DNA from: Bosea sp. RAC05
GTDB taxonomy: Bacteria; Pseudomonadota; Alphaproteobacteria; Rhizobiales; Beijerinckiaceae
DNA length: 64,000 nucleotides
Reading direction: 5' to 3'
Assembly (NCBI RefSeq): GCF_001713455.1
Contig: NZ_CP016464.1
Span: 2,156,001 to 2,220,000 of the forward strand
Of this stretch, positions 1 through 64,000 are shown piece by piece; the first letter of the stretch is position 1, and each line of letters starts with the position of its first letter. The notes below the pieces were generated by a model, which was not told where the DNA came from, ran no database searches, and worked only from the letters and a program-made list of their open reading frames with translations. Made by a program: the position numbers and the translations under genes.

Positions 1-496
1 GGGCACGCATGAGCCCGGCGTCGATCAGGCGGCTCGCGCCATGGATGTGAGAGAGGTCGAAGATCTCGATCTCCGGCGCGATGTCGAACGCCTTCATGCG
101 GGTCGCCAGATCGACGACCAGCGTGGCGTGGTTCTCGTAGACGATCGTGGGGAAGTTCACCGAGCCGGTCGACAGGGACGCCATGTCCGGCCGGTGGACC
201 AGGGAGAGGCCGCGCGCCGCGGGATCGCGCCCGCGCCCGCCCGTCGAGAACTGCACGATCATGCCGGGGCAGTGCTTGCGCACGCCCTCCTGCACGGCGG
301 CGAAGCGGTCCGGATCCGAGGACGGGCTCTCGTCGTCGTTGCGCACATGAATGTGGACGAGGCTCGCCCCGGCCTCGAAGGCGGCGTGAGTGGACTCGAT
401 CTGCTCCGAGGGCAGCACCGGCAGCGCCGGATTGTCCTTCTTGCGCGGCACGGAACCGGTTATGGCGACGGCGATGACGACGGGGCGCATGGTCAT
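1..496 (-). CDS. Beta-keto acid cleavage enzyme (DUF849/BKACE), partial
   Basis: The gene starts at ATG 496 and runs off the left edge, so only about the first 165 residues are visible. They show the DUF849 TIM-barrel start: an N-terminal strand ending in AITG, then the HIHVR segment with two metal-binding histidines (about H48 and H50), then a QFSTGGRG loop. Known members use zinc to condense a beta-keto acid with acetyl-CoA, giving acetoacetate and a new CoA ester. It lies 17 bp behind benD on the same strand and is probably the last visible gene of the ben/cat operon. A role on a ring-cleavage product such as beta-ketoadipate is inference. Confidence 0.85.
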   Translation of the reverse strand, partial: MTMRPVVIAVAITGSVPRKKDNPALPVLPSEQIESTHAAFEAGASLVHIHVRNDDESPSSDPDRFAAVQEGVRKHCPGMIVQFSTGGRGRDPAARGLSLVHRPDMASLSTGSVNFPTIVYENHATLVVDLATRMKAFDIAPEIEIFDLSHIHGASRLIDAGLMRA

Positions 497-513
497 TGTC
501 TCTCGTTGCCGGC

Positions 514-1308
514 TCAGCCCTGGTCGCCACCGCCCACCGGCAGCACCGTGCCCGTGATGTAGGAGGCGGCGTCGGAGGCGAGGAACAGAATCGCCGCAGC
601 CATCTCCCGCAGCAGACCATAGCGTTTCATGTGGCTCGACTGCACCGTCTGGTCGACGACCTGCTGCATCCAGCGCTTGTCCTGCTCGGTCAGCGGATCG
701 GTGCCGCGCGGCACCTTGCGCGGCGGCGCCGTCGTGCCGCCCGGCGCCACGGCGTTGACGCGGATGTTCTTGCCGCCGACCTCGAAGGCCAGCGAAGCGG
801 TGAGCGCGTTCACCGCGCCCTTGGCGGCGGAATAGGGCACGCGGTTGATGCCCTTGGTCGCGATCGACGAGACGTTGACGATCGCGCCCCGCCCCTGCTC
901 GAGCATGTAGGGCAGCACGGCGCGGCAGCCCCAGAGCGTCGGAAACAGCGAGCGGGAAATCTCGGCCTCGATCTGGCGCTCGTCGAAGCGCTCGAACGGG
1001 CGCATCCAGATCGCGCCGCCCACATTGGTGATCAGCACGTCGATGGCGCCATAGGTCCGCTGCGCCTTGTCCATCACCTGCTGGTTGCCGCTCCAGGTTT
1101 CCAGGTCGGCCGTCATGGCGATGGCCTGGCCGCCGTCCTCGACGATCCGCTTCGCCACCTCCTCGACGAGAGGAGAGCGGTCGACGAGCAGAAGGCGCGC
1201 GCCTTCCCGCGCCGCCATCACGGCGACCTGCTCCCCGATGCCCTGGGCCGCCCCTGTCACGACCATGCTCTTGCCGGCGAAACGCGGCGTCGTCGCTTGC
1301 AGGGTCAC
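514..1308 (-). CDS. benD: Benzoate cis-diol dehydrogenase (SDR family)
   Basis: This is a 264-residue short-chain dehydrogenase. It oxidises the benzoate 1,2-cis-dihydrodiol made by BenABC to catechol with NAD+ and loss of CO2. Visible motifs are the cofactor loop TGAAQGIG (about residues 18-25), NVSS (145-148) and YSAAK with catalytic Tyr159 and Lys163. I chose GTG 1308 because it overlaps the benC stop as GTGA and gives the usual BenD/XylL length; there is no nearby in-frame ATG. It follows benC directly, which supports the specific function over a generic SDR. Confidence 0.88.
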   Translation of the reverse strand: MTLQATTPRFAGKSMVVTGAAQGIGEQVAVMAAREGARLLLVDRSPLVEEVAKRIVEDGGQAIAMTADLETWSGNQQVMDKAQRTYGAIDVLITNVGGAIWMRPFERFDERQIEAEISRSLFPTLWGCRAVLPYMLEQGRGAIVNVSSIATKGINRVPYSAAKGAVNALTASLAFEVGGKNIRVNAVAPGGTTAPPRKVPRGTDPLTEQDKRWMQQVVDQTVQSSHMKRYGLLREMAAAILFLASDAASYITGTVLPVGGGDQG

Positions 1309-2321
1309 TTGCCGGCCTCCGAGGGAGAGAACTTCTCGAAATGGAAGCTCGCGGGGCTGATGGCCCGGGTGTCGAGATAGCTTCGGACGGCGTCGACCAT
1401 CGGCGGCGGCCCGCAGAGATAGATATCGACATCGCCGCCATGCAGCGCCGCATCGGGCAGGTGGTGCGTGACGTAGCCCTTGCGCGGATGATCGCTCGCA
1501 GCGTCGGCGACCACGGTCGCGAAGGTGAAGCCCGGAATCGCTTTGGCGAAGGCGTGGAGCTTGTCGACCTCGACGAGGTCGGCGTCGTTGGTCACGCCAT
1601 AGATCATGTGGACCGGCTGCTGCGTGCCCGACGCCTGCAGGACCTCCAGCATCGCGAGAAAGGGGGCCAGGCCCGTGCCGCCCGCCAGGAACAGCACGGG
1701 GCGCTTCACCTCGCGCAGGTAGAACGACCCGATCGGCCCGGTGATGGTCAGCGCGTCCCCGGGGCCGGCTCTTTCGGCCAGATAGGACGACATCAGGCCG
1801 CCCGGGATGTTGCGGACGAGGAACTCGACCGCGCCGGCCTTCGGCATCGACGAGAACGAATAGGAGCGTGTCTGCGTCGTACCCGGCACGGAGACGTTGA
1901 CGTACTGGCCGGGCAGGAAGGACAGCGCGGCCTTGTCCTGTAGCGCGACCGTGAACCCGATCGTGGTCGGCGAGAGCTTGCGCGCCTCGACCATGGTGGC
2001 CGCGAGCGCGCCGGGCTTGACCTTGCAGGCGGCGGACGAGGCGGGGATGCGGATCACGCAGTCGCTCTGCGCCTTCATCTGGCAGGTGAGGACATAGCCC
2101 GCGGCGGCCTCGTCCTCGGTCATGGCGTCCTCGATATAGCTGCCGAGCGTATAGTCGCCCTGCTCGCAACGGCATTTGCAGGTCCCGCAGGCGCCGTCGC
2201 GGCAGTCCATCGGAATGTTCACGCCCTCGCGATAGGCGGCATCGGCGACGAGTTCGCCGGCCCGCGCCTCGATGAAGCGCGTCACGCCATCCTCGAACGT
2301 GAGCGCGATCCTGTTGGTCAT
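1305..2321 (-). CDS. benC: Benzoate 1,2-dioxygenase electron-transfer component
   Basis: This 338-residue reductase passes electrons from NADH to the BenAB oxygenase. An N-terminal plant-type 2Fe-2S ferredoxin domain has Cys40, Cys45, Cys48 and Cys80. It is followed by an FAD-binding barrel with the RSYSFSS motif and an NAD domain with the FLAGGTGLAPF loop. This order, ferredoxin then FAD then NAD, is that of BenC/XylZ. ATG 2321 is preceded by a purine-rich GGAGAG stretch. The stop overlaps the benD start. Confidence 0.93.
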   Translation of the reverse strand: MTNRIALTFEDGVTRFIEARAGELVADAAYREGVNIPMDCRDGACGTCKCRCEQGDYTLGSYIEDAMTEDEAAAGYVLTCQMKAQSDCVIRIPASSAACKVKPGALAATMVEARKLSPTTIGFTVALQDKAALSFLPGQYVNVSVPGTTQTRSYSFSSMPKAGAVEFLVRNIPGGLMSSYLAERAGPGDALTITGPIGSFYLREVKRPVLFLAGGTGLAPFLAMLEVLQASGTQQPVHMIYGVTNDADLVEVDKLHAFAKAIPGFTFATVVADAASDHPRKGYVTHHLPDAALHGGDVDIYLCGPPPMVDAVRSYLDTRAISPASFHFEKFSPSEAGK

Positions 2322-2443
2322 GGCGCTATCCTCTCCTGTGTCATTGCCGCGTCGCGCGCAGCCGCGGTTGCAGGACACCAGCCTCGGGCTGGAGTCCGTC
2401 CGCGAGCCTTGCAGCGCGCCGGGTGTAACGGGTCTCGGCCCCG

Positions 2444-2968
2444 TCAGATGTGATAGATGTCGACGACGTGGTGGATGTAATCGTTCTTGAACACCACCTT
2501 CTTGGCCTTGATCAGCCAGCACTCGCCGCTCGTGTCGATCGTGTAGTACGACGTCCCGAAATAAATATCGGTGGTCTTGTACCGGTAGCTCAGGTTGAAC
2601 CAGTTGAACCGCACCTTCAACTGGACCGCCGTCTCTTCGACGATCTCGACATTCGAGATGTTGTGTGAGGTGCGCGGCTCGGGCAGCGACGTCGCCGAGG
2701 AGCGCTCGGTGCGGATGCGGAAGACGCGATCCTCCAGCCCCTGCTTCGAGCCATAGTAGATCAGCGAGATTTCGCGCTGCGGGTCTTCCGTCAGCAGGTC
2801 GTCGTCGTCCCAGGCGGGCATGTGGAACGTGGCATCGGGCGCATAGCAGGCGAGCCAGGCGTCCCATTCGCGGTCGTCCAGTGCACGGGCCTCCGCATAG
2901 AGGAACGTCTGCACCTCTTCGAGGCTGACCGTCTGCGGCCGGGTCTTCATCTGGAATGCGAGCGACAT
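2444..2968 (-). CDS. benB: Benzoate 1,2-dioxygenase small (beta) subunit
   Basis: This 174-residue protein has the fold of ring-hydroxylating dioxygenase beta subunits, with the typical TFLYAEARALDDREWDAW start and a central LIYYGSKQGLEDRVFRIRT stretch. It has no cofactor of its own and forms the alpha3beta3 oxygenase with BenA. ATG 2968 follows a good GGGAGGA ribosome binding site. It lies between benA (104 bp upstream) and benC (122 bp downstream), and the length matches BenB. Confidence 0.93.
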   Translation of the reverse strand: MSLAFQMKTRPQTVSLEEVQTFLYAEARALDDREWDAWLACYAPDATFHMPAWDDDDLLTEDPQREISLIYYGSKQGLEDRVFRIRTERSSATSLPEPRTSHNISNVEIVEETAVQLKVRFNWFNLSYRYKTTDIYFGTSYYTIDTSGECWLIKAKKVVFKNDYIHHVVDIYHI

Positions 2969-3072
2969 GGGAATCCTCCCCTTGGCGGGTGGCGGTGTTC
3001 GCCTTGTTGTTGGATGGTCAGGCATCCGATCCGGGCCGGGCAGGGACTGCCCGCCCGGATCGGGCGGGCGCG

Positions 3073-4437
3073 CTACTCGGCGGCCTGTCGGAAGCTCTCG
3101 GCGGCCTCCTTCTTCAGCCCCTCGATCAGCGCGTCGCGCCAATAGGCGTGCTGGATGACGAAGAGGCCCTCGTCCTCGGTGCGCGCACCCGACAGGAGCG
3201 GCTCCATGTCGATCGACTTCGCATCGTCGTCGGCCCCCTCGATCCAGTGCGTCGCGCCGCGCGAGAGATCGTTCCACTGCGCGTGCCGCGCCCCGTATCC
3301 GATCTGGCAGGAGCGGAATTCCTCCAGATCGTCGGGGGTCGCCATGCCCGAGGCGTTGAAGAAATCCTCGTACTGGCGGATGCGGTGGGCGCGGGCCGCC
3401 GCGCTCTCGCCACGGGGCGCGATGCAGTAGATCGTGACCTCGGTCTTGTCGACGGAGATCGGCCGGTACATCCGGATCTGCGAGGAAAACTGGTCCATCA
3501 GGAAGACGTTCGGGTAGAGGCAGAGATTGCGGCTCTTCTCGATCATCCAGTCGGCGCGGGCCTTGCCGAACTGCGCCGTCAGTTCCTCGCGGCGGTCCCA
3601 GTTGGGGCGATCCTCGGGGTTGGTCCAGTTGGTCCAGAGCAGCAGATGGCCGTGCTCGTAGGAGTAGAACCCGCCGCCCTTCTTGGCCCAGCCGCCGGCA
3701 TCCATGGCGCGGATGTCGTCCTGCGTCGTCGCGGCCTTGCGGGCCTGGGTGGTGGCGGCATAGTTCCAGTGCACCGACGAGACATGGTAGCCGTCCGCGC
3801 CGTTCTCGGCCTGGAGCTTCCAGTTGCCGTCATAGATGTATTGCGAGTTGCCCCGCAGCACCTCGAGCCCGTCGGGCGACTGGTCGACGATCAGGTCGAT
3901 GATCTTGCGCGACTCGCCCAGATGATCCTCGATGCTCTTCACGTCGGCGTTGAGCGAGCCGAACAGGAAGCCGCGGTAATTGGCGAACTTCGCCACCTTC
4001 TGCAGGTCGTGGCTGCCGTTCTTGTTGAAGCTGTCGGGATAACCCGCGCCGTCCGGATCCTTGGCCTTGAGCAGCTTGCCGGTGTTGCTGAAGGTCCAGC
4101 CATGGAACGGGCAGGTATAGGTCGACTTGTTGCCGCGCTTGTGCCGGCAGATCATCGCGCCGCGATGGGAACAGGCGTTCAGGAAGCAGGTCAGCTGCCC
4201 GTTGCGATCCCGGCTGATGACGATGGGCTGGCGACCGATATAGCCGGTGATGTAGTCGTTGTTGTTGGGGATCTGGCTCTCATGGGCGAGATAGACCCAG
4301 TTGCCTTCCCAGATGTGCCGCATCTCGACCTCGAACAGCTCGGGGTCGGTGAAGATGTCGCGGCGGCAGCGGTAGTGGTTGGTCGTGGCGTCGTGCTGGA
4401 CGGACCCCTGCAAGCGCTCGATCAATGCTTCGGACAT
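3073..4437 (-). CDS. benA: Benzoate 1,2-dioxygenase large (alpha) subunit
   Basis: The 454-residue catalytic subunit adds O2 to benzoate to give the cis-1,2-dihydrodiol. The Rieske 2Fe-2S ligands are seen as C89-x-H91 and C109-x2-H112. The mononuclear iron site lies in [14 protein letters not shown], with the bridging Asp215 and the ligands His218 and His223. The length is that of BenA/XylX. It follows catA with a 76 bp gap and starts the benABCD block. Benzoate is the most likely substrate; anthranilate or toluate enzymes look similar, but the benABCD-cat context favours benzoate. Confidence 0.93.
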
Positions 4438-4513
4438 GGCGCGTCTTCCCCTGCTATTCTCGTTGTCGCGGCGGCCGGTTCGCGGCTGGCGGCGCCAACC
4501 GGCCCGGTCTGGC

Positions 4514-5443
4514 TCAGGCGGCGATCACGTGCTCGCGGGCGACCTCGGTCTTCGGCGCGCCGGCGCGCTCCTTCGTCATCACGACATCGAAGGTCGCACG
4601 CGCGAAGGGGCGGTTGAAGCCCGCATTGCGGATGGCGTTGGCGTCCGTGACACGCTCCAGGGTCACGACGAGCTCTTCGCGGGTTCCGAAGGCGAAGTCG
4701 GTGTAGAGATACTTGTCGCCGGTGAAGTTGAACTGCGTGGTCAGCTTCCGGTAGCCCGGCGCCGAGACGAAGAAGTGCACATGCGCCGGGCGCTCGGCAT
4801 GGCGGCCCATCAGGTTCATCGCCTTGCGGGTGCAGCTCAGCGGCGGGCAGCCATAGCCGTTGGGCACGATCGAGCGGGCGAGATAGCGGCCCTTCTCGTC
4901 GGTCTCGATGCGCCGGCGCAGGTTGTAGGGCGCCTGCTCGCCATCGATGAAGGAATAGCCGCCCTTCGAATTGGCGTGCCAGAGATCGACGATGGCGCCG
5001 GCGATGATGTTGCCGTCCTCGCCGCGCACCTGGCCTTCGATGACGAAGGGCTCGCCCGGATCGGTGCCGTCGTCCATGCGGGCTTCGCCCTTCGACAGCG
5101 GCGCGCCGGCGACATAGAGCGGGCCCTCGATCGTGCGCAGCGTGCCGCCCTTGATGCCGGCCTTCTTCTCCGCCTCGTCGAGGCGCAGGTCGAGGAAGTG
5201 CTCGAGCGCGACGCCCGGCACGAGCAGGCCGAACTCGTTGTTCTTGCCGGTCTGGGCGATGAAGCCGATGCCGGCCCAGAACTCCTCCATCGAGACGTCG
5301 CATTCGTCGATCACCTGCATCAGGCGATAGAGCAGCCGGTTGGCGATCTCCTTGACCCGGGGGTCGCCGCCGCTCTGCTTGAGGCCGGAGGCCTCCTCGG
5401 CGAGTTCCTTCATCTGGGCTTTGGTCATCAGATTGGCAGGCAT
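4514..5443 (-). CDS. catA: Catechol 1,2-dioxygenase
   Basis: This 309-residue intradiol dioxygenase opens catechol to cis,cis-muconate with non-heme Fe(III). The N-terminal helical dimerisation domain is followed by the catalytic core with GPLYVAGAP (first Tyr ligand), a second Tyr in [10 protein letters not shown], and the two His ligands in the region ending [16 protein letters not shown] 5443 has a purine-rich GAGGGAAA upstream. It lies 47 bp after catC in a compact catBCA order and receives catechol from both BenD and the salicylate-hydroxylase-like enzyme. Confidence 0.95.
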
Positions 5444-5490
5444 GGCGTTTCCCTCGTGTTTTGAACGTGATCTTCTGTCAGCGTTGACTT

Positions 5491-5781
5491 TCAGCGGTCG
5501 TCGTCGTGGATCGACGACGGGTGTCGGCAGAGTGGCGTGACGCCGATCTCCATGAAGGGGAACAGCGGCAGCGTCGACAGGATGTCGTGAAGCTCCTGCG
5601 CCCCGTCGACATCGAAAATCGAGGTGTTGGCATAGCGGCCGGCATGACGCCACAGATGCCGCCATTTGCCCTCGCGCTGGAGCGCATGCGCCCGCTCGCG
5701 CTCGGCCTTCTTCAGCGCATCCGCCGTCTCGGCCGGCAGATCATGGGGAATGCGAACCTCCATCTGGACCTGGAACAGCAT
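5491..5781 (-). CDS. catC: Muconolactone delta-isomerase
   Basis: This 96-residue protein converts muconolactone to beta-ketoadipate enol-lactone. It has the family pattern MLFQVQMEVRIPHDLP at the start, RHAGRYANTSIFDV in the middle and LPLFPFMEIGVTPLCRHPSS near the end. The full length of this decameric enzyme is present. Only 3 bp separate it from the catB stop, so the two are surely co-translated. The next enzyme, enol-lactone hydrolase (CatD/PcaD), is not in the window. Confidence 0.95.
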   Translation of the reverse strand: MLFQVQMEVRIPHDLPAETADALKKAERERAHALQREGKWRHLWRHAGRYANTSIFDVDGAQELHDILSTLPLFPFMEIGVTPLCRHPSSIHDDDR

Positions 5782-5784
5782 CGC

Positions 5785-6960
5785 TCAGGACCCCGTCATC
5801 AGCCGCGGCACCACATGGATGCTGCGCTCGGCGCGGTCGCGCCGGAAGAGGCTGATCTGGCACTCGTCGAGCGCGATCCCGAGGCCGGGGCCGGTCGGGA
5901 CGGCCAGGCTGAACTCGCTGTAGTCGAGCGGCTCTTCCAGGATCTCCTCGGTCAGCAGCAGCGGACCGAACAGCTCGGTTCCCCATTCGAGCTTGGCGAA
6001 GGTCGAGAACAGATGGGCCGAGGCTGCGGTCGCGACACCGCCTTCGAGCATGGTTCCGCCGTAGAGGCCGATGCCTGCGGCTTCGGCGATGGCGGCGACC
6101 TTGCCGGCCGCGAAGAGCCCACTCGACTGCATGATCTTGATCGCAAACACATCAGCGCCGGCCTGCTGCGCGATGTTGAAGGCGCTTTCGGGCCCATGCA
6201 GGGCCTCGTCAGCCATGATCGCGACCGAGCTTTCGCGGGCCAGCCGGGCCAGGCCCCTGACGTTGCGCAGCGCAATCGGCTGCTCGACCAGGTCCACGCC
6301 GGCATCGCGCAGCAGGGGCAGCATGGCCGAGGCCGTCGCCTCGCTCCAGGCCTGGTTGATGTCGACACGGACGCTGGCCCGCTCGCCGAGCGCGCGCTTG
6401 ATGGCGGCGACATGGGCAATGTTGGCCCGCGGGTCGCCTTTCCCGATCTTCAGCTTGAAGATGTTGTGGCGACGCCTGGCCAGCATCCCCTCGGCCTCTT
6501 CGATGTCGCGGGCCGTCTCGCCGCTTGCCAGGGTCCAGGCGACCGGCAACCGGTCATGCTGGCGGCCGCCCAGGAGCTCGGACAGGGCCAGCCCGGTGCG
6601 TTTCCCCATCGCGTCGAGCAGGGCGATTTCCACGGCGCATTTGGCGAAATGATTGCCCTGCACGGCCTTTCCGATGGCCGCCATCGTCAAGGCCACCCGG
6701 CCCGGATCGCACTGAAGCAGGATGGGAGCGAGATAGGTATCGATCGTGAGCTTCATGCTCTCCGGGCTTTCCGCCCCGTAGGAGAGCCCGCCGATCGTTG
6801 TGCCTTCGCCGATGCCGACGACGCCGTCCGATGTCCGGATCCGGACGATCATCAGCGTCTGGCCCTTCATCGTCGTCATGGCGAGCTGGTGCGGACGGAT
6901 GGTCGGCACATCGACCAGAAACGTCTCGACCTGTTCGATCTGGATGCTTGCCGTAGGCAC
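5785..6960 (-). CDS. catB: Muconate cycloisomerase
   Basis: The protein, about 391 residues, belongs to the enolase superfamily and cyclises cis,cis-muconate to muconolactone. Visible are the catalytic K169-x-K171 pair (FKLKIGKGD), the metal ligands Asp200 (RVDINQAW), Glu226 (DLVEQP) and Asp251 (IMADEA), and Lys275 on the far side of the barrel. I chose GTG 6960 because a GGAG lies about 10 bp upstream and the length then fits the family. A longer in-frame reading is possible but adds a non-conserved N-terminus. It leads directly into catC. Confidence 0.92.
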   Translation of the reverse strand: MPTASIQIEQVETFLVDVPTIRPHQLAMTTMKGQTLMIVRIRTSDGVVGIGEGTTIGGLSYGAESPESMKLTIDTYLAPILLQCDPGRVALTMAAIGKAVQGNHFAKCAVEIALLDAMGKRTGLALSELLGGRQHDRLPVAWTLASGETARDIEEAEGMLARRRHNIFKLKIGKGDPRANIAHVAAIKRALGERASVRVDINQAWSEATASAMLPLLRDAGVDLVEQPIALRNVRGLARLARESSVAIMADEALHGPESAFNIAQQAGADVFAIKIMQSSGLFAAGKVAAIAEAAGIGLYGGTMLEGGVATAASAHLFSTFAKLEWGTELFGPLLLTEEILEEPLDYSEFSLAVPTGPGLGIALDECQISLFRRDRAERSIHVVPRLMTGS

Positions 6961-7066
6961 CGTTGCGTCACTCCATGAAGTATAGAACAAGACTAGATCC
7001 AGAAAGTCATCCCGCGCGGGAGCGGTTGTTCCTGTGGGTCTTCGGACATGGCCTGCTGCTCGGCTG

Positions 7067-8302
7067 TCAGGCCGGGACCAGCTCGCGGTCTTCGACATGT
7101 TGGCGGGCGACGGCCTGGGCATCGAAGGCGTGAATCCAGCCGAAGCGATCCGGAAACGCGGCGACACGCCGGTCGCGGGACTTCAGCTCAGGACCATCCG
7201 GCAGATGCAGTTCCCGGTTCGTGGCCCATGCGCTGCGCTGGATCGTGCGGGTGCGCCGTTGGCGCATCGACTGATAGCTCGAGAACAGCTCTTGCAGATC
7301 GCGGCTGTTGCTTCTGTCCGGCAGAGCCGACAGCAGAACGGCCAGGGTAACGGCATCCTCGATCGTGGTGTTCGCGCCCTGTCCGTGATGAGGCAGCATG
7401 CCATGGACGGAATCGCCCATCAGGGCGACGCGGCCTCGCGACCAGTTCAGAACCGGCGGCACCGTGAACAATCCCCAGCGGATCGTGTGGCGCGAGGCAT
7501 CGATCATTTCGATGACGGCCGGATGCCAGCCGCGAAACGCATCCAGCGCGGTCTTGTGGTCGATCGGAGCGGTCGAGCCCTCGGGGTTCGGCCAGACACC
7601 GGGCCCTTCGACCACGGCGAAATAGTTGACCGCCTTGCTGGCGCCCCCGATGGCATAGTGCAGCAGATGCGCATTCGGCCCCATCCAGAACTGAATGGCC
7701 TCCGGATCGGGAAGCGATGGCAGCGCCTCGATGGGAACGATGCCGCGAAAGGCCGACGTCCGCGAGTAGCGCATGGCGGCGGTAGCGCTCACATGGCGCC
7801 GCACCGCGGATCGCACGCCGTCGGCCCCGATGACGATATCAGCGACAACCTGCTCGCCATTGCCGAAGCTGATGTGAACGCCGTCTTCGCGCTCGACAAG
7901 GCGCTCCACCCGATGACCCAGGTGCAGGCGATCGCCGCCATGGGCTCCGGACAGAATGCGCTGCAGATCGGCCCGGTGAATGCCGAAATAGGGCGCGCCA
8001 AACTGCCTGACGTAAGCGCGGTCATGGCGCACGGGAAAGGCCGCGATCCGCGCATCAGATTTCCAGCCGCGATAGATCAGCTCCGTCGGCTCCGTCGAGA
8101 CGGCCGACAGGGCGGCGAGGCAGCCCAGCCGCTCCAGTTCGCGGGTTCCATTGGCGGACAGCGCGATGGCCGCGCCGATCTCGGTCAGCTGCGTGGCCTG
8201 CTCGAAGACGTCGGCTTCAATGCCCCTCTGACGCAAGGCGAGGGCAAGTGTCAGCCCCCCAATTCCTGCGCCGATGATGGCAATGCGCGATCTTTTTTTC
8301 AT
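7067..8302 (-). CDS. FAD-dependent monooxygenase, salicylate 1-hydroxylase-like
   Basis: This 411-residue group A flavoprotein monooxygenase has the GAGIGG dinucleotide loop (11-16), the GADGVRS motif (about 159-165) and the flavin ribityl motif GDSVHGMLPHHGQGAN (296-311). Its best fit is the salicylate/3-hydroxybenzoate hydroxylase group, which uses NAD(P)H and O2. Salicylate to catechol would feed straight into catA, and the gene is first in the catechol operon, which supports that reading. Exact substrate is not certain. ATG 8302 has AGGGGAG eight bases upstream. The LysR operator and promoter region lie just upstream. Confidence 0.8.
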   Translation of the reverse strand: MKKRSRIAIIGAGIGGLTLALALRQRGIEADVFEQATQLTEIGAAIALSANGTRELERLGCLAALSAVSTEPTELIYRGWKSDARIAAFPVRHDRAYVRQFGAPYFGIHRADLQRILSGAHGGDRLHLGHRVERLVEREDGVHISFGNGEQVVADIVIGADGVRSAVRRHVSATAAMRYSRTSAFRGIVPIEALPSLPDPEAIQFWMGPNAHLLHYAIGGASKAVNYFAVVEGPGVWPNPEGSTAPIDHKTALDAFRGWHPAVIEMIDASRHTIRWGLFTVPPVLNWSRGRVALMGDSVHGMLPHHGQGANTTIEDAVTLAVLLSALPDRSNSRDLQELFSSYQSMRQRRTRTIQRSAWATNRELHLPDGPELKSRDRRVAAFPDRFGWIHAFDAQAVARQHVEDRELVPA

Positions 8303-8325
8303 GAGCGCTACTCCCCTTCAAAAAA

Positions 8326-8331
8326 AGCATA
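8326..8331 (-). promoter_or_regulatory. Candidate -10 of the catechol operon
   Basis: On the minus strand the bases read TATGCT, a partial -10 hexamer. It would place the transcript start near 8319, about 17 bases before the monooxygenase ATG. No good -35 is found 17 bp upstream (TGTTTC), as expected of an activator-dependent promoter. The operator centre at 8383 is then at about -64, the classic LysR recognition position. Confidence 0.4.
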
Positions 8332-8343
8332 GAGCGCGTTTCA

Positions 8344-8372
8344 TTGACGAAACAGCATCAATTATGTCTAAT
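8344..8372 (+). promoter_or_regulatory. Promoter of the CatR-type regulator gene
   Basis: TTGACG (8344-8349) and TCTAAT (8367-8372) are separated by exactly 17 bp; each matches the sigma-70 consensus in five of six positions. They point to the regulator gene starting at 8434. The LysR operator begins four bases after the -10, so bound regulator would sit over the start site and repress its own gene. Confidence 0.6.
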
Positions 8373-8375
8373 TTC

Positions 8376-8390
8376 ATACCTGTAAGGTAT
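8376..8390. promoter_or_regulatory. CatM/BenM-type LysR operator (ATAC-N7-GTAT)
   Basis: The sequence ATACCT-GTA-AGGTAT is a perfect inverted repeat. It fits exactly the ATAC-N7-GTAT recognition sequence established for BenM and CatM of Acinetobacter baylyi, which respond to benzoate and cis,cis-muconate. It lies between the divergent regulator gene and the catechol operon, so it most likely serves activation of the operon and autorepression. Confidence 0.8.
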
Positions 8391-8433
8391 CGAGTTTCGC
8401 GAGAGACAGACGGTTCGTCCGGAGGTACGCCCC

Positions 8434-9351
8434 ATGGAGCTGCGCCATTTGCGCTATTTCACGACGGTTGCAGCGGAAGGCTCTTTCAGCCGTGCCTCCG
8501 AGAAACTGAACATCGCCCAGCCCCCGCTCAGCCGGCAGATCCAGCAGCTCGAGGAGGAACTGGGCGTGAGGCTGCTCGACCGCGGCCGGCCGATCACGCT
8601 CACCGAGCCGGGTCGATACCTCTTCGAACAGGCCCGTCAGATCCTGCAGCGGGTCGAGGACACCAAGGCGATGACCCGGCGCATCGCCAAGGGCATGGTC
8701 CTTCAGTTCAACATCGGCTTCGTGGCCTCGACCCTGTACGACGCGCTGCCCGAGCTCATCCGTCGTTTCCGGATCGCGGTGCCCGGCGTCGAGGTCCAGC
8801 TGCTCGAGATGACCACGATGGAGCAGGTCGCCGCCCTCAAGGACGGCCGCATCGACGTCGGTCTGGGCCGCTTGAGGTTCGAGGACGAGAGCCTCGTGCG
8901 CAAGGTGGTGCGCGAGGAAAGGCTCTGGCTCGCCGTGCCCGTCGATCATCCCCTGGCCAGGACCGTGGAGAAGCTCAGGCTGCGCGACACCGCCGGCGAG
9001 CCTCTGATCATCTACCCGAAGTCGCCGCGTCCGAGCTATGCCGACCAGGTCCTCGACTTCTACCGCGAAGCCGGCGTCCAGCCGCAGATCGGGATGGAGG
9101 CGCGCGAGCTCCAGACCGCGCTCGGGCTGGTGGCCTCGGGCGGCGGCATCTGCGTCGTGCCGGCCTCGGTCAGGCGGCTGGGGCGGGACGACGTGCGCTT
9201 CATCGAGCTCGACGAGCCCCAGATGACGACGCCGATCATCATGAGCTATCGCCGCGCCGACACGTCACGGCTCCTGGCGCAGCTGATCGCGCTCGTGCGC
9301 GACTTCGATCAATGGGGCGGCAAGGCCGAAAGCGGGAGCCCGTCAGCCTGA
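8434..9351 (+). CDS. LysR-type activator of the ben/cat operon (CatR/BenM-like)
   Basis: This 305-residue LysR regulator opens with the winged helix typical of the CatR/CatM/BenM group (MELRHLRYF, then [17 protein letters not shown]). The C-terminal periplasmic-binding-like domain would hold the inducer, presumably muconate and possibly benzoate. It is divergent from the catechol operon with an ATAC-N7-GTAT site in between. The gene is complete and convergent with the following oxidoreductase gene. The name catR or benM cannot be settled from sequence alone. Confidence 0.88.
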   Translation: MELRHLRYFTTVAAEGSFSRASEKLNIAQPPLSRQIQQLEEELGVRLLDRGRPITLTEPGRYLFEQARQILQRVEDTKAMTRRIAKGMVLQFNIGFVASTLYDALPELIRRFRIAVPGVEVQLLEMTTMEQVAALKDGRIDVGLGRLRFEDESLVRKVVREERLWLAVPVDHPLARTVEKLRLRDTAGEPLIIYPKSPRPSYADQVLDFYREAGVQPQIGMEARELQTALGLVASGGGICVVPASVRRLGRDDVRFIELDEPQMTTPIIMSYRRADTSRLLAQLIALVRDFDQWGGKAESGSPSA

Positions 9352-9467
9352 CCAGCACGGGGGCGGGTCATCGAGCCGCCCAGAAACCAGACCTTGCATG
9401 CGTCCGCTTCGGGCCAGAAGCGCCGGCCGCGGGGGCCGGGCGCGTCGCGCCAGCCGCTGACACTCAA

Positions 9468-9496
9468 GCCGGCCGAACACGCATGAGTTGGCCGGC
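9468..9496. terminator. Inverted repeat between convergent genes
   Basis: GCCGGCC (9468-9474) and GGCCGGC (9490-9496) form perfect 7-bp arms with a 15-base loop in the gap between the convergent LysR and oxidoreductase genes. There is no T-run on either side, so a role as a two-way terminator is only a guess from position. Confidence 0.3.
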
Positions 9497-9506
9497 ATCC
9501 AGCGCG

Positions 9507-10721
9507 CTAGCCCTGGCCGATCGTTGGGACAGTTTCGGGAGATCGCTTGCTCGCAGTGTCGCCGGGGCGATCAAACTCCTTGAGGAACTTTTCGCTGACC
9601 GCCGCGGGCGTGCGGAACCTTGCAATCGAGAAGGGCTCCAGCGGGGTCTGCGTCGCGCCGTCGACGATCAATTCGCTGAGGCACAGGCCGACGCCGGGGC
9701 CGATCTGGAAGCCATGGCCGCAGAAGCCGAAGGCGTGGAACAGGCCCGGCGTGGTGTCGCTCCTCCCGATCACCGGGATCATGTCGGGCAGATAGCCCTC
9801 GATGCCGGACCAGACGCGGATCACATGCGCCTGCGCGAGGGCCGGCACGAGTCCTCCGAGCGCCCGCATGGCAGCCAGCGTCTTGGCCGGCGGCACCGGC
9901 GCACGGTTTGCCACCGCATCGGCCGCCGTGCGCGGATAGCCCGCGAGGATGACGTTGCCGCGCTCGGTCTGGCGGGCGATGACGGAGCCGTCGATCGTCT
10001 GGAGCGAGGGCGTGAACAGCGGTGGCACGGGCTCGGTGACGAATTGCGGCGGCCCTGCCGCGAAGACCGGCGCCGTCTCCCCGAAGCATTCCGCTATCTG
10101 GACGGCCCAGGCTCCGGCCGCGTTGACGAGTGCCGCGCAGCTCAGCCCGCGCCCGTCGGCGGTGGTGATCCTGAAGCCGTCGCCTTGCCGGGTGACGGCT
10201 GTGACGTGCGCATTCTCGCGGATCTCCACCCCCTGCCGCTGCGCCGCACGCGCCACGGCCGGCGTTGCCAGCCGCGGGTTAGCGGTCGCGTCGCGCGCGC
10301 AGAAGGTGGCGGCGATCGCCCGGTCGCTCAGCCAGGGGAAGCGCCGACGCAGATCGTGCGGCGCGAGCCGTTCGATGGCCAGGCCGTGCGACTCGGAGAC
10401 CTGCGCATAGGCTTCGAGCCGCGCGGCCTCGCCGGCGTCGAAGGCACAATAGAGATGGCCCGTCTGCGCGAACTCGCAGTCCTCGCCGATCAGCCCCTCG
10501 AAATCCTCCCACAGCGCATGCGAGCGCAATGACAGGGGATATTGGCCGGGAAAGCGGCCCTGCAGCCGCAGATTGCCGAAATTCGTGCCGCTCGACTGGG
10601 CGCCGACCACGCCCTTCTCGAACAGCGTCACGCTCTGGCCGCGCCGCGCCAGGAAGAAGGCCGTCCAGACACCGATCAGACCGCCCCCGATGATCGCGAC
10701 GTCGGCGCTCGCGCGGCTCAT
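9507..10721 (-). CDS. FAD-dependent amine/opine dehydrogenase, DAO subunit (HcnC/OoxB-like)
   Basis: This 404-residue D-amino-acid-oxidase-family flavoprotein has the N-terminal loop IIGGGLIGVWTAF and the C-terminal FAD segment with HAFGFCGHGFQIGPGVG. Such proteins oxidise a C-N bond of an amino acid, imino acid or opine. The two genes upstream encode the partners of a three-subunit dehydrogenase (2Fe-2S subunit and a second flavoprotein), as in hydrogen cyanide synthase, opine oxidase and D-hydroxyproline dehydrogenase. ATG 10721 overlaps the preceding stop as ATGA. The substrate is not known; there is no evidence for cyanide production. Confidence 0.8.
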   Translation of the reverse strand: MSRASADVAIIGGGLIGVWTAFFLARRGQSVTLFEKGVVGAQSSGTNFGNLRLQGRFPGQYPLSLRSHALWEDFEGLIGEDCEFAQTGHLYCAFDAGEAARLEAYAQVSESHGLAIERLAPHDLRRRFPWLSDRAIAATFCARDATANPRLATPAVARAAQRQGVEIRENAHVTAVTRQGDGFRITTADGRGLSCAALVNAAGAWAVQIAECFGETAPVFAAGPPQFVTEPVPPLFTPSLQTIDGSVIARQTERGNVILAGYPRTAADAVANRAPVPPAKTLAAMRALGGLVPALAQAHVIRVWSGIEGYLPDMIPVIGRSDTTPGLFHAFGFCGHGFQIGPGVGLCLSELIVDGATQTPLEPFSIARFRTPAAVSEKFLKEFDRPGDTASKRSPETVPTIGQG

Positions 10722-12085
10722 GGCGTCGACTCCCCGGCTGCGGAGAGGGCGATCGGCTTGACCGGCGCCTGACCGCGCAGGCGGCCGGCGCCTGCCCCGT
10801 CCTGGCCGGACGCTCCGGCGACGATTTCCTGGAGGGCCGGCCCGCAGACGCGGCCCTGGCAGCGTCCCATGCCGCAGCGCGTCATCGCCTTGACGCGGTT
10901 GACCTCGACCGGGCCGAGCGCCTGCGCCATGGCCGTGCGCACCGCGCCGATGGTGACGGATTCGCAGCGGCACAACAGCGTGTCGTCGGGCAGGGCCCGG
11001 ATCTGGGCGACCGGCCAGGCAAACGCCCGCGCGAGGCTGCGCTGGAAACCGTGCAGCCTGGCCACCCTGCGCGTCAGCGTCCTGACCGCAGCAGCAGCGG
11101 GTGGTGCGCCGAGATCAGCCAGGATCGCATGGGCGGCGAGGGCGCCGCTGGCCTCGGCCGCGTCGGCGCCGCCTATGCTGGCGCCGTCTCCGGCGAGATA
11201 GAGGCCGGGGCGCGCCCGGCCGAAAACATCCGTCTCCGGCAGGAAGAGCCGGAACGCCTCGTCATAGGCGAAACGGGCCCCCGCGAGGTCGGCGAGCTGG
11301 GTTTCGGGCTTGAGGCCGTATCCCAGCGCGACCGCGTCGCAGGGGAAGCGGCGTTCGCGCCCTGCCGCATCGCGCAGCAGCAGCGACTGGACATGGCCGT
11401 CCCCCTCGATCGCGAGCGGGGTGACGCCGTGCAGCGGGGGCGTGCCGGCGCGCAGCGCGCCAGCCATGCCGCCAAGCCCGCGCAGCAGCGTTCGCGGCGA
11501 GGCCAGAAGTCCCGGCAGCGCCGTTGCCTTCGCTGCGAGGCCCGTCGTGTCCGCGATGACGGCGACGGTGCCGCCCATCTGCCGATACTGCTTGGCGGCG
11601 AGCAGCAGCAGGGGCGAGGAGCCGAGGAAGGCGACGCGCCGGCCGATCAGGCAGCCCTGATCCTTGAGCGCGACCTGCGCCCCGCCCAGGGTGAAGACCC
11701 CCGGCAGGGTCCATCCGGGCAATGGTGCCACCCGGTCCATGGCTCCTGTCGCCAGCAGCAGCCTGTCGGCCTCGATCGTTTCCACCCGCCCTTGATGCAG
11801 GAGATGCAGCGTGTGCCCCTCGATCGCCCAGACCAGCGTGCGCGGGCGGTAGTCGATGTGCTCCGCCAGGGCGGCGAAGCGGCGGTGCAGCGCCTCGTAG
11901 CGGCCGGCCTCGCTGCCCATCAGAGCGTGCATGTCGAGCGCGAGATCGGGTGAGGGGCGGCGATACCCTTGGCCGCCGGCGCGCTCGCCCTCGTCAATCA
12001 CGACGGGCCGGTGTCCGTGGCTGCAGAGCAATTCTGCCGCCGCGATACCGGCCGGCCCGGCCCCGACGATGACGATGCTACTCAT
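10718..12085 (-). CDS. FAD/NAD-binding subunit with BFD-type 2Fe-2S domain (HcnB/OoxA-like)
   Basis: This 455-residue protein starts with a dinucleotide loop (IVGAGPAGIAAAELL) and has a pyridine-nucleotide-disulfide-oxidoreductase body. Its C-terminal bacterioferredoxin-associated-type domain has four cysteines (CRCESVT, then CGMGRCQGRVCGP). This matches the second flavoprotein of HcnABC-type and opine-oxidase-type complexes. It overlaps the small 2Fe-2S gene by 8 bp and the DAO gene by 4 bp, so the three are translationally coupled subunits of one enzyme. Confidence 0.82.
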   Translation of the reverse strand: MSSIVIVGAGPAGIAAAELLCSHGHRPVVIDEGERAGGQGYRRPSPDLALDMHALMGSEAGRYEALHRRFAALAEHIDYRPRTLVWAIEGHTLHLLHQGRVETIEADRLLLATGAMDRVAPLPGWTLPGVFTLGGAQVALKDQGCLIGRRVAFLGSSPLLLLAAKQYRQMGGTVAVIADTTGLAAKATALPGLLASPRTLLRGLGGMAGALRAGTPPLHGVTPLAIEGDGHVQSLLLRDAAGRERRFPCDAVALGYGLKPETQLADLAGARFAYDEAFRLFLPETDVFGRARPGLYLAGDGASIGGADAAEASGALAAHAILADLGAPPAAAAVRTLTRRVARLHGFQRSLARAFAWPVAQIRALPDDTLLCRCESVTIGAVRTAMAQALGPVEVNRVKAMTRCGMGRCQGRVCGPALQEIVAGASGQDGAGAGRLRGQAPVKPIALSAAGESTP

Positions 12086-12362
12086 GGGGACCGGCTGGCG
12101 GCTGGCTGGCGAGGATCATGCCGTCGGCAACCGGCGTCGTACAGGCGCGCAAGCGTCCGCCAAGCCCGCTCCAGACCCAGCAATCCTGGCAGGCGCCCAT
12201 CAGGCAGAAGCCCGAACGCGACTCATTGCCGAATTCGTGGCGGCGCAGGATCAGGCCGTGGGTCAGCAGGACGGCCAGGATGCTGTCACCCTCCGTTGCG
12301 GCCAAGTGCAGGCCGTCGAATTCCACAGCGATCGCGGCCCCGCGACGCGGGACGACGCGCAT
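12078..12362 (-). CDS. Small 2Fe-2S subunit (HcnA-like)
   Basis: This 94-residue protein has the ferredoxin-like cysteine set of HcnA-type subunits (GFCLMGACQDCWV, with a later Cys in RACTTPV). It would carry electrons within the three-subunit dehydrogenase. I chose ATG 12362 by length and family start; a TTG at 12407 in the same frame is possible but would put the start codon in the middle of the operator palindrome at 12400-12414. It is the first gene of its operon. Confidence 0.78.
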   Translation of the reverse strand: MRVVPRRGAAIAVEFDGLHLAATEGDSILAVLLTHGLILRRHEFGNESRSGFCLMGACQDCWVWSGLGGRLRACTTPVADGMILASQPPAGPHE

Positions 12363-12399
12363 GAACTGGGCGCCGTCAGTGGTCACAACGACACCCAGA

Positions 12400-12414
12400 T
12401 ATCGCAATGCGATA
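12400..12414. promoter_or_regulatory. IclR-type operator palindrome before the oxidoreductase operon
   Basis: TATCGCA-A-TGCGATA is a perfect 15-bp palindrome lying 38-52 bp upstream of the 2Fe-2S subunit start. Nine bases, TTATCGCAT on the minus strand, recur in the palindrome at 13410-13426 on the other side of the IclR gene. IclR-family proteins bind short palindromes of this kind. A perfect TTGACA on the minus strand (12456-12451) lies further upstream, but I see no good -10 at normal spacing. Confidence 0.6.
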
Positions 12415-12493
12415 AATCCATGCGTATATTGGTAAAGTGACCGGCGACGCTGTCAAGCGATGCCGGCATGCCGGATCATGCGCGTCGAGACGA

Positions 12494-13327
12494 TCAGACC
12501 CGCGAGATCGCGTGGGCGGCAGCGATGATCAGCGATGAGAAGCGGGCGACGACCTCCTCGCGGCTGTAGCGCGAGCAGGAGGCCGCAACATTGACCGCCC
12601 CTTCCGGACGGCCGCGATGGTCGAGGATGGGCGCGGCGATCGAGGCGTCCCCGAGATAGACCTCCTCGAAGGCGGTGGCGAAGCCCTGCGCGGCCGCCTG
12701 GCGAATCTTCTCCCGGAGCGCATCGCGCTGCCAGGTCGTGGACGGGGTGTAGGCCTTGAGGTCGGAGGCGTCGATCACCGCCATCGCCTCGTCCTCCGGC
12801 AGGCGCGACAGCATCGCGATGCCCGGCGCCGTGCAATAGGCCGGCATGCGGGTGCCGATGATGACGTCGGTGTTGAGGACGTGCCGGCTTAGGAAGCGCG
12901 AGACGAAGATGATCTCCGTGCCCTCGCGCATCGTCAGATTGACGGTTTCCTCGGTCTCCTTGCTGAGGTGCATCAGATAGGGCATCGCCCGGTCGACGAG
13001 GCGGCTGCTGCGGATGAAGTGATAGCCGAGATCGAGCGTCTTGGCCGTGAGCTCGAAGCGCTTGGTTTCGGCGTCCTTGTGGAGGTAGCCGAGCTGCGTC
13101 AGCGTATGGGTGAAACGCTGCGCCGCGCTGAGATCCATCCCCGTTTCCGAGGCGACCTGGGAGAGATTGAGCGTCTGATGCTGGCGGCCAAAGGCCGAGA
13201 GCACGCGGAAAGCCTTCTCCACCGAGTTGACCATCAGCGCGCTGGATCGGCCGCCCTGGTCGCCCTTGCCGCGCACCGGCCGCTCGCTCTTGAGGCTGGC
13301 GCCGCTGCGCTCGCTCGTCTCGGACAT
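12494..13327 (-). CDS. IclR-family transcriptional regulator
   Basis: The protein, about 277 residues, has an N-terminal winged helix (VNSVEKAFRVLSAFG, then LNLSQVASETGMDLSAAQRFTHTL with L-G-Y after it) and the IclR effector domain with RMPAYCTAPGIAML and a C-terminal NVAAS segment. ATG 13327 has AGGAGA eight bases upstream; a longer reading lacks such a site. It sits between two operons with related palindromes on both flanks. The likely role is local control of the dehydrogenase operon and the divergent hydratase/transport operon. Confidence 0.87.
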   Translation of the reverse strand: MSETSERSGASLKSERPVRGKGDQGGRSSALMVNSVEKAFRVLSAFGRQHQTLNLSQVASETGMDLSAAQRFTHTLTQLGYLHKDAETKRFELTAKTLDLGYHFIRSSRLVDRAMPYLMHLSKETEETVNLTMREGTEIIFVSRFLSRHVLNTDVIIGTRMPAYCTAPGIAMLSRLPEDEAMAVIDASDLKAYTPSTTWQRDALREKIRQAAAQGFATAFEEVYLGDASIAAPILDHRGRPEGAVNVAASCSRYSREEVVARFSSLIIAAAHAISRV

Positions 13328-13369
13328 CGATGGTTCTCCTGCGGCGATCAATGGCTGCGGGCTGCGGCC

Positions 13370-13399
13370 TTGACAAGATCGGGCATTCGCGCCGATCAT
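13370..13399 (+). promoter_or_regulatory. Candidate promoter of the hydratase/ABC operon
   Basis: A perfect TTGACA (13370-13375) is followed after 18 bp by GATCAT (13394-13399), which matches four of six -10 positions. The start would fall near 13406, just before the palindrome at 13410-13426, an arrangement suited to repression. Confidence 0.4.
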
Positions 13400-13409
13400 T
13401 CAATAGAAC

Positions 13410-13426
13410 TTATCGCATATCGATAA
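13410..13426. promoter_or_regulatory. IclR-type operator palindrome before the hydratase operon
   Basis: TTATCG-CATAT-CGATAA is a perfect inverted repeat with a 5-base spacer, 20 bp before the hydratase ATG at 13446 and in the divergent region shared with the IclR gene. It shares TTATCGCAT with the site at 12400-12414, so both are likely bound by the IclR regulator between them. Confidence 0.6.
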
Positions 13427-13445
13427 ATATGCATCGGAGAGTGCC

Positions 13446-14219
13446 ATGAAGGACTTCATCCTCAGCGAGGTGCGCGGGCCGGTCGGCATTCTGACCCTGA
13501 ACCGCCCCGACAAGCTGAACGCCTGGAACGCGCCGATGCGGGCCCGCCTCGTCGAGGCGCTCGACGCGCTGGAGGCCAATGCGGCCGTGCGCGCCATCAT
13601 CCTCACCGGGGCGGGCGACCGCGCCTTCGGCGCGGGGCAGGATCTCAATGAGACCAAGACCTTCGATCCCGACCGGGCCGAGCTGTGGATCGGCGAGTGG
13701 GAGCGCCTCTACGACCGGATCCGCTCGCTCTCGAAGCCGATCGTGGCGGCGCTCAACGGCGTCGCGGCCGGATCGGCCTTCCAGGTGTCGCTCCTGTGCG
13801 ACCTGCGCGTCGGCCATCCCGGCGTCACCATGGGCCAGCCCGAGATCAACTCCGGCATCGCCTCGACCACCGGCCCCTGGATCATGCGCGAGCTGATCGG
13901 ACTCGGCCGCACCATCGACCTGACCCTGACCGGGCGGATGATGGATGCCGAGGAGTGCTTCCGCATCGGCGTGATCAACCGGCTCGTGCCGCAGGAGCAG
14001 GTGATGGCGGCCGCGCTGGAACTCGCCACCGAGCTCGCCGGCAAGCCGCCGGTCGCGATGCGGCTCAACCGCGCCCGCTTCCGCGAGGTGACCGAGGCCG
14101 GCTTCCGTGATTGCCTGTCCGCCGGCATCCGCAACCAGCGCGAAGCCTACGCGACCGGCGAGCCGGCGCGGATGATGGAGGAGTTCCTCGCCAAGCGCGC
14201 CGCCAAGAAGAGCGCCTGA
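13446..14219 (+). CDS. Enoyl-CoA hydratase/isomerase family protein
   Basis: This 257-residue crotonase-fold protein has the LNRPDKLNAW start, the oxyanion-hole segment AFGAGQDLNE (about 60-69), the second oxyanion region near NGVAAGSAFQ and a MGQPEINSGI segment. It acts on a CoA thioester by hydration, isomerisation or cleavage; the exact reaction cannot be read from sequence. It is the first gene of an operon with an ABC importer and a CaiC-like CoA ligase, so it probably acts on the CoA ester of the imported compound. A GGAG lies seven bases before the ATG. Confidence 0.85.
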   Translation: MKDFILSEVRGPVGILTLNRPDKLNAWNAPMRARLVEALDALEANAAVRAIILTGAGDRAFGAGQDLNETKTFDPDRAELWIGEWERLYDRIRSLSKPIVAALNGVAAGSAFQVSLLCDLRVGHPGVTMGQPEINSGIASTTGPWIMRELIGLGRTIDLTLTGRMMDAEECFRIGVINRLVPQEQVMAAALELATELAGKPPVAMRLNRARFREVTEAGFRDCLSAGIRNQREAYATGEPARMMEEFLAKRAAKKSA

Positions 14220-14277
14220 CGCGAGACGACCGGACGACCACGGGGAAATGCGGAAAACCGCTGAACGGGAGAGAACG

Positions 14278-15348
14278 ATGACCAGCAGCATCATGAACAG
14301 GCCTAACCGGCGCCACCTCCTGCAACTGGCCGGTGGTGTCGCCGCCGGCGCAATGCTGGCGCCGGCCCTGATCGGGCGCGCCAGAGCCGCGACGCAGATC
14401 ATCGTCGCCGATCCCGGCGGTCCTTTCGGGCCGGCGTTCCGCAAGGCCTTCTACGACCCCTTCGAGAAGGCGACCGGCAACAAGGTCGTCAACGTCGCCC
14501 GCGAGGCCGAGCCCACCGCCCAGTTCAAGGCGATGGTCGAGACCAAATCCTACACCTGGGACGTCTGCACGCTGACGCTCTCGGCGCGCGACATCCTCGC
14601 CGGTCAGGGCCTGCTCGATCCGATCGGCTTCACGCATGCCGACGTGCCCAAGCTGATGCCGGAGGCGATCTCGCCGCTGTTCATGGGCACGGATGTCTAT
14701 TCGACCGTCTTCGCCTATCGCACGGACCGCGTGAAAACCGCACCGGCGAGCTGGGCCGACTTCTTCAACGTCGAGAAGTTCCCGGGCCGGCGCGCGCTGC
14801 GCAAGAACCCGATCGATACGCTCGAGCAGGCGCTGCTCGCCGACGGCGTGCCGCTCGACAAGCTCTACCCGCTCGATGTCGACCGCGCCTTCAAGGTCCT
14901 CGACAAGATCAAGCCGCATGTCGCGGTCTGGTGGACCGGCGGCGCCCAGTCGACGCAGCTGCTCCAGAGCGGCGAGGTCGACATGCTGCCGGGCTGGAAT
15001 GCCCGCCTGCAGGCGGCGATCGATGGCGGCACGCCCGCGAAGATCGTCTGGAACCAGGGCCTCTACTCGATCGAGGGCTGGGCCCTGCCGAAGGGCGGGC
15101 CGAAGGCCGAAGTCTCCCGCCAGTTCGTGCGCTTCTGTTCGGACCCGAAGGCCCAGGCTCTCTTCACCGAGATCCTGGCCTATGGCCCGACCAATCTCGA
15201 CGCCTACCAGACGATCCCCGCCGAGCGCGCCAAGGTCCTGCCGACCTCTCCGGACAACCTGAAGCAGATGGCGATCGCGGACGAAGCCTGGTGGAGCGCC
15301 AACCGCGCGAAGGTCTCCGAGCGCTTCAACTCCTGGCTCCTGACCTGA
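14278..15348 (+). CDS. ABC transporter substrate-binding protein (PotD-like)
   Basis: This 356-residue periplasmic binding protein belongs to the spermidine/putrescine/iron-type solute-binding group. The N-terminus (NRRHLLQLAGGVAAGAMLAPAL) has a twin arginine and ends in a likely signal cleavage near RARA-A, so export by Tat is possible. I chose ATG 14278 because GGGAGAG lies just upstream and the signal then starts properly. It is followed within 5 bp by the ATPase and then the fused permease of the same importer. Substrate unknown. Confidence 0.85.
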   Translation: MTSSIMNRPNRRHLLQLAGGVAAGAMLAPALIGRARAATQIIVADPGGPFGPAFRKAFYDPFEKATGNKVVNVAREAEPTAQFKAMVETKSYTWDVCTLTLSARDILAGQGLLDPIGFTHADVPKLMPEAISPLFMGTDVYSTVFAYRTDRVKTAPASWADFFNVEKFPGRRALRKNPIDTLEQALLADGVPLDKLYPLDVDRAFKVLDKIKPHVAVWWTGGAQSTQLLQSGEVDMLPGWNARLQAAIDGGTPAKIVWNQGLYSIEGWALPKGGPKAEVSRQFVRFCSDPKAQALFTEILAYGPTNLDAYQTIPAERAKVLPTSPDNLKQMAIADEAWWSANRAKVSERFNSWLLT

Positions 15349-15353
15349 TCGCG

Positions 15354-16430
15354 ATGACGATAGGGACCGACACGCCCGCCGCCGCGGCGACGAAGAGCAA
15401 GCTGGTCATCGAAGGCCTTGGCAAGCGCTATGGCGCGACCACGGCCCTCGAGCCGAGCTCGCTCAGCGTCGCCGAGGGCGAGTTCCTCACCTTGCTGGGG
15501 CCTTCGGGCTCCGGCAAGACGACCCTGCTTCAGCTGATCTGCGGTCTGGTCGAGGCGAGCGAGGGCAGGGTGGTGATCGATGGGCGCGACCAGTCGCACA
15601 TGCCGGTCCACCAGCGCGACATCGGCCTCGTCTTCCAGCACTATGCGTTGTTCCCGCATCTCACCGTCGCCGAGAACATCGCCTTTCCCTTGAAAATGCG
15701 CAGGCGGCCCTCGGCCGAGATCGCTCAGCGCGTCGAGGCCGCACTCGCCATGGTCCATCTCGGCCAGCTTGCGAAACGCTTCCCGCGCGAACTCTCCGGC
15801 GGCCAGCAACAGCGCGTCGCGCTCGCCCGCTGCTTCGTCTACCAGCCCTCGATCATCCTGATGGACGAACCGCTCGGCGCGCTCGACAAGAAGCTGCGCG
15901 AGCACATGCAGATCGAGATCAAGCGGCTGCACCGCGAGAGCGGCGCGACGATCGTCTATGTCACGCATGACCAGGAGGAGGCGCTGGCGCTCTCCGACCG
16001 GATCTGCCTGATGAACCACGCCAGGATCGAACAGCTCGGCACGCCGCGCGAGATCTATGAGCGGCCCCGCACCGCCTTTGCGGCCGACTTCATCGGCGTC
16101 TCCAACATCTTTCGCGGCCGCTGGGACGGCAATGGCTCGCTCGAGACGGCCCTTGGCCGCTTCGCGCTGCCTGTGAATGCCGCCAGCCCCGGCGCCGAGC
16201 CCGCGCTCGTGATCCGCCCCGAGCATCTCAAGCTCGGCGCGCCCGACGGCAACGCCGTCACCGGCCGCGTCAGCGAGATCGTCTATGCCGGCTCCGAGAC
16301 GCGGGTCATCGCCACGCTCGGCGATGGCGGCCAGCTCGTGCTGCGGCTGGGGCCCGACGATGCCGTGCCGAGCATCAATGAGCAGATCGTCGCCGGCTGG
16401 GCCCGCGACCGGGCGGTTCTCGTCGCATGA
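15354..16430 (+). CDS. ABC transporter ATP-binding protein (PotA-like)
   Basis: The 358-residue ATPase has Walker A GPSGSGKT, the signature LSGGQQQRVALARC, Walker B IILMDEPLGALD and the switch His in VTHDQEEA. A C-terminal TOBE-type domain follows, as in PotA/FbpC. It starts 5 bp after the binding-protein stop, and its stop overlaps the permease ATG (ATGA). It energises import through the fused permease next to it. Confidence 0.92.
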   Translation: MTIGTDTPAAAATKSKLVIEGLGKRYGATTALEPSSLSVAEGEFLTLLGPSGSGKTTLLQLICGLVEASEGRVVIDGRDQSHMPVHQRDIGLVFQHYALFPHLTVAENIAFPLKMRRRPSAEIAQRVEAALAMVHLGQLAKRFPRELSGGQQQRVALARCFVYQPSIILMDEPLGALDKKLREHMQIEIKRLHRESGATIVYVTHDQEEALALSDRICLMNHARIEQLGTPREIYERPRTAFAADFIGVSNIFRGRWDGNGSLETALGRFALPVNAASPGAEPALVIRPEHLKLGAPDGNAVTGRVSEIVYAGSETRVIATLGDGGQLVLRLGPDDAVPSINEQIVAGWARDRAVLVA

Positions 16431-18193
16431 GCGCCGTCGCGGCCTCGTCCCAGCTGCGGGAGGCGCGTGCCTTCCGCCTCGGTGCGCTCTGGCTCGCCGT
16501 GCCCGGCCTGCTGTTCCTGGCCGTCTTTTTTGTCTGGCCGGTGGCGCAGCTCATGGGCCTGAGCCTGTTCGACCCCAACAGCGGCAAGGCTTCGATCGCG
16601 ACCTACCAGCGGATCGCGGCGACCGATGTCTATCTGCGCGTGCTCGGCATCACCTTCCGGATCGCCGGCTACACGGCGCTGTACTCGCTGCTGATCGGCT
16701 ATCCGCTGGCCTACTGGCTGTCGCGGCTGCCCGATATGTATCGCGGCCGCATGCTGCTCTTCGTCATGGTGCCGTTCTGGACGAGCTACCTCGTCAAGAC
16801 CTTCGCGTGGATGATCGTGCTCGGCCGCAGCGGCATCATCAATTCGCTCGCGACGGGGTCGGGGCTCGTCGACCAGCCCCTGACGCTGCTGCACAACGAA
16901 TTCGGCGTCATGGTCGGCATGGTCCACGCCATGGTGCCGCTCGCGGTGATGACGATGCTGCCGGTCATGGCGGGCATCGACCGCCGCCTGGTCCAGGCGG
17001 CGCAGACGCTGGGCGCCTCGCCGGCGCACGCCTTCTGGCTGGTCTATTTCAAGCTGTCGCTGCCCGGCGTCGCAGCGGCGGGGCTGCTCGTCTTCATCTC
17101 CTCGCTCGGCTTCTTCATCGTGCCCGCCTTCCTTGGCGGGCGTCGCGAGACGATGCTGGCGCAGCTGATCATCACGCAGGTGCAGGAGTTGCTGAACTGG
17201 CCCTTCGCGGGTGCGCTCGCGGCGATGATGCTGGCGGCGGCGCTGATCTCCTGCTGGGTCTATGATCGGGTTTTCGGAATCTCGACCATCGCCGGAGGCG
17301 CGGCGCAGGTCGGCACGGGGCGGATCCGCGATCTCGGCCTGGCTATTCTCGCCGTGATTGCCCGCTTCGCAGGCACCCTGTCGCGTCTCGCGCAGACCCT
17401 GCTCGGGCGGCGCGGCAGCGGGCTCATCCTGCCGGCCTTCGCCTGGCTCGTGATCGGCTTCCTCGTGCTGCCGACGCTGCTGGTCATCCCGCTGGCCTTC
17501 ACCTCCTCGCAATTCCTCGAATTCCCGCCGCCCGGCTATGGGCTGACCTGGTTCCGGACCTATTTCGAATCCCCGCTCTGGATCCAGGCGACGATCCGCT
17601 CCTTCCTGGTCGCCTTCGCGACGGCCATTGCGGCGACCACCATCGGCGGCTTCACGGCGCTGGCGCTGGCCAACAGCCGCACGCGCTGGAGCGGGCTCAT
17701 CTTCGCCTTCTTTCTCGCGCCGATGATCGTGCCGCGCATCGTCATCGCGGTGGGGCTGTTCTACCTCTTCGCCCGCATCGGGCTGGTCGCGACCGATCTC
17801 GGCCTGATCATCGGCCACACCGTGCTGGCCATCCCCTTCGCGCTCGTGACCATGGCCGCCGTGCTCAAGAGCTACGACCAGCGCCTCGACCAGGCGGCGG
17901 CGACACTCGGCGCCAACCGGCTGAAGACATTGACCGGCGTGACGATCCCGCTGGTCAAGGGTGGCCTCGTCGCGGCCTTCCTGTTCTCCTTCATCACCTC
18001 CTTCGACGAACTCACCATCGCGATTTTCGTCAGCGGCGGCGTCAAGACGACTTTGCCCAAGCAGATGTGGGACGACATGATCCTGCAGCTCAATCCGACG
18101 CTGGCGGCGGTGTCCGTGGTTGTCTTCGTCGTGGTGACGGTGATGCTGCTGGTGGCCGAGCGCTTCCGCTCCTCGTCCTCTTCCGCCTCCTGA
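16427..18193 (+). CDS. Fused ABC transporter permease (PotB-PotC type)
   Basis: This 588-residue membrane protein carries two permease halves in tandem. The first (about 1-290) has several membrane segments and an EAA-like loop near AAQTLGASPAHAFWLVYFKLSLPG. The second (about 330-575) has another near AAATLGANRLKTLTGVTIPLVKGG. Most Pot-type systems encode the halves separately; here they form one chain, as in FbpB and ThiP. No frameshift is involved. It is translationally coupled to the ATPase. Confidence 0.9.
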   Translation: MSAVAASSQLREARAFRLGALWLAVPGLLFLAVFFVWPVAQLMGLSLFDPNSGKASIATYQRIAATDVYLRVLGITFRIAGYTALYSLLIGYPLAYWLSRLPDMYRGRMLLFVMVPFWTSYLVKTFAWMIVLGRSGIINSLATGSGLVDQPLTLLHNEFGVMVGMVHAMVPLAVMTMLPVMAGIDRRLVQAAQTLGASPAHAFWLVYFKLSLPGVAAAGLLVFISSLGFFIVPAFLGGRRETMLAQLIITQVQELLNWPFAGALAAMMLAAALISCWVYDRVFGISTIAGGAAQVGTGRIRDLGLAILAVIARFAGTLSRLAQTLLGRRGSGLILPAFAWLVIGFLVLPTLLVIPLAFTSSQFLEFPPPGYGLTWFRTYFESPLWIQATIRSFLVAFATAIAATTIGGFTALALANSRTRWSGLIFAFFLAPMIVPRIVIAVGLFYLFARIGLVATDLGLIIGHTVLAIPFALVTMAAVLKSYDQRLDQAAATLGANRLKTLTGVTIPLVKGGLVAAFLFSFITSFDELTIAIFVSGGVKTTLPKQMWDDMILQLNPTLAAVSVVVFVVVTVMLLVAERFRSSSSSAS

Positions 18194-18219
18194 ACTTCGC
18201 GCGAACCGAACGACCGACC

Positions 18220-19749
18220 ATGACTCCCACCAACGATGCCGGCTTTGTCGATCTCCTGACGCGGTGCGCCGCCCGCGATCCCGATCGGATCTATGCGCGC
18301 TATTGCGGCGTGCCGGTCAGCTATGGCGACATCGAACGCAGCTCCTCGGCCTTCGCCGCGCATCTGCGCGCGCGCGGCCTGAAGCCGGGCGACCGCGTCG
18401 CTGTGATGATGCGCAACTCCGTCGCGACCATTGCGATCGTCTTCGGCCTCGCCCGCGCAGGCGTCGCCTGGATTCCGGTCAACGCCCAGCAGCGCGGGGA
18501 GGGGCTTCGCTATCTGCTGACGCATCCGCAGCCGAAGCTGATCCTGGCCGACGCGGATCTCGCCGAACTGGTCGAGGACGCGCTCGCCGGGACGACTGCG
18601 CCGCCGATCCTGAAGCAGGGCGCAGAGCTCGACGCGATCCTCGGCAGCGTGGCCGGATTCGACGAGCCCGCACCCGCGCCCGACGACGTCTTCGCGATCA
18701 TGTATACCTCCGGGACGACGGGGCGGCCCAAGGGCGTCGTCGTTTCGCACCGCATGTTGCGGCTCGCCGCCGAGGGCGTCGGGCGCGTGTCGGCGGCGAA
18801 GTCGGGCGAGGTCTTCTTCGTCTGGGAACCGCTCTATCACATCGGCGGGGCGCAGCTCTTGCCGCTGCCGATGATCCGCGACGTGACGCTCGCCATGGTC
18901 GACCGCTTCAGCGCCAGCCGCTTCTGGAGTCAGGTCAAGGCCGAGGGGGCGACCCATATCCACCATCTCGGCGGCATCCTGCAGATCCTGCTCAAGCAGC
19001 CCGAGGGCCCGCTCGACCGCAGCCATGGTGCACGGATCTCCTGGGGTGGCGGCTGCCCGGCCGATATCTGGCCGCTGTTCCGCGACCGCTTCGGCATCGA
19101 GATCCGCGAATGCTACGGCATGACGGAGGCCTCCAGCATCACCACCTGCAACGACAATGGCGTCGTCGGCTCCGTGGGCAAGCCGATGCCGTGGTTCACG
19201 GTCAGGCTGCTGCGGCCGGACGGCACGCCGGTCGCGACGGCTGAGCGCGGCGAGATCGTGGTCGAGACCGATATTCCCGGCGCGATCTTCCCCGGCTATC
19301 TCGACAATCCCGAGGCGACCGCCAAGGCGCTGCGCGGCGGCGCCCTCCACACCGGCGATCTCGGCTCCTGGGACACTGAGGGCAACCTCTTCTTCCATGG
19401 CCGCATGACCGACAGCGTGCGCTGCAAGGGCGAGAACGTCTCGGCCTGGGAGGTCGAGCATGTCGCGGCCGAGCATGAGGACATCGAGGACTGCGCCATG
19501 ATCGGCGTCGCGTCGGATGTTGGCGAGCAGGACATCAAGCTCTTCGTCAAGCCGCGCGCGGGCGCCACGCTCGACGAGGCCGCACTCTCCGACTGGCTGG
19601 GCGCGCGCCTCGCTCCCTACCAGAACCCGCGCTACATCGCCTTCGTCGACGAGTTCGAGCGCACGGCCAGCCAGCGGATCATGAAGCACAGGCTCTCGCC
19701 CCGGCTCGACGACGCCTGGGATCGCGCGGCTGCGGCGGCGGTGGGCTGA
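18220..19749 (+). CDS. Acyl-CoA ligase, CaiC-like (AMP-binding)
   Basis: This 509-residue adenylate-forming enzyme has the P-loop MYTSGTTGRPKGVVVSH, the YGMTEAS motif, the hinge GRMTDSVRCKGENVSAWEVE and a C-terminal Lys in SQRIMKHRL. The GENVS hinge resembles carnitine/betaine-CoA ligases (CaiC) more than long-chain ones. It would activate the imported acid for the hydratase encoded upstream. The start is ATG 18220, 26 bp after the permease stop. Substrate is inference. Confidence 0.85.
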   Translation: MTPTNDAGFVDLLTRCAARDPDRIYARYCGVPVSYGDIERSSSAFAAHLRARGLKPGDRVAVMMRNSVATIAIVFGLARAGVAWIPVNAQQRGEGLRYLLTHPQPKLILADADLAELVEDALAGTTAPPILKQGAELDAILGSVAGFDEPAPAPDDVFAIMYTSGTTGRPKGVVVSHRMLRLAAEGVGRVSAAKSGEVFFVWEPLYHIGGAQLLPLPMIRDVTLAMVDRFSASRFWSQVKAEGATHIHHLGGILQILLKQPEGPLDRSHGARISWGGGCPADIWPLFRDRFGIEIRECYGMTEASSITTCNDNGVVGSVGKPMPWFTVRLLRPDGTPVATAERGEIVVETDIPGAIFPGYLDNPEATAKALRGGALHTGDLGSWDTEGNLFFHGRMTDSVRCKGENVSAWEVEHVAAEHEDIEDCAMIGVASDVGEQDIKLFVKPRAGATLDEAALSDWLGARLAPYQNPRYIAFVDEFERTASQRIMKHRLSPRLDDAWDRAAAAAVG

Positions 19750-19751
19750 AG

Positions 19752-20831
19752 ATGGCCGGCTGCGATATCCTCATCTCCGGCACCGGCGGTTTTGCCGCCC
19801 GTATCGCCTTCGATATCGCCGCGACCGCCCGTGACCCGGTTGCGGTCGTCATCGCCGGGCGCAATGCCGAGCGCCTGAACTGGCTGCGCACCGCCGCCAA
19901 TGCGCGTGCCGCCCTATTCGGTACGAAGGCGCGCTTCATCACCCATGCCATCGATCTGCTGGCCCCCGAGGCCTCCGATCGGCTGCTCGCGGCGACCGCA
20001 CCCCGCATCGTCGTGCAGGCGGCGTCGATCCAGACCTCGCAGGTCATCGCCCAGAGCGGCAATGCCTGGACCCGGCTGGTCGCAGAGGGGGGGCTGAGCG
20101 CGACCGCTGTGTTCCAGGCCTTGATCAGCTCGCGCATGGCGGCTGCCATCACCCGCAGCGGCAGGCCGGTGACGCTGGTCAATTGCAGCTTCCCGGACGT
20201 GGTCAACGGCATGCTTCGAGCCATGGGCCATCAGGTCGCCTGCGGCATGGGCAATGTCGCGATCCTGTCGAACGTCTTCATCGGCTCCCAGTCGACGCCG
20301 GCCGGCGCGCAGATCAAGGTTCTCGCGCATTACCAGAATCTGGCGGCCTGGCGCCGAAAGCCCGAGGACCGGCAGGCGCGGCCTCCGCGCGTCTGGCTCG
20401 ACGGCAAAGAGGTGGCCGACGTCTACGACCGCTTTGCCGACATCCAGCTCACGCCCGAGCCGGTGATCGAGATTTCCGGTGCAAGTGGCGTTCCGATGCT
20501 GCTCGCCATGGCGGCAGGCGGTTCTTGGCATGGGCATGTGCCAGGGCCCAACGGTCTGCCCGGTGGTTATCCGGTCCAACTGGCGCGCGGGGAACTGAAG
20601 CTCGACCTTCCGGAGGGGCTGGCGGAAGCGGAGGCGGTGGCCTGGAATGCCTCGTTTGAGGAGAGCAACGGGCTGGTCGTCCGGGCCGATGGCCGGGTCT
20701 CGTTCACCGGCATTCTCGCTGACAGGATCGCCGCCCACGTGCCCGACCTGCGGAACGGCTTCGCTGTGCGGGATCTCGAACCGGTCTGCGACATCCTGCT
20801 GGGCCTGAGGTCGCGCCTCGAGCAGAGCTGA
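19752..20831 (+). CDS. Rossmann-fold dehydrogenase-like protein of unknown function
   Basis: This 359-residue protein starts with a dinucleotide-binding pattern (ILISGTGGFAARIAFDIA) followed by an acidic/Arg region (IAGRNAERL), as in saccharopine-dehydrogenase-like NAD(P) proteins. I do not recognise a specific family. It begins two bases after the CoA-ligase stop and closes the IclR-linked operon, so it likely takes part in the same pathway, perhaps reducing or oxidising an intermediate. Confidence 0.7.
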   Translation: MAGCDILISGTGGFAARIAFDIAATARDPVAVVIAGRNAERLNWLRTAANARAALFGTKARFITHAIDLLAPEASDRLLAATAPRIVVQAASIQTSQVIAQSGNAWTRLVAEGGLSATAVFQALISSRMAAAITRSGRPVTLVNCSFPDVVNGMLRAMGHQVACGMGNVAILSNVFIGSQSTPAGAQIKVLAHYQNLAAWRRKPEDRQARPPRVWLDGKEVADVYDRFADIQLTPEPVIEISGASGVPMLLAMAAGGSWHGHVPGPNGLPGGYPVQLARGELKLDLPEGLAEAEAVAWNASFEESNGLVVRADGRVSFTGILADRIAAHVPDLRNGFAVRDLEPVCDILLGLRSRLEQS

Positions 20832-21104
20832 CGCTGCAGCACAGCGCTGGCTTCGAGAAGGTAAGCCAAGCTGCGACGGGAAGAAGCGCGCCGAGCAAGC
20901 GACATCCCGCCAGTCGCGGGCCGCAGCATCCACGACGAAGGATGGTGCTCGAACATGATCGAGCTGTCTGGGGCATGCGCAGCAATGGGCCAGTTGCGGA
21001 TGGTGGTTGCGTTCCGAAAACCAGACGGTCCGGCGCGATCACGTTGGCGCGCAACCCGTTTGCGCGTGAGCCACGAGCTTGGCTCATGCAGCGAACTCCC
21101 CAAG

Positions 21105-22034
21105 TCACAGCGTCGTTTCGACCGTCCCGTCCGCGAGCACGAAGATCGCATCCATGTCCATCAAGCGGGCCAGACGTGGCCCGGCGATCTCACCCATCAC
21201 CAGCAGGGCCGTCGCCCAGGCGTCGGCTTCCAGGCCTGTCTCCGCCAGCACCGTCACGGACGCCAGCCTGTTTTCCAGGGGCATGCCGCTGCGTGGGTCC
21301 ATCGTGTGCGAGATCGTGCGCGCACCGATATCGCGATAATGGCGGTAGTTTCCGGAGGTCGCGATGGCGCGGTCCTCGAGTTCGATGACGCCCATCGCCT
21401 CGCGGACGCCCCGCACCGGACGCTCATGGGCGACGGCCCAGGACGTTCCGTCGGGCTTGGCCCCGCTCGCCCGCATTTCGCCGTCAATGCCGACCAGCCA
21501 GGCGGGGATCGAAAACTGGCGCATCACGCGCGCCATCTCGTCGACCCCGTGCCCCTTGGCGATGCCCGACAGGTCGAGCGCGAGGGTCGCGTGCTTGCGC
21601 GCCCTGCGCAGGTGCGGATCGAGTTCGAGCGCCTCTGCCGTGATCGCCGGTTTCGGCACGGCAGGGCCTCCCGGAAGGCCGTCGCCGTGGGCCGGTCTGG
21701 CCCCGAAGCCCCAGGCGCCGACGAGGTCGCCGACGCCGATGTCGAAGGCACCCTGCGACTGCCGGCCGATCCGCAGGGACGCCTGCAGGACGCTCATCAA
21801 TTCCGCGGGAACGGGCACCCAGACCCTGGTGGCCGCATCATTGAGGCGGTTGAGGTCCGATTCGGGCTTCCAGGTCGACATCTGGCGGTCGACCCGATCC
21901 AGCGTCGACTGCAGGGCGGCGGCGAGCCTGCGCTCATCGACATCGCCGGAGCCGTAGAAGACCGCCGAATAGCGCGTGCCCATCGTCGGCCCGCTGAGGC
22001 TGCGGCGCTCCGCCGCCGGGTGGTCAGTAGACAT
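21105..22034 (-). CDS. apbE: FAD:protein FMN transferase (ApbE family)
   Basis: This 309-residue protein moves FMN from FAD to a Ser/Thr of target proteins. It has the early PTMGTRYSAVFYG segment, the LDLSGIAKGHGVD motif, the ATSGNYRHYR motif and the metal/FAD region with SHTMDPRSG and the C-terminal EADAWATALLVMG. It overlaps the end of the PepSY flavoprotein gene by 11 bp. Unlike many ApbE proteins it shows no signal peptide or lipobox, and no upstream in-frame start supplies one. Its probable target is the DUF2271 protein two genes upstream. Confidence 0.9.
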   Translation of the reverse strand: MSTDHPAAERRSLSGPTMGTRYSAVFYGSGDVDERRLAAALQSTLDRVDRQMSTWKPESDLNRLNDAATRVWVPVPAELMSVLQASLRIGRQSQGAFDIGVGDLVGAWGFGARPAHGDGLPGGPAVPKPAITAEALELDPHLRRARKHATLALDLSGIAKGHGVDEMARVMRQFSIPAWLVGIDGEMRASGAKPDGTSWAVAHERPVRGVREAMGVIELEDRAIATSGNYRHYRDIGARTISHTMDPRSGMPLENRLASVTVLAETGLEADAWATALLVMGEIAGPRLARLMDMDAIFVLADGTVETTL

Positions 22035-24237
22035 CTTCGAGGTAGAGCCCGCTCGCCTTGAGCGCGATCGTGCTCAGGCCCATCGGGGCCAGGATCGCGT
22101 CGAGGGCCTGGGAGACGCCGCCGGCCATCTCGCGCCCGCCGCAGACCATGATCTGGGCGCCGCGCTGCAGCAGCGCAGCCAGATGCGGGCCATCGCTCGC
22201 CAGCCCGTCCTGCACATAGCCGCCCGCTGCGACCCGCGAGAAGACGGCGTTCAGCGCGGTCAGGCGCCCGTCGGCCATGCAGGCGGCGAGGTCTTCGCGG
22301 TAGAGGAAGTCGGAGGCCGGGGAACGCCCGCCCCAATAGAGATGCGCCTCGCGATGCGTCCGGTTGGCGCGCAGGAAACCCATCAGCGGTGCGATGCCGG
22401 CCCCGGCGCCGATCAGGATCAGCGGGGTCGCCTTGGCATTGGGCCGGAAGGCGGGGTTGGCCTTGATGAAGCCGTCGATCCGGCCGCCGAGCGGCAGGTC
22501 GTTGAGAAAGCCCGAGCAGAGCCCGCCGGGCTGCTTGCGCACGCAGATCTCGAGGATGCCCTCGCGCGCCGACGAGGCGAGCGAGTAATAGCGCGGCACG
22601 GTGCTGCCGGGTGGGAGGATGCCGACGAGGTCGCCGGCCTCGAAGGGCGGCAGCGAGGCCGGGAACAGCCGCTTCCACAGGGGGCGCCCGGCCGCGGCTC
22701 CCGGCAGGCGGAAGGTCAGGATGGCGGTCGGCGCCTGGACCTCGGCGCCGTAGTCCACGCGCTTCACCAGTTCGAGCGTCGTGGTCTTCGGCCGCTCCGC
22801 GACATGGGCGAGCGTCAGGGCGTGCCCGAGCGCCATCCCCAGCTTGTTGCCCCAGAGGGCGAAGGACTGGGCCGACTGGCGGTCGATGCGGTCGATCTCG
22901 ATCAGAGCCGGCCAGCCCTTCTTGGCCAGGGCAGTGCCGACATCCTCGGCGAAGCGGCAGAATCTCGGAAAGCTGCGGTCGCCGAAGCCCAGCACGGCGA
23001 CGGGCAGGGTCAACGTGCTGCGGTCGAGCCTCGCCAGGAAGCCGCTGGCGCTCGCGGGCGCCGTGCCGTCGCCATAGGTCGCGGTCAGGATCAGCATCCG
23101 CGCTGCTTTCGGATAGGCGGGCGCCAGCGCGTTCATCGGCGCCGCGTGGACCTTGTGTCCGGCCTGCGTCAGCGCGGCATGCAGCGTCCTGGCAAAGCCC
23201 CAGGTGCTGTTGCCCTCGCTGCCGACCAGGATGATCGTGTCGGCCGCAGAGGCCGGGCGGTTATCGGCGATACGGGGCAGCGAGCGGCGGCGTTGCCACC
23301 AGATCATCGCGCCGGTGACCGCAAAGACCGGCACCGCCAGGGCAGACAGCCCCAGCAGCAGGCCCAGCGGCCACAGGCCCTGGCCGGTGTGGAGCATGTA
23401 GATCATCTCGTAGAACTGCCGGGCGGTCGAATGCGGCTGGAAGGATAGCGCTTCGCCAGTGGTCGCATCGATCTGCGTCACGCCGGCCGCGGTGGTCAGC
23501 CTGTAGGTGTCGGTCGGGTCGGCCGCATAGGGAAAGGCGAGTTCGCGCAGATCGGCGAGGTTGACGGCCTGCAGCGCCGCGAGGCTGCCGACCGATGCGC
23601 GCTCGCCGCCGATGCCGGACGACGTTGCCACGGGATCGGCCGACCCGTCTGGGATCAGCTCGAAACTGGTCAGCGACAGGAAACACCCGGTCATCGCGGT
23701 CAGCAGCAATCCGACGATGGCGAGGCGCCCGGCCTGCGCATGCCAGCGCTGGCGGGCGCTGCCGCGGATCGGCCGCAGCCAGGCCGACCAGCCGCCCTGG
23801 CGCGCCGCCAGCATCATCGCGCCGGTGACGGTGAGGACGACCATCGCCAGAGCGCCGAGACCCGCCGCGACGCGGCCGGCCGTGCCCACAAGCAGCGAGC
23901 GGTGCAGGTTGGTGATGAAGCGGATGGTGGCCGACGGCGTATGCGGGCCCATCACCCGTCCCGTGGCCGGATCGACGACGTCCGCGCCGGCCTTGTCGCC
24001 CTCGAAATAGCTCACGACGAGCGATCCGGAGGCGGTCTGGACGATCTTGTCGATCTCGGCATGCTGCGCCCGGGCGGCCTCGGCCAGTGCCGCGACGCTG
24101 ATCGTTCCCGTGACGACCGAAGGCGCCGCGAAGCGCTCCAGCGCCGGCTGGACCGACAGGACGGCACCGGTCAGCGCCAGCACCGCGACGAGCAGCGCAG
24201 CGATCAGGCCGGGCAGGGAGTGGATCTGGCGCAGCAT
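22024..24237 (-). CDS. PepSY-TM / flavodoxin / ferredoxin-reductase fusion protein
   Basis: This 737-residue protein has four membrane segments (about 10-29, 125-144, 171-190, 291-313) around two extracytoplasmic PepSY-like regions. A cytoplasmic flavodoxin domain follows (from about 335, VGSEGNSTWGFA), then an FAD/NADP reductase domain with RYYSLAS and LILIGAGAGIAPLMGF. His6, His112, His166 and His283 near the membrane ends could bind heme. The layout suggests electrons pass from NAD(P)H through FAD and FMN, then across the membrane. Neighbours are ApbE and a DUF2271 protein with a flavin-attachment motif. Confidence 0.88.
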   Translation of the reverse strand: MLRQIHSLPGLIAALLVAVLALTGAVLSVQPALERFAAPSVVTGTISVAALAEAARAQHAEIDKIVQTASGSLVVSYFEGDKAGADVVDPATGRVMGPHTPSATIRFITNLHRSLLVGTAGRVAAGLGALAMVVLTVTGAMMLAARQGGWSAWLRPIRGSARQRWHAQAGRLAIVGLLLTAMTGCFLSLTSFELIPDGSADPVATSSGIGGERASVGSLAALQAVNLADLRELAFPYAADPTDTYRLTTAAGVTQIDATTGEALSFQPHSTARQFYEMIYMLHTGQGLWPLGLLLGLSALAVPVFAVTGAMIWWQRRRSLPRIADNRPASAADTIILVGSEGNSTWGFARTLHAALTQAGHKVHAAPMNALAPAYPKAARMLILTATYGDGTAPASASGFLARLDRSTLTLPVAVLGFGDRSFPRFCRFAEDVGTALAKKGWPALIEIDRIDRQSAQSFALWGNKLGMALGHALTLAHVAERPKTTTLELVKRVDYGAEVQAPTAILTFRLPGAAAGRPLWKRLFPASLPPFEAGDLVGILPPGSTVPRYYSLASSAREGILEICVRKQPGGLCSGFLNDLPLGGRIDGFIKANPAFRPNAKATPLILIGAGAGIAPLMGFLRANRTHREAHLYWGGRSPASDFLYREDLAACMADGRLTALNAVFSRVAAGGYVQDGLASDGPHLAALLQRGAQIMVCGGREMAGGVSQALDAILAPMGLSTIALKASGLYLEDVY

Positions 24238-24255
24238 CGCGAAATCCCGTCCCGA

Positions 24256-24735
24256 TCACATGTCGAAGGTCAGGGATTTCACATAGCCGCGCCCGGCGAC
24301 GGGCTTGCCCGCACCAGCCGTCGCCAGCGGCGCGACCGCGTCGCCGGGGACGTCGTTTTCGTTCTCGACGGCGCTGTCGACGCGGATCTGGTAGCCGGCG
24401 TCGATCAGCGCATCGGCAATCTCGATACTGACCGTGAGCGACTGTCCGCTGCCGACGCTGGCGCCGGTCGTGCCGTCGATCTTGCCGCCCGACAGCCTGT
24501 TCCAGGCGCTGAGATGCTTGTGATACTTGGCCTTGCCGCCGGCGATCCTGACCGTTTTGGCGAGCTTGCCCTGCGGATCGGTGATGTAGATCGCCAGATA
24601 GGCGCCGTCCCCGCCATAGGGCTTCAAGGTCGTGGTGATACGGACGGGCCGTGCCTCGGCGACGGCGCTGTGCGCGATGACACCGGCGAGACCGAGCGGG
24701 AGGGCGAGCGTCAGGGCGCGGGCGAGAGATCTCAT
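24256..24735 (-). CDS. DUF2271 exported protein with FMN-attachment motif
   Basis: The protein, about 159 residues, has a Sec-type signal (roughly residues 1-26, ending AVAEA) and the DUF2271 body. It contains D87-G-T-T-G-A-S93, which fits the ApbE flavinylation pattern D-x-x-[ST]-G-A-[ST], so Thr90 should carry covalent FMN. ATG 24735 is preferred over ATG 24750 because GAGGAGA lies at the right distance. The gene is followed by the PepSY flavoprotein and apbE. It is probably the extracytosolic electron acceptor of that protein. Confidence 0.85.
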   Translation of the reverse strand: MRSLARALTLALPLGLAGVIAHSAVAEARPVRITTTLKPYGGDGAYLAIYITDPQGKLAKTVRIAGGKAKYHKHLSAWNRLSGGKIDGTTGASVGSGQSLTVSIEIADALIDAGYQIRVDSAVENENDVPGDAVAPLATAGAGKPVAGRGYVKSLTFDM

Positions 24736-24795
24736 GGCAATTCTCCTCATGGCAACGCTCAGGGTTGCGGAAGCGATGCGAGGAGAGATGCGCCG

Positions 24796-24816
24796 CGAAG
24801 CTGACAGCGACCTGAA
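24796..24816 (-). promoter_or_regulatory. Response-regulator box upstream of the DUF2271 gene
   Basis: The 21 bp on the minus strand read TTCAG-N6-GTCAGCTTCG. They match the box at 26922-26942 in 19 of 21 positions and the one at 26960-26980 in 16. The two half-sites (T/G)TCAG are 11 bp apart, the spacing used by OmpR/PhoB-type regulators. It lies 61-81 bp upstream of the DUF2271 start and points to it. Confidence 0.65.
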
Positions 24817-24834
24817 GACGACGCAGAAAGACGT

Positions 24835-26193
24835 TCAGCCGGCTTTCAGCGTCGCGGCGGGGAGCCGTACCGCAACCTCGAGGCCACCGGCCTGTCCTGT
24901 TGCGGGCGAGACGAAAGCGATCTCGGCGCCGACCCCTTGTGCGATCGCCTGGACGATCGAGAGGCCGAGCCCCGCCCCCTCGGCCATGGTCGTGCCGCGC
25001 ACGAAGCGCTGCGTCATCGCCGCGAGCATCACCGGTTCCAGAACCGGCCCGGGGCTGACGACGCTGAAGCGCCCGTCATCCGTCAGCGCCACACGCACCG
25101 GCTGGCTGGCGTCGCCATGCTTGAGGGCGTTCTCGATCAGATTGCGGGCCAGGATCGCGAAGGCGTCCAGATCCAGCGTCGAGACGAACCGGCCCGCCGG
25201 CGGCAGCGCGACGGCGACCGCGCCCTCGGCCGCCAGGTCGTCGAGGACGAGGCGCAGCGCCGGCACGAGGTCTTCAGGCGCTTCACCGATCAGACTGGCG
25301 CCCTCGGCCCGGGCGAGCTGGAGCAGTTTTTCCGACAGGCGCGCCAGCCGCTTGAGCGCACTTTCGATCTCGACCGTCCGGGCGCGGGCGGCGCCTTCCG
25401 GCAGTTCGGCTCTGAGACGCTGGGCCTGCGCCAGAGCAGCCGCCACCGGCGTGCGCAGTTCATGGGCGCTGTTGGCGGTGAAGCTGCGCTCGGCATCCAG
25501 CGCCCGGCGCACCCGCGCCATCAGCGCGTTCACCGCCTCGGCCACCGGAGCGATCTCCGAGGGGAGGTGGCTGACGGACACCGGCGCCAGATGACCGCTG
25601 CCCCGCGCCTCGATCTCGTGTCTAAAAGCCACGACCGGCCGCAAGGTGACCGCGACCAGCACCCAGGTCCCGGCGATGCCGAGCGGGAGCAGCAGGACCA
25701 GCGGCCAGGCGAGCAGCCTGATCGCATCGCGGACCGCCTTCTGGCGATGGCCGGGACGCTCGGCGGCGGTGACGACGATCGTCCCGCTGACGGCAATCTC
25801 GGTATAGAGCCGCGAACTCGGCCCGTCGCTGAAGCCATGGGCTGGGTTCGGCGGAAACTGGGCGAGATCGGCGTCGTGGGACTGCAGCAACCGGCGGCCC
25901 GACGCATCGCGCACGATGTAGGTGATGTACTCGCGGTGTGCGCCGACCGAGGCGATCCGTTGCGGATCGGACCCGGCATCCGCCTCGCGAGCGAGGATCT
26001 CGGTGTAGGCCAGCGGCAGGACCCGCTGCACCACCTCCTGCAGGGCGCTGTCGAAGACCTCGTCGATCTCCCGGCGCAACAGCAGGCCCGCGGCCACGGT
26101 CGCGAGCAGCCACAGCGCCATGACACCGCCCGTCAGCGCCAGCGCCAGCCGCCGCTGCAGGCTGCCCCTGGGCGGCCAGGCGACGTGCATCAT
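24835..26193 (-). CDS. Sensor histidine kinase (two-component system)
   Basis: This 452-residue kinase has two membrane segments (about 16-38 and 161-183) with a periplasmic sensor loop of some 120 residues between them. A HAMP-like linker, the H-box SAHELRTPV with His244, the N-box NLIENALKHG and the G-box GAGLGLSIVQA follow. This is the QseC/PhoQ-type design. ATG 26193 overlaps the response-regulator stop (ATGA). The signal is unknown; the target is probably the downstream flavin electron-transfer genes. Confidence 0.9.
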   Translation of the reverse strand: MMHVAWPPRGSLQRRLALALTGGVMALWLLATVAAGLLLRREIDEVFDSALQEVVQRVLPLAYTEILAREADAGSDPQRIASVGAHREYITYIVRDASGRRLLQSHDADLAQFPPNPAHGFSDGPSSRLYTEIAVSGTIVVTAAERPGHRQKAVRDAIRLLAWPLVLLLPLGIAGTWVLVAVTLRPVVAFRHEIEARGSGHLAPVSVSHLPSEIAPVAEAVNALMARVRRALDAERSFTANSAHELRTPVAAALAQAQRLRAELPEGAARARTVEIESALKRLARLSEKLLQLARAEGASLIGEAPEDLVPALRLVLDDLAAEGAVAVALPPAGRFVSTLDLDAFAILARNLIENALKHGDASQPVRVALTDDGRFSVVSPGPVLEPVMLAAMTQRFVRGTTMAEGAGLGLSIVQAIAQGVGAEIAFVSPATGQAGGLEVAVRLPAATLKAG

Positions 26194-26879
26194 GGCGGGC
26201 TCTTCCCGCAACCCGCCAGCGTGGCGGCGCCCAGCCGATAGCCCATGCCGCGAACGGTTTCGATCACCTCCGCCCCGAGCTTCTTGCGCAGGCGCCCGAC
26301 ATAGACCTCGATCGTGTTGCTCTCGACCTCGCTATCGAAGGTGTAGAGCCGCTCTTCGAGCAGTGCCTTGGAGAGCAGCATGGTCGGCCGCTGGATGAAG
26401 GCGTCGAACAGGGCCCATTCGCGCGCGGTCAGGGAGATCGAGTGGCCGTCCCGGACAATGCTGCGCGCCGCCAGATCCAGCGTCAGCCCGCCGATCTGCA
26501 TCAGCGGGTTCGGGTTGCCGCCATAGCGGCGCGCCACCGCGCTCAGGCGCGCCGAGAGCTCCGCCAGATCGAAGGGCTTGACCAGATAGTCGTCGGCGCC
26601 GGCATTGAGCCCGGCGATCCGGTCGGAGACCTGGTCGCGCGCCGTCAGGATGATCACTGCGGTCGTGTCGCCGGCCTGTCGGCGGGCGCGCAGGAAATCG
26701 AGACCGCGCCCGTCGGGCAGCATCAGATCGAGCAGGATCAGGTCGTAATGCGCCAGCCGGACAAACGCGCCAGCGTCCGCCAGCCGCTTCGCCCAGTCGA
26801 CGCCATGGCCGTCGGCGGCCACCTGGTCGCGCACGGCGGACCCCAGGATCGGGTCGTCCTCGACGAGGAGCACGCGCAT
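26190..26879 (-). CDS. OmpR-family response regulator
   Basis: This 229-residue regulator has the receiver acidic pair at Asp8/Asp9, phosphoacceptor Asp51 (LLDLMLPDG) and Lys101 (DDYLVKPFD), and a C-terminal winged helix with RLYTFDSEVESNTIEVYVGRLR. ATG 26879 has GGAAGG nine bases upstream; a longer reading is not needed. It is first of an operon with the kinase. Related TTCAG-N6-GTCAG boxes lie before this gene, before the DUF2271 gene and before the divergent PepSY gene, so it probably controls all three. Confidence 0.9.
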   Translation of the reverse strand: MRVLLVEDDPILGSAVRDQVAADGHGVDWAKRLADAGAFVRLAHYDLILLDLMLPDGRGLDFLRARRQAGDTTAVIILTARDQVSDRIAGLNAGADDYLVKPFDLAELSARLSAVARRYGGNPNPLMQIGGLTLDLAARSIVRDGHSISLTAREWALFDAFIQRPTMLLSKALLEERLYTFDSEVESNTIEVYVGRLRKKLGAEVIETVRGMGYRLGAATLAGCGKSPP

Positions 26880-26921
26880 GTCGTCATCTGCCTTCCGGAA
26901 CGGATACCCCCGGTTATGGCA

Positions 26922-26942
26922 CGAAGCTGACAGCGGGCTGAA
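26922..26942 (-). promoter_or_regulatory. Response-regulator box upstream of its own gene
   Basis: This is the second copy of the TTCAG-N6-GTCAGCTTCG box, on the minus strand, 43-63 bp upstream of the response-regulator start. It is nearly identical to the copy at 24796-24816 (19 of 21). Autoregulation is the simplest reading. Confidence 0.65.
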
Positions 26943-26959
26943 CGCATTCGCGCCGGCCA

Positions 26960-26980
26960 TTCAGGTGAGCGTCAGCTTGG
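26960..26980 (+). promoter_or_regulatory. Response-regulator box upstream of the PepSY gene
   Basis: This third copy lies on the plus strand and reads TTCAGGT, four variable bases, then GTCAGCTT. It is 46-66 bp upstream of the small PepSY gene at 27026 and points to it. It matches 16 of 21 positions of the DUF2271 box, with both half-sites kept. Confidence 0.6.
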
Positions 26981-27025
26981 CATGGTTGAAAGCGCCATCG
27001 CCGCCCTGCGCGGAGGAGACATCCG

Positions 27026-27301
27026 ATGAAGCCCGTCCTGTCCATCACGGCGCTGACGATCCTCGTCGGCCTGGCCGCTCCCGCCCTCGCCAGCCAGCGC
27101 TGTTCGGCGCCCATGGCGGAGTGGAAGCCACGAGAGGCGCTGGTCGAAAAGCTGCGCGCCGAAGGCTGGACCATCCGCCGGATCAAGACCGACGATGGCT
27201 GCTACAAGGTTCGCGCCGTCGATGCCGAGGGCCGCCGCGTCAAGGCGAAGTTCGACCCCGCCACGCTGGAGCGCGTCGTGCGGGACGGCGACGACGACTG
27301 A
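27026..27301 (+). CDS. Small exported PepSY-domain protein
   Basis: This 91-residue protein has a signal peptide (about 1-22, ending PALAS) and one PepSY repeat with the typical LRAEGWTIRRIKTDDGCYKVRAVDAEGRRV stretch split over residues 43-72. Such proteins are periplasmic and often sit beside two-component systems, where they may sense or inhibit. It is divergent from the response regulator and carries its own copy of the regulator box. A GGAGGAG lies seven bases before the ATG. Confidence 0.82.
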   Translation: MKPVLSITALTILVGLAAPALASQRCSAPMAEWKPREALVEKLRAEGWTIRRIKTDDGCYKVRAVDAEGRRVKAKFDPATLERVVRDGDDD

Positions 27302-27417
27302 CGTTTGATTGGCAGCAGTCACAGGCCGGGCGTCGCAGCGGACAAGTGCGGTCGTCCTGGTCCATGGTGCCCGCCGGGGACGGCTCCCGCCTCCGGAGAA
27401 CCGGAAGGACCGACATC

Positions 27418-28113
27418 ATGCACCCCCTTCACCGCGAGACCCATCTGGTCGATCGGATCGGCTGGCTGCGGGCCGCCGTGCTCGGCGCCAATGACGGCAT
27501 CATCTCGACGGCGAGCCTCGTCGTCGGCGTCGCCGCCGCCGCCAAGAGCGCCGACGAGGTCATGGTCGCGGGCGTGGCCGGGCTCGTCGCCGGCGCGATG
27601 TCGATGGCGGCCGGCGAATATGTCTCCGTCAGCTCGCAGTCCGACACCGAGCAGGCCGATATGGGCCGCGAGCGCCGCGAACTCGCCGAGCAGCCCGCGG
27701 CCGAACTCGCCGAACTGACCCAGATCTATGTCGATCGTGGCGTCGAGCCGGGTCTGGCCCGGCAAGTCGCCGAGCAGATGACGGCGAAGGACGCCTTCGC
27801 GGCGCATGCGCGCGACGAGCTGGGACTCGCCGGTCACACCATCGCGCGGCCCGTCCAGGCGGCCGTGACCTCGGCCGCCACCTTCGCGGGCGGTGCCGCC
27901 ATCCCCCTGGCGATCGCCGTCATGGCGCCCGCCGGCTCGATCAGCTGGGCGGTCTCGGGCGGCTCGCTGGTCTGCCTGGCCCTGCTGGGAGCGCTCGGCG
28001 CCCGCATCGGCGGCGCCGACCTCGCCAGGCCGACGATCCGCGTCACCTTCTGGGGCGCCTTCGCCATGGCCGCGACCTGGGGCATCGGCGCGCTTGTCGG
28101 GCATGCCGTTTGA
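27418..28113 (+). CDS. VIT1/CCC1-family iron/manganese transporter
   Basis: This 231-residue membrane protein has the family start HRETHLVDRIGWLRAAVLGANDG and the following MSMAAGEYVSVSSQSDTE segment. It has about five membrane helices, with the acidic metal-binding region (DMGRERRELAE to FAAHARDELG) between the second and third. Members move Fe(II) or Mn(II) out of the cytoplasm. ATG 27418 has GGAAGG upstream. It follows the PepSY gene on the same strand, so a link between metal handling and the redox locus is possible but unproved. Confidence 0.9.
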   Translation: MHPLHRETHLVDRIGWLRAAVLGANDGIISTASLVVGVAAAAKSADEVMVAGVAGLVAGAMSMAAGEYVSVSSQSDTEQADMGRERRELAEQPAAELAELTQIYVDRGVEPGLARQVAEQMTAKDAFAAHARDELGLAGHTIARPVQAAVTSAATFAGGAAIPLAIAVMAPAGSISWAVSGGSLVCLALLGALGARIGGADLARPTIRVTFWGAFAMAATWGIGALVGHAV

Positions 28114-28454
28114 GCGGCGATCCCTGTGACAGTTGCGGCGTCGCTGCAGCCACCGGCGGGCTGGCCCAGACCACTCCCCACTGGTTGACGACGCCGATCC
28201 CTCCGGGCATCGCCATGCCGGACGAGGGCCAGACTTGGCTGGGCCCGCTGACGTTCTTTCACGGCTTTCCGGATGCGCAAGCCGCCGCCAGGATCTGCGA
28301 CAGCCAGACGCGCTCCATGCTGCAGACGGCTCCGGACTGTCCGCAGGTCGGCAGCCTCGACAAGGGCAGGGACATGCCGTTCCGGCTTGATGGCCCGCTC
28401 GATTCCTGGTTCGACAAGCCCTGGGGGCTAGGCGGGATCGAGCGCTTCGACTGA
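28110..28454 (+). CDS. Hypothetical protein
   Basis: A 114-residue frame starts at TTG 28110, overlapping the transporter stop, or at ATG 28216 for a 79-residue product. Third codon positions are GC-rich as in real genes here. No known domain or membrane segment is seen; there are four Cys in all, two of them close together near the N-terminus (CDSCG). I do not recognise it. It ends just before the convergent cytochrome gene. Confidence 0.45.
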   Translation: MSGDPCDSCGVAAATGGLAQTTPHWLTTPIPPGIAMPDEGQTWLGPLTFFHGFPDAQAAARICDSQTRSMLQTAPDCPQVGSLDKGRDMPFRLDGPLDSWFDKPWGLGGIERFD

Positions 28455-28495
28455 CGCGAAACCCGCCTCGGTCGAGGCCGGGGGGGGCCGGCGCC

Positions 28496-30904
28496 TTACG
28501 GGCGCGCCAGCCTCGCGGCGAGGCGCGCCAGCTCGGCATCATCAGGGCGCAGGCGTGATAGGCGACCGGCCAGATCCGCGGCGCCGGCGAGATCGCGCCG
28601 CGCCTGCGCGTCGGCGAGCAGCGCGCCGAGCAGGGCCGCATGGAAGGGGTTCGCCTGAAGCGCGCTGCGCAGGACCTGGCGTCCCTGTTCCGGCTGGCCG
28701 AGCGATTGCAGCGCAACGCCATGGACATAGGCCAGCTGCGCATCGCGCGGGCCGAGCCGCGAGGCCAAAGCGAGGCTCTCCAACGCCTCGGGATAGCGAC
28801 GCTGCCGCACCAGCGCGAGGCCGAGCGCATGATGCGGATAGGGCTCTTTCGGCGCCAGCGCGATCGCCTGCCGGAGCACCGCCTCGCCCTCCGGATCGCG
28901 TCCGCGCTGGCGCAGCAGGTCGGCCAGATTGACCGCGAGATCGACGGCCGCGGGATCGAGCGCCAGACCGGCGCGCAGCTCGGCCTCCGCCGCGTCCGGC
29001 CTGCCCCTGCGGATGAGATAGAGCGCCAGGGCGGCCCGCGCCTCGGGCCGGTCGGCATTGAGCGCCTGCGCCGCCTCGAACGCGGCGAAGGCGCGGGTCA
29101 GCTGGCCGCGAACCGGCTCCGACACGGTTTCGGGCGAGATGTCGGCCAGGGCCTGGGCGGCTTCGATCCGCACCCCGAGGACGGGATCGGCCAGACGCTC
29201 CTGCGCCCAGCGCAGGCGGATCTCGGCGGGCTGCGGCGAGAGGTTGCGCAAGGCGGCGATCCGCACGATCGGGTCCGGGTCGTCGAGGCCGAGACGGATG
29301 ACGCCTTCGGTGGCGATGGCGGGCAGCCGTCCGAGTTCGCTCTGTGCGGTTGCCCGCACGATCCCGGGGATCTGCGGGTTGCTCGCCAGCGCAATCAGCG
29401 GCGCGCGGGCCGCTGGATCTCCCCGGCGCGCATCGTGAAACGCTCTGGCATGGTCCTGAAAGCCTTTCCGTTGCGGCCCGTGCCACGCCACCACGGCCTC
29501 CGCGGCCCATTGCGCCGGCTTGTCCGCATGGCAGCTGTTGCAGCTGTTGGGGACCCCGAGGCTCACCGTCAGGTCGGGCCGCGGAACCCGGAATGAATGG
29601 TCATGGCGCTTGTCGACGACCATGTAGGTCCGCGCCGGCATATGGCAGGTGATGCAGTCGGGCGCCCCCCGGCCGGGTTGGTGCCCGGTATGCGTGGCGG
29701 CCTCGAAACGCTGCCGGTCGTGACACTGGCTGCAGACCAGTGGCCCCTCCGCCTTCAGCCTGCCGGAGTGAACGTCGTGGCAGTCGCTGCAGATCACGCC
29801 CTTCGCGTGCATCTTGCTCTGCCGGAAGGTCTGGTCGGTGAAGACCTCGTCGATCATCTGCCCGTCCGCTTCGAACAGGCCGCTCGTCAGCAGGGCCGGG
29901 AGGTGCGTGTCGGCGATCGAGCGCCCCGGCTTCCAGTCTTCCGAGATCGTGCCGCGCCGCTGGTGGCAGCGGGCGCAGGTCTCGACCTCGTCGCCCGGCG
30001 GGCGCGCGACGTGCGCGGCCGGGCTGCCCGTCGCCGGATCGGGCGTCCAGTCGACCGCCCCTCTCCGGGCTGCTGCCGCCTCGAACCCCTTCAGGACGGG
30101 GTCGCCGGTCCTGCCGGCCGCGGCCCAGGCGAGGTGGCCGGCAGCGGGCCCATGGCAGCTCTCGCAGCCGATGCTGACCTCGGAATAGGTCGTCCGAAAG
30201 CTGTTGGAGGCGGCGTCATAGCCCTTCTTCACCGCGGTCGAATGGCACTCCGCACACATGAAGTTCCAGTTCTGCATCCGGCCGGTCCAGTGCAGGGCGT
30301 CGCCGGGCGGAAACGACTGCTCGCCATAGACATGGAACCAGCGTTGTCCGCCCTGCGCCTGCGGGCGCGTATCCCAGGCCCAGGGCAGCGCCTGCAGCCG
30401 GCCATCGGGGAAGGTGACGAGGTATTGCTGGAGCGGCCGCCAGCCGAAGCTGTGGCTGATCGCGAAGCTTTCCGGCTTGCCGTCCTTCCCCTGCGTCTCG
30501 ACCAGGAAACGTTCGCCCTCGCGCCGAAACCGGGCCGTCTCGCCGTGATGCGCGATGGCGACATCGGAAAAATCGCCGAGAACGCTCTGAGGCGTCGCCA
30601 CGGCCATCGCCTTGGCGTGGTCCGATCCCTGCCAGTCGGCAAGCGTCGTCGCATGGCAGGCAGCGCAGGCCTGGGAGCCGACATAACCTGCCGGCGTATG
30701 GGGCGTCAGTTGCCCGATGCCGGATTCCGCGCCCATGGCCGGCGGCCTGGCCTGGGCCTGCGCCTGGTCCCGACGCGCGGTCTCGCCCTGGAGCAGCCCC
30801 ATCGCGAGGACCAGCAGCGCGGCCAGGACGCTGCCGGCGACGCCATGCGCGAGCGGGCTCGGCCTCCACCGCCTCAACCGTGCCAGGTCCGCCACGAACG
30901 CCAA
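28496..30904 (-). CDS. Eight-heme cytochrome c with C-terminal TPR-like repeats
   Basis: This 802-residue protein has one membrane/signal segment (about 19-40) and eight CxxCH heme sites: CAACH (80-84), CAECH, CESCH, CARCH, CSDCH, CSQCH, CITCH and CNSCH, all in the first 500 residues. A HEAT-like stretch and tetratricopeptide-like repeats fill the C-terminal third. It should be extracytosolic, passing electrons and binding partners through the repeats. It follows an outer-membrane protein gene by 12 bp. Its partner oxidoreductase is unknown; the flavin transfer locus upstream is a candidate. Confidence 0.88.
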   Translation of the reverse strand: MAFVADLARLRRWRPSPLAHGVAGSVLAALLVLAMGLLQGETARRDQAQAQARPPAMGAESGIGQLTPHTPAGYVGSQACAACHATTLADWQGSDHAKAMAVATPQSVLGDFSDVAIAHHGETARFRREGERFLVETQGKDGKPESFAISHSFGWRPLQQYLVTFPDGRLQALPWAWDTRPQAQGGQRWFHVYGEQSFPPGDALHWTGRMQNWNFMCAECHSTAVKKGYDAASNSFRTTYSEVSIGCESCHGPAAGHLAWAAAGRTGDPVLKGFEAAAARRGAVDWTPDPATGSPAAHVARPPGDEVETCARCHQRRGTISEDWKPGRSIADTHLPALLTSGLFEADGQMIDEVFTDQTFRQSKMHAKGVICSDCHDVHSGRLKAEGPLVCSQCHDRQRFEAATHTGHQPGRGAPDCITCHMPARTYMVVDKRHDHSFRVPRPDLTVSLGVPNSCNSCHADKPAQWAAEAVVAWHGPQRKGFQDHARAFHDARRGDPAARAPLIALASNPQIPGIVRATAQSELGRLPAIATEGVIRLGLDDPDPIVRIAALRNLSPQPAEIRLRWAQERLADPVLGVRIEAAQALADISPETVSEPVRGQLTRAFAAFEAAQALNADRPEARAALALYLIRRGRPDAAEAELRAGLALDPAAVDLAVNLADLLRQRGRDPEGEAVLRQAIALAPKEPYPHHALGLALVRQRRYPEALESLALASRLGPRDAQLAYVHGVALQSLGQPEQGRQVLRSALQANPFHAALLGALLADAQARRDLAGAADLAGRLSRLRPDDAELARLAARLARP

Positions 30905-30916
30905 AGCCGACGCGCG

Positions 30917-31801
30917 CTAGAACCGCACGCTCAAGCCCAGCACGGGGCCGTGCTGCAACATGTCGAACTCGTAGCGGGACAGCCCCGAGCCCTGGACGTA
31001 ATCGACATAGAGGGCCTTGTAGCCGATCACCGCCGAATAGGTGACGCCGTTCGTCGTCTTGAAGTCGTAGGCATAGGTCGCCAGCGCCTGCCAGGTGAAC
31101 TTGCTGCCGCCCGCGCCGAGATCGCCGCGAAAGGCGAGGTGGTGGTTGGGCGCCAGCGAAACGCGCGCCCGGATGCCGGCGAAGGCGTCGATCCAGTCGA
31201 CGGATCCCGACCGGGCGATGGCGCGGCCCCGGCCGATGGAAAGATCGCCCAGATTGACCGTCGTGGCGATGTCCAGCCCGAGATCGAGCTTCTGGTACCA
31301 GTAGCGCGCACCGGCGAGCACATCGATGGCGACCGGACCCACGCTCCCGATCTCGTAGGCCGCACCCGCCTCGAGGATCGCCATCTGGAATTGCATGTCG
31401 ACCGCGGCTCCGACCGCCGCGCCGACACCGGGGGCGGGGCCTCTGGTCCTCAGCCCCGAGCGCTCGATCGTGATCTTCTCGCCGATCACATCTCCAAACA
31501 GTGCGAGGCGACCATTGCGCGCTTCCATGTTGAGCATCAGGGCGACCAGCGAGCCGCCTTCACCGACTGTGCTTTCGATGATGTCGATGAAGCTCGCATT
31601 CACATCGACGCCGCGGCCACGGACCACCTGCGAGCCGTTGAGCGAGGTCAGCCAGCCATAGGGCGTGACGCGGAAGGTCCAGCCGGGAACGAAGCTCGGC
31701 GGCGCCGGCTGCGCGCGCGGAGGCACCAGATCTGCCGCCACGACGGGACCGGCGAGCAGCATGGCCCCTGCCCAGACGGTCAGTCTCTTCCGCATCGACA
31801 T
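30917..31801 (-). CDS. Outer-membrane beta-barrel protein
   Basis: The protein, about 294 residues, has a signal peptide (to about residue 22, PVVAA) and alternating beta-rich segments. It ends in GLSVRF with the terminal Phe that marks outer-membrane barrels. ATG 31801 has GGGGGAAA just before it. I do not recognise the exact family. It lies between the arylsulfatase and the multiheme cytochrome genes on the same strand; a porin or conduit role is inference. Confidence 0.7.
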   Translation of the reverse strand: MSMRKRLTVWAGAMLLAGPVVAADLVPPRAQPAPPSFVPGWTFRVTPYGWLTSLNGSQVVRGRGVDVNASFIDIIESTVGEGGSLVALMLNMEARNGRLALFGDVIGEKITIERSGLRTRGPAPGVGAAVGAAVDMQFQMAILEAGAAYEIGSVGPVAIDVLAGARYWYQKLDLGLDIATTVNLGDLSIGRGRAIARSGSVDWIDAFAGIRARVSLAPNHHLAFRGDLGAGGSKFTWQALATYAYDFKTTNGVTYSAVIGYKALYVDYVQGSGLSRYEFDMLQHGPVLGLSVRF

Positions 31802-31854
31802 CGTTTCCCCCAAGCCGCTTTCTGTGCCTGCTCCCGCATGGAAGCCTTTGATGA

Positions 31855-34221
31855 CTATTTCGGATCCTGGACACTGACGGTCAGCTTGGGGATCCGCCCG
31901 GTGAAGCGCGACCGTGATTCAGAGCCGATCGCTTCGACGACGGGTGTTCCGAGATCGATCCCGATATCGGCCGTCTCGTCGCCGGAGAACATGCTGGGTT
32001 GGGTCATCGGAATGCGACCCTCGCCGACCTTCTCCCCGTTGACGAAGAGCGTGCCGAGCCCGCCCTTGGCCTTGCCACCACCGTCATAGTCGAACTGGAA
32101 GCGCAGTTCGGCCTTGCCGGGCGCGAGCTTGTTCGATGCGGCGATGGTCGTGCGCTGCAATCCGAGGAAGTTGTAGTCATAAGCCGGCACGCCATCCTTC
32201 ACATAGAGCGACCAGCCGCCGAACCGGCCCCCCTGCGAGACCAGGGTCCCGTTCGCTCCACTGTCGGGGACGACGATCTCGGCGGTGATGGTCTTGGACC
32301 GGTTCTTCACATTGACGAAGGCCCCCTCCATGATCCCGACCATGCCTTCGGCAAGGGTCAGCGTCCGCCGCGGACCCATCAGGTCGGGCCGGCCGGCAGC
32401 GACCGGATCGAACCGCTCCAGCGTACGGTCGTCCATCGGCAACGCGCCGTATTTGGCGGCTTCCTTCAGGAACAGAGCCTCCATCTCAGCGAGCTTCTTC
32501 GGGTTCGTCGCGGCGAGGTTGTTGGCGAGGCTGAAGTCGCGGCGGACGTCGAACAATTCCCAGGCAGAATTGTCCTGCAGGCTGCGGCGCGGCTTCTGCT
32601 CCCACGGGGCCCGGTGGAGCGTGCGGGCAAACCAGCCGTCATGATAGATGGCGCGGTTGCCGGCGATCTCGAAATACTGCGTCTTGTGCCGCTCGGGCGC
32701 CGTCGCGTTCTCGAAGGCATAGGCCATGCTGGTGCCGTGCATCGGGATCTGCTTGACGCCGTTCACCGATTTCGGCTCGGGCAGTCCGATGGCCTCGAGG
32801 ATCGTCGGCGCGACGTCGATCACGTGGCTGAACTGGGTCCGGACCTGGTTGCGGGCCTTGATGCCCTTGGGCCAGGAGACCACGACACCGTTGCGCGTGC
32901 CGCCGAAATCCGACGGCATCTGCTTCAGCCAGCTGAACGGGCTGTTGAAGGCGATCGCCCAGCCCGACGCCATATGAGGGTAGGTGTCCGGCCCCCCCCA
33001 TTTGTCGATGTATTTGAGCATGTCCTCGATTTTTTCTGGCACGGCGTTGAAATAGGTGTTCTCGTTGAAGAGACCGTTCTGGCCGCCTTCGCCGCTGGTG
33101 CCGTTGTCGCCCGCCACATAGAAGACGAGCGTGTTGTCGGCCTGGCCGATCTCCTCGAAGGCCTTGAGCATGCGGCCGACCTCGAAATCGGTGTATTCGA
33201 CGAAGGCTGCGAACACCTCCGCCTGCCGCGTGAACAGGCGCTTCTCGTCGGCCGAGAGCGTGTCCCAATCCTTGATCGCGGGCGGCTTCGGCGCGAGCTT
33301 CGTCCCCTTGGGCACGACGCCCAGCGCGATCTGCCGGGCGAGCGATTCCTCACGGATCTTGTCCCAGCCCTGATCGAACTTGCCCTTCCAGCGCTCGATC
33401 CAGGCCCTGGGGACATGGTGGGGCGCATGGGTGGCGCCCGGCGCGAAATAGACGAAGGAGGGACGCTCCGGGGTCAGCGCCTTCTGGTACTTGATCCAGG
33501 CGCGCGCCTTCTCGGTCATGTCGGTCATGAAATGGTAGTTCGGGTCATCTGGCCGTTCCACCACCGCCGTCCCGTCGTAGAGGAACGGGGCCCACTGGTT
33601 GGTCTCGCCGCCGATGAAGCCGTAGAATTTGTCGAAGCCCTGGCGCGTCGGCCAGCGGTCGAACGGGCCGGCGACGCTGGCCTCCCAGGCCGCGGTTTCA
33701 TGCCATTTGCCGAAGGCCGCCGTCGCATAGCCATTCAACCGCAGCATCTCCGCCAACGGTGCGGTCGAGCTCGGAACCTGCCCGGTATTGCCGGGGAAGG
33801 AGGTCGCCAGTTCCGTGATGAAGCCCATGTTCACGGTGTGGTGGTTGCGGCCGGATTTGAGCGCGGCGCGTGTCGGCGAGCACAGCGCCGTCGTGTGGAA
33901 ATTGTTGAAGCGCAGGCCGTTCTCGGCGAGCTGGTCGAGCGTGCGCGTCCCGATCGGCCCGCCGAAGGTGCTGGGAGCGCCGAAGCCGAGGTCGTCGATC
34001 AGCACGATCACGACATTGGGGGCACCGGCCGGGGCCTTCACCTCGAACCGGGGCGGAGGCGTCACCTTGCGTGCGTCGATCTCCGTGTAGACCGGGCGCT
34101 TGGGCTCCGCAATCGGCAGGGACGTGCGATCGGGCGTCGTGGTGCGAGGCTGCGAGACGGCGGGCGCGCCGTGGAGCGCCGTAGCGACCGCGAGCAGCGT
34201 CAGAGTCCTGATGGTCGTCAT
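31855..34221 (-). CDS. Arylsulfatase (Cys-type, exported)
   Basis: The 788-residue sulfatase hydrolyses sulfate esters. It has a Sec signal peptide (about 1-23), metal ligands Asp76/Asp77 (VLIDDLG), the formylglycine motif C114-S-P-T-R with the following GRNHH stretch, and VAGDNGTSGEGG with the second metal pair. ATG 34221 follows GGAGGTC. The C-terminal 200 residues form an extra domain beyond the usual 550-residue enzyme. A sulfatase-maturing enzyme is not in the window. It precedes the outer-membrane protein gene by 53 bp. Confidence 0.9.
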   Translation of the reverse strand: MTTIRTLTLLAVATALHGAPAVSQPRTTTPDRTSLPIAEPKRPVYTEIDARKVTPPPRFEVKAPAGAPNVVIVLIDDLGFGAPSTFGGPIGTRTLDQLAENGLRFNNFHTTALCSPTRAALKSGRNHHTVNMGFITELATSFPGNTGQVPSSTAPLAEMLRLNGYATAAFGKWHETAAWEASVAGPFDRWPTRQGFDKFYGFIGGETNQWAPFLYDGTAVVERPDDPNYHFMTDMTEKARAWIKYQKALTPERPSFVYFAPGATHAPHHVPRAWIERWKGKFDQGWDKIREESLARQIALGVVPKGTKLAPKPPAIKDWDTLSADEKRLFTRQAEVFAAFVEYTDFEVGRMLKAFEEIGQADNTLVFYVAGDNGTSGEGGQNGLFNENTYFNAVPEKIEDMLKYIDKWGGPDTYPHMASGWAIAFNSPFSWLKQMPSDFGGTRNGVVVSWPKGIKARNQVRTQFSHVIDVAPTILEAIGLPEPKSVNGVKQIPMHGTSMAYAFENATAPERHKTQYFEIAGNRAIYHDGWFARTLHRAPWEQKPRRSLQDNSAWELFDVRRDFSLANNLAATNPKKLAEMEALFLKEAAKYGALPMDDRTLERFDPVAAGRPDLMGPRRTLTLAEGMVGIMEGAFVNVKNRSKTITAEIVVPDSGANGTLVSQGGRFGGWSLYVKDGVPAYDYNFLGLQRTTIAASNKLAPGKAELRFQFDYDGGGKAKGGLGTLFVNGEKVGEGRIPMTQPSMFSGDETADIGIDLGTPVVEAIGSESRSRFTGRIPKLTVSVQDPK

Positions 34222-34334
34222 CGGAGACCTCCGGATGTTCTGTTTGTTGAGTGATGCTAAGGCATGCCGTTGCGGCAGGATAGAGCGCGTGCAGGTCGTT
34301 GTCCGGTGGCCGGGCCGGAGGGCCCGGCCGCCCG

Positions 34335-34589
34335 TCAGCGTCGGCCGGCGCGGTTGACCGGCCCGCCCCGGTTCATCGGCGTGCCCGGCCGGACACCGAC
34401 CCCGGCCGCCCCGACACCGGGCGTGACGACCGCACGGCGTGCCACCGGCGCTCCGGCGCGCGCGACGCAGCCTTTCGGTACGCCGACGGTCTTGCAGTAG
34501 ACGACGGCGGCGGCCGGCTCCGCGGTTGAGATCGACAGCGCTCCCGCCAGGAGGGCCAGGGCTGGCATCGTCAAGAGGGCCTTCATCAT
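34335..34589 (-). CDS. Small exported protein, unknown function
   Basis: This 84-residue protein has a signal peptide (to about residue 28, EPAAA), then VVYCKTVGVPKGCV and a Pro/Gly/Arg/Val-rich tail (RRAVVTPGVGAAGVGVRPG). No domain is recognised. GGGGAG lies before the double ATG (34589/34586). It is 113 bp upstream of the arylsulfatase and may be first of that set. Confidence 0.6.
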   Translation of the reverse strand: MMKALLTMPALALLAGALSISTAEPAAAVVYCKTVGVPKGCVARAGAPVARRAVVTPGVGAAGVGVRPGTPMNRGGPVNRAGRR

Positions 34590-35020
34590 CGTCGCGTCTC
34601 CCCGTTGGGCTGCTCGGCCAGTTCTCCTGTGGCAGCCTACCTTTGTTCTTCAAGTGGTCGATTGCGTGAACGTCGAGGCGAGAGCCACCATCGTCACCCT
34701 TCGCACGCAGTAGCCACCCTTGGATCCCCCCGCGTCATTGATTCATGTCAACCGTCGCAGAGTGAGCCGCCTATAGGCGCCGAATGGTGCGGCCGCTGCA
34801 AGAGCTGACGCAGAGGCGCTGCCCGCGAGCGGAACTCGAGCGCAAATGACGATCTCCTGGGGGCGAGTTCTGTTGACCGCGACCCGGCTGAACAACCTTC
34901 ATGGCTTCGACAGCGAGGCCCGCGTCTTGCTGATGAATACGATCAAAGTACCTGTCGACCAGGCTTGCGCGTTCGCGCTGGACGTCGCCTCGCGTGCTCG
35001 AGGGCGCTCGGCTGTCGACG
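34590..35020. other. Gene-poor stretch
   Basis: About 430 bp between the small exported protein and the LysR gene. Short open frames exist on both strands but none has a ribosome site, a known motif or typical codon use. I see no repeat or hairpin of note. Confidence 0.5.
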
Positions 35021-35935
35021 TCAGCTCGATGGTGCCGATGCGATCTGTTGCTCTCGTCCGGCAGCCAAACCGAGGAACCACTCGCGGACCTGTCTGGCTC
35101 TCGCCGACAGGGGCGGTCCATTGGGCGCCACGAGGTAGTAGCTGAACTGCGTCGGGTAGGACTTTCCGAACGGGTTCACCAGGCTGCCGGCCTTGAGTTC
35201 GCCTTGGACCAGCCACTCCGCAAAGAGCGAAATCCCGAGGCCGTTAATGGTCGAGCTCAATTGGAAATGGCGGTCCTCCAGCATCATGTTCGGCTGGTCG
35301 GGTCGCAAGGCGCTGCCGCAATCCTTCATCCACTCCGCCCACATCCGCTTGTCGTCGACATGCAGCAAGGTGCAGCGCTGAACATCCTGAGGTTCGGACA
35401 GGCCGAGCATCGCCTGGTAGCCGGGGCTGCAGACCGCGACGAGCCGCTCGTCCCACAGCTTTTCCGCCTCGAATTTCGGCCAGCCGCCGGTTCCCCACTG
35501 GATGCCGAAATCCGCGAAGGCGTGCGGGTCGGGAAGTTTCACGAAGGTGTTGTTGTGATTGAGCAAGGTCACGTCGACGTCAGGGAAAGCCTGGCGCAGA
35601 TCGCCGATGCGGGCGGAGACGAAGCGGCTCGCAAACATCGGCAGCAGCGCGACCCGCACCTCGGCCGTTCTGCGGGCGACCAGCGCGATACCCGCGCCGA
35701 TCTGCTGCAGACCGGCATCGACATGGCTCGCCAGACGGGCCCCGTCTTCGGTCAGTTCGAGGCCGTGCGAGCTCCGCCGAAACAGCGCCACGCCGAGGTC
35801 CGTCTCGAGCTTCTTGATGTGATAGCTGACCGAACTCTGCGTGCTGCCGCAGTGTTGCGCTGCCTTCGTCACGCTTCCGAAGCGTGCGACGCTGTCGAAA
35901 ACATGGATCGAATTGAGGTTGCGGATCCGGACCAT
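35021..35935 (-). CDS. LysR-family regulator (GcvA-like)
   Basis: This 304-residue regulator has the GcvA-type helix-turn-helix (LNSIHVFDSVARFGSVTKAA, then STQSSVSYHIKKLE) and a full effector domain. ATG 35935 gives the usual start for the group; ATG-like starts further upstream add a basic tail with no match. It is divergent from the Liv-type transport operon, so it probably controls that operon. Confidence 0.83.
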   Translation of the reverse strand: MVRIRNLNSIHVFDSVARFGSVTKAAQHCGSTQSSVSYHIKKLETDLGVALFRRSSHGLELTEDGARLASHVDAGLQQIGAGIALVARRTAEVRVALLPMFASRFVSARIGDLRQAFPDVDVTLLNHNNTFVKLPDPHAFADFGIQWGTGGWPKFEAEKLWDERLVAVCSPGYQAMLGLSEPQDVQRCTLLHVDDKRMWAEWMKDCGSALRPDQPNMMLEDRHFQLSSTINGLGISLFAEWLVQGELKAGSLVNPFGKSYPTQFSYYLVAPNGPPLSARARQVREWFLGLAAGREQQIASAPSS

Positions 35936-36072
35936 CGGCAGCCTGGGTCGGCTTCTGTGGACCGACCATAACATCGAAAAATTGAATATCTAGCGCGAAT
36001 CTTTGCGATACCCCTCACCGGAGGCGGCGCATAAGCTTTTGGTCGGTGTCCTCGATCAGCGGGAACTGCCAC

Positions 36073-36837
36073 ATGGCCGAGACGATCCTGCGCGTCGATG
36101 CATTGTCCAAGAATTTTGGCGGCGTCCGCGCGGTTCGGGATCTGTCGTTCGATGTGGCCGCCGGCGAGATCGTCGGCCTCATCGGCCCCAATGGCTCGGG
36201 CAAGTCGACCACGGTCAATGTCCTCGCCGGCCTGCTGACGCCGACATCGGGATCGATCATCCTGGCCGGGCAACCCATCGAAGGTCTGCCCGAGCCCGCG
36301 CGGGTGACCAAGGGGCTCGCCCGCACGTTCCAGACCGCGCGTGTCTTCCCGGAATTCACCGTTCGCCAGCATGTGTCGATCGGCTGCCATGCGGTCCGGA
36401 CGGTCAATCCCTTCGCCTCGATCCTGCCGTTCGGCAGCTCGGCGGACGATGACGAGACCGCCGCGCATGTCGACCACCTGCTGCAGCTCTGCTCGCTGGC
36501 GTCCATTGCCGATCGCCCCGTCGGCGGCATCTCGTCGGCGCAGCAGCGGTTCCTGATGATCGCCACCGCCCTGGCGGCACGGCCCAGGGTTCTGCTCGTC
36601 GACGAACCCGCCGCAGGCCTCGTCGAGCATGAGCGCCAGGAACTGGCGGAACTCGTCCGCGGCATTCGCAGCAGCGGCGTCGCCGTGGTGATCATCGAGC
36701 ATCACATGGCCCTGATCATGGCGCTGTGCGACCGGATCGTCGTCCTGAACTTCGGCTCGAAGATCGCACAGGGCACGCCGGCCGAGATCAGGGCCAATCC
36801 CGCGGTGATCGATGCCTATCTCGGCGAGGCCGCCTGA
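36073..36837 (+). CDS. ABC ATP-binding protein, LivG type
   Basis: This 254-residue ATPase has Walker A GPNGSGKST, Walker B VLLVDEPAAGL and the switch EHHM, as in branched-chain amino-acid importers. The signature is unusual: GGISSAQQRFLMIATAL, where LivG normally has LSxGQQR, so the conserved Gly is Ala. The ATG at 36073 starts the MAETILRV form; an earlier start at 36046 is possible. Its stop overlaps the livF-type start (TGATG). First gene of the transport and acyl-CoA operon. Confidence 0.88.
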   Translation: MAETILRVDALSKNFGGVRAVRDLSFDVAAGEIVGLIGPNGSGKSTTVNVLAGLLTPTSGSIILAGQPIEGLPEPARVTKGLARTFQTARVFPEFTVRQHVSIGCHAVRTVNPFASILPFGSSADDDETAAHVDHLLQLCSLASIADRPVGGISSAQQRFLMIATALAARPRVLLVDEPAAGLVEHERQELAELVRGIRSSGVAVVIIEHHMALIMALCDRIVVLNFGSKIAQGTPAEIRANPAVIDAYLGEAA

Positions 36838-37538
36838 TGCTGGGCATTCGTGATCTTCGGGTGAGCTATGGCGCGATCGAGGTGATCCATGGCGTCAGCC
36901 TCGACGTCGCGGCCGGCGAGTGCGTGGCCCTGATCGGAGCCAACGGCGCGGGCAAGTCTTCGACGCTGAAGGCGATCTGCGGCCTCGTCCCGGTGCGGGC
37001 GGGCTCCATCCAGTTCGAGGGGCGCGACATCACCAATCTCAGCGGGCACGCGATCGTCCGCTCGGGCATCACGATGTGCCCCGAGGGCCGCCAGGTCTTC
37101 CCGCAGATGAGCGTTCTGCAGAACCTGCGGATGGGAGCCTATACGCGGACCGACAACGAGCAGGACGCCGATCTCGACCGCATGATGGACATGTTCCCGA
37201 TCCTCCGGGAGCGCCAGACGCAGGCCGCCGGCAAGCTGTCGGGTGGCGAGCAGGAGATGCTGGCGATTGCGCGTGCGCTGATGGCGCGTCCGCGCATCTG
37301 CCTCTTCGACGAACCATCCCTTGGATTGGCGCCGAAGATCGTCGCGAGCGTGTTCGAGACCCTGGCGAAGATCAAGGCGATGGGGATGACCATCCTGCTG
37401 GTCGAACAGAACTCGATGATGGCGCTCAACCTGGCTGATCGCGCCTATCTCTTCGAAGCCGGCCGGATCGTCATGGACGGACCCGCAAAGGAGTTGAAAA
37501 GCCACCCCGAAGTCGTGCGTGCGTATCTCGGCCACTAG
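36837..37538 (+). CDS. ABC ATP-binding protein, LivF type
   Basis: This 233-residue ATPase has Walker A GANGAGKSS, signature LSGGEQEMLAIARAL and Walker B ICLFDEPSLGLAP with VEQN, all as in LivF. It pairs with the LivG-type subunit encoded just upstream, with which it overlaps by one base, and serves the permeases downstream. Confidence 0.93.
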   Translation: MLGIRDLRVSYGAIEVIHGVSLDVAAGECVALIGANGAGKSSTLKAICGLVPVRAGSIQFEGRDITNLSGHAIVRSGITMCPEGRQVFPQMSVLQNLRMGAYTRTDNEQDADLDRMMDMFPILRERQTQAAGKLSGGEQEMLAIARALMARPRICLFDEPSLGLAPKIVASVFETLAKIKAMGMTILLVEQNSMMALNLADRAYLFEAGRIVMDGPAKELKSHPEVVRAYLGH

Positions 37539-37568
37539 TCAAAAAAACAAAATCAAGCGGAGGAAGCC

Positions 37569-38786
37569 ATGTTGAATCGAACGAGAGCCGGCGCGTTTGC
37601 GCTGGCGATAGCCTTTGCCGTTGCTGCAAGCCCCAGCTCTGCCGCCGAGAAGAAGCTGACCGTCGGCGTGGCCGATGCCCTGACCGGCGGCGGCGCCGTC
37701 TACGGCCTGCCGCAGGCGAACGCCGTCAAGATGGCGGCCGACGAGATCAATGCCGCAGGCGGGATCAAGGTCGGCGCCGACACCTACAAGATCGACGTCA
37801 TCGCCTATGACGACAAGGCCAACCCGACCGAAGCGACCAATGCCGTTCGCAAGCTGATCGATCGCGATGGGGTGAAGTATATTCTGGGCTTCTGCTGCTC
37901 GGGCTCGACCAGCGCGGTGGCCTCCTTCATCGCGAAGGAGAAGGCCGTGATGCTCGTCGGCAATGCGGCCGAGCGGTCCATCACCACCCAGAAGATCCCG
38001 AATCTCGTCCGCACGCGCCCGCCGGCCGATTATACCGGACAGGCCGCCGGGACCTTCATCGCGCGCAAGGGGCACAAGCGGGTCGCCGTCGTCGGCGCCC
38101 TGGAAGTGGGCTTTTACTCCCAGTATGTCGACGCCGTCGAAAAGGAGCTCAAGAAGGCTGGCGGCGAGATCATCGCCCGCGAGGTGTTCTCGCTGCGCGA
38201 TCGCGACATGACACCGCAACTGACCAAGATCCGCGGTCTGAATCCGGATGCCATTCTGGTCGTCGGGTATGTCGAGCCCGCGGCCTTCGTCTACCGCCAG
38301 TCGGTCGAGCTCGGCATCAACGTCCCGCGCTATGGCTTCACCAGCGGCAGCGAGGAGCAGTTCCTGCGCGTGACCACATCCGAACAGATGGAGGGCGTCT
38401 GGGATCTTCGGCCAACCGAGCTGACCCTGCTCTCGGCCAGCAAGAACGGGATCGCCTACCACGAGAACTACACCAAGATGTTCAAGGCCTCGCCGTCGCC
38501 GAGCTCGCCCTACGCCTATGACCAGCTCTATGCGCTGAAGGCGGCGATCGAGGCAGCCGGAACGGCTGACAACACGGAGGCCGTGGCCAAGGCGCTGCGC
38601 GCCCTGCCGGTCCCGCCGCAGGTGGTCATGCAGTACCAGCCGGTCGACGGGAAGATGTTCGACGAGAACGGGCAGGCCTACACCTCGAACGGTGCGTTCC
38701 AGTGGCAGAAGGGCAAGTGGGTCTTCGTCGAGGACCTGCCCTCGGACGCAAAGGCCTACTCGCTGTTCCTCAGCACGCTGAAGTGA
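37569..38786 (+). CDS. ABC substrate-binding protein, LivK type
   Basis: This 405-residue periplasmic binding protein has a signal peptide ending near SSAAE and the type I fold of Leu/Ile/Val or aromatic-acid binding proteins (LTVGVADALTGGGAVYG, then AVKMAADEINAAGGI). GGAGG lies five bases before the ATG. The bound ligand is not known; genes for CoA activation in the same operon suggest an organic acid rather than an amino acid. Confidence 0.9.
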   Translation: MLNRTRAGAFALAIAFAVAASPSSAAEKKLTVGVADALTGGGAVYGLPQANAVKMAADEINAAGGIKVGADTYKIDVIAYDDKANPTEATNAVRKLIDRDGVKYILGFCCSGSTSAVASFIAKEKAVMLVGNAAERSITTQKIPNLVRTRPPADYTGQAAGTFIARKGHKRVAVVGALEVGFYSQYVDAVEKELKKAGGEIIAREVFSLRDRDMTPQLTKIRGLNPDAILVVGYVEPAAFVYRQSVELGINVPRYGFTSGSEEQFLRVTTSEQMEGVWDLRPTELTLLSASKNGIAYHENYTKMFKASPSPSSPYAYDQLYALKAAIEAAGTADNTEAVAKALRALPVPPQVVMQYQPVDGKMFDENGQAYTSNGAFQWQKGKWVFVEDLPSDAKAYSLFLSTLK

Positions 38787-38802
38787 AGGCGCGGGCCGGG
38801 CG

Positions 38803-39666
38803 ATGCTGATCGAAATCCTCCAGCAGACGATCAACGGGCTCGCGATCGGCGGCGTTTATGTGCTGATCGCGCTTGGCCTGACGACCGTGTTCGGCATCCT
38901 CGGCATCGCGCATTTCGCCCATGGCTCGATCTCGATGTTCGGCGGCTATCTCACCTACTTCCTGATGACGGGGCAGGGATTGCCGCTGATCGCGGCAATC
39001 CCGATCGCCCTGGTCGCGGGCGTCCTGCTGGGCGTGCTGGTCGAGATGCTGGCCTATCGACCGGTCCGCCATGCCAATCACATCAATGCCTTCATTGTGG
39101 CCCTCGGGCTCACGATGATGGTCGAGGGGATCAACCTCCAGTTCTTCGGCCACGAGCAGATCGTGATCCCGACGACCCTGAGCCGCGTCTTCGACATCAA
39201 CGGGGTCACCGTTCCCGAACTGCGGCTCTACGTGATCCTGTCGGCAATCCTGCTTGTCGTGGCGATGATGATCTTCGTCGAAAAGACGAAGACGGGACAG
39301 GCGATCCGCGCCGTCGCGGAAAATCGCGACGCCGCGATCCTGATGGGCGTCAACGTGACCACGATACCGTTGATCGTCTTCGGCATCTCGACCGCGCTCG
39401 GCGTGGCGGCCGGGATCATGGTGGGGGCGCTCTTCGCCATCGCGCCGGGCATCGGCGAGGGCCTCGTCGTGAAGGGCTTTGCGGTCCTGATCCTCGGCGG
39501 TCTCGGCTCATTCCCCGGAGCGATCCTCGGCGGAACGGTCCTGGGCATCACGGAATCGATTGCCGCCGGGTTCATCTCATCCGCCTACAAGGATGTGATC
39601 GCCTTCGCCGTCATGATCATCGTTCTGCTGGTGCGCCCGCAGGGCCTGCTGGGTCGCGCGCCATGA
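38803..39666 (+). CDS. ABC permease, LivH type
   Basis: This 287-residue membrane protein has the LivH start (LQQTINGLAIGGVYVLIALGLTTVFGILG) spread over about residues 6-34, several helices and the late AAGIMVGALFAIAPGIGEGLVVKGF region. It follows the binding-protein gene by 16 bp and overlaps the LivM-type start by 4 bp. Confidence 0.93.
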   Translation: MLIEILQQTINGLAIGGVYVLIALGLTTVFGILGIAHFAHGSISMFGGYLTYFLMTGQGLPLIAAIPIALVAGVLLGVLVEMLAYRPVRHANHINAFIVALGLTMMVEGINLQFFGHEQIVIPTTLSRVFDINGVTVPELRLYVILSAILLVVAMMIFVEKTKTGQAIRAVAENRDAAILMGVNVTTIPLIVFGISTALGVAAGIMVGALFAIAPGIGEGLVVKGFAVLILGGLGSFPGAILGGTVLGITESIAAGFISSAYKDVIAFAVMIIVLLVRPQGLLGRAP

Positions 39667-40610
39667 AGCCCCGGCTCGTCAATCTCGCCTGGCTGCTGGC
39701 CTTCGCCGCGCTGGCGACGCTGCCCCAGGTCCTGACCGTGAAGTACTACCTTCACCTCAGCATCCTGGCCTTGATCTGGGTGATCGTGGCGCAGGGCCAG
39801 AATCTGATCCAGGGCTTCACCGGCTATGTCTCGATCGTGCAGGCCGGCTTCATGGGCATCGGCGCCTATGGCTCGACCCTGATCGGCATTCATTACGGCT
39901 GGCCGATCTGGGCGACGATCACCGCAGCGCCGTTGATCACGGCCCTGTTCGCCTTGCTGACGGGCTATCCGAGCCTGCGCGTGAAGGGCCACTACTTTGC
40001 CATCGTCACGATGGCCTTCAACCTGATCATCGTGATCGTACTGGTCAATTTCCGCGAACTCACACGAGGCGAAGCGGGCATATCGAACATTCCCAAGCCC
40101 TGGGATGGGGGGCGCGACGCCTACTTCTATCTGGCCCTGATCCTCGCGGCCGGGACGACGCTGCTTGCGGCGCTGATCGCCAGGTCGCGTGTGGGAGAAA
40201 TTCTGCGGGCCATTCGCCAGAACGAGGATCTGGTCGGTGCGATCGGCATTGCCGCCTGGAAATACAAGCTCTTCGCCTTCGTCATCTCGGCCATGTATGC
40301 GGGGCTGGCGGGCGCGCTCTATGCGCACTTCCAAGGGTTCATCAATCCGGAGATCTTCGGCGTCGCCCAATCACTCGATGCGATCCTGGCCGTCATCCTG
40401 GGCGGATCGGGGACGATTGCAGGACCGGTCATCGGCGCTTTCCTGGTCGTCTTCCTCCCCGAACTGCTGCGTTTCGCCGACAGCTTCCGACTGATCCTCT
40501 ACGGCCTGATCCTCGTCCTGGCGACGATCTTCATGCCGATCGGGATCGTCGGGGTCGCGAAGACGCTGCTCGCCAAGGTCCATCGACTCGGCGTCCGCCA
40601 TGATCGGTGA
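39663..40610 (+). CDS. ABC permease, LivM type
   Basis: This 315-residue permease has the LivM pattern with SIVQAGFMGIGAYGSTL, a central AIRQNEDLVGAIGI EAA-like loop and GGSGTIAGPVIGAF near the end. ATG 39663 overlaps the LivH-type stop. Its own end overlaps the acyl-CoA dehydrogenase start by 11 bp, tying import to catabolism. Confidence 0.93.
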   Translation: MKPRLVNLAWLLAFAALATLPQVLTVKYYLHLSILALIWVIVAQGQNLIQGFTGYVSIVQAGFMGIGAYGSTLIGIHYGWPIWATITAAPLITALFALLTGYPSLRVKGHYFAIVTMAFNLIIVIVLVNFRELTRGEAGISNIPKPWDGGRDAYFYLALILAAGTTLLAALIARSRVGEILRAIRQNEDLVGAIGIAAWKYKLFAFVISAMYAGLAGALYAHFQGFINPEIFGVAQSLDAILAVILGGSGTIAGPVIGAFLVVFLPELLRFADSFRLILYGLILVLATIFMPIGIVGVAKTLLAKVHRLGVRHDR

Positions 40611-41739
40611 GGACGCAGCCCCGTTCCTGGCGCAGGTTCGCGACCTTGCCCGCGACACCGTCACTGTGCGCGCGCCTCACTGGGCGAGGGGACAGGCCAT
40701 TGAACCGGAGGTGCTCGCCCGCGCCGCGGAGATCGGTCTCACCCGGATCGAGGTGCCGACGCGGCTCGGCGGGCTCGGGCTCGGTTTTCGGGCCGAGGTC
40801 GAGGCTTGCGCGATCGTCGCCGCTGCCGATTTCGGCTTCGCGATGTCGCTGGTCAACACCCACAATGTCGCCAAGCGGATCGCGACGACCCTGCCGGAAA
40901 CCGTGGCGCGCAGGTTCTTGCCCGACCTGCTTTCGGGAGCCTCGATGGCCTGCACGGCCTTGACCGAGGAAGGGGCCGGTTCGGATGTCGCGGCCCTGTC
41001 CTGCACGGCGCGGGCTGCAGGCGATGGCTGGCTCCTCGACGGAGAGAAGACCTGGATCGTCAATGGCCGCCATGCCGCGCTCGCCATCGTCTACGCGCAG
41101 TGTGGAGAGGCGGGGCAGAGTGCCGGGATCGGCGCGTTCCTGGTCGATCTGACGGATGCGTCCTGCCGCCGCTTCCCGATCGAGACCGAGATTTCCCAGG
41201 CCAGCATCGGCACCGGCGGCTTTCGGCTGACGCGGTGTCACGTACCGACCGAGCGGATGGTCCTGCCGCCGGGCACCGCGTTCAAGGCCATCCTCTCCGA
41301 GATCAATGGCGCCCGCATCTACGTCGCGGCGATGTGCTGCGCCATGGTGTCGTCCGCCCTGCGCGTCGCGCAGGCCTATGGCGAGACGCGGCAGACCTTC
41401 GGCAAGCCACTGACGCAGCATCCGGCCTGGCGCGAGGGCATCGCACACAGTGCCACGACTCTGGCCGCGTCCTGGAGCCTGGTGGAAGCTGCGCTTCTGG
41501 CGACCGAACAGGGGCGGGACGTGCGCCATCTGGCGGCTGCGGCCAAGGTCAATGCCGTCGACCTCGCCCAGACCGTTCTGCCCCGCCTGTTGCACGCCAT
41601 GGGGGCAGAAGGGCTGCGGGATTCCTATCCGTTCACGCGCCACCTGGGCGCCGCCCAATTGGCGGCCCTGACCGATGGCAGCACCGCCATGCTGCTCGAG
41701 CGCCTGGGTCGTTGGGACCCCACGCCGATACCGCTGTGA
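40600..41739 (+). CDS. Acyl-CoA dehydrogenase family protein
   Basis: This 379-residue flavoprotein has the acyl-CoA dehydrogenase FAD/substrate motifs CTALTEEGAGSDVAAL and WIVNG and a C-terminal helical domain with RQTFGKPLTQHPAW. At the usual catalytic Glu position (the YEGT region) it has TDGSTAM, so Asp takes the place of Glu. The reaction may be oxidation, or the protein may have another role. It overlaps the LivM-type gene and is followed by a dehydrogenase and a CoA ligase gene. Confidence 0.85.
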   Translation: MIGEDAAPFLAQVRDLARDTVTVRAPHWARGQAIEPEVLARAAEIGLTRIEVPTRLGGLGLGFRAEVEACAIVAAADFGFAMSLVNTHNVAKRIATTLPETVARRFLPDLLSGASMACTALTEEGAGSDVAALSCTARAAGDGWLLDGEKTWIVNGRHAALAIVYAQCGEAGQSAGIGAFLVDLTDASCRRFPIETEISQASIGTGGFRLTRCHVPTERMVLPPGTAFKAILSEINGARIYVAAMCCAMVSSALRVAQAYGETRQTFGKPLTQHPAWREGIAHSATTLAASWSLVEAALLATEQGRDVRHLAAAAKVNAVDLAQTVLPRLLHAMGAEGLRDSYPFTRHLGAAQLAALTDGSTAMLLERLGRWDPTPIPL

Positions 41740-41759
41740 GCGCGGGAAGGACCAAATCC

Positions 41760-42791
41760 ATGCGCGTGTTCCAGATCGAAGGCAATTGGGGGCTCGAAAA
41801 CCTGAGGCTGTCGCAACGGCCGGAGCCCGTTCCGCGCGACGATCAGATCCTGATCCGCATGCACGCCGCCTCGCTGAATGCGCGCGACCTGATCGTCCCG
41901 AACCGGGGCTATGGCCGCGCCACCGGCGAATTGCCGCTGATCCCGGTGTCCGACGGGGTCGGCACCGTCATCGGCGTCGGAAGCCGCGTCACCCGGATGA
42001 AACCGGGCGATCGTGTGTGCCCGACCTATTTCCAGAACTGGATCGCCGGCGAACCGACGCCGGACCGGTTCGCCTCCGCTCTGGGCGGCCCGCTCGACGG
42101 CGTCATGGCGGATCTGGTCTGCCTGTCCGAGCAGGGTGCGGTTCTTGTTCCCGACTATCTGACGCATGAGGAAGCCGCCACGCTGCCCTGTGCGGCGCTG
42201 ACGGCCTGGAGCGCGATCGCGATCCATGCGCGGACCAAACCGGGCGACCGGGTTCTGATCCAGGGCACCGGCGGCGTCGCGCTCTTCGCGCTCGCCTTCG
42301 CCAAGCTGCATGGCGCCCATGTCACCGTGATCTCCTCCAGCGACGCAAAGCTGGAGCGTGTCCGCGGTCTCGGCGCCGACGAAACCATCAACTACACGAC
42401 CACGCCCGACTGGTCTCGCTGCGCGCGAGAGATCGCGCCGGAGCGCGGCGGTTTCGACACGATCATCGAACTCGGCGGCGAGGCCACGCTGGCGCAGTCG
42501 GTGAAGAGCATCAGGGTTGGAGGGACGATCGCCCTGATCGGTGTCCTCTCGGGGCTTGGGCCGACATTGCCCCTCGGCGCCATCGTGACCCGACAGATCA
42601 GGCTGCAAGGCGTCACCGTCGGGCATCGCGACGGGTTCGAAGCCATGCTCGCGGCCATGGCCCATCATCGGATCCGACCGGTCATCGGCGCGCGTTTCGG
42701 CTTCGCCGAGCTGAAGTCGGCACTGGCCGGGCTGGGCAAGCCAGATGCCCTTGGCAAAACGGTCATCAGGTTCAACGATCATGTCGAGTGA
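41760..42791 (+). CDS. Zinc-independent medium-chain dehydrogenase (quinone-oxidoreductase-like)
   Basis: This 343-residue protein has the MDR start (LILIRMH-like QILIRMHAASLNARDL), a GDRVCPTYFQNW segment and the Rossmann motif GTGGVALFALAFAK. The structural zinc cysteines are absent and the catalytic zinc set is not seen. It uses NAD(P)H on an alcohol, aldehyde or enone; the substrate is unknown. It begins 20 bp after the acyl-CoA dehydrogenase gene and overlaps the ligase gene by 11 bp. Confidence 0.85.
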   Translation: MRVFQIEGNWGLENLRLSQRPEPVPRDDQILIRMHAASLNARDLIVPNRGYGRATGELPLIPVSDGVGTVIGVGSRVTRMKPGDRVCPTYFQNWIAGEPTPDRFASALGGPLDGVMADLVCLSEQGAVLVPDYLTHEEAATLPCAALTAWSAIAIHARTKPGDRVLIQGTGGVALFALAFAKLHGAHVTVISSSDAKLERVRGLGADETINYTTTPDWSRCAREIAPERGGFDTIIELGGEATLAQSVKSIRVGGTIALIGVLSGLGPTLPLGAIVTRQIRLQGVTVGHRDGFEAMLAAMAHHRIRPVIGARFGFAELKSALAGLGKPDALGKTVIRFNDHVE

Positions 42792-44331
42792 ACTGCCGCC
42801 TTTCCATCCACGGCGCCACGCGATCGAGAAGCCGGATGCTGTCGCGTTCCGGATCAGCACGGGCCGCGAAGCCGTGACATTTGCGGAGCTGGAGGCGCGC
42901 GCCAATCAGGCTGCACACGTCTTCCGCCAAAGAGGGCTGAAGCGCGGCGACCACATCGTGATCCTGATGGAGAACAGGCGCGAGTTTCTGGAGGTCTGCT
43001 TCGCAGCCGATCGCAGCGGGCTCTACTATACAACCGCCAGCACGCATCTCACGGACGACGAGATCCAGTACATCATTCGCGATTGCGGCGCTTCGCTCGC
43101 GATCATTTCGGACGCGATGCTCGACAGGATCGCCACCCTCTCGACGACCGCTTTGCTCGCATGCCCGGTCCTGGTCGTTGGCCGGTGTGACGGGGCCTTC
43201 GAGAGCTTTGGTTCGCAGGCGGCGCTCGCCCCGGTCGAACCCATCGCCGACGAGTCGCAGGGCCTCGACATGCTCTACTCGTCAGGAACGACAGGCCGGC
43301 CGAAGGGGGTGAAATGGCTGCTGCCCGCGGCTCCGGTCGGCAGCCCGTCGATGCTGACGGACCTGCTGACGGGCCTGTTCGGATATGATGGGCAAACGCG
43401 CTATCTCTGTCCGGCACCGCTGTATCACGCGGCGCCGCTGCGGCACACCATGGTCACGATCAAGGCGGGCGGGACAGCCGTCGTGATGCCGAAATTCGAC
43501 GCCGAGGATGCGCTCGCCTTGATCGAGCAGGAGCGCATCACCCACAGCCAATGGGTGCCGACCATGTTCGTTCGGCTTCTGAAGCTGCCGGACGCGACCC
43601 GGGGTCGCTACGCGATGACGTCGATGAAGATGGCCGTCCATGCGGCCGCTCCCTGTCCGATCGACGTCAAGCACAAGATCATCGACTGGTGGGGGCCGAT
43701 CGTCCACGAATACTATGCCGGGACCGAGAACAACGGCTTCACCGCCATCAACACCGAGGAATGGCTGCGTCACGTCGGATCGGTGGGGCAGGCCAAGCTC
43801 GGAATCATCCATATCTGCGACGAGACCGGTGCCGAACTGCCGGCCGGCCTGGAAGGTGAGGTCTTTTTCGAAAACGGACACCAGTTCGAGTATCACAACG
43901 ATCCGACGAAGACCCTGTCCAGCCGCAATGCCCAAGGGTGGACGTCGCTGGGCGATATCGGACGCCTCGATGACGACGGCTATCTCTATCTCACCGACAG
44001 GAAGTCGTTCGTCATCATATCCGGTGGCGTGAACATCTATCCGCAGGAAGTCGAGCATCTCCTGCTGGAGCATGAGGCGGTGCTGGATGCTGCCGTGATC
44101 GGCGTCCCCAACGAAGAGTTCGGCGAGGAGGTCAAGGCCGTCGTCCAGCTTGTCGAAGGCCGGCAGCCGAACGAGGCGCTCTCGGCCGAATTGATCGCCT
44201 TCTGCCGCACGCGGCTGTCTTCGATCAAATGTCCAAGGACGGTCGACTTCTGCGTCGAGTTTCCGCGGTCGCCGACAGGAAAGCTGCTGAAGCGGCGCAT
44301 TCGGGACCAGTTTTATACGAAGGCCTCATAG
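42781..44331 (+). CDS. Acyl-CoA ligase (AMP-binding)
   Basis: This 516-residue ligase has the P-loop LYSSGTTGRPKGVKW, a YYAGTENNGF site, the hinge DRKSFVIISGGVNIYPQEVE and the C-terminal catalytic Lys in SPTGKLLKRR. It activates a carboxylic acid to its CoA ester through an acyl-AMP. ATG 42781 overlaps the preceding gene. It ends the Liv-linked operon, where it presumably activates the imported acid for the dehydrogenases. Confidence 0.87.
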   Translation: MSSELPPFHPRRHAIEKPDAVAFRISTGREAVTFAELEARANQAAHVFRQRGLKRGDHIVILMENRREFLEVCFAADRSGLYYTTASTHLTDDEIQYIIRDCGASLAIISDAMLDRIATLSTTALLACPVLVVGRCDGAFESFGSQAALAPVEPIADESQGLDMLYSSGTTGRPKGVKWLLPAAPVGSPSMLTDLLTGLFGYDGQTRYLCPAPLYHAAPLRHTMVTIKAGGTAVVMPKFDAEDALALIEQERITHSQWVPTMFVRLLKLPDATRGRYAMTSMKMAVHAAAPCPIDVKHKIIDWWGPIVHEYYAGTENNGFTAINTEEWLRHVGSVGQAKLGIIHICDETGAELPAGLEGEVFFENGHQFEYHNDPTKTLSSRNAQGWTSLGDIGRLDDDGYLYLTDRKSFVIISGGVNIYPQEVEHLLLEHEAVLDAAVIGVPNEEFGEEVKAVVQLVEGRQPNEALSAELIAFCRTRLSSIKCPRTVDFCVEFPRSPTGKLLKRRIRDQFYTKAS

Positions 44332-44454
44332 AGCGCGACAAAGCTGACCGAGGGCCTCACGCGCCGCGGCCAGGCCAGCTCGGGGTTTTTCGGTCGACGC
44401 ACAAGTTAACGATCGCGCCATGAGTGAGCCTTGGCCGAGATGGCGAGGCCTGTC

Positions 44455-45486
44455 TCAGGGGCGCAGACGGGCAACATCCTGATCAGGCGCGCCGAGGAAC
44501 AGGTGCTTGTAGCCAAACAGGGATGTCGAGCCCCCGGTATGGAGGAAGACGACGTGCTCGTTCTCGCCGAACGTGCCCCGGCGGATGTGATCGATCATCC
44601 CGGCCATCGCCTTGCCGCTGTAGACCGGATCAAGCAGGATTCCTTCCGTCCGCGCCAGCAGGGTCACCGCATCGACCATGCCGCGGGTTGGCTGGCCATA
44701 GCCCGGCCCGACATAGCCGTCATCTGCGAAGACCCGCTCCCGCTGCACCGTCCCGCCATGCCCGAGGTGATCGGCCGTGCGGCAGGCGAGATCAAAGACC
44801 ATCCCCTCCTGCTTCTCGCGGGGGTGGCGAACAGACACGCCGAAGACCTCGACAGGGCTTCTCAGGGCCGCGAACCCGGCGACGAGCCCGGCCTGCGTGC
44901 CGGAACTGCCGGTGCCGTGAACGACGCGCGTGACCGTGATCCCACGCTGGCTCGCCTGGTCGAGCAGTTCGACCGCACAGGCCACATAGCCGAGCGCACC
45001 GACGGGATTGGACCCCCCGCCGGAGATCACATAGGGCTTCGCACCCTTCGCCCTGAGATCGTCCGCGACAGCGGCGCAGGCGGCGGCGACATCGCTGCCG
45101 CCGGGCACATAGCTCCGTGCGCAGCCGAACAGGTCATCCAGCAGGATGTTGCCGTTCTCTTCATAGTCGGCATCGGTATCGGGCACGCGGCGTTCGAGAA
45201 CGGCATGCGCCTTGAGACCAAAGCGCGCGGCTGCAGCGGCCGTCATGCGCACATGGTTGGACTGGACGGCTCCAGGCGTGACCAGGGTGTCGCAACCCTG
45301 CGCGAGCGCATCGGCCACCAGGAACTCGAGCTTCCGCGCCTTGTTGCCGCCCTGCGCCAGCCCCGTGCAATCGTCGCGCTTGATCCAGAGGCGCGGTCCA
45401 CCGACGACGCTGCGCAGCCGGTCGAGAGGTTCGAGCGGCGTCGGCGCATGAGACAGGCTGACGCGAGGAAAACGGTCGAGGAGCAT
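44455..45486 (-). CDS. PLP-dependent D-cysteine desulfhydrase / ACC deaminase family
   Basis: This 343-residue type II PLP enzyme has WIKRDDCTGLAQGGNKARKLEFL, with the Schiff-base Lys in GGNKARK, then QSNHVRMTAAAAA, GGGSNPVGALGYV and the C-terminal FLHTGG. The family includes D-cysteine desulfhydrase, L-cysteate sulfo-lyase (CuyA) and ACC deaminase, which sequence alone does not separate with certainty. A LysR gene lies upstream on the same strand and a Dpp-type importer is divergent from that LysR gene, which fits use of an imported sulfur or amino compound. Confidence 0.82.
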   Translation of the reverse strand: MLLDRFPRVSLSHAPTPLEPLDRLRSVVGGPRLWIKRDDCTGLAQGGNKARKLEFLVADALAQGCDTLVTPGAVQSNHVRMTAAAAARFGLKAHAVLERRVPDTDADYEENGNILLDDLFGCARSYVPGGSDVAAACAAVADDLRAKGAKPYVISGGGSNPVGALGYVACAVELLDQASQRGITVTRVVHGTGSSGTQAGLVAGFAALRSPVEVFGVSVRHPREKQEGMVFDLACRTADHLGHGGTVQRERVFADDGYVGPGYGQPTRGMVDAVTLLARTEGILLDPVYSGKAMAGMIDHIRRGTFGENEHVVFLHTGGSTSLFGYKHLFLGAPDQDVARLRP

Positions 45487-45538
45487 GGCGAACCGCCCTG
45501 TTGGAAGGAAGTCGGACCAACGCTAGGCCGCGCATCGG

Positions 45539-45574
45539 CCGCATAGAAATTCAAATTGCACAATGGCTATGCGG
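45539..45574. repeat. Inverted repeat CCGCATAG-N20-CTATGCGG
   Basis: Perfect 8-bp arms (45539-45546 and 45567-45574) flank an AT-rich 20-bp core with CAATGG. The right arm overlaps the LysR stop codon, and the repeat lies 53-88 bp upstream of the PLP enzyme start. It may be the regulator's binding site for that gene. A weakly related GCATA-N16-CAATGGC occurs near 46560-46587 upstream of the binding-protein gene. Confidence 0.45.
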
Positions 45575-46499
45575 AATTTGCATGATCTTTGGGCATCTCC
45601 ACCAGGGCGCGCCAGACATGTTCGACGATCGAGCGTTCACGCTCGGCGCGTCGATACGCCCTGATCTCGACGTGCAGATCATAACCCGCTTGCGGGGCGC
45701 AGGAGACCAGCCGGCCGGCCTTCAATTCGGTCTGGATCGCCGAACGCGGAAGCCAGGCGATCCCCTCTCCGGCAAGCGCCATGCCCTTCAAGGCTTCGAC
45801 CAGTGAACTTTCATAGGCGGGACGGGCCCTGCGGGTCAGGTCCCAGGCGTCGAGGCCCGAACCGACGAGGTGCCCGAGATAGGAGTTGGCGGCATAGGCG
45901 AGCAGCGGAAAGGGGTCACCCGACGAGGCTGTGATCGCATGGCGCGGAGACCCATCGTCGCCGGGGGCCGATACGGGGGTGACGACATCCGCCCCGATCA
46001 CCGCGACCTCGAAGCGGGACATGCCGAACATCGATGGAATAGCGCTCGTATTATAGGCAAGAACGAGATCGCAGGCGCCTTCCATCAAGGCTTGCCCGCA
46101 ATCATGCAGATCGGCGGTGATCATCTTGACGTTGAGTTCGCCGGTCCTGTCGGTCTGCCGCAGCGCCGCGATCCAGGCCGGTGCGAAGTGGATCGCGAGG
46201 GTATGTGTCGCGCAAATCCGGATGGTCCGCGCATCGCGTTTGACCAGGCCACGGAATTCCGCCCGCTCGCGGTGCAGGACGCGAACCACATCGAGGGCGG
46301 ACTGATAGAAGGCGTGGCCCGCCGGCGTCAGTGTCGTCGGGAAGCGCGATCGATCGATCAGATCGCCACCCAGCCAGTGTTCGAGCGCACGAATGCGCCG
46401 GCTGAAGGCGGATTGGCTGATATTGCGTTCATCCGCCGAGCGCGAAAAATTGCCCGTCGAGGCGAGGCTGATGAAGTCCTCAAGCCAGCTGATTTCCAT
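45567..46499 (-). CDS. LysR-family regulator
   Basis: This 310-residue regulator has the start MEISWLEDFISLASTGNFSR, helix-turn-helix ISQSAFSRRIRALEHWLG and a full effector domain. The WLEDF start recalls the HypT/YjiE group, but I do not claim that identity. It lies between the PLP enzyme gene (same strand, downstream) and the divergent Dpp-type operon and probably controls one or both. Confidence 0.83.
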   Translation of the reverse strand: MEISWLEDFISLASTGNFSRSADERNISQSAFSRRIRALEHWLGGDLIDRSRFPTTLTPAGHAFYQSALDVVRVLHRERAEFRGLVKRDARTIRICATHTLAIHFAPAWIAALRQTDRTGELNVKMITADLHDCGQALMEGACDLVLAYNTSAIPSMFGMSRFEVAVIGADVVTPVSAPGDDGSPRHAITASSGDPFPLLAYAANSYLGHLVGSGLDAWDLTRRARPAYESSLVEALKGMALAGEGIAWLPRSAIQTELKAGRLVSCAPQAGYDLHVEIRAYRRAERERSIVEHVWRALVEMPKDHANSA

Positions 46500-46672
46500 G
46501 AGCCCTCACGATCCATGGGCCAGGGCGGCCGGCGAACACTGAGCGATAATGCAGAGGATGCATAACGTATCGAAAATGAGCAATGGCAGGGATCCCGCGC
46601 GGCTCGCTAGTTTTCGATCTCAGGATGTCTGTCCCGTTGTTTGCGCGGGGCGTTTTCACTGGGAGGTTTGCG

Positions 46673-48271
46673 ATGCGCCTTGTCAGATGTCTCGCTCTTG
46701 CAGCTGGATTGGGATCGGCCGCCGCAGGCCTCGCCATAGGGCCTGCCGTCGCGCAGAAGCGCGGCGGCACGCTCGTTCAGATCACCCAGCCGGAGCCGCC
46801 CTCGCTCGGCTCCTACATCTCCACCGCCAATCCGGTCGGACAGGTCGCCGCCAAGATCTATGACGGGCTTCTCGAATATGATTTCGACCTGAAACCTCTG
46901 CCCAGTCTGGCCGAGTCATGGACGATCTCCGATGACGGCAAGACCGTGACCTTCCGGCTCAGGTCAGGCGTCAAGTTCCATGACGGCCAGCCCTTCACCA
47001 GCGCCGACGTCCAGTTCACCGTCATGGAGGTGCTGAAGAAGGTCCATCCGCGCGGCATCAACACATTCTCCGAGGTCACGGCGGTCGAGACGCCCGACGC
47101 CCAGACGGTGGTGTTTCGGCTGAACCGGCCGGCGCCCTACATGATGGCGGCGCTCTCGGGCTATGAATCGCCGATGCTTCCGAAGCACGTCTTCGGTCAG
47201 GGCGACATCCGCAGTCACCAGAACGCCAACGCGCCCGTCGGCACCGGCCCCTTCAAGTTCACCGAATGGCGCAGGGGCGAGTTCGTCCGGCTCGATCGCA
47301 ATGCCGACTACTGGAAGCCGGGTCGGCCTTATCTCGATCGCATCGTCGTGCGGTTCATCGGCGATACCGGCACGCGGGCCGCCGCGCTCGAAAAGGGCGA
47401 GGCCCATATCGCGGGCTTCGGCGCGGTGCCCTACAACGACGTCAAGAAGCTCGAGAAGCTCCCCAACATCCAGATCGAGACCAAGGGCTATGAAATGCTC
47501 TCGCCGGTCGTCGAGCTGATGTTCAACACGCGCAAGCCTCCCTTCGACAACGTCAAGGTTCGGCAGGCGATCTCCTATGCGATCGACCGCAAGTTCGTGA
47601 TCGACAACATCTGGTTTGGCTTCGGCAAGCCGACCAATGGCCCGATCAGCTCGAATTTTGCTCCGTCGGGCCTCTACAGCGCCGATGTGATGAACTTCAA
47701 TGTGCCCGATGGGGTCGACCGCGCCAACCGGTTGCTCGATGAAGCCGGCTTCCCGCGCAAGGCAGACGGCATCCGCTTCGAGATCACCCACGATATCACG
47801 CCCTATGGCGAGGAATGGCGGCGGTTCGGCGAGTACACCCAGCAGGCTCTGGCCAGGATCGGCATCAAGGCGAGCCTGCGCTACGAGGATGTCGCGACGT
47901 GGCTGAAGCGCATCTACACCGACTACGATTATGACGTCTCGTCCAACCACCTGTTCAATCTGGCGGACCCTGTGCTGGGCGTGCACCGGGCGTTCCATTC
48001 GCGGTTCATCCGGCCGGGCACCGTATTCGTCAACGGCGTGCGCTGGAGCGACCCGCGCGCCGACGAGTTGATGGACCGCGCAACGATCGAGCCCGATCCC
48101 AAGAAGCGGGCGGAGCTTTATGCCGAGATCCAGAAGATCGTCGTCGCTGCTGCGCCGTTGGCCTGGACGCACGAGATCAGCTTCGCGACGGTCCTCGACA
48201 AGCGCTATCGCGACGTCATCGTCAGTCCGCTTGGCCTGTTCTCGTCGTTCGACCGCGCCTGGCGCGAATAG
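46673..48271 (+). CDS. ABC substrate-binding protein, DppA/OppA family 5
   Basis: This 532-residue binding protein has a signal peptide (about 1-25, ending AVAQK) and the family 5 body with YDGLLEYDFDLKPLPSLAESW and the later VRQAISYAIDR. GGGAGG lies six bases before ATG 46673; the longer frame upstream has no such site. Family members bind peptides, nickel or other small molecules. It opens the Dpp-type operon. Confidence 0.9.
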   Translation: MRLVRCLALAAGLGSAAAGLAIGPAVAQKRGGTLVQITQPEPPSLGSYISTANPVGQVAAKIYDGLLEYDFDLKPLPSLAESWTISDDGKTVTFRLRSGVKFHDGQPFTSADVQFTVMEVLKKVHPRGINTFSEVTAVETPDAQTVVFRLNRPAPYMMAALSGYESPMLPKHVFGQGDIRSHQNANAPVGTGPFKFTEWRRGEFVRLDRNADYWKPGRPYLDRIVVRFIGDTGTRAAALEKGEAHIAGFGAVPYNDVKKLEKLPNIQIETKGYEMLSPVVELMFNTRKPPFDNVKVRQAISYAIDRKFVIDNIWFGFGKPTNGPISSNFAPSGLYSADVMNFNVPDGVDRANRLLDEAGFPRKADGIRFEITHDITPYGEEWRRFGEYTQQALARIGIKASLRYEDVATWLKRIYTDYDYDVSSNHLFNLADPVLGVHRAFHSRFIRPGTVFVNGVRWSDPRADELMDRATIEPDPKKRAELYAEIQKIVVAAAPLAWTHEISFATVLDKRYRDVIVSPLGLFSSFDRAWRE

Positions 48272-48330
48272 GCGGGGGAGCGCCGGTCGGCGGCCATCGC
48301 CGCGCGACCGGCCTGCGGGGGAGGCTCGCC

Positions 48331-49323
48331 ATGCGCGGCATGCGACTGGTCCGGTTCATCCTGACGCGATTGCTTCAGGCGGTCCCCGTCGTCCTCGGCG
48401 TCGTCGTGCTCAACTTCCTGCTGCTGCAACTGGCTCCGGGCGATGCCGCGACGGTTCTGGCGGGCGAGGCCGGAGGGGCCCCGGCTGAGTATGTCGAGCA
48501 GCTCCGGGCCCGTTTCGGCCTTGACAAACCGGTGCTGGTCCAACTCGGACTGTACCTCAAGAACATCCTGTTTCTCGACCTCGGCTTTTCGTTTCGCAAC
48601 AACTCGCCCGTCCTGGGGCTGATCCTCGACCGGCTCTGGCCGACCTTGCTCCTCATGGGGGCAACGCTCGTCATCTCCGTCGGCGGAGGCGTTCTGCTCG
48701 GCGTGGTCGCCGCCATCGGCGTGCGCACCTGGCGCGATCACCTCATCTCCGTTGCCGCCGTCGTCGCCTATGCAACGCCGCTCTTCTGGGTTGGCCTGAT
48801 GCTCATCCTGGTCTTCTCCATTCGCCTCGACTGGTTTCCGACCTCCGGCATGGAGGATGTCGTCGCCTTCCATGAGGGCTGGGCGCGTGTCGTCGATATC
48901 GCCCATCACCTCGTGCTGCCGACCGTGACGCTGTCCCTGTTCTACCTCGCCCTCTACACCCGGCTGATGCGGGCCACCGTGCTCGAGCAGCGGGGCGCCG
49001 AATACGCGACAACCGCGCGTGCCAAGGGGCTGACGGAGCGCGCGATCACGATGCGCCATGTCCTGCGCAATGCGCTGCTGCCGATCGTGACCATGGCGGG
49101 CGTGCAGGTCGGCGCGCTGCTCGGTGGTTCGGTCGTCGTGGAAACCGTCTTCGCCTGGCCAGGGCTCGGCCAGCTCGCCTTCCAGTCCCTGTTCGCGCGC
49201 GATTTCAATCTGCTGCTGGGAATCTTCTTCCTCTCTGCCTGCCTCGTCGTCATCGTGAATCTCGTGGTCGACGTGATCTACGTCCTCCTCGATCCCCGCA
49301 TCCGGGTGGGCAGCAACCCATGA
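48331..49323 (+). CDS. ABC permease, DppB type
   Basis: This 330-residue permease has the DppB start (RFILTRLLQAVPVVLGVVVL), the APGD motif and the EAA loop with YATTARAKGLTERAITMRH. GGGGAGG is six bases before ATG 48331. It overlaps the DppC-type gene by four bases. Confidence 0.93.
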   Translation: MRGMRLVRFILTRLLQAVPVVLGVVVLNFLLLQLAPGDAATVLAGEAGGAPAEYVEQLRARFGLDKPVLVQLGLYLKNILFLDLGFSFRNNSPVLGLILDRLWPTLLLMGATLVISVGGGVLLGVVAAIGVRTWRDHLISVAAVVAYATPLFWVGLMLILVFSIRLDWFPTSGMEDVVAFHEGWARVVDIAHHLVLPTVTLSLFYLALYTRLMRATVLEQRGAEYATTARAKGLTERAITMRHVLRNALLPIVTMAGVQVGALLGGSVVVETVFAWPGLGQLAFQSLFARDFNLLLGIFFLSACLVVIVNLVVDVIYVLLDPRIRVGSNP

Positions 49324-50150
49324 CGAAGCCCTTCTGGGTCCGGTTCGTCGGCAATGCGCGCGTCCTGATCGGGCTGATCTGGCTCGCCCTCGTCGTCGTC
49401 GGCGCCTTGGCGGCGCCATGGATTGCCCCGCTCGATCCCTTCGCGATGTCGGGGCCGCCTTTCGTGCGCCCCTTGGAAGGCTTCGCGTTCGGGACGGACT
49501 CGCTGGGACGAAGCGTCTGGTCAGGCCTCGTGCACGGCGCCCGCACCACGCTGTTGATCGCGGTCATCGCGACCGTGGGGGCGGTCGCTTTCGGGGGGCT
49601 GGTCGGCGCCGTGTCCGGTTTCTACGGCGGACGCATCGACAATGTTCTGATGCGCGTGACCGAGTTCTTCCAGACCATTCCGTCCTTCATCTTCGCCATC
49701 CTGCTCGTGGCGGTCCTGTCCCCGTCCGCGACCAGCGTGGTCGTTGCCATCGCGACGGTCAGCTGGCCGCCGATCGCCCGCATCGTGCGGGGCGAGGTCA
49801 TGTCGCTGCGCTCGCGGGAATTCGTCCAGGCCGCGATCACCCTGGGGGAGAAAGATTTCGTCATCCTGTTCCGCCAGATCCTGCCGAATGCCCTGTCGCC
49901 GCTGATCGTGACGGGCTCGCTGCTGGTCGCCACCGCCATCCTGACGGAATCGGCGCTGTCCTTTCTCGGCCTCGGCGCGCCGAACTTCATGAGTTGGGGC
50001 TTCATGATCGGCGCGGGACGCAGCTTCCTGCGCGATGCCTGGTGGCTCGTCGCCACGCCGGGGATCGCGATCCTCCTGACGGTGCTCAGCATCAACCTCG
50101 TCGGCGAAGGGCTGAACGATGCGCTGAACCCCCGGCTGCGCACGCCATGA
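49320..50150 (+). CDS. ABC permease, DppC type
   Basis: This 276-residue permease has FGTDSLGRSVWSGLVHGAR, the EAA loop RSREFVQAAITLGEKDFVI and LTESALSFLGLGAP, all typical of DppC. Its stop overlaps the ATPase start (ATGA). It pairs with the DppB-type protein. Confidence 0.93.
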   Translation: MTKPFWVRFVGNARVLIGLIWLALVVVGALAAPWIAPLDPFAMSGPPFVRPLEGFAFGTDSLGRSVWSGLVHGARTTLLIAVIATVGAVAFGGLVGAVSGFYGGRIDNVLMRVTEFFQTIPSFIFAILLVAVLSPSATSVVVAIATVSWPPIARIVRGEVMSLRSREFVQAAITLGEKDFVILFRQILPNALSPLIVTGSLLVATAILTESALSFLGLGAPNFMSWGFMIGAGRSFLRDAWWLVATPGIAILLTVLSINLVGEGLNDALNPRLRTP

Positions 50151-51880
50151 CCGAGGCGCCTCGCACCCAGGCCGGGCCGTCGCCCGCGGTTCCCGCCGAC
50201 CCGGTCCTTGAGATCCGCGACCTGTCCGTCGCCCTGCCGGCCTGGGCCGACAGGCGCCTGGCCGTGAACGCCGTTTCGCTCACCGTCGGCAGGGGCGAGA
50301 CGCTCTGCGTCGTCGGTGAATCCGGCTCCGGCAAGTCCGTCATGGCGCGCTCGATCCTGCGGCTGTTGCCGGAACCGCATCTGCGCATCGTCAACGGACA
50401 GGTCTTGCTCGACGGCGAGGATCTGGCCCTGGCCGATGACCGGCGCATGCGCCAGATCCGCGGAGGCCGGATCGCCATGGTGTTCCAGGAACCCATGGTG
50501 TCCCTCAATCCCCTGATGACGATCGGTCGCCAGATCGAGGAAATTCTCGAGGTTCATACGGATTGGAGCAAGGCCGAGAGGCGCCGGCGGGTCGTCGCGA
50601 CGTTCGAGGACGTCCGCCTCCCCAATCCCGACTTCATCGTCGGGGCTTATCCGCATGAACTCTCCGGCGGCCAGCGCCAGCGCGTGATGATCGCCATGAG
50701 CCTCGTACTCGAACCGAGACTGATCATCGCCGACGAGCCGACCACGGCGCTGGATGTCACGACCGAGGCTCAGGTTCTCACGCTCCTGAAGGAACTGCAG
50801 CAGCGGCATGGCACCGCCTTGCTGTTCATCACCCACAACTTTGGCGTGGTGGCCGAGATCGCCGATCGCGTGGCCGTGATGCGGTCGGGCGAGCTTGTCG
50901 AGTACGGGGCGGTCGGCGATGTGCTGACGAACCCGCAACACCCCTATACGCGTGCTCTGATCGATGCCGTTCCCAGCCTGGTGCCCCGCCCCAATCCAGG
51001 CGCGCCGGCCCGCTCGATGGCCGAACCCATCCTCAAGGTTCGGGGCCTGGAGAAAACCTATGGTCGCCCCAGCGTTGGGCCGGCCTGGCTGGCGCGTCTG
51101 CTGCCTTGGATCGGCAAGGGGGGGCGTGGAGCCGTCAAGGCGGTCGATCAGGTCGACCTCGACATCATGCGCGGCACCGCGGTCGCGCTGGTGGGCGAGT
51201 CGGGATCGGGCAAGTCCACCCTGGCGCGCTGTCTGATCGGTCTGGAAACGGCGGATGCCGGGTCGGCCGTCATTGCCGGCGACGAGATCGTCGGGTTGAG
51301 CCGCAGCGGCTGGCGTCCGCTTCGCGCCCGCATCCAGATGGTGTTCCAGGATCCGTTTGCTTCGCTCAACCCGCGCACCAGGGTTGGCGACATCATCGCG
51401 CGCGGCGCCGTTCTCCAGGGCGAGACTCCGGCTGCCGCCATGGCTCAGGCGCAGGCGCTGCTCAAGCTGGTCGGGCTCGAGGCCAAGGCGGCCGAGCGCT
51501 TCCCGCACGAATTCTCCGGTGGCCAGCGTCAGCGCATCGGCATCGCCCGGGCGCTCGCCGTGAAGCCCGATATCCTGATCGCCGATGAACCGGTCTCCGC
51601 GCTCGATGTCTCCGTGCAGAAGCAGGTCTTGGATCTGCTCGACGATCTCCGACGCCGGCTGGGCCTCACCATGCTCTTCATCACCCATGATCTGCGCGTC
51701 GCGGCGCATGTCTGCGAGGAGATCGTCGTGCTGAAGGGCGGACGGATCGTCGAGCAGGGGGCGACGGCGGATATCTTCGCCGATCCCCAGCACGAATACA
51801 CCCGTATGCTGCTCGCCTCGGTGCCCGGCCGGGATTGGCAGCGCCTTGGCCGGCACGATCCGGCGGGTCGGCTCACGTGA
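50147..51880 (+). CDS. Fused double ATPase (DppD-DppF type)
   Basis: This 577-residue protein carries two complete ATPase domains in one chain. The first has Walker [25 protein letters not shown] and [12 protein letters not shown]. The second (from about 290) has [24 protein letters not shown] and [12 protein letters not shown]. Dpp/Opp systems often encode these separately; fused forms also occur widely, for example GsiA. ATG 50147 overlaps the DppC-type stop. It completes a four-gene importer. Confidence 0.93.
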
Positions 51881-52566
51881 ACGCGGGACGCCAACCGGCT
51901 GCGCCAGTCACATGTCGCCGACCGCCGGTGGCGTCGGCGAGGGCCGGGTCAAAGCGCTGATCCTGTCGGGATTGGTCGCGTTTGAAAGGCTGAGTCGGGA
52001 AGGCGGCCGTTGCCGGGGTGAAGTCGGCCGACACCACGATCGGCGCGTCGGCCCTCAGGTTGGTCCTGCCTATGCTCACCCAGGCGCTGATGCTCATGCA
52101 AGCTCTCGGGTTCGACCGCTGATCGTCATGACTTCACGTCAGATCAGGCGGGCTGTCGAGGACGGCTGATCGGGCCTCGCCGCGAGGCGGCGAGCTTCGC
52201 TCGGCAACATTGCCAACAATGTCGACCGGCTCGCCTTGCATGAGCGGGCCAAAGCCGCGCGATGAAACGGCCCGCAACTGGCAAAAGATGCCAAAATCGG
52301 CTCGAGATGACGACCCTTAGGCGGCCCAGGGCTGATCATCATGCCGAAATCGCGCCGAGCCACGACCGCGCCAGAAATCAGACGGTTTGTGCCGGAGACC
52401 CAGCGTACTCGTCGAGAGCACCAGATTTCGTGCCCTCGGTTGAGGCGATGCGTGGCCCGCATCCGCAGGGCGCATCGGTGGCTAGTAGCGTGTTCACCTT
52501 TTCATCCTATGAGCGATCAGGAGTGCCCGTTTGTCTCTTATGAGCTTGTAAAATCCGGAGAACCAA
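51881..52566. other. Gene-poor stretch with no supported gene
   Basis: About 690 bp follow the Dpp-type operon. Short frames occur on both strands, none with a good start site or known motif. One broken frame near 52010-52123 reads like the tail of a small protein (ending ALMLMQALGFDR) but has a stop just before it. The region looks like eroded or intergenic DNA next to accessory genes. Confidence 0.45.
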
Positions 52567-53109
52567 GTGGATGTGCTCAAGCCGCTGCTGGCGGCGATTG
52601 CAGGCGGTGTCGTGACAGCGATTTTGTCGTTATTGGTCGCAAGAGCAAAATCGCGACCCGACATCAGAGGATGGCGGCATCTCAAGCCAAGCCCGATGCA
52701 TTGGGCTGGTATCGGGCTTGGTGGTGGCCTCTGTTTATTGATGGTCTATATTCGATTATTTGTCGGATCGTCACGGGCCGACGCCGAAACACAGATGACA
52801 ATCCTGACCTGGCTCATCATCTTATTTGGCTTGTTGACGATCGCGACAGCCATCGCCATGCATGCACTTCAGCGACGTAGTGTCCGGTGGCGCGGAACGA
52901 GTCTGTCGTTCAAAAGGGGTTCGGTGACGGAGCAGCGGAAGTTCGACGAAGTCCAGCAGGTCCGGGTCAATCCGCTAGGGCAGGCGGTTGTGTTTTTTGC
53001 CGACGGCTCGTTCCTGCGGATTGACCCGCACGCCTCTGGTGCCAGTGAACTGCTGGAATTGTTGGAGGAACGCAACGCGCGGTCCGGCAACAGAATATCG
53101 CCCGAATGA
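52567..53109 (+). CDS. Small membrane protein of unknown function
   Basis: This 180-residue protein has three membrane segments (about 5-24, 45-66 and 79-98) and a soluble C-terminal domain with alternating strands (VRWRGTSLSFKRG, VRVNPLGQAVVFFADGSFLRI) that recalls a PH-like fold. The start is GTG 52567 with GGAGA six bases upstream. Base composition is less GC-rich than its neighbours, which hints at transfer. No function can be given. Confidence 0.65.
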   Translation: MDVLKPLLAAIAGGVVTAILSLLVARAKSRPDIRGWRHLKPSPMHWAGIGLGGGLCLLMVYIRLFVGSSRADAETQMTILTWLIILFGLLTIATAIAMHALQRRSVRWRGTSLSFKRGSVTEQRKFDEVQQVRVNPLGQAVVFFADGSFLRIDPHASGASELLELLEERNARSGNRISPE

Positions 53110-53625
53110 CCGGATTCAGCGGGGATCGGGATCACTCCCGGAGCAGCGATTTCGTGTCGCCAGCAGCCTTCCGGCGCATTGCTTTCAGCCGCTGGTGATG
53201 GGTCACTGATCTGACGCGACCACTCCGCCACGTAGGGCGCTGCCAATCGTTGGGCTCCGCACTCGGACGTCGTGCCGGGTGATTTCGTGGCCAGCTGCGC
53301 CACTTAAGCTGGGTACAGCTCATCGAGATGGGCCCAGATTGGGACCCGACTTGGGGACTGTCGGGGCTGTAATGGCCCTCGGTCGCCCGTTTCAACGAGC
53401 TATCAAGTGATTTTGGTTCGAAATGGGGAAGTGGCGGAGACGGAGGGGTCCGAACTGTTTCCCGCGCAAGCGCTTGCTTCTGCACTCGCTTCGGCCTCCA
53501 GAGGGCCGGTTGCTGCGACAGCGCCCTGTGACAGAATGCAATGATGTTCGAGGGATTTGCGCAATCGGAGGCCGCTTTGCCGCCGACCTCACGCGATCGA
53601 AGAGCGGCTTCCACCTCGTCGCGGC
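53110..53625. other. Gene-poor stretch with tRNA-like fragment
   Basis: About 515 bp between the membrane protein and the HNH gene. A minus-strand frame of 174 codons covers most of it, but its composition is low-complexity and Ser/Arg/Pro-rich and it has no recognisable motif, so I do not call it. The stretch holds the tRNA-Ser 3'-end-like segment at 53432-53456. Confidence 0.45.
53432..53456 (-). repeat. tRNA-Ser 3'-end-like fragment (possible att remnant)
   Basis: On the minus strand these 25 bases read like the T-arm and acceptor end of a tRNA-Ser: AGTTCGGACCCC followed by TCCGTCTCCGCCA. The rest of a tRNA (D-arm, anticodon arm, variable arm) is absent upstream. Such fragments are left when an element integrates at a tRNA 3' end. 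No integrase or second copy is visible in the window, so this is a remnant at most. Confidence 0.5.
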
Positions 53626-54528
53626 CTATTGCTTGAAGCAATTCTCCCGATGCCATTGCAGGAAGCGCGGGTGCGGGCGCTCGCGCGGACTGTGCGGCGC
53701 AAAGGCCCGTCCTGCCCTGTTCACGAAGCTGCGGATGCCGTCAGGGTCGTTGGCCTGGCGGGAGATGAGGATGTCGAGGTCGTCAGAGAGGCTGATCAAG
53801 CCGCGATCGAACATCCAGTGAGCCGTTCCGGAAAGCGCGATGCCGTTGTTGACGACGTCCGGACCGTTCGCCTCGACCGGCCGGATATGCGCGGCATCGA
53901 CCTCGGCACGGCCGCCGCCGTTGATCAGCTTCAGCCCTGTGATGGCACACCGCTCATCGTACGCACGGAGAACCACGCGCCGAAACACGCGATCCCGGAC
54001 GACCCGGTTGGCGACGACGGCCAGCCGCTCGCGCTCCTGTTCGAAGACGAATGGCGCCTGGGTCTCGGCGAACCCGGACCCGGCATCCAGTTGGTCCGAC
54101 CTTGGCAGCAAATCGTTTTGCTGATCCAGGCCTAGGGCGAGGATGCGATCGAAGTCGGTCGGCGAAATAGGCCGTACAGCGGCCTGCGCTCGGCCGGAAA
54201 TGCGTCCGTCCTCGTTCAGGACGCCTCTCTCGACCGGTGCGCCATCGGCATCTGCGAACGGCACCGGCCGGGCGAAGTCGAGATAGCTGCCCGGCTCGAT
54301 GATGGCGACGTACATGCCGGAAGCGGCAGGGTCGGGGATGACCTCCTGAACCCGTGCGATCGCGTAGTACCCGCGAGTGCCTTTCAGCTTGCGAGGTTCA
54401 TAATAGATGATCCAGTCGTCGATACAGGCCCGCACGCGACCGAGATACGGGCGCGGGAACTGATAGCGCTCCGCCGGGCTGTCGTCGTAGATCGAGTCGG
54501 GGCGGTGAATGAAAACGCCGAAGGCCAT
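53626..54528 (-). CDS. HNH endonuclease with N-terminal reader-like domain
   Basis: This 300-residue protein has an HNH_2-type nuclease near its end: YDERCAITGL, then AEVDAAHIRPVEANGPDVVNNGIAL and TAHWMFDRGLISL. These give the His, Asn and His of the motif. The N-terminal 100 residues (RYQFPRPYL, DDWIIYYEPRK, RGYYAIARV) look like a beta-rich PUA/EVE-like reader, which is inference. Such fusions can be modification-dependent restriction enzymes. It stands alone beside a tRNA-like fragment, so defence or element cargo is plausible. Confidence 0.75.
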   Translation of the reverse strand: MAFGVFIHRPDSIYDDSPAERYQFPRPYLGRVRACIDDWIIYYEPRKLKGTRGYYAIARVQEVIPDPAASGMYVAIIEPGSYLDFARPVPFADADGAPVERGVLNEDGRISGRAQAAVRPISPTDFDRILALGLDQQNDLLPRSDQLDAGSGFAETQAPFVFEQERERLAVVANRVVRDRVFRRVVLRAYDERCAITGLKLINGGGRAEVDAAHIRPVEANGPDVVNNGIALSGTAHWMFDRGLISLSDDLDILISRQANDPDGIRSFVNRAGRAFAPHSPRERPHPRFLQWHRENCFKQ

Positions 54529-54694
54529 CGCGGCACCATAAGGGTCTCAGCCGTTCCGCCCAAACCCCGAATGATCGAGCGGCCGTCTCCAGTGATGGAG
54601 AGCAGTCAGCGCCATAAGCTGACGCTGGCTCGCCGCCGGGAAGCCGACGTTGAAAGCGCCCGGCCCAAGGACGGCTTGATGCCGGATCAGCCTG

Positions 54695-55777
54695 TCACGG
54701 CAGGTCTATGATCTCGACCCAGTTCGGGTTCTTGCCCAGCGGCAGCCGCTGCAGTTCCTTCAGTCCGCCGGTTTCCGGATCGATGCCGTAGAGCGTCGCC
54801 GAATTCGATTTCTGGCCCGCCGCCACCAGGAATTGCCCTCGCGGGTCGATGTTGAACCCGCGCGGCTGCGTTTCGGTGGCGAAATGGCCGGCTGCGGTCA
54901 GGGCGCCGCTCTGACCATCGACCTTGAAGGCCGCGATCGTGTTCGAGGTGCGCTCCGAGGCATAGAGGAAGCGCCCGTCCGGCGTGATGCGGATTTCGGC
55001 GGCTGCCGGTGCCCCGCCGCTGAAGCCGGCCGGCATCAGGCTGATACTGCCAAGCCTGGACAGCACACCCTTGGCCGCGTCGAAGCGATGGCTGTCCACC
55101 GTGCCGTCAAGTTCGTTGACGAGGTAGAGAAACCGGTCGTTCGGGTGAAAGACGAAGTGGCGCGGGCCTGCGCCTTGCTTGGTCTCGACGAAGGGCGGTT
55201 CGTTGGGCGCAACCTGCCCGGTCGCGGCGTCGAAGCGGTATTGCAGCAGGATGTCGCCACCGAGATTGCTGGCGAAAAGGTACCGGTTCGAGCGGTCGGT
55301 CAGGATCGCGTGGGCATGCTTGCGCGTCTCAAGCACCTGAACCGGCTCGCCCTTGGCCGCGCCGTTCGGGCCGATCGGATTGATCGCGATCTTGTGGCCC
55401 GTATAGGAGGCGCTCAGCAGGAAGCGGCCCGTCCTGTCGGTGGCGACATAGGCCATGTTGTCCGGCAGTGGCACGGTCGAAAGAAGGTCGAGCCGGCCGC
55501 TGTGCGGATCAATGGCGAAGGAGCTCACCGAGAAGGGCTGCGAGCGCAACGAGACATAGAGATGGCGACGATCCGGCGAGATCGCCATGGGCATCGCGGT
55601 GCCGCTGACGGCCATCGTCTCGACGGGTTTCAGCTGATGGGATGAGGCGTCGAGCTCCAGCACGCTGATCTCGCGGCTGTCGGCGTTCGAGACATAGACC
55701 ATGGTCTTTGCGGCAGCCGGCATGGCGCTCATCATGACAGCAAACAGCGCCGCAGCGCCCGTGTTGTTCCTCGGCAT
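54695..55777 (-). CDS. Seven-bladed propeller lactonase, exported
   Basis: This 360-residue protein belongs to the lactonase (6-phosphogluconolactonase-like) propeller family, with a signal peptide (about 1-23, ending MPAAA) and repeated blade motifs such as YVSNADSREISV, GPRHFVFHPNDRFLYLVNELDGTV and GRFLYASERTSNTIA. AGGGGAAA lies before ATG 55777. It presumably opens a sugar-acid lactone, here in the periplasm. It lies 202 bp after the dehydratase gene, with a LysR-box candidate between. Confidence 0.85.
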   Translation of the reverse strand: MPRNNTGAAALFAVMMSAMPAAAKTMVYVSNADSREISVLELDASSHQLKPVETMAVSGTAMPMAISPDRRHLYVSLRSQPFSVSSFAIDPHSGRLDLLSTVPLPDNMAYVATDRTGRFLLSASYTGHKIAINPIGPNGAAKGEPVQVLETRKHAHAILTDRSNRYLFASNLGGDILLQYRFDAATGQVAPNEPPFVETKQGAGPRHFVFHPNDRFLYLVNELDGTVDSHRFDAAKGVLSRLGSISLMPAGFSGGAPAAAEIRITPDGRFLYASERTSNTIAAFKVDGQSGALTAAGHFATETQPRGFNIDPRGQFLVAAGQKSNSATLYGIDPETGGLKELQRLPLGKNPNWVEIIDLP

Positions 55778-55874
55778 GGTGTTTCCCCTGACGGTCTTTC
55801 GTCTGCCATGGCTGGCGCGTGACCTTGAGGGGAGACTATTCGGGCCCGGATCGATGAGGGACAGCCCAAAGGGC

Positions 55875-55901
55875 GTATCGACCGATCCAATCGACGCATC
55901 G
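55875..55901 (-). promoter_or_regulatory. LysR-box candidate upstream of the lactonase gene
   Basis: These 27 bp match the site at 56997-57023 in 21 positions (GTATCG-N2-CGATCCAATC-N5-ATCG). They lie 98-124 bp upstream of the lactonase start. A 12-bp part (CGACGCATCGTG, 55892-55903) also recurs at 59109-59120 in the divergent transporter region. Confidence 0.55.
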
Positions 55902-55979
55902 TGGAACCAGATACGTCGACACAAGACAATGCAGCCGCCCGGACGGGGCGGCAGCGTCGAGGTCGGCGATGGGGCGGGC

Positions 55980-56930
55980 TCAGGCGGCGGCGCGCTGGCG
56001 CGTCGCGAATTCGCTGGTGTCGAGCCGGGCGACGAGCGCCGCGAGTTCCGCCGTCTCGCTCTCGCTGAGATCGGTCAGCGGGGTCCGCACCGGCCCGGAG
56101 TCCCGACCGATGACCCTCATGCCGGCCTTGATGATCGAGACGGCATAGCCGCGCTTGCGGTTGCGGATGGCGATCAGCGGCAGGATGAAGTCGCGCAGAC
56201 CCGCCTGGACCATGTCGCGGTCGCGGCGGCGCACCGCGGCATAGAAGGTCGTCGAGAACTGCGGGACGAAGTTGAACACCGCGGAGGAATAGGTCGTGAC
56301 GCCCATCTCGAGATAGGGCAGCGCAAAGGTCTCGGCGGTCGGCAGGCCGCCGATATAGGTCAGGCGGTCGCCCAGGCGCAGATGGATGCGGGTCATCAGC
56401 TCGATGTCGCCGATGCCGTCCTTGTAGCCGACGAGGTTGGGGTTGCGCTCGCAGAGCTTCGCCAACGTCTCTTCGGTGATGATCGCGTTGTCGCGGTTGT
56501 AGACGATGACGCCGAGCTTCGTCGCCTTGCAGACGGCCTCGATATGGGCCGCCAGCCCCTCCTGCTCGGAGAAGACCAGATAGGGCGGCAGCAGCAGGAT
56601 GCCGTCGGCGCCGACGTGCTCGACGGCGCCGGCGAGTTCGGTCGCGATCTGCGTGCCATGGCCGACGCCGGCCAGCACCGGCACGCGGCCGCGCGTCTCC
56701 TGAACGGCGGTCGCGACCACCGCGACGACCTCGGCCGGAGAGAGCGAGAAGAACTCGCCGGTGCCGCCGGCGGCGAAGAGGCCTGCGACCTCGTAGCCGC
56801 AAAGCCAGTCGAGATTGGAGCGGTAGCGCGTCTCGTCGAAGGTGTTGCCGGCCGTGAAGGGCGTCACAGGAAAGGACAGGAGGCCATTGCCGATGTGGCG
56901 CGCCATCTCCTGCGGGGTCATCTTGCTCAT
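55980..56930 (-). CDS. kdgD: 5-dehydro-4-deoxyglucarate dehydratase
   Basis: This 316-residue DHDPS-family enzyme has [13 protein letters not shown], the Schiff-base Lys region [13 protein letters not shown] and [14 protein letters not shown], which is typical of KdgD. The enzyme removes water and CO2 from 5-dehydro-4-deoxyglucarate to give alpha-ketoglutarate semialdehyde in glucarate/galactarate breakdown. GGAG lies just before ATG 56930. It is between a LysR gene and the lactonase gene. No glucarate dehydratase or semialdehyde dehydrogenase gene is in the window. Confidence 0.86.
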
Positions 56931-56996
56931 GCTCGGCTCCTTCGCTGACTGCAGCGAGGAGTAGATCAAGAGCGATGCCGAAGGTGACCAATCCCT

Positions 56997-57023
56997 GTAT
57001 CGGTCGATCCAATCATTGGATCG
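56997..57023 (-). promoter_or_regulatory. LysR-box candidate upstream of kdgD, with 19-bp palindrome
   Basis: CGATCCAAT-C-ATTGGATCG (57005-57023) is a palindrome with perfect 9-bp arms, just after the LysR stop and 75-93 bp upstream of kdgD. The longer 27-bp unit recurs at 55875-55901. This is the strongest operator candidate for the LysR gene next to it. Confidence 0.65.
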
Positions 57024-57024
57024 C

Positions 57025-57930
57025 TCAGCCGGTTTTGGTCAGGTCCTGGGCCAGCCTCTTCGCCAGCGCCGCGACAATCGGTACGAGCGGATTGTCATTG
57101 TCCTCGCGGCTGACGAAAAAGAGCTCCGCGGGTCGCTGCCGCGGCAGATCGACCGGCCGCAGGGCCACGCCGCTGAAATGCAGGTTCATCGCGGCTTCCG
57201 GCACCAGCGCGACACCCACACCGGAATGCACCATCGCCAGGATCGAATGGATCTGGGCGAGGTGCTGGACATAGTTCGGGACGAGCCCGGCCCGGGAAAA
57301 CAGCTCGACCAGCAGATCGTGGAAATAGCGCGCCTCATAGGGCGCGTACATGATGAAGGGCTCGGCTGCGAGGTCCTCGATCGCGACCGTCGCCGAGCGC
57401 GCCAGCGCATGGTCGGCATGGACCGCCGCGATCAGGGGCTCGGCCGTGACGCGAAAGGCGCTGAGACCGTTGCGCGGGATCGGCGGCCGCAGCAGGCCGA
57501 TGTCGATTTCGCCGGAGTCCAGTCGCTTGAGCTGATCGCCGCTGACCATTTCCTTGAGCGAGATCTCGACGTCGGGCAGCTCGCGGCGACAGGCCGCGAC
57601 GAGTTCCGGCACATAGGAATAGGCCGAGGTCGCGGTGAAGCCGATATGGATCGATCCAGCCTTGCCGTTGGCGACGCGCTTGGCGAGCAGGGCCGCGCTC
57701 TCGGCGAGCTTGAGGAGACGACGTGCCTCGGCCAGGAAGCTCTGCCCGGCCGGCGTGAGCTTGACCGTCCGGTTGCTGCGCTCCAGCAGAATGACGTCGA
57801 GAACCCGCTCGAGGATCTGGATCTGCCGGCTGAGCGGCGGCTGCGTCATGTTGAGGCGCAGCGCCGCCCGGCCGAAATGCAGTTCCTCCGCGACGGCCAC
57901 GAAACAGCGCAGCTGGCTCAGTTCGAACAT
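57025..57930 (-). CDS. LysR-family regulator of the sugar-acid locus
   Basis: This 301-residue regulator has the start [23 protein letters not shown] split by the usual turn, then [16 protein letters not shown], and a full effector domain. It lies between the Bug-type binding-protein gene and kdgD on the same strand. Repeated GTATCG-N2-CGATCCAAT boxes downstream, before kdgD and the lactonase gene, are likely its targets. Confidence 0.85.
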
Positions 57931-57981
57931 CCCCAGCCTTTCATCACGCCATGCTCGCCCGGTGCCGCCCGGAAATGGGGG

Positions 57982-58974
57982 TCAGTTCTGGATGCTGATC
58001 CCGGCCTTGTCGATGATGTCCTTGAATTTGGCGATCTCGCTTTGCGCCTTGGCCTTCGCCTGCTCTCCCGTGGACGGTGTCGCCGCCGCGCCCAGTTCCT
58101 CGAAGCGCGAGACCACCGTCGGATCCTTCAATACGGCCTGCATTTCACTGACGAGCCTGTCGCAGATCTCCCTCGGCGTGCCCTTGGGCGCCAGGAAGCC
58201 GTTCCAGGAGCTGATGTCGAAGCCGGGCAGCGTCTCGGCCAGCGTGGGAATCTCCGGTGCGATCTTGGCCCGTTCGGTCGTGGTGACCGCAAGCCCGCGC
58301 AGCGTGCCGGCCCTGTAGTGCGGATAGGGCGAGGTGAAGTTGTCGAAGGAGACCTTGACGTTGCCCGCGATCAGATCCTGCACCAGCGCGCCCGAGGAGC
58401 GGTAGGTGACGTGCTGCATCTTCACCCCGGCCAACTGCATGAACAGTTCGCCGGAGAGATGGATCGACGTGCCGATTCCAGAGGAGCCGAAATTCTCCTT
58501 CCCCGGATTGGCTTTCAGATAGGCGATGAACTCCCTGACGTTCTGCGCCGGGATCGACGGGTGGATGCACAGGAAGTTCGGCTGCGACGAGGCCAGGGAG
58601 AGGAATTCGAAATTGTCGAACGGCTTGAAGGGCAGCTTCTCCTTGTAGAGATTTGGGTTGATCCCATGCGTCGAGGGCGTGGTCATGCCGATGGTATAGC
58701 CGTCGGGCGTGGCATGAGAGAGCGCGGCGACCCCGGTGTTGCCGCCGGCGCCGGCGCGGTTCTCGATGATGAAGGCCTTGCCCATCCTCTGCGTCAGCTT
58801 CTCGCAGATGATCCGGCCGACGAGGTCGGTGGTGCCGCCGGCGCCGAAGGGAACGATGACCGTCACGGGCTTGGCGGGATAGGCCTGCCCAAAACTGCTG
58901 CGTGACACCAGCGGTGCGGCGATTGCACCGCCCGCGAGGCTGAGCGCCGCACGGCGCGTGATCGATCGGCTCAT
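57982..58974 (-). CDS. Bug-family (TctC-like) periplasmic binding protein
   Basis: This 330-residue binding protein has an N-terminal signal with twin arginine (ITRRAALSLAGGAIAAPLV) and the Bug motifs PVTVIVPFGAGGTTDLVGRI and IENRAGAGGNTGVAAL. Such proteins deliver carboxylates to TctAB permeases. GGGAGGGACACG stands before ATG 58974. It lies at the head of a minus-strand set with LysR, kdgD and the lactonase; the permease is on the other strand together with a second binding protein. Confidence 0.9.
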   Translation of the reverse strand: MSRSITRRAALSLAGGAIAAPLVSRSSFGQAYPAKPVTVIVPFGAGGTTDLVGRIICEKLTQRMGKAFIIENRAGAGGNTGVAALSHATPDGYTIGMTTPSTHGINPNLYKEKLPFKPFDNFEFLSLASSQPNFLCIHPSIPAQNVREFIAYLKANPGKENFGSSGIGTSIHLSGELFMQLAGVKMQHVTYRSSGALVQDLIAGNVKVSFDNFTSPYPHYRAGTLRGLAVTTTERAKIAPEIPTLAETLPGFDISSWNGFLAPKGTPREICDRLVSEMQAVLKDPTVVSRFEELGAAATPSTGEQAKAKAQSEIAKFKDIIDKAGISIQN

Positions 58975-59060
58975 CGTGTCCCTCCCAGGATCCAGTCGCG
59001 GCTTTGGCCGTCTGGCTGGCAGAGTAGGCGGGAGCGGGGTTCGGGCAAGCCGCTTGGCGC

Positions 59061-59087
59061 TATCGTGCCATCCAAAAAAGGTATGGT
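59061..59087. promoter_or_regulatory. Weaker LysR-box candidate between the two Bug genes
   Basis: This segment keeps TATCG-N2-C-N-ATCCAA of the boxes before kdgD and the lactonase, with 17 of 27 positions equal to the kdgD site. It lies in the 237-bp divergent region between the two binding-protein genes, where joint control would be expected. Confidence 0.35.
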
Positions 59088-59211
59088 TCCATTGCCAATC
59101 TAACTCACCGACGCATCGTGCCGGGCCTATCCTGCGATGGACAAGACAGCTTCCAAGACTGTCTGCGACCTCGGCCAACGGCCGGTGCGCGCCCCACCGG
59201 AGGACACCATC

Positions 59212-60207
59212 ATGAGCCCAACCCGATTCCCGTTCTGTCTTTCCGCAGCTTCGCTGAAGGGCCTCGCCATCGCCCTGCTCGCGGGCGTCACGCTCGCCGC
59301 CCAGCCTGCCAGGGCCCAGAACTTCGAGCGTCCCGTGCGGCTCGTCGTTCCCTTCGCGCCCGGCGGCACCTCGGACATCCTCGCCCGGCTGATCGGGCCC
59401 AAGCTCTCGGCCGCGATCGGCCAACCCGTCGTGATCGAGAACAAGCCGGGCGCTGCCGGCAATCTCGGCGCGGACGCCGTCGCCAAGGCGCCGGCAGATG
59501 GCCACACCCTGCTCTTGATGGATGTCGGCTCGCTGGCGACGGCGCCCAGCCTGTTCTCGGATCTGACCTATGATCCTGCCAAGGATCTCGCTCCGGTCTC
59601 GATGGTGATGTTCGGCCCCTATGTGCTCGCCGTTCATGAATCGGTTCCCGCCAGGACGGCGCAGGAGCTGATCGCCTACGCCAAGGCCAACCCCAACAAG
59701 CTCGCGGTCGCCAACTCCGGCGTCGGCGCGGCCAACCACATCACGGCCGTGCAGATGGCCAAGGAACTCGGCATCACCTGGAAGAACGTGCCCTACAAGG
59801 GTGGCGCTGCGGCCTCGCGGGCCGTCGTCTCGGGCGAGAGCGGGGTCATCATCAACGGCTCGACCGCGACCTTGCCCTTCGTCGCCAACAAGCAGCTCGT
59901 CGGTCTCGCCGTCACGGGCGAGGAGCGCGTCGCGGGGCTCCCGACCTTCAGGGAGGCGGGGCTGCCGGGAGGAGATGCCGGCACCTGGCAGGGCATCCTG
60001 ACCCGCGCCGGCACGCCGCCCGCGACGGTCGCGCGCCTCAACGCCGAGATCGGCAAGATCCTGCAGGACCCCGAGATCAAGGCCAGGATCGCCGAGCAGG
60101 GCGGGGTGGTGAAGGCCGGCTCTCCCGCCGCGTTCGCGGATTGGCTGAAGGATGCCACCATCCGCTGGGGCGGCATCATCAAGGAAGCCGGCATCAAGGG
60201 CAGCTGA
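59212..60207 (+). CDS. Bug-family (TctC-like) periplasmic binding protein
   Basis: This 331-residue protein has a Sec signal (about 1-35, ending PARAQ) and the Bug motifs VRLVVPFAPGGTSDILARLI and IENKPGAAGNLGADAV. GGAGG lies eight bases before ATG 59212. It is followed directly by tctB- and tctA-type genes and so is the cognate binding protein of that permease. The divergent Bug gene gives the locus two such proteins. Confidence 0.92.
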   Translation: MSPTRFPFCLSAASLKGLAIALLAGVTLAAQPARAQNFERPVRLVVPFAPGGTSDILARLIGPKLSAAIGQPVVIENKPGAAGNLGADAVAKAPADGHTLLLMDVGSLATAPSLFSDLTYDPAKDLAPVSMVMFGPYVLAVHESVPARTAQELIAYAKANPNKLAVANSGVGAANHITAVQMAKELGITWKNVPYKGGAAASRAVVSGESGVIINGSTATLPFVANKQLVGLAVTGEERVAGLPTFREAGLPGGDAGTWQGILTRAGTPPATVARLNAEIGKILQDPEIKARIAEQGGVVKAGSPAAFADWLKDATIRWGGIIKEAGIKGS

Positions 60208-60208
60208 G

Positions 60209-60670
60209 GTGAGCGCCCCGGTGACCCGTTCCGGAAAAGACTGGCGCGACCTGCTCTTCGGCCTGTTCCTCGTTGCCGTGTCGGCAGGCGCTCTCTTCGC
60301 GACCCGCAACCTCAATGTCGGCCATGCGGCCGACATGGGCGCGGGCTACATGCCCCGCGTCGTCTCGCTCGGCCTGCTCGCCTTCGGCCTGTTCTTCTGT
60401 GGGCGGGGCGTCAGGCGGGCCGGCCTGGCGATCGAGCCGGTTCAGTGGCGCCCGCTGCTCGCGGTGCTGGCCGCGGTCGGCGTCTTCGCACTGACGGCGG
60501 AAAAGCTGGGGCTGGCGATCGCCTCGGTCGTCACCATCGTCCTGGCGAGCTTCGCCACCCGGGAAGCGCGTCTGCGCGAGACCGTGCCCTTCGCGCTGCT
60601 GCTCTCGGGCGCGGCCGTCCTTCTCTTCATCAAGGTTCTGGCGCTGCCGGTGCCTGTCTGGCCGCGCTGA
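60209..60670 (+). CDS. TctB-like small permease subunit
   Basis: This 153-residue membrane protein has four predicted segments with the TctB pattern (DLLFGLFLVAVSAGALF, AADMGAGYMPRVVSLGL). The start is taken as GTG 60209, two bases after the binding-protein stop and preceded by a GGGCAGCTGAG stretch. It is the small membrane subunit of the tripartite tricarboxylate transporter family. Confidence 0.88.
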   Translation: MSAPVTRSGKDWRDLLFGLFLVAVSAGALFATRNLNVGHAADMGAGYMPRVVSLGLLAFGLFFCGRGVRRAGLAIEPVQWRPLLAVLAAVGVFALTAEKLGLAIASVVTIVLASFATREARLRETVPFALLLSGAAVLLFIKVLALPVPVWPR

Positions 60671-60682
60671 AGGCTGCCTGCC

Positions 60683-62188
60683 ATGGACCTCTTCGACAAT
60701 CTGCTGCTGGGGCTTTCGACAGCCCTGGAACTCAACAATCTCGGCCTGTGCCTGCTCGGCGTGCTGATCGGCACGGCCATCGGCGTGCTGCCGGGCATCG
60801 GGCCGATCCCGACGGTGGCGCTGCTGCTGCCCTTCACCTTCGGCCTGAACCCGGCCGGCGCCATGATCATGCTCGCCGGCATCTTCTACGGCGCGCAATA
60901 TGGCGGCTCGACCACCGCCATCCTCGTCAATGTGCCCGGCGAGACCTCCTCGGTGGTGACCTGCATCGACGGTCACGAGATGGCCAAGCAGGGCAGGGCC
61001 GGAACGGCGCTGGCCATCGCCGCGATCGCGTCCTTCTTCGCCGGCACGATGGCGACGATCGTCATCGCCGTGATGAGCGTCCCGCTCTCGGTCCTGGCGC
61101 TCAAGTTCACCGCGGTCGAGTATTTCAGCCTGCTCGTGCTCGGCCTGATCGCGGCCGTCGCGCTGGCGCATGGTTCGGTGGCGAAGTCGCTCGCGATGGT
61201 GCTGCTCGGCCTGCTGCTCGGCCTCGTCGGCATCGATGTCAGCTCCGGCGCCGCGCGCATGACCTTCGGCATCGCCGAGCTTTCGGACGGGCTCGACTTC
61301 GTTCCCATCGCCATGGGCCTGTTCGGGCTCGGCGAGATCATCGCCAATCTGGAGCGGCCGGCGGAACGGCGCGTCGTCAGTCAGAAAGTCCGCGACCTGA
61401 TCCCGAGCCGGGCCGATCTGCGCGCCGCCTTCCCCGCCATGCTGCGCGGAACGGCGCTGGGCTCGGTGCTGGGTGTGCTGCCCGGTGGCGGCGCCGCGCT
61501 GCCGCCCTTCTCGTCCTATGCGCTGGAAAAGAAGCTGGCGAAGGACCCGTCCCGTTTCGGCAAGGGCGCGATCGAGGGCGTCGCCGGCCCCGAGGCCGCC
61601 AACAATGCCGGCGCGCAGACGAGTTTCATTCCGCTGCTGACGCTCGGCATTCCCGCGAACGCGCTGATGGCGCTGATGATCGGCGCGCTGATGATGCAGG
61701 GCATCCAGCCCGGGCCGCAGATCATGACCGAGCAGCCCAGGCTCGTCTGGGGCGTGATCGCTTCGATGTGGGTCGGCAACCTGATGCTGCTGGTGATCAA
61801 CCTGCCCCTGATCGGGCTCTGGATCTCGATGCTGAAGATTCCCTATCGCCTGCTCTTCCCGGCGATCGTGCTGTTCTGCTGCATCGGGACCTATGGCATC
61901 GCCAACAGCCTGTTCAATGTCTGGCTCATGCTGGGCTGCGCAGCGATCGGCTACTTCTTCATCAAGGTCGGCGTCGAGCCGGCGCCCCTGCTGCTCGGCC
62001 TCGTGCTCGGCCCGCAGCTGGAAGAGAATTTCCGCCGCGCCATGTTGCTCTCTGACGGGGATTTCCTGGTTTTCCTGTCCCGTCCGATCAGCGCGGTGCT
62101 GCTGGCTGTGGTCGCCGCGCTTCTCTTGGCGATGCTTTCGCCGACGATCCTGCGCAATCGGAAGGCGGCCCTGGCCGATAGCCCCTGA
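60683..62188 (+). CDS. TctA-like large permease subunit
   Basis: This 501-residue membrane protein has the TctA start (MDLFDNLLLGLSTAL), GVLPGIGPIPTVALLLPFTF, YGAQYGGSTTAILVNVPGE and GVAGPEAANNAGAQTSFIPL. About eleven membrane segments are seen. It forms the carboxylate importer with TctB and the Bug protein. Sugar acids are the likely substrates given kdgD next door. Confidence 0.94.
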   Translation: MDLFDNLLLGLSTALELNNLGLCLLGVLIGTAIGVLPGIGPIPTVALLLPFTFGLNPAGAMIMLAGIFYGAQYGGSTTAILVNVPGETSSVVTCIDGHEMAKQGRAGTALAIAAIASFFAGTMATIVIAVMSVPLSVLALKFTAVEYFSLLVLGLIAAVALAHGSVAKSLAMVLLGLLLGLVGIDVSSGAARMTFGIAELSDGLDFVPIAMGLFGLGEIIANLERPAERRVVSQKVRDLIPSRADLRAAFPAMLRGTALGSVLGVLPGGGAALPPFSSYALEKKLAKDPSRFGKGAIEGVAGPEAANNAGAQTSFIPLLTLGIPANALMALMIGALMMQGIQPGPQIMTEQPRLVWGVIASMWVGNLMLLVINLPLIGLWISMLKIPYRLLFPAIVLFCCIGTYGIANSLFNVWLMLGCAAIGYFFIKVGVEPAPLLLGLVLGPQLEENFRRAMLLSDGDFLVFLSRPISAVLLAVVAALLLAMLSPTILRNRKAALADSP

Positions 62189-62825
62189 AGGCTCCGGGTC
62201 TCGGCGAACGGTAGGTTTTGCGATTTTTGGGTTCTTAACGACCTCCTCGACCCGTGGATGACGATCGCCCGCGATGCGATAAGGCGATCGGACAACGAAT
62301 ACTCGAAGATCGTCTGTCACTCTCCGCATCCAGGAGCTTCGCGCCAAAAGCTGAACTTGGCGACGTGCCGGGAAGCGGACATTCCCTCAGACACGGCCGT
62401 CTCCTAGGCTGCCGACACATTAGCCATTGTACGAAGTGACCCGCTGCCGGTTTCGTCAGCGCTCGGAACGCTCCGGCCCGACGAACCCTTGGCTGTCGAT
62501 AGCCGTCTGCGCGCGCGCGCGGGCGAGCGTATTGTTGTGGTGACCCAGCAGCCAGGCGACCCAGGGAGCGTCGCGGCTTACGCCAATAGCAAGTGCGTCT
62601 CCGAAATGTGGATGCTGGGCAGGATCAAAGTTGCGTCTACCATGCCGATTCTCGGTTTGGGCATTCTGGGATTCGCGGGTGCAACCCGCATCGTCCCGGA
62701 CGGGTTTTGGCGATAGCGCCTCCTAAGGCAACGGGCTCTAGGCGCCAACAGCCTCAAGAACATCAGATGTTTACCCCCTTCTCGTTATCTTCCGTGAGCG
62801 TTCTTCAACAGGACATTGAACAGGC
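62189..62825. other. Gene-poor stretch before the HMG-CoA reductase gene
   Basis: About 640 bp without a supported gene. It holds a GC-alternating run near 62509-62524. A 75-codon plus-strand frame (62489-62716) has a short hydrophobic stretch (PILGLGILGFAGA) but no ribosome site or match I can name. Confidence 0.45.
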
Positions 62826-64000
62826 ATGTCGGTCATTCCCTATTCGGTCCTGCGCCTGCTCGATCGTCTGCGCGCGTCCTACACGGCCGAGCAGGCACGC
62901 AGCCGGATGAGCCATCAGGCCGACAGGATTCCCGAGCGGATGCTGCGCTCGCCGCGGGAGGCGGACGCAGCTAGCATCACGTCTCTCTGGCGGCAGCTCG
63001 CCCAGGCCGGTGTTTCGACACAGGCCTCCGAGCCCGTCCTGGCGGATGAGCAGGCGCTCGCCGATGCTGAAGGCTACTCTGCGAACATCGAGGCGATGAT
63101 CGGCACGACAAAGGTGCCGGTCGGTGTCATCGGTCCGCTCCTGATCAACGGCCTCAACGCCAACGGAGCCTATTACGTGCCTCTGGCCACCACGGAGGCG
63201 GCGCTGGTCGCTTCCTATGCCCGAGGCGCGGCGGTGGTGACTAAATCCGGCGGCGTGACAACCGGGCTGCTCAACGAAGGCGTGCTACGCAGCCCCGGCT
63301 TCAAATTCGCCAGCCTGATCGATGCCGGCCTCTTCGTCGCCTGGGTAACGCGCTCTGTCGACGACCTGCAGGCCGCGGCCGAGGCGACGACGCGCTATGG
63401 CAAGCTGATCTCGCTCGAGCCGATGATCGACAACGACATCGTCTTCCTGCTGTGCCGCTACACCACCGGCGACGCCGCAGGGCAGAACATGGTGACGCTC
63501 GCGACCGACGCGCTCTGCCGGCGTATCGAGGAGACGTGCCCGATCAAGCCGCTGCACTGGTTCATCGAGGCCAATTTCTCAGGCGACAAGAAGGCCTCCT
63601 ATCTCGGCCTGCTCACCGGCCGCGGCCGTAAGGTGAGCGCCAGCGTGATTATTCCCGGCGCCCTCGTGGAGAAGCACCTCCATGTCGGCGTCGACCGGAT
63701 GATGGCCTACGCGGAGATGGCCAATCTCGGTGCCCTGCTCAGCGGGCAGCTCGGCGCACAGGGCCACTACGCCAATGGCCTCGCAGCCTTCTACATCGCC
63801 ACTGGCCAGGACGCGGCCTGCGTCTCGGAATCGGCGGTCGGCTTCACCCGCATGGAGCGGCGCGGCGCAGATCTCTTTGTCTCCGTAACCCTGCCCAATA
63901 TCCTGGTCGGATCGGTAGGCGGCGGCACGGGTCTGCCGAGCCAGTCGGCGGCGCTCTCGCTGCTGGGGCTGAAGGGCGCGGGCCATGGTGCGGCGCTGGC
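62826..64000 (+). CDS. Hydroxymethylglutaryl-CoA reductase, partial
   Basis: The first 391 residues are visible; the gene runs off the right edge. It has MIGTTKVPVGVIGPL (91-105), PLATTEAALVASYARGA with catalytic Glu124, GDAAGQNMV with Asp216, NFSGDKKAS with the Lys pair 255-256, and GSVGGGTGLPSQ near the end. These are the HMG-CoA reductase motifs; the C-terminal catalytic His lies outside. The enzyme interconverts HMG-CoA and mevalonate. Class assignment is uncertain. It is unusual in alphaproteobacteria, most of which use the MEP route. No other mevalonate gene is in the window. Confidence 0.85.
   Translation, partial: MSVIPYSVLRLLDRLRASYTAEQARSRMSHQADRIPERMLRSPREADAASITSLWRQLAQAGVSTQASEPVLADEQALADAEGYSANIEAMIGTTKVPVGVIGPLLINGLNANGAYYVPLATTEAALVASYARGAAVVTKSGGVTTGLLNEGVLRSPGFKFASLIDAGLFVAWVTRSVDDLQAAAEATTRYGKLISLEPMIDNDIVFLLCRYTTGDAAGQNMVTLATDALCRRIEETCPIKPLHWFIEANFSGDKKASYLGLLTGRGRKVSASVIIPGALVEKHLHVGVDRMMAYAEMANLGALLSGQLGAQGHYANGLAAFYIATGQDAACVSESAVGFTRMERRGADLFVSVTLPNILVGSVGGGTGLPSQSAALSLLGLKGAGHGAAL

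Follow-up and report, generated by a model that had tools for sequence, protein, structure and literature searches.

The window analysed here, a stretch of 64,000 nucleotides from the genome of Bosea sp. RAC05, contains a two-component system with a small PepSY gene on one side and a flavin-based reductase operon on the other. Its features are the following, with positions counted from the first letter of the window.

21105..22034, minus strand: ApbE (FAD:protein FMN transferase), by domain profile
22024..24237, minus strand: PepSY_TM, flavodoxin and NAD-binding reductase, by domain profiles
24256..24735, minus strand: DUF2271 protein; its DGTTGAS fits the motif for flavinylation by ApbE given in PMC8238504
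24785..24790, minus strand: predicted -10 element of the DUF2271 promoter, CATCTC (box positions 27-32, A at 28)
24798..24816, minus strand: Box 1, TTCAG-N6-GTCAGCTT, exact match; faces the promoter of the DUF2271-reductase-ApbE operon
24801..24849, no strand: putative operator pair A, CTGAC-N6-CTGA-N19-TCAG-N6-TTCAG, differing from the pair pattern by one mismatch
24834..24852, plus strand: Box 2, TTCAGCCGGCTTTCAGCGT, accessory box toward the kinase 3' end, without A at position 28
24835..26193, minus strand: sensor histidine kinase (HisKA, HATPase_c), QseC/PmrB-like, by domain profiles
26190..26879, minus strand: response regulator (Response_reg and Trans_reg_C), PmrA/QseB-like, by domain profiles
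26911..26916, minus strand: -10 element predicted for the regulator promoter, at box positions 27-32 and with A at 28
26924..26942, minus strand: Box 3, TTCAG-N6-GTCAGCTT, exact match; faces the promoter of the regulator-kinase operon (predicted autoregulation)
26927..26975, no strand: putative operator pair B, CTGAC-N6-CTGA-N19-TCAG-N6-GTCAG, exact to the pair pattern
26960..26978, plus strand: Box 4, TTCAG-N6-GTCAGCTT, exact match; faces the promoter of the PepSY gene
27026..27301, plus strand: small PepSY_2 protein (PF13670), 91 aa, probably secreted (N-terminus judged by eye)
27418..28113, plus strand: VIT1-family transporter downstream of PepSY, by domain profile; at most a candidate member of the regulon

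The regulator belongs to the OmpR family, with PF00072 and PF00486 above their cut-offs, and the NCBIfam equivalogs score below their curated cut-offs (PmrA 207.1 of 330 bits, QseB 186.6 of 345). The kinase start was placed at its ATGA overlap with the regulator stop, the listed open reading frame reaching TTG 26211, and that of DUF2271 (ATG 24735) was picked by eye for its AGGAGA in a frame listed from 24750. The PepSY_2 gene, divergent from the regulator, lies within a few genes of regulator and kinase, as in DbfQRS-like PepSY two-component modules, in which the PepSY protein binds the sensor of the kinase and favours its phosphatase activity. The reductase operon carries the genes of a PepSY-like flavinylation cluster, namely ApbE, a DUF2271 protein with [S/T]GA[S/T] and an NAD-binding PepSY_TM protein. 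The window kinase has REIDE at residues 47-51, an instance of ExxE, the periplasmic motif of Fe(II)-sensing BqsS-type kinases; with ExxE in only 21 of 31 aligned clade kinases (preceded by R, H or K in 15), iron sensing through this motif is unsupported as a clade-defining trait. At gathering scores, the window gave no hit to an Rfam RNA family.

All three copies of the response-regulator box that had been predicted at this locus are present and exact (24798-24816(-), 26924-26942(-) and 26960-26978(+)), the ranges first given being 2 bp longer, and the 11 bp claimed between half-sites is borne out on the window sequence. The distance to the start codon, put at 43-81 bp, holds given its measuring convention; by our reading, the start codon lies 62 bp from the inner edge of Box 1 (DUF2271), 44 bp from that of Box 3 (regulator, ATG 26879) and 47 bp from that of Box 4 (PepSY, ATG 27026). 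The exact copies all lie inside 2.2 kb, and at up to 3 mismatches the motif has 18 matches in the window, against a shuffle mean of 9.75 (100 shuffles, maximum 17). The original prediction overlooked a fourth copy, Box 2, which has 2 mismatches to the 19-mer and overlaps the kinase stop codon, as well as the pairing of the boxes, their fixed spacing and the existence of partner boxes without a promoter: the four boxes make up two pairs, the members of each facing one another, and both pairs share one geometry (pentamers at 0, 11, 33 and 44 bp). Box 1 is retained in the same-genus loci L112-L115. The accessory Box 2, followed at the same junction in five relatives, keeps both pentamers in L113 and L116 and is damaged in the other three, where the inner pentamer reads CTGAG (L112) or the outer one CTGGC (L115) or CCGAC (L114, with a spacing of 32); in the window too, the imperfect box is the accessory and not the promoter one.

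In the 5.62-Mb genome, the pair pattern at up to one mismatch is found in 2 places, both at the module, and at 3 mismatches in four further places, with 2 for the reversed-pattern control; pairs with a 9-bp gap occur twice, both at 3 mismatches (control 0). Single boxes are more frequent, TTCAG-N6-GTCAGC occurring in 8 exact copies, 3 of them in the module, and in 106 at up to one mismatch versus 60 for the reversed control. Random scattering of the motif inside genes, which the original prediction had named as evidence against itself, was looked for by these pattern searches, and none of the five other exact copies, all of them singles, is promoter-like: they lie inside an open reading frame (L007), across a start codon (L008), at the 3' end of an open reading frame (L003), aimed into a gene judged SoxZ-like by eye, in its 3' part (L002), and where a crude filter finds no covering gene (L001). 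A wider regulon in this genome was sought as a box followed by the -10 pattern and rejected: the search, which could miss degenerate boxes, gave 4 places at up to 2 mismatches (control 2), three being module boxes and one aimed into the SoxZ-like gene.

A set of 32 loci with regulators at least 56% identical, window included, was picked solely by regulator similarity and without use of the motif. A box lies directly upstream of the regulator in 30 of them, and boxes in both orientations in 26, the frequencies in shuffled upstream regions being 1.3% and 0. The box is found upstream in one of 11 loci at 50-56% identity and in two of 67 below 50%, a distribution which supports the view that it follows one regulator clade; it is missing upstream of the regulator in L044 and L047, and also in L046 (55.8% identity). 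Among 28 regulator-upstream pairs, four have spacings of 42, 44, 51 and 58. A PepSY gene match accompanies 28 of the 32 loci, at 2.4 kb in L034. DUF2271 is near in 12 of the 18 orthologous loci with several kb of flank (the window, L031-L045, L047 and L060), and thus the link of the box module to the reductase operon is not universal; in L036 and L060, DUF2271 is present but its upstream region has no such pair. The local autoregulated regulon originally proposed, comprising the DUF2271 operon, regulator-kinase and PepSY, is supported by this comparison. The sites, their pairing and spacing, their conservation and their link to a regulator clade are read directly from the DNA.

The position of the -10 element was derived from 30 aligned regulator promoters, in which an A at box position 28 (A28) occurs in 26, as it does in 28 of 35 PepSY promoters. 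This A is likely part of the -10 element, and the window's own PepSY promoter is without it. Upstream of DUF2271 we accepted 42 pairs, requiring a spacing of 33/34 bp and no more than 2 mismatches in either box; half of them (21) come from loci chosen by the pair pattern, so that box quality is partly selected. A28 is present in 40 of their promoter-side boxes; among the partner boxes it is present in 13 of the 15 that face a regulator start, in 2 of the 21 that face a 3' end, and in 2 of the 6 with an unidentified neighbour (Fisher p 4e-6, which overstates independence as the loci are related). Where no gene start is recognised within 300 bp, A28 occurs in 24 of 43 boxes; this group mixes accessory boxes with promoters that serve an unrecognised or more distant start, and for this reason A28 separates the box classes only once the neighbour is known. 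As most partner boxes that face no gene lack A28, the operator would seem to be the pair itself. No promoter came out of a sigma-70 consensus scan of 24600-27500, the expected outcome if the promoters lack a -35 element. The pho box of PhoB is likewise built of direct repeats with an 11-bp period that replace the -35 element and end about 10 bp before the -10 element, although repeat and regulator are different; it is not known to have a fixed inverted partner.

Across the class, the pairs occur in 9 of 385 genomes (control 0 in each genome), 8 of the 9 having them at this module. In the order (397 genomes, gaps 0-39), 78 exact pairs comprise 42 at gap 19, 29 at gap 9 and 7 elsewhere; of 43 places with gap 19/20, 18 were examined and every one is at this module, and those gap-9 loci that were readable are part of a second system linked to PepSY. 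In this regard we tentatively raise the possibility, which we hold somewhat short of probable, that PepSY systems of the Alphaproteobacteria read a spacing code. Two regulator families with nearly the same (T/G)TCAG half-sites would be told apart by the inner gap of the inverted pair, 19 versus 9 bp in the pattern used, about one helical turn, so that the contact of facing dimers, and not the half-site alone, would determine the regulator in action; at the promoters of reductase operons, a box without a promoter, in many cases the better one, would form a cooperative switch with the promoter box at precisely this spacing.

We consider it quite likely that the boxes are sites of the adjacent regulator, paired as an operator and activating regulator-kinase, PepSY and DUF2271-reductase-ApbE. 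That each box is rather an independent promoter site, the pairing being a by-product of packed divergent promoters and the gene-less boxes relics of rearrangement or drivers of antisense RNA, seems doubtful to us. Both boxes between regulator and PepSY do serve genes, regulator and DUF2271 are directly divergent in L173, L174 and L184, plausibly the ancestral state, and the damage to Box 2 in three of five relatives fits such an explanation; yet partners facing a 3' end, mostly devoid of the -10 A, have kept their pentamers and the 33/34-bp spacing, where a relic should lose the pentamers as easily as the -10. In L031, L038, L040, L041 and L125, moreover, the partner box is perfect and the promoter-side box has two mismatches, which argues against relics; in other loci, window included, both boxes are good or the partner is the weaker.

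We give little credence to the idea that the boxes belong to another OmpR-family regulator, such as a FeuP-like one, and not to the adjacent regulator. The candidate FeuP motif of Sinorhizobium, TTCA-N7-TTCA, has the same 11-bp period (passage of PMC3616915) and lies about 390-480 bp upstream of nine of ten regulators that we ourselves take as FeuP-like (L131-L140), those nine having a G-R helix like the window regulator. Against this, 30 of 32 orthologous loci have the box at the adjacent regulator itself, and the pair pattern at up to one mismatch stands nowhere else in the genome, which together point to autoregulation and not to the global regulon of another protein. A negligible probability attaches to chance or coding constraint as the source of the copies: the overlap of Box 2 with the kinase stop codon and the five further exact 17-mer singles speak for it, the match statistics of window, whole genome, orthologues and order against it, and for Boxes 1, 3 and 4 it is refuted by conservation across loci of 56-99% regulator identity.

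For the preferred reading, regulation by the adjacent regulator through paired boxes, we infer from sequence the regulator-box contact, as well as binding, cooperativity, activation, feedback, signal and acceptor. The OmpR-family regulator encoded at 26190-26879 would bind as one dimer per box, on two head-to-tail pentamers 11 bp apart, and on facing boxes two dimers would sit on one face of the DNA, probably cooperatively, making the pair the operator. Activation would proceed from boxes that end, on their far side, 10 bp ahead of a -10 element and come with no good -35 hexamer. Once phosphorylated through the active kinase, the regulator would increase the transcription of three units, its own regulator-kinase operon, PepSY and DUF2271-reductase-ApbE; the PepSY protein would probably feed back on the kinase, like DbfQ on DbfS, and the reductase operon would deliver electrons to an acceptor in the periplasm, most likely a metal, by way of the flavinylated DUF2271 protein.

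The module resembles BqsRS/DbfQRS and FeuNPQ, and differs by its half-site and DUF2271 reductase target. In the case of BqsRS/CarRS of Pseudomonas aeruginosa (bqsPQRS), the likeness includes an OmpR-family activator, tandem pentamers with a 6-bp spacer, a box in the system's own bqs promoter and PepSY genes beside the system (PMC4682146, PMC12714742, PMC12666569). The BqsR box is TTAAG-N6-TTAAG, with an essential 6-bp spacer (PMC4682146); here the pentamers are TTCAG/GTCAG, arranged in inverted pairs of fixed spacing and not in BqsR's tandem clusters, the downstream pentamer lies away from the -35 position, and the target is a flavin reductase operon. DbfQRS of Vibrio cholerae also has a small secreted PepSY protein beside regulator and kinase, but dbfQ lies within the dbfRS operon, opposite-strand layouts being reported for other species, and the targets are biofilm and metabolism; its reporter output is unchanged by iron, and the passages covered give no operator (PMC12714742). 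FeuNPQ of Sinorhizobium meliloti shares an alphaproteobacterial regulator, a cotranscribed negative modulator and the 11-bp period of TTCA-N7-TTCA; it differs in targets such as ndvA, in the passage covered without a paired operator (PMC3616915), and probably in regulator clade, the loci taken as FeuP-like being at 41-44% identity. Flavinylation clusters, in which ApbE flavinylates DUF2271, have the same gene set, [S/T]GA[S/T] motif and NAD-binding PepSY_TM, with VIT1 nearby, but the named Shewanella and Caulobacter cases are Fur-repressed (PMC8238504), whereas here a two-component operator is predicted at the promoter. In the literature searched (titles, abstract starts and passages, a partial coverage with few subscription journals), we found no description of the TTCAG box or its pairing.

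Ahead of the regulator gene, half-sites in tandem recur every 11 bp, as in boxes of the PmrA/QseB/BqsR type; the half-site is not TTAAG, the clade using TTCAG/GTCAG. In other genomes of the genus, the five loci read with a related regulator (47-48% identity; L126-L130) all have TTAAG-N6-TTAAG. Their regulators have Asn or His at residue 196 of the recognition helix, a position at which each of the 38 clade regulators that have the box carries Arg. On this comparison, Arg196 is not sufficient for the box, which is absent at further regulators with S/G-R helices (L072, L075, L095 and more).

All together, pairs of sites at fixed spacing, found in many relatives, probably allow a sensor system to turn on its own genes jointly with the gene of a small periplasmic partner and with a flavin-based reductase operon. 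The two discrete spacings, with boxes both with and without a promoter, would make this a clean, testable case of operator geometry, and the natural difference between TTAAG and TTCAG half-sites, found in related regulators of one genus, parallels two recognition-helix residues. A flavin-based periplasmic reductase operon that is widespread but whose role is uncertain would thereby be tied to a specific sensor, which may provide a handle on its signal.

The three exact copies of the box TTCAG-N6-GTCAGCTT, two pentamers 11 bp apart, claimed by the original prediction are present in the window, and a fourth copy is added here. The observation stands, and comparison across loci supports reading the copies as the predicted box of the local OmpR-family response regulator, defining a local regulon. 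The boxes and the genes around them are as follows.

24798-24816, minus strand: box TTCAG-N6-GTCAGCTT, exact
24834-24852, plus strand: fourth box, one mismatch over the ten pentamer bases, spanning the kinase stop codon
26924-26942, minus strand: box TTCAG-N6-GTCAGCTT, exact
26960-26978, plus strand: box TTCAG-N6-GTCAGCTT, exact
26190-26879, minus strand: response regulator
Minus strand: histidine kinase, with an ATGA overlap with the regulator
Minus strand: DUF2271 protein
Minus strand: PepSY_TM/flavodoxin/NAD-binding reductase
Minus strand: ApbE
Divergent from the regulator operon: PepSY_2 protein, 91 aa
27418-28113, divergent side, downstream of PepSY: VIT1-family transporter

VIT1 is matched beside PepSY in four of five same-genus relatives (L113-L116; absent in L112). 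Just past the VIT1 gene lies a large minus-strand ORF (28496-30904) whose product contains several CxxCH motifs and is rich in repeats towards its C-terminus; by eye it was judged to be a multihaem cytochrome-like protein.

The four boxes form two inverted pairs of identical geometry, with pentamer starts at 0, 11, 33 and 44. Throughout the genome carrying the window (5.62 Mb), the pair pattern with at most three mismatches is found at 6 places, against 2 for the reversed control; the two places in the window have 0 and 1 mismatch, and the other four have 3. For the single box TTCAG-N6-GTCAGC (at most one mismatch) there are 106 occurrences, compared with 60 for its reversed control, an excess for which codon usage and further sites are both possible.

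By comparison of loci gathered on regulator similarity alone, from a scan of a genome collection (80 kept of 595) and a search of 61 genomes (110 loci with the window), the box goes with this regulator clade. With at most one mismatch in ten accepted, the 200 bp before the regulator start contain a box in 30 of 32 loci at ≥56% identity, in both orientations in 26, as well as in 1 of 11 at 50-56% and 2 of 67 under 50%; the shuffled control gave 1.3% and 0%. The only misses among the 32, L044 and L047, are without a box in those 200 bp. All 32 loci match the kinase, 28 match PepSY_2 and 17 match DUF2271, many of the 15 misses being short loci; DUF2271 is present in 12 of the 18 loci with several kb of flank. 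The top named models for the regulator are PmrA and QseB, both under the cut-off, and BasR chains are its best relatives among solved structures.

The spacing within the pairs is also conserved. Pairs upstream of the regulator could be measured in 28 cases (at most two mismatches per box); 18 of them have an offset of 33 and 6 one of 34, and offsets of 42, 44, 51 and 58 occur once each. A gene-independent search of 397 genomes of the order for exact CTGAC-N6-CTGA-N(gap)-TCAG-N6-GTCAG, with gaps 0-39, returned 78 places, of which 42 have gap 19 (offset 33) and 29 have gap 9, the remainder being two places each at gaps 28 and 30 and one each at gaps 8, 20 and 38; no genome gave a place with the reversed control. 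All 18 gap-19/20 loci fetched, from 43 such places, lie at this regulator module. In a sample of the class (385 genomes), a gap-19 pair with at most one mismatch occurs in 9, at this module in eight; in the ninth, G200 (locus L149), the pair is not at this module.

Of the 29 gap-9 places, 11 were fetched (L158-L160, L171, L177-L183). One search matched a regulator in nine (37-56% identity, some partial) and PepSY in five, and ORF reading with a scan of ten of these loci added further PepSY proteins in L158 and L183. The operator lies between PepSY genes in L178 and L179 and adjoins cytochrome b561 genes in L160 and L183. With the exception of L171, the readable gap-9 loci represent a second PepSY-linked two-component family with the same four-pentamer inverted operator, its inner gap 10 bp shorter.

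The sequences downstream of the boxes suggest how they relate to promoters. If the box's first base is numbered 1, an A at position 28 (A28) is found in 26/30 regulator promoters, 28/35 PepSY promoters and all six DUF2271 promoters whose start lies no more than 300 bp away, and in 24/43 boxes without a recognised start in that range, a mixed class. A28 fits the second base of a putative -10 hexamer at 27-32, ten bases beyond the box. The DUF2271 and regulator promoters of the window fit this pattern, but its PepSY promoter does not. At least one pair lies upstream of DUF2271 in 18 of 20 DUF2271 loci, the other two, L036 and L060, having no pair there. In the 42 such pairs (offset 33 or 34, at most two mismatches per box; 21 from loci that the pair pattern itself had selected), the promoter-side box, which faces DUF2271, has A28 in 40. 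The partner box has A28 in 13/15 cases where it faces a regulator start, but in 2/21 where it faces a kinase or PepSY 3' end (Fisher p 4e-6, the loci being related to one another), and in 2/6 beside an unassigned neighbour. The partner box is the perfect one in L031, L038, L040, L041 and L125, where the promoter-side box carries two mismatches, whereas the window shows the reverse, a perfect promoter-side box and an imperfect partner; the partner box is damaged in three of five same-genus relatives. On balance, the pair would be the unit, with higher confidence across the family than for the DUF2271-side pair (24801..24849) of this genus.

Residues 195-196 of the aligned recognition helix are a candidate specificity switch for the half-site. 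They are Gly-Arg in the window regulator and Ser, Gly or Ala followed by Arg in 38/38 clade members with the box (7 found through the pair pattern); the Arg is also present in two more distant regulators passing the box filter at one mismatch, and at the equivalent position in the five full gap-9 regulators examined. In the eight regulators whose box is TTAAG-type (at most one mismatch), these residues are His-Asn (3), His-His (3), His-Gln (1) or Ala-Ala (1). Five of the eight, L126-L130, come from other genomes of the same genus (47-48% identity); they have His-Asn or His-His and carry exact TTAAG-N6-TTAAG upstream, the BqsR half-site, and both box types therefore occur within the genus. BasR in the PDB has His-Asn. 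Several regulators with Ser-Arg or Gly-Arg have no such box upstream, so that the Arg is not sufficient. Ten regulators (L131-L140) are putatively assigned as FeuP-like; in nine of them, all with Gly-Arg, TTCA-N7-TTCA occurs some 390-480 bp upstream, a sequence that has been put forward as the FeuP motif in Sinorhizobium (PMC3616915).

Regulator homologues were found on 158 plasmid records (E ≤ 1e-60; 107 at 60-80% identity), 102 of them predicted conjugative, and therefore the module may be transferred between bacteria, the plasmid evidence covering the regulator alone. The records include 38 from Pseudosulfitobacter and 20 from Sinorhizobium. The module is also found in a Marinobacter and in a MAG labelled Burkholderiales.

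The system is of a known kind, that of PmrA/BqsR/FeuP-type boxes and PepSY two-component systems. Within the literature searched, four features are new: this clade's half-site, inverted pairs fixed at two discrete spacings, partner boxes that lack a promoter, and the association with a DUF2271 reductase operon. BqsR is described as an activator that binds TTAAG-N6-TTAAG and requires the 6-bp spacer, its downstream pentamer overlapping the -35 element (PMC4682146), which differs from the placement inferred for the window boxes. BqsS is reported to use an ExxE motif for Fe(II) (PMC12666569); the motif is present in the window kinase, but in only 21/31 clade kinases. PepSY-kinase-regulator modules are described as widespread; the Vibrio PepSY protein DbfQ binds its kinase and favours phosphatase activity, with PA2658 and BqsS as the Pseudomonas relatives (PMC12714742). 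DUF2271 proteins are reported to be flavinylated by ApbE at [S/T]GA[S/T], and PepSY_TM clusters, some with VIT1, are linked to iron reduction (PMC8238504). The flavinylation motif is present in the window DUF2271 protein and in the other 15 readable through the site among 20 sequences, three of which are cut by the locus end. By analogy with these systems, the regulator would activate its own expression and that of a periplasmic flavin reductase, with feedback through PepSY.
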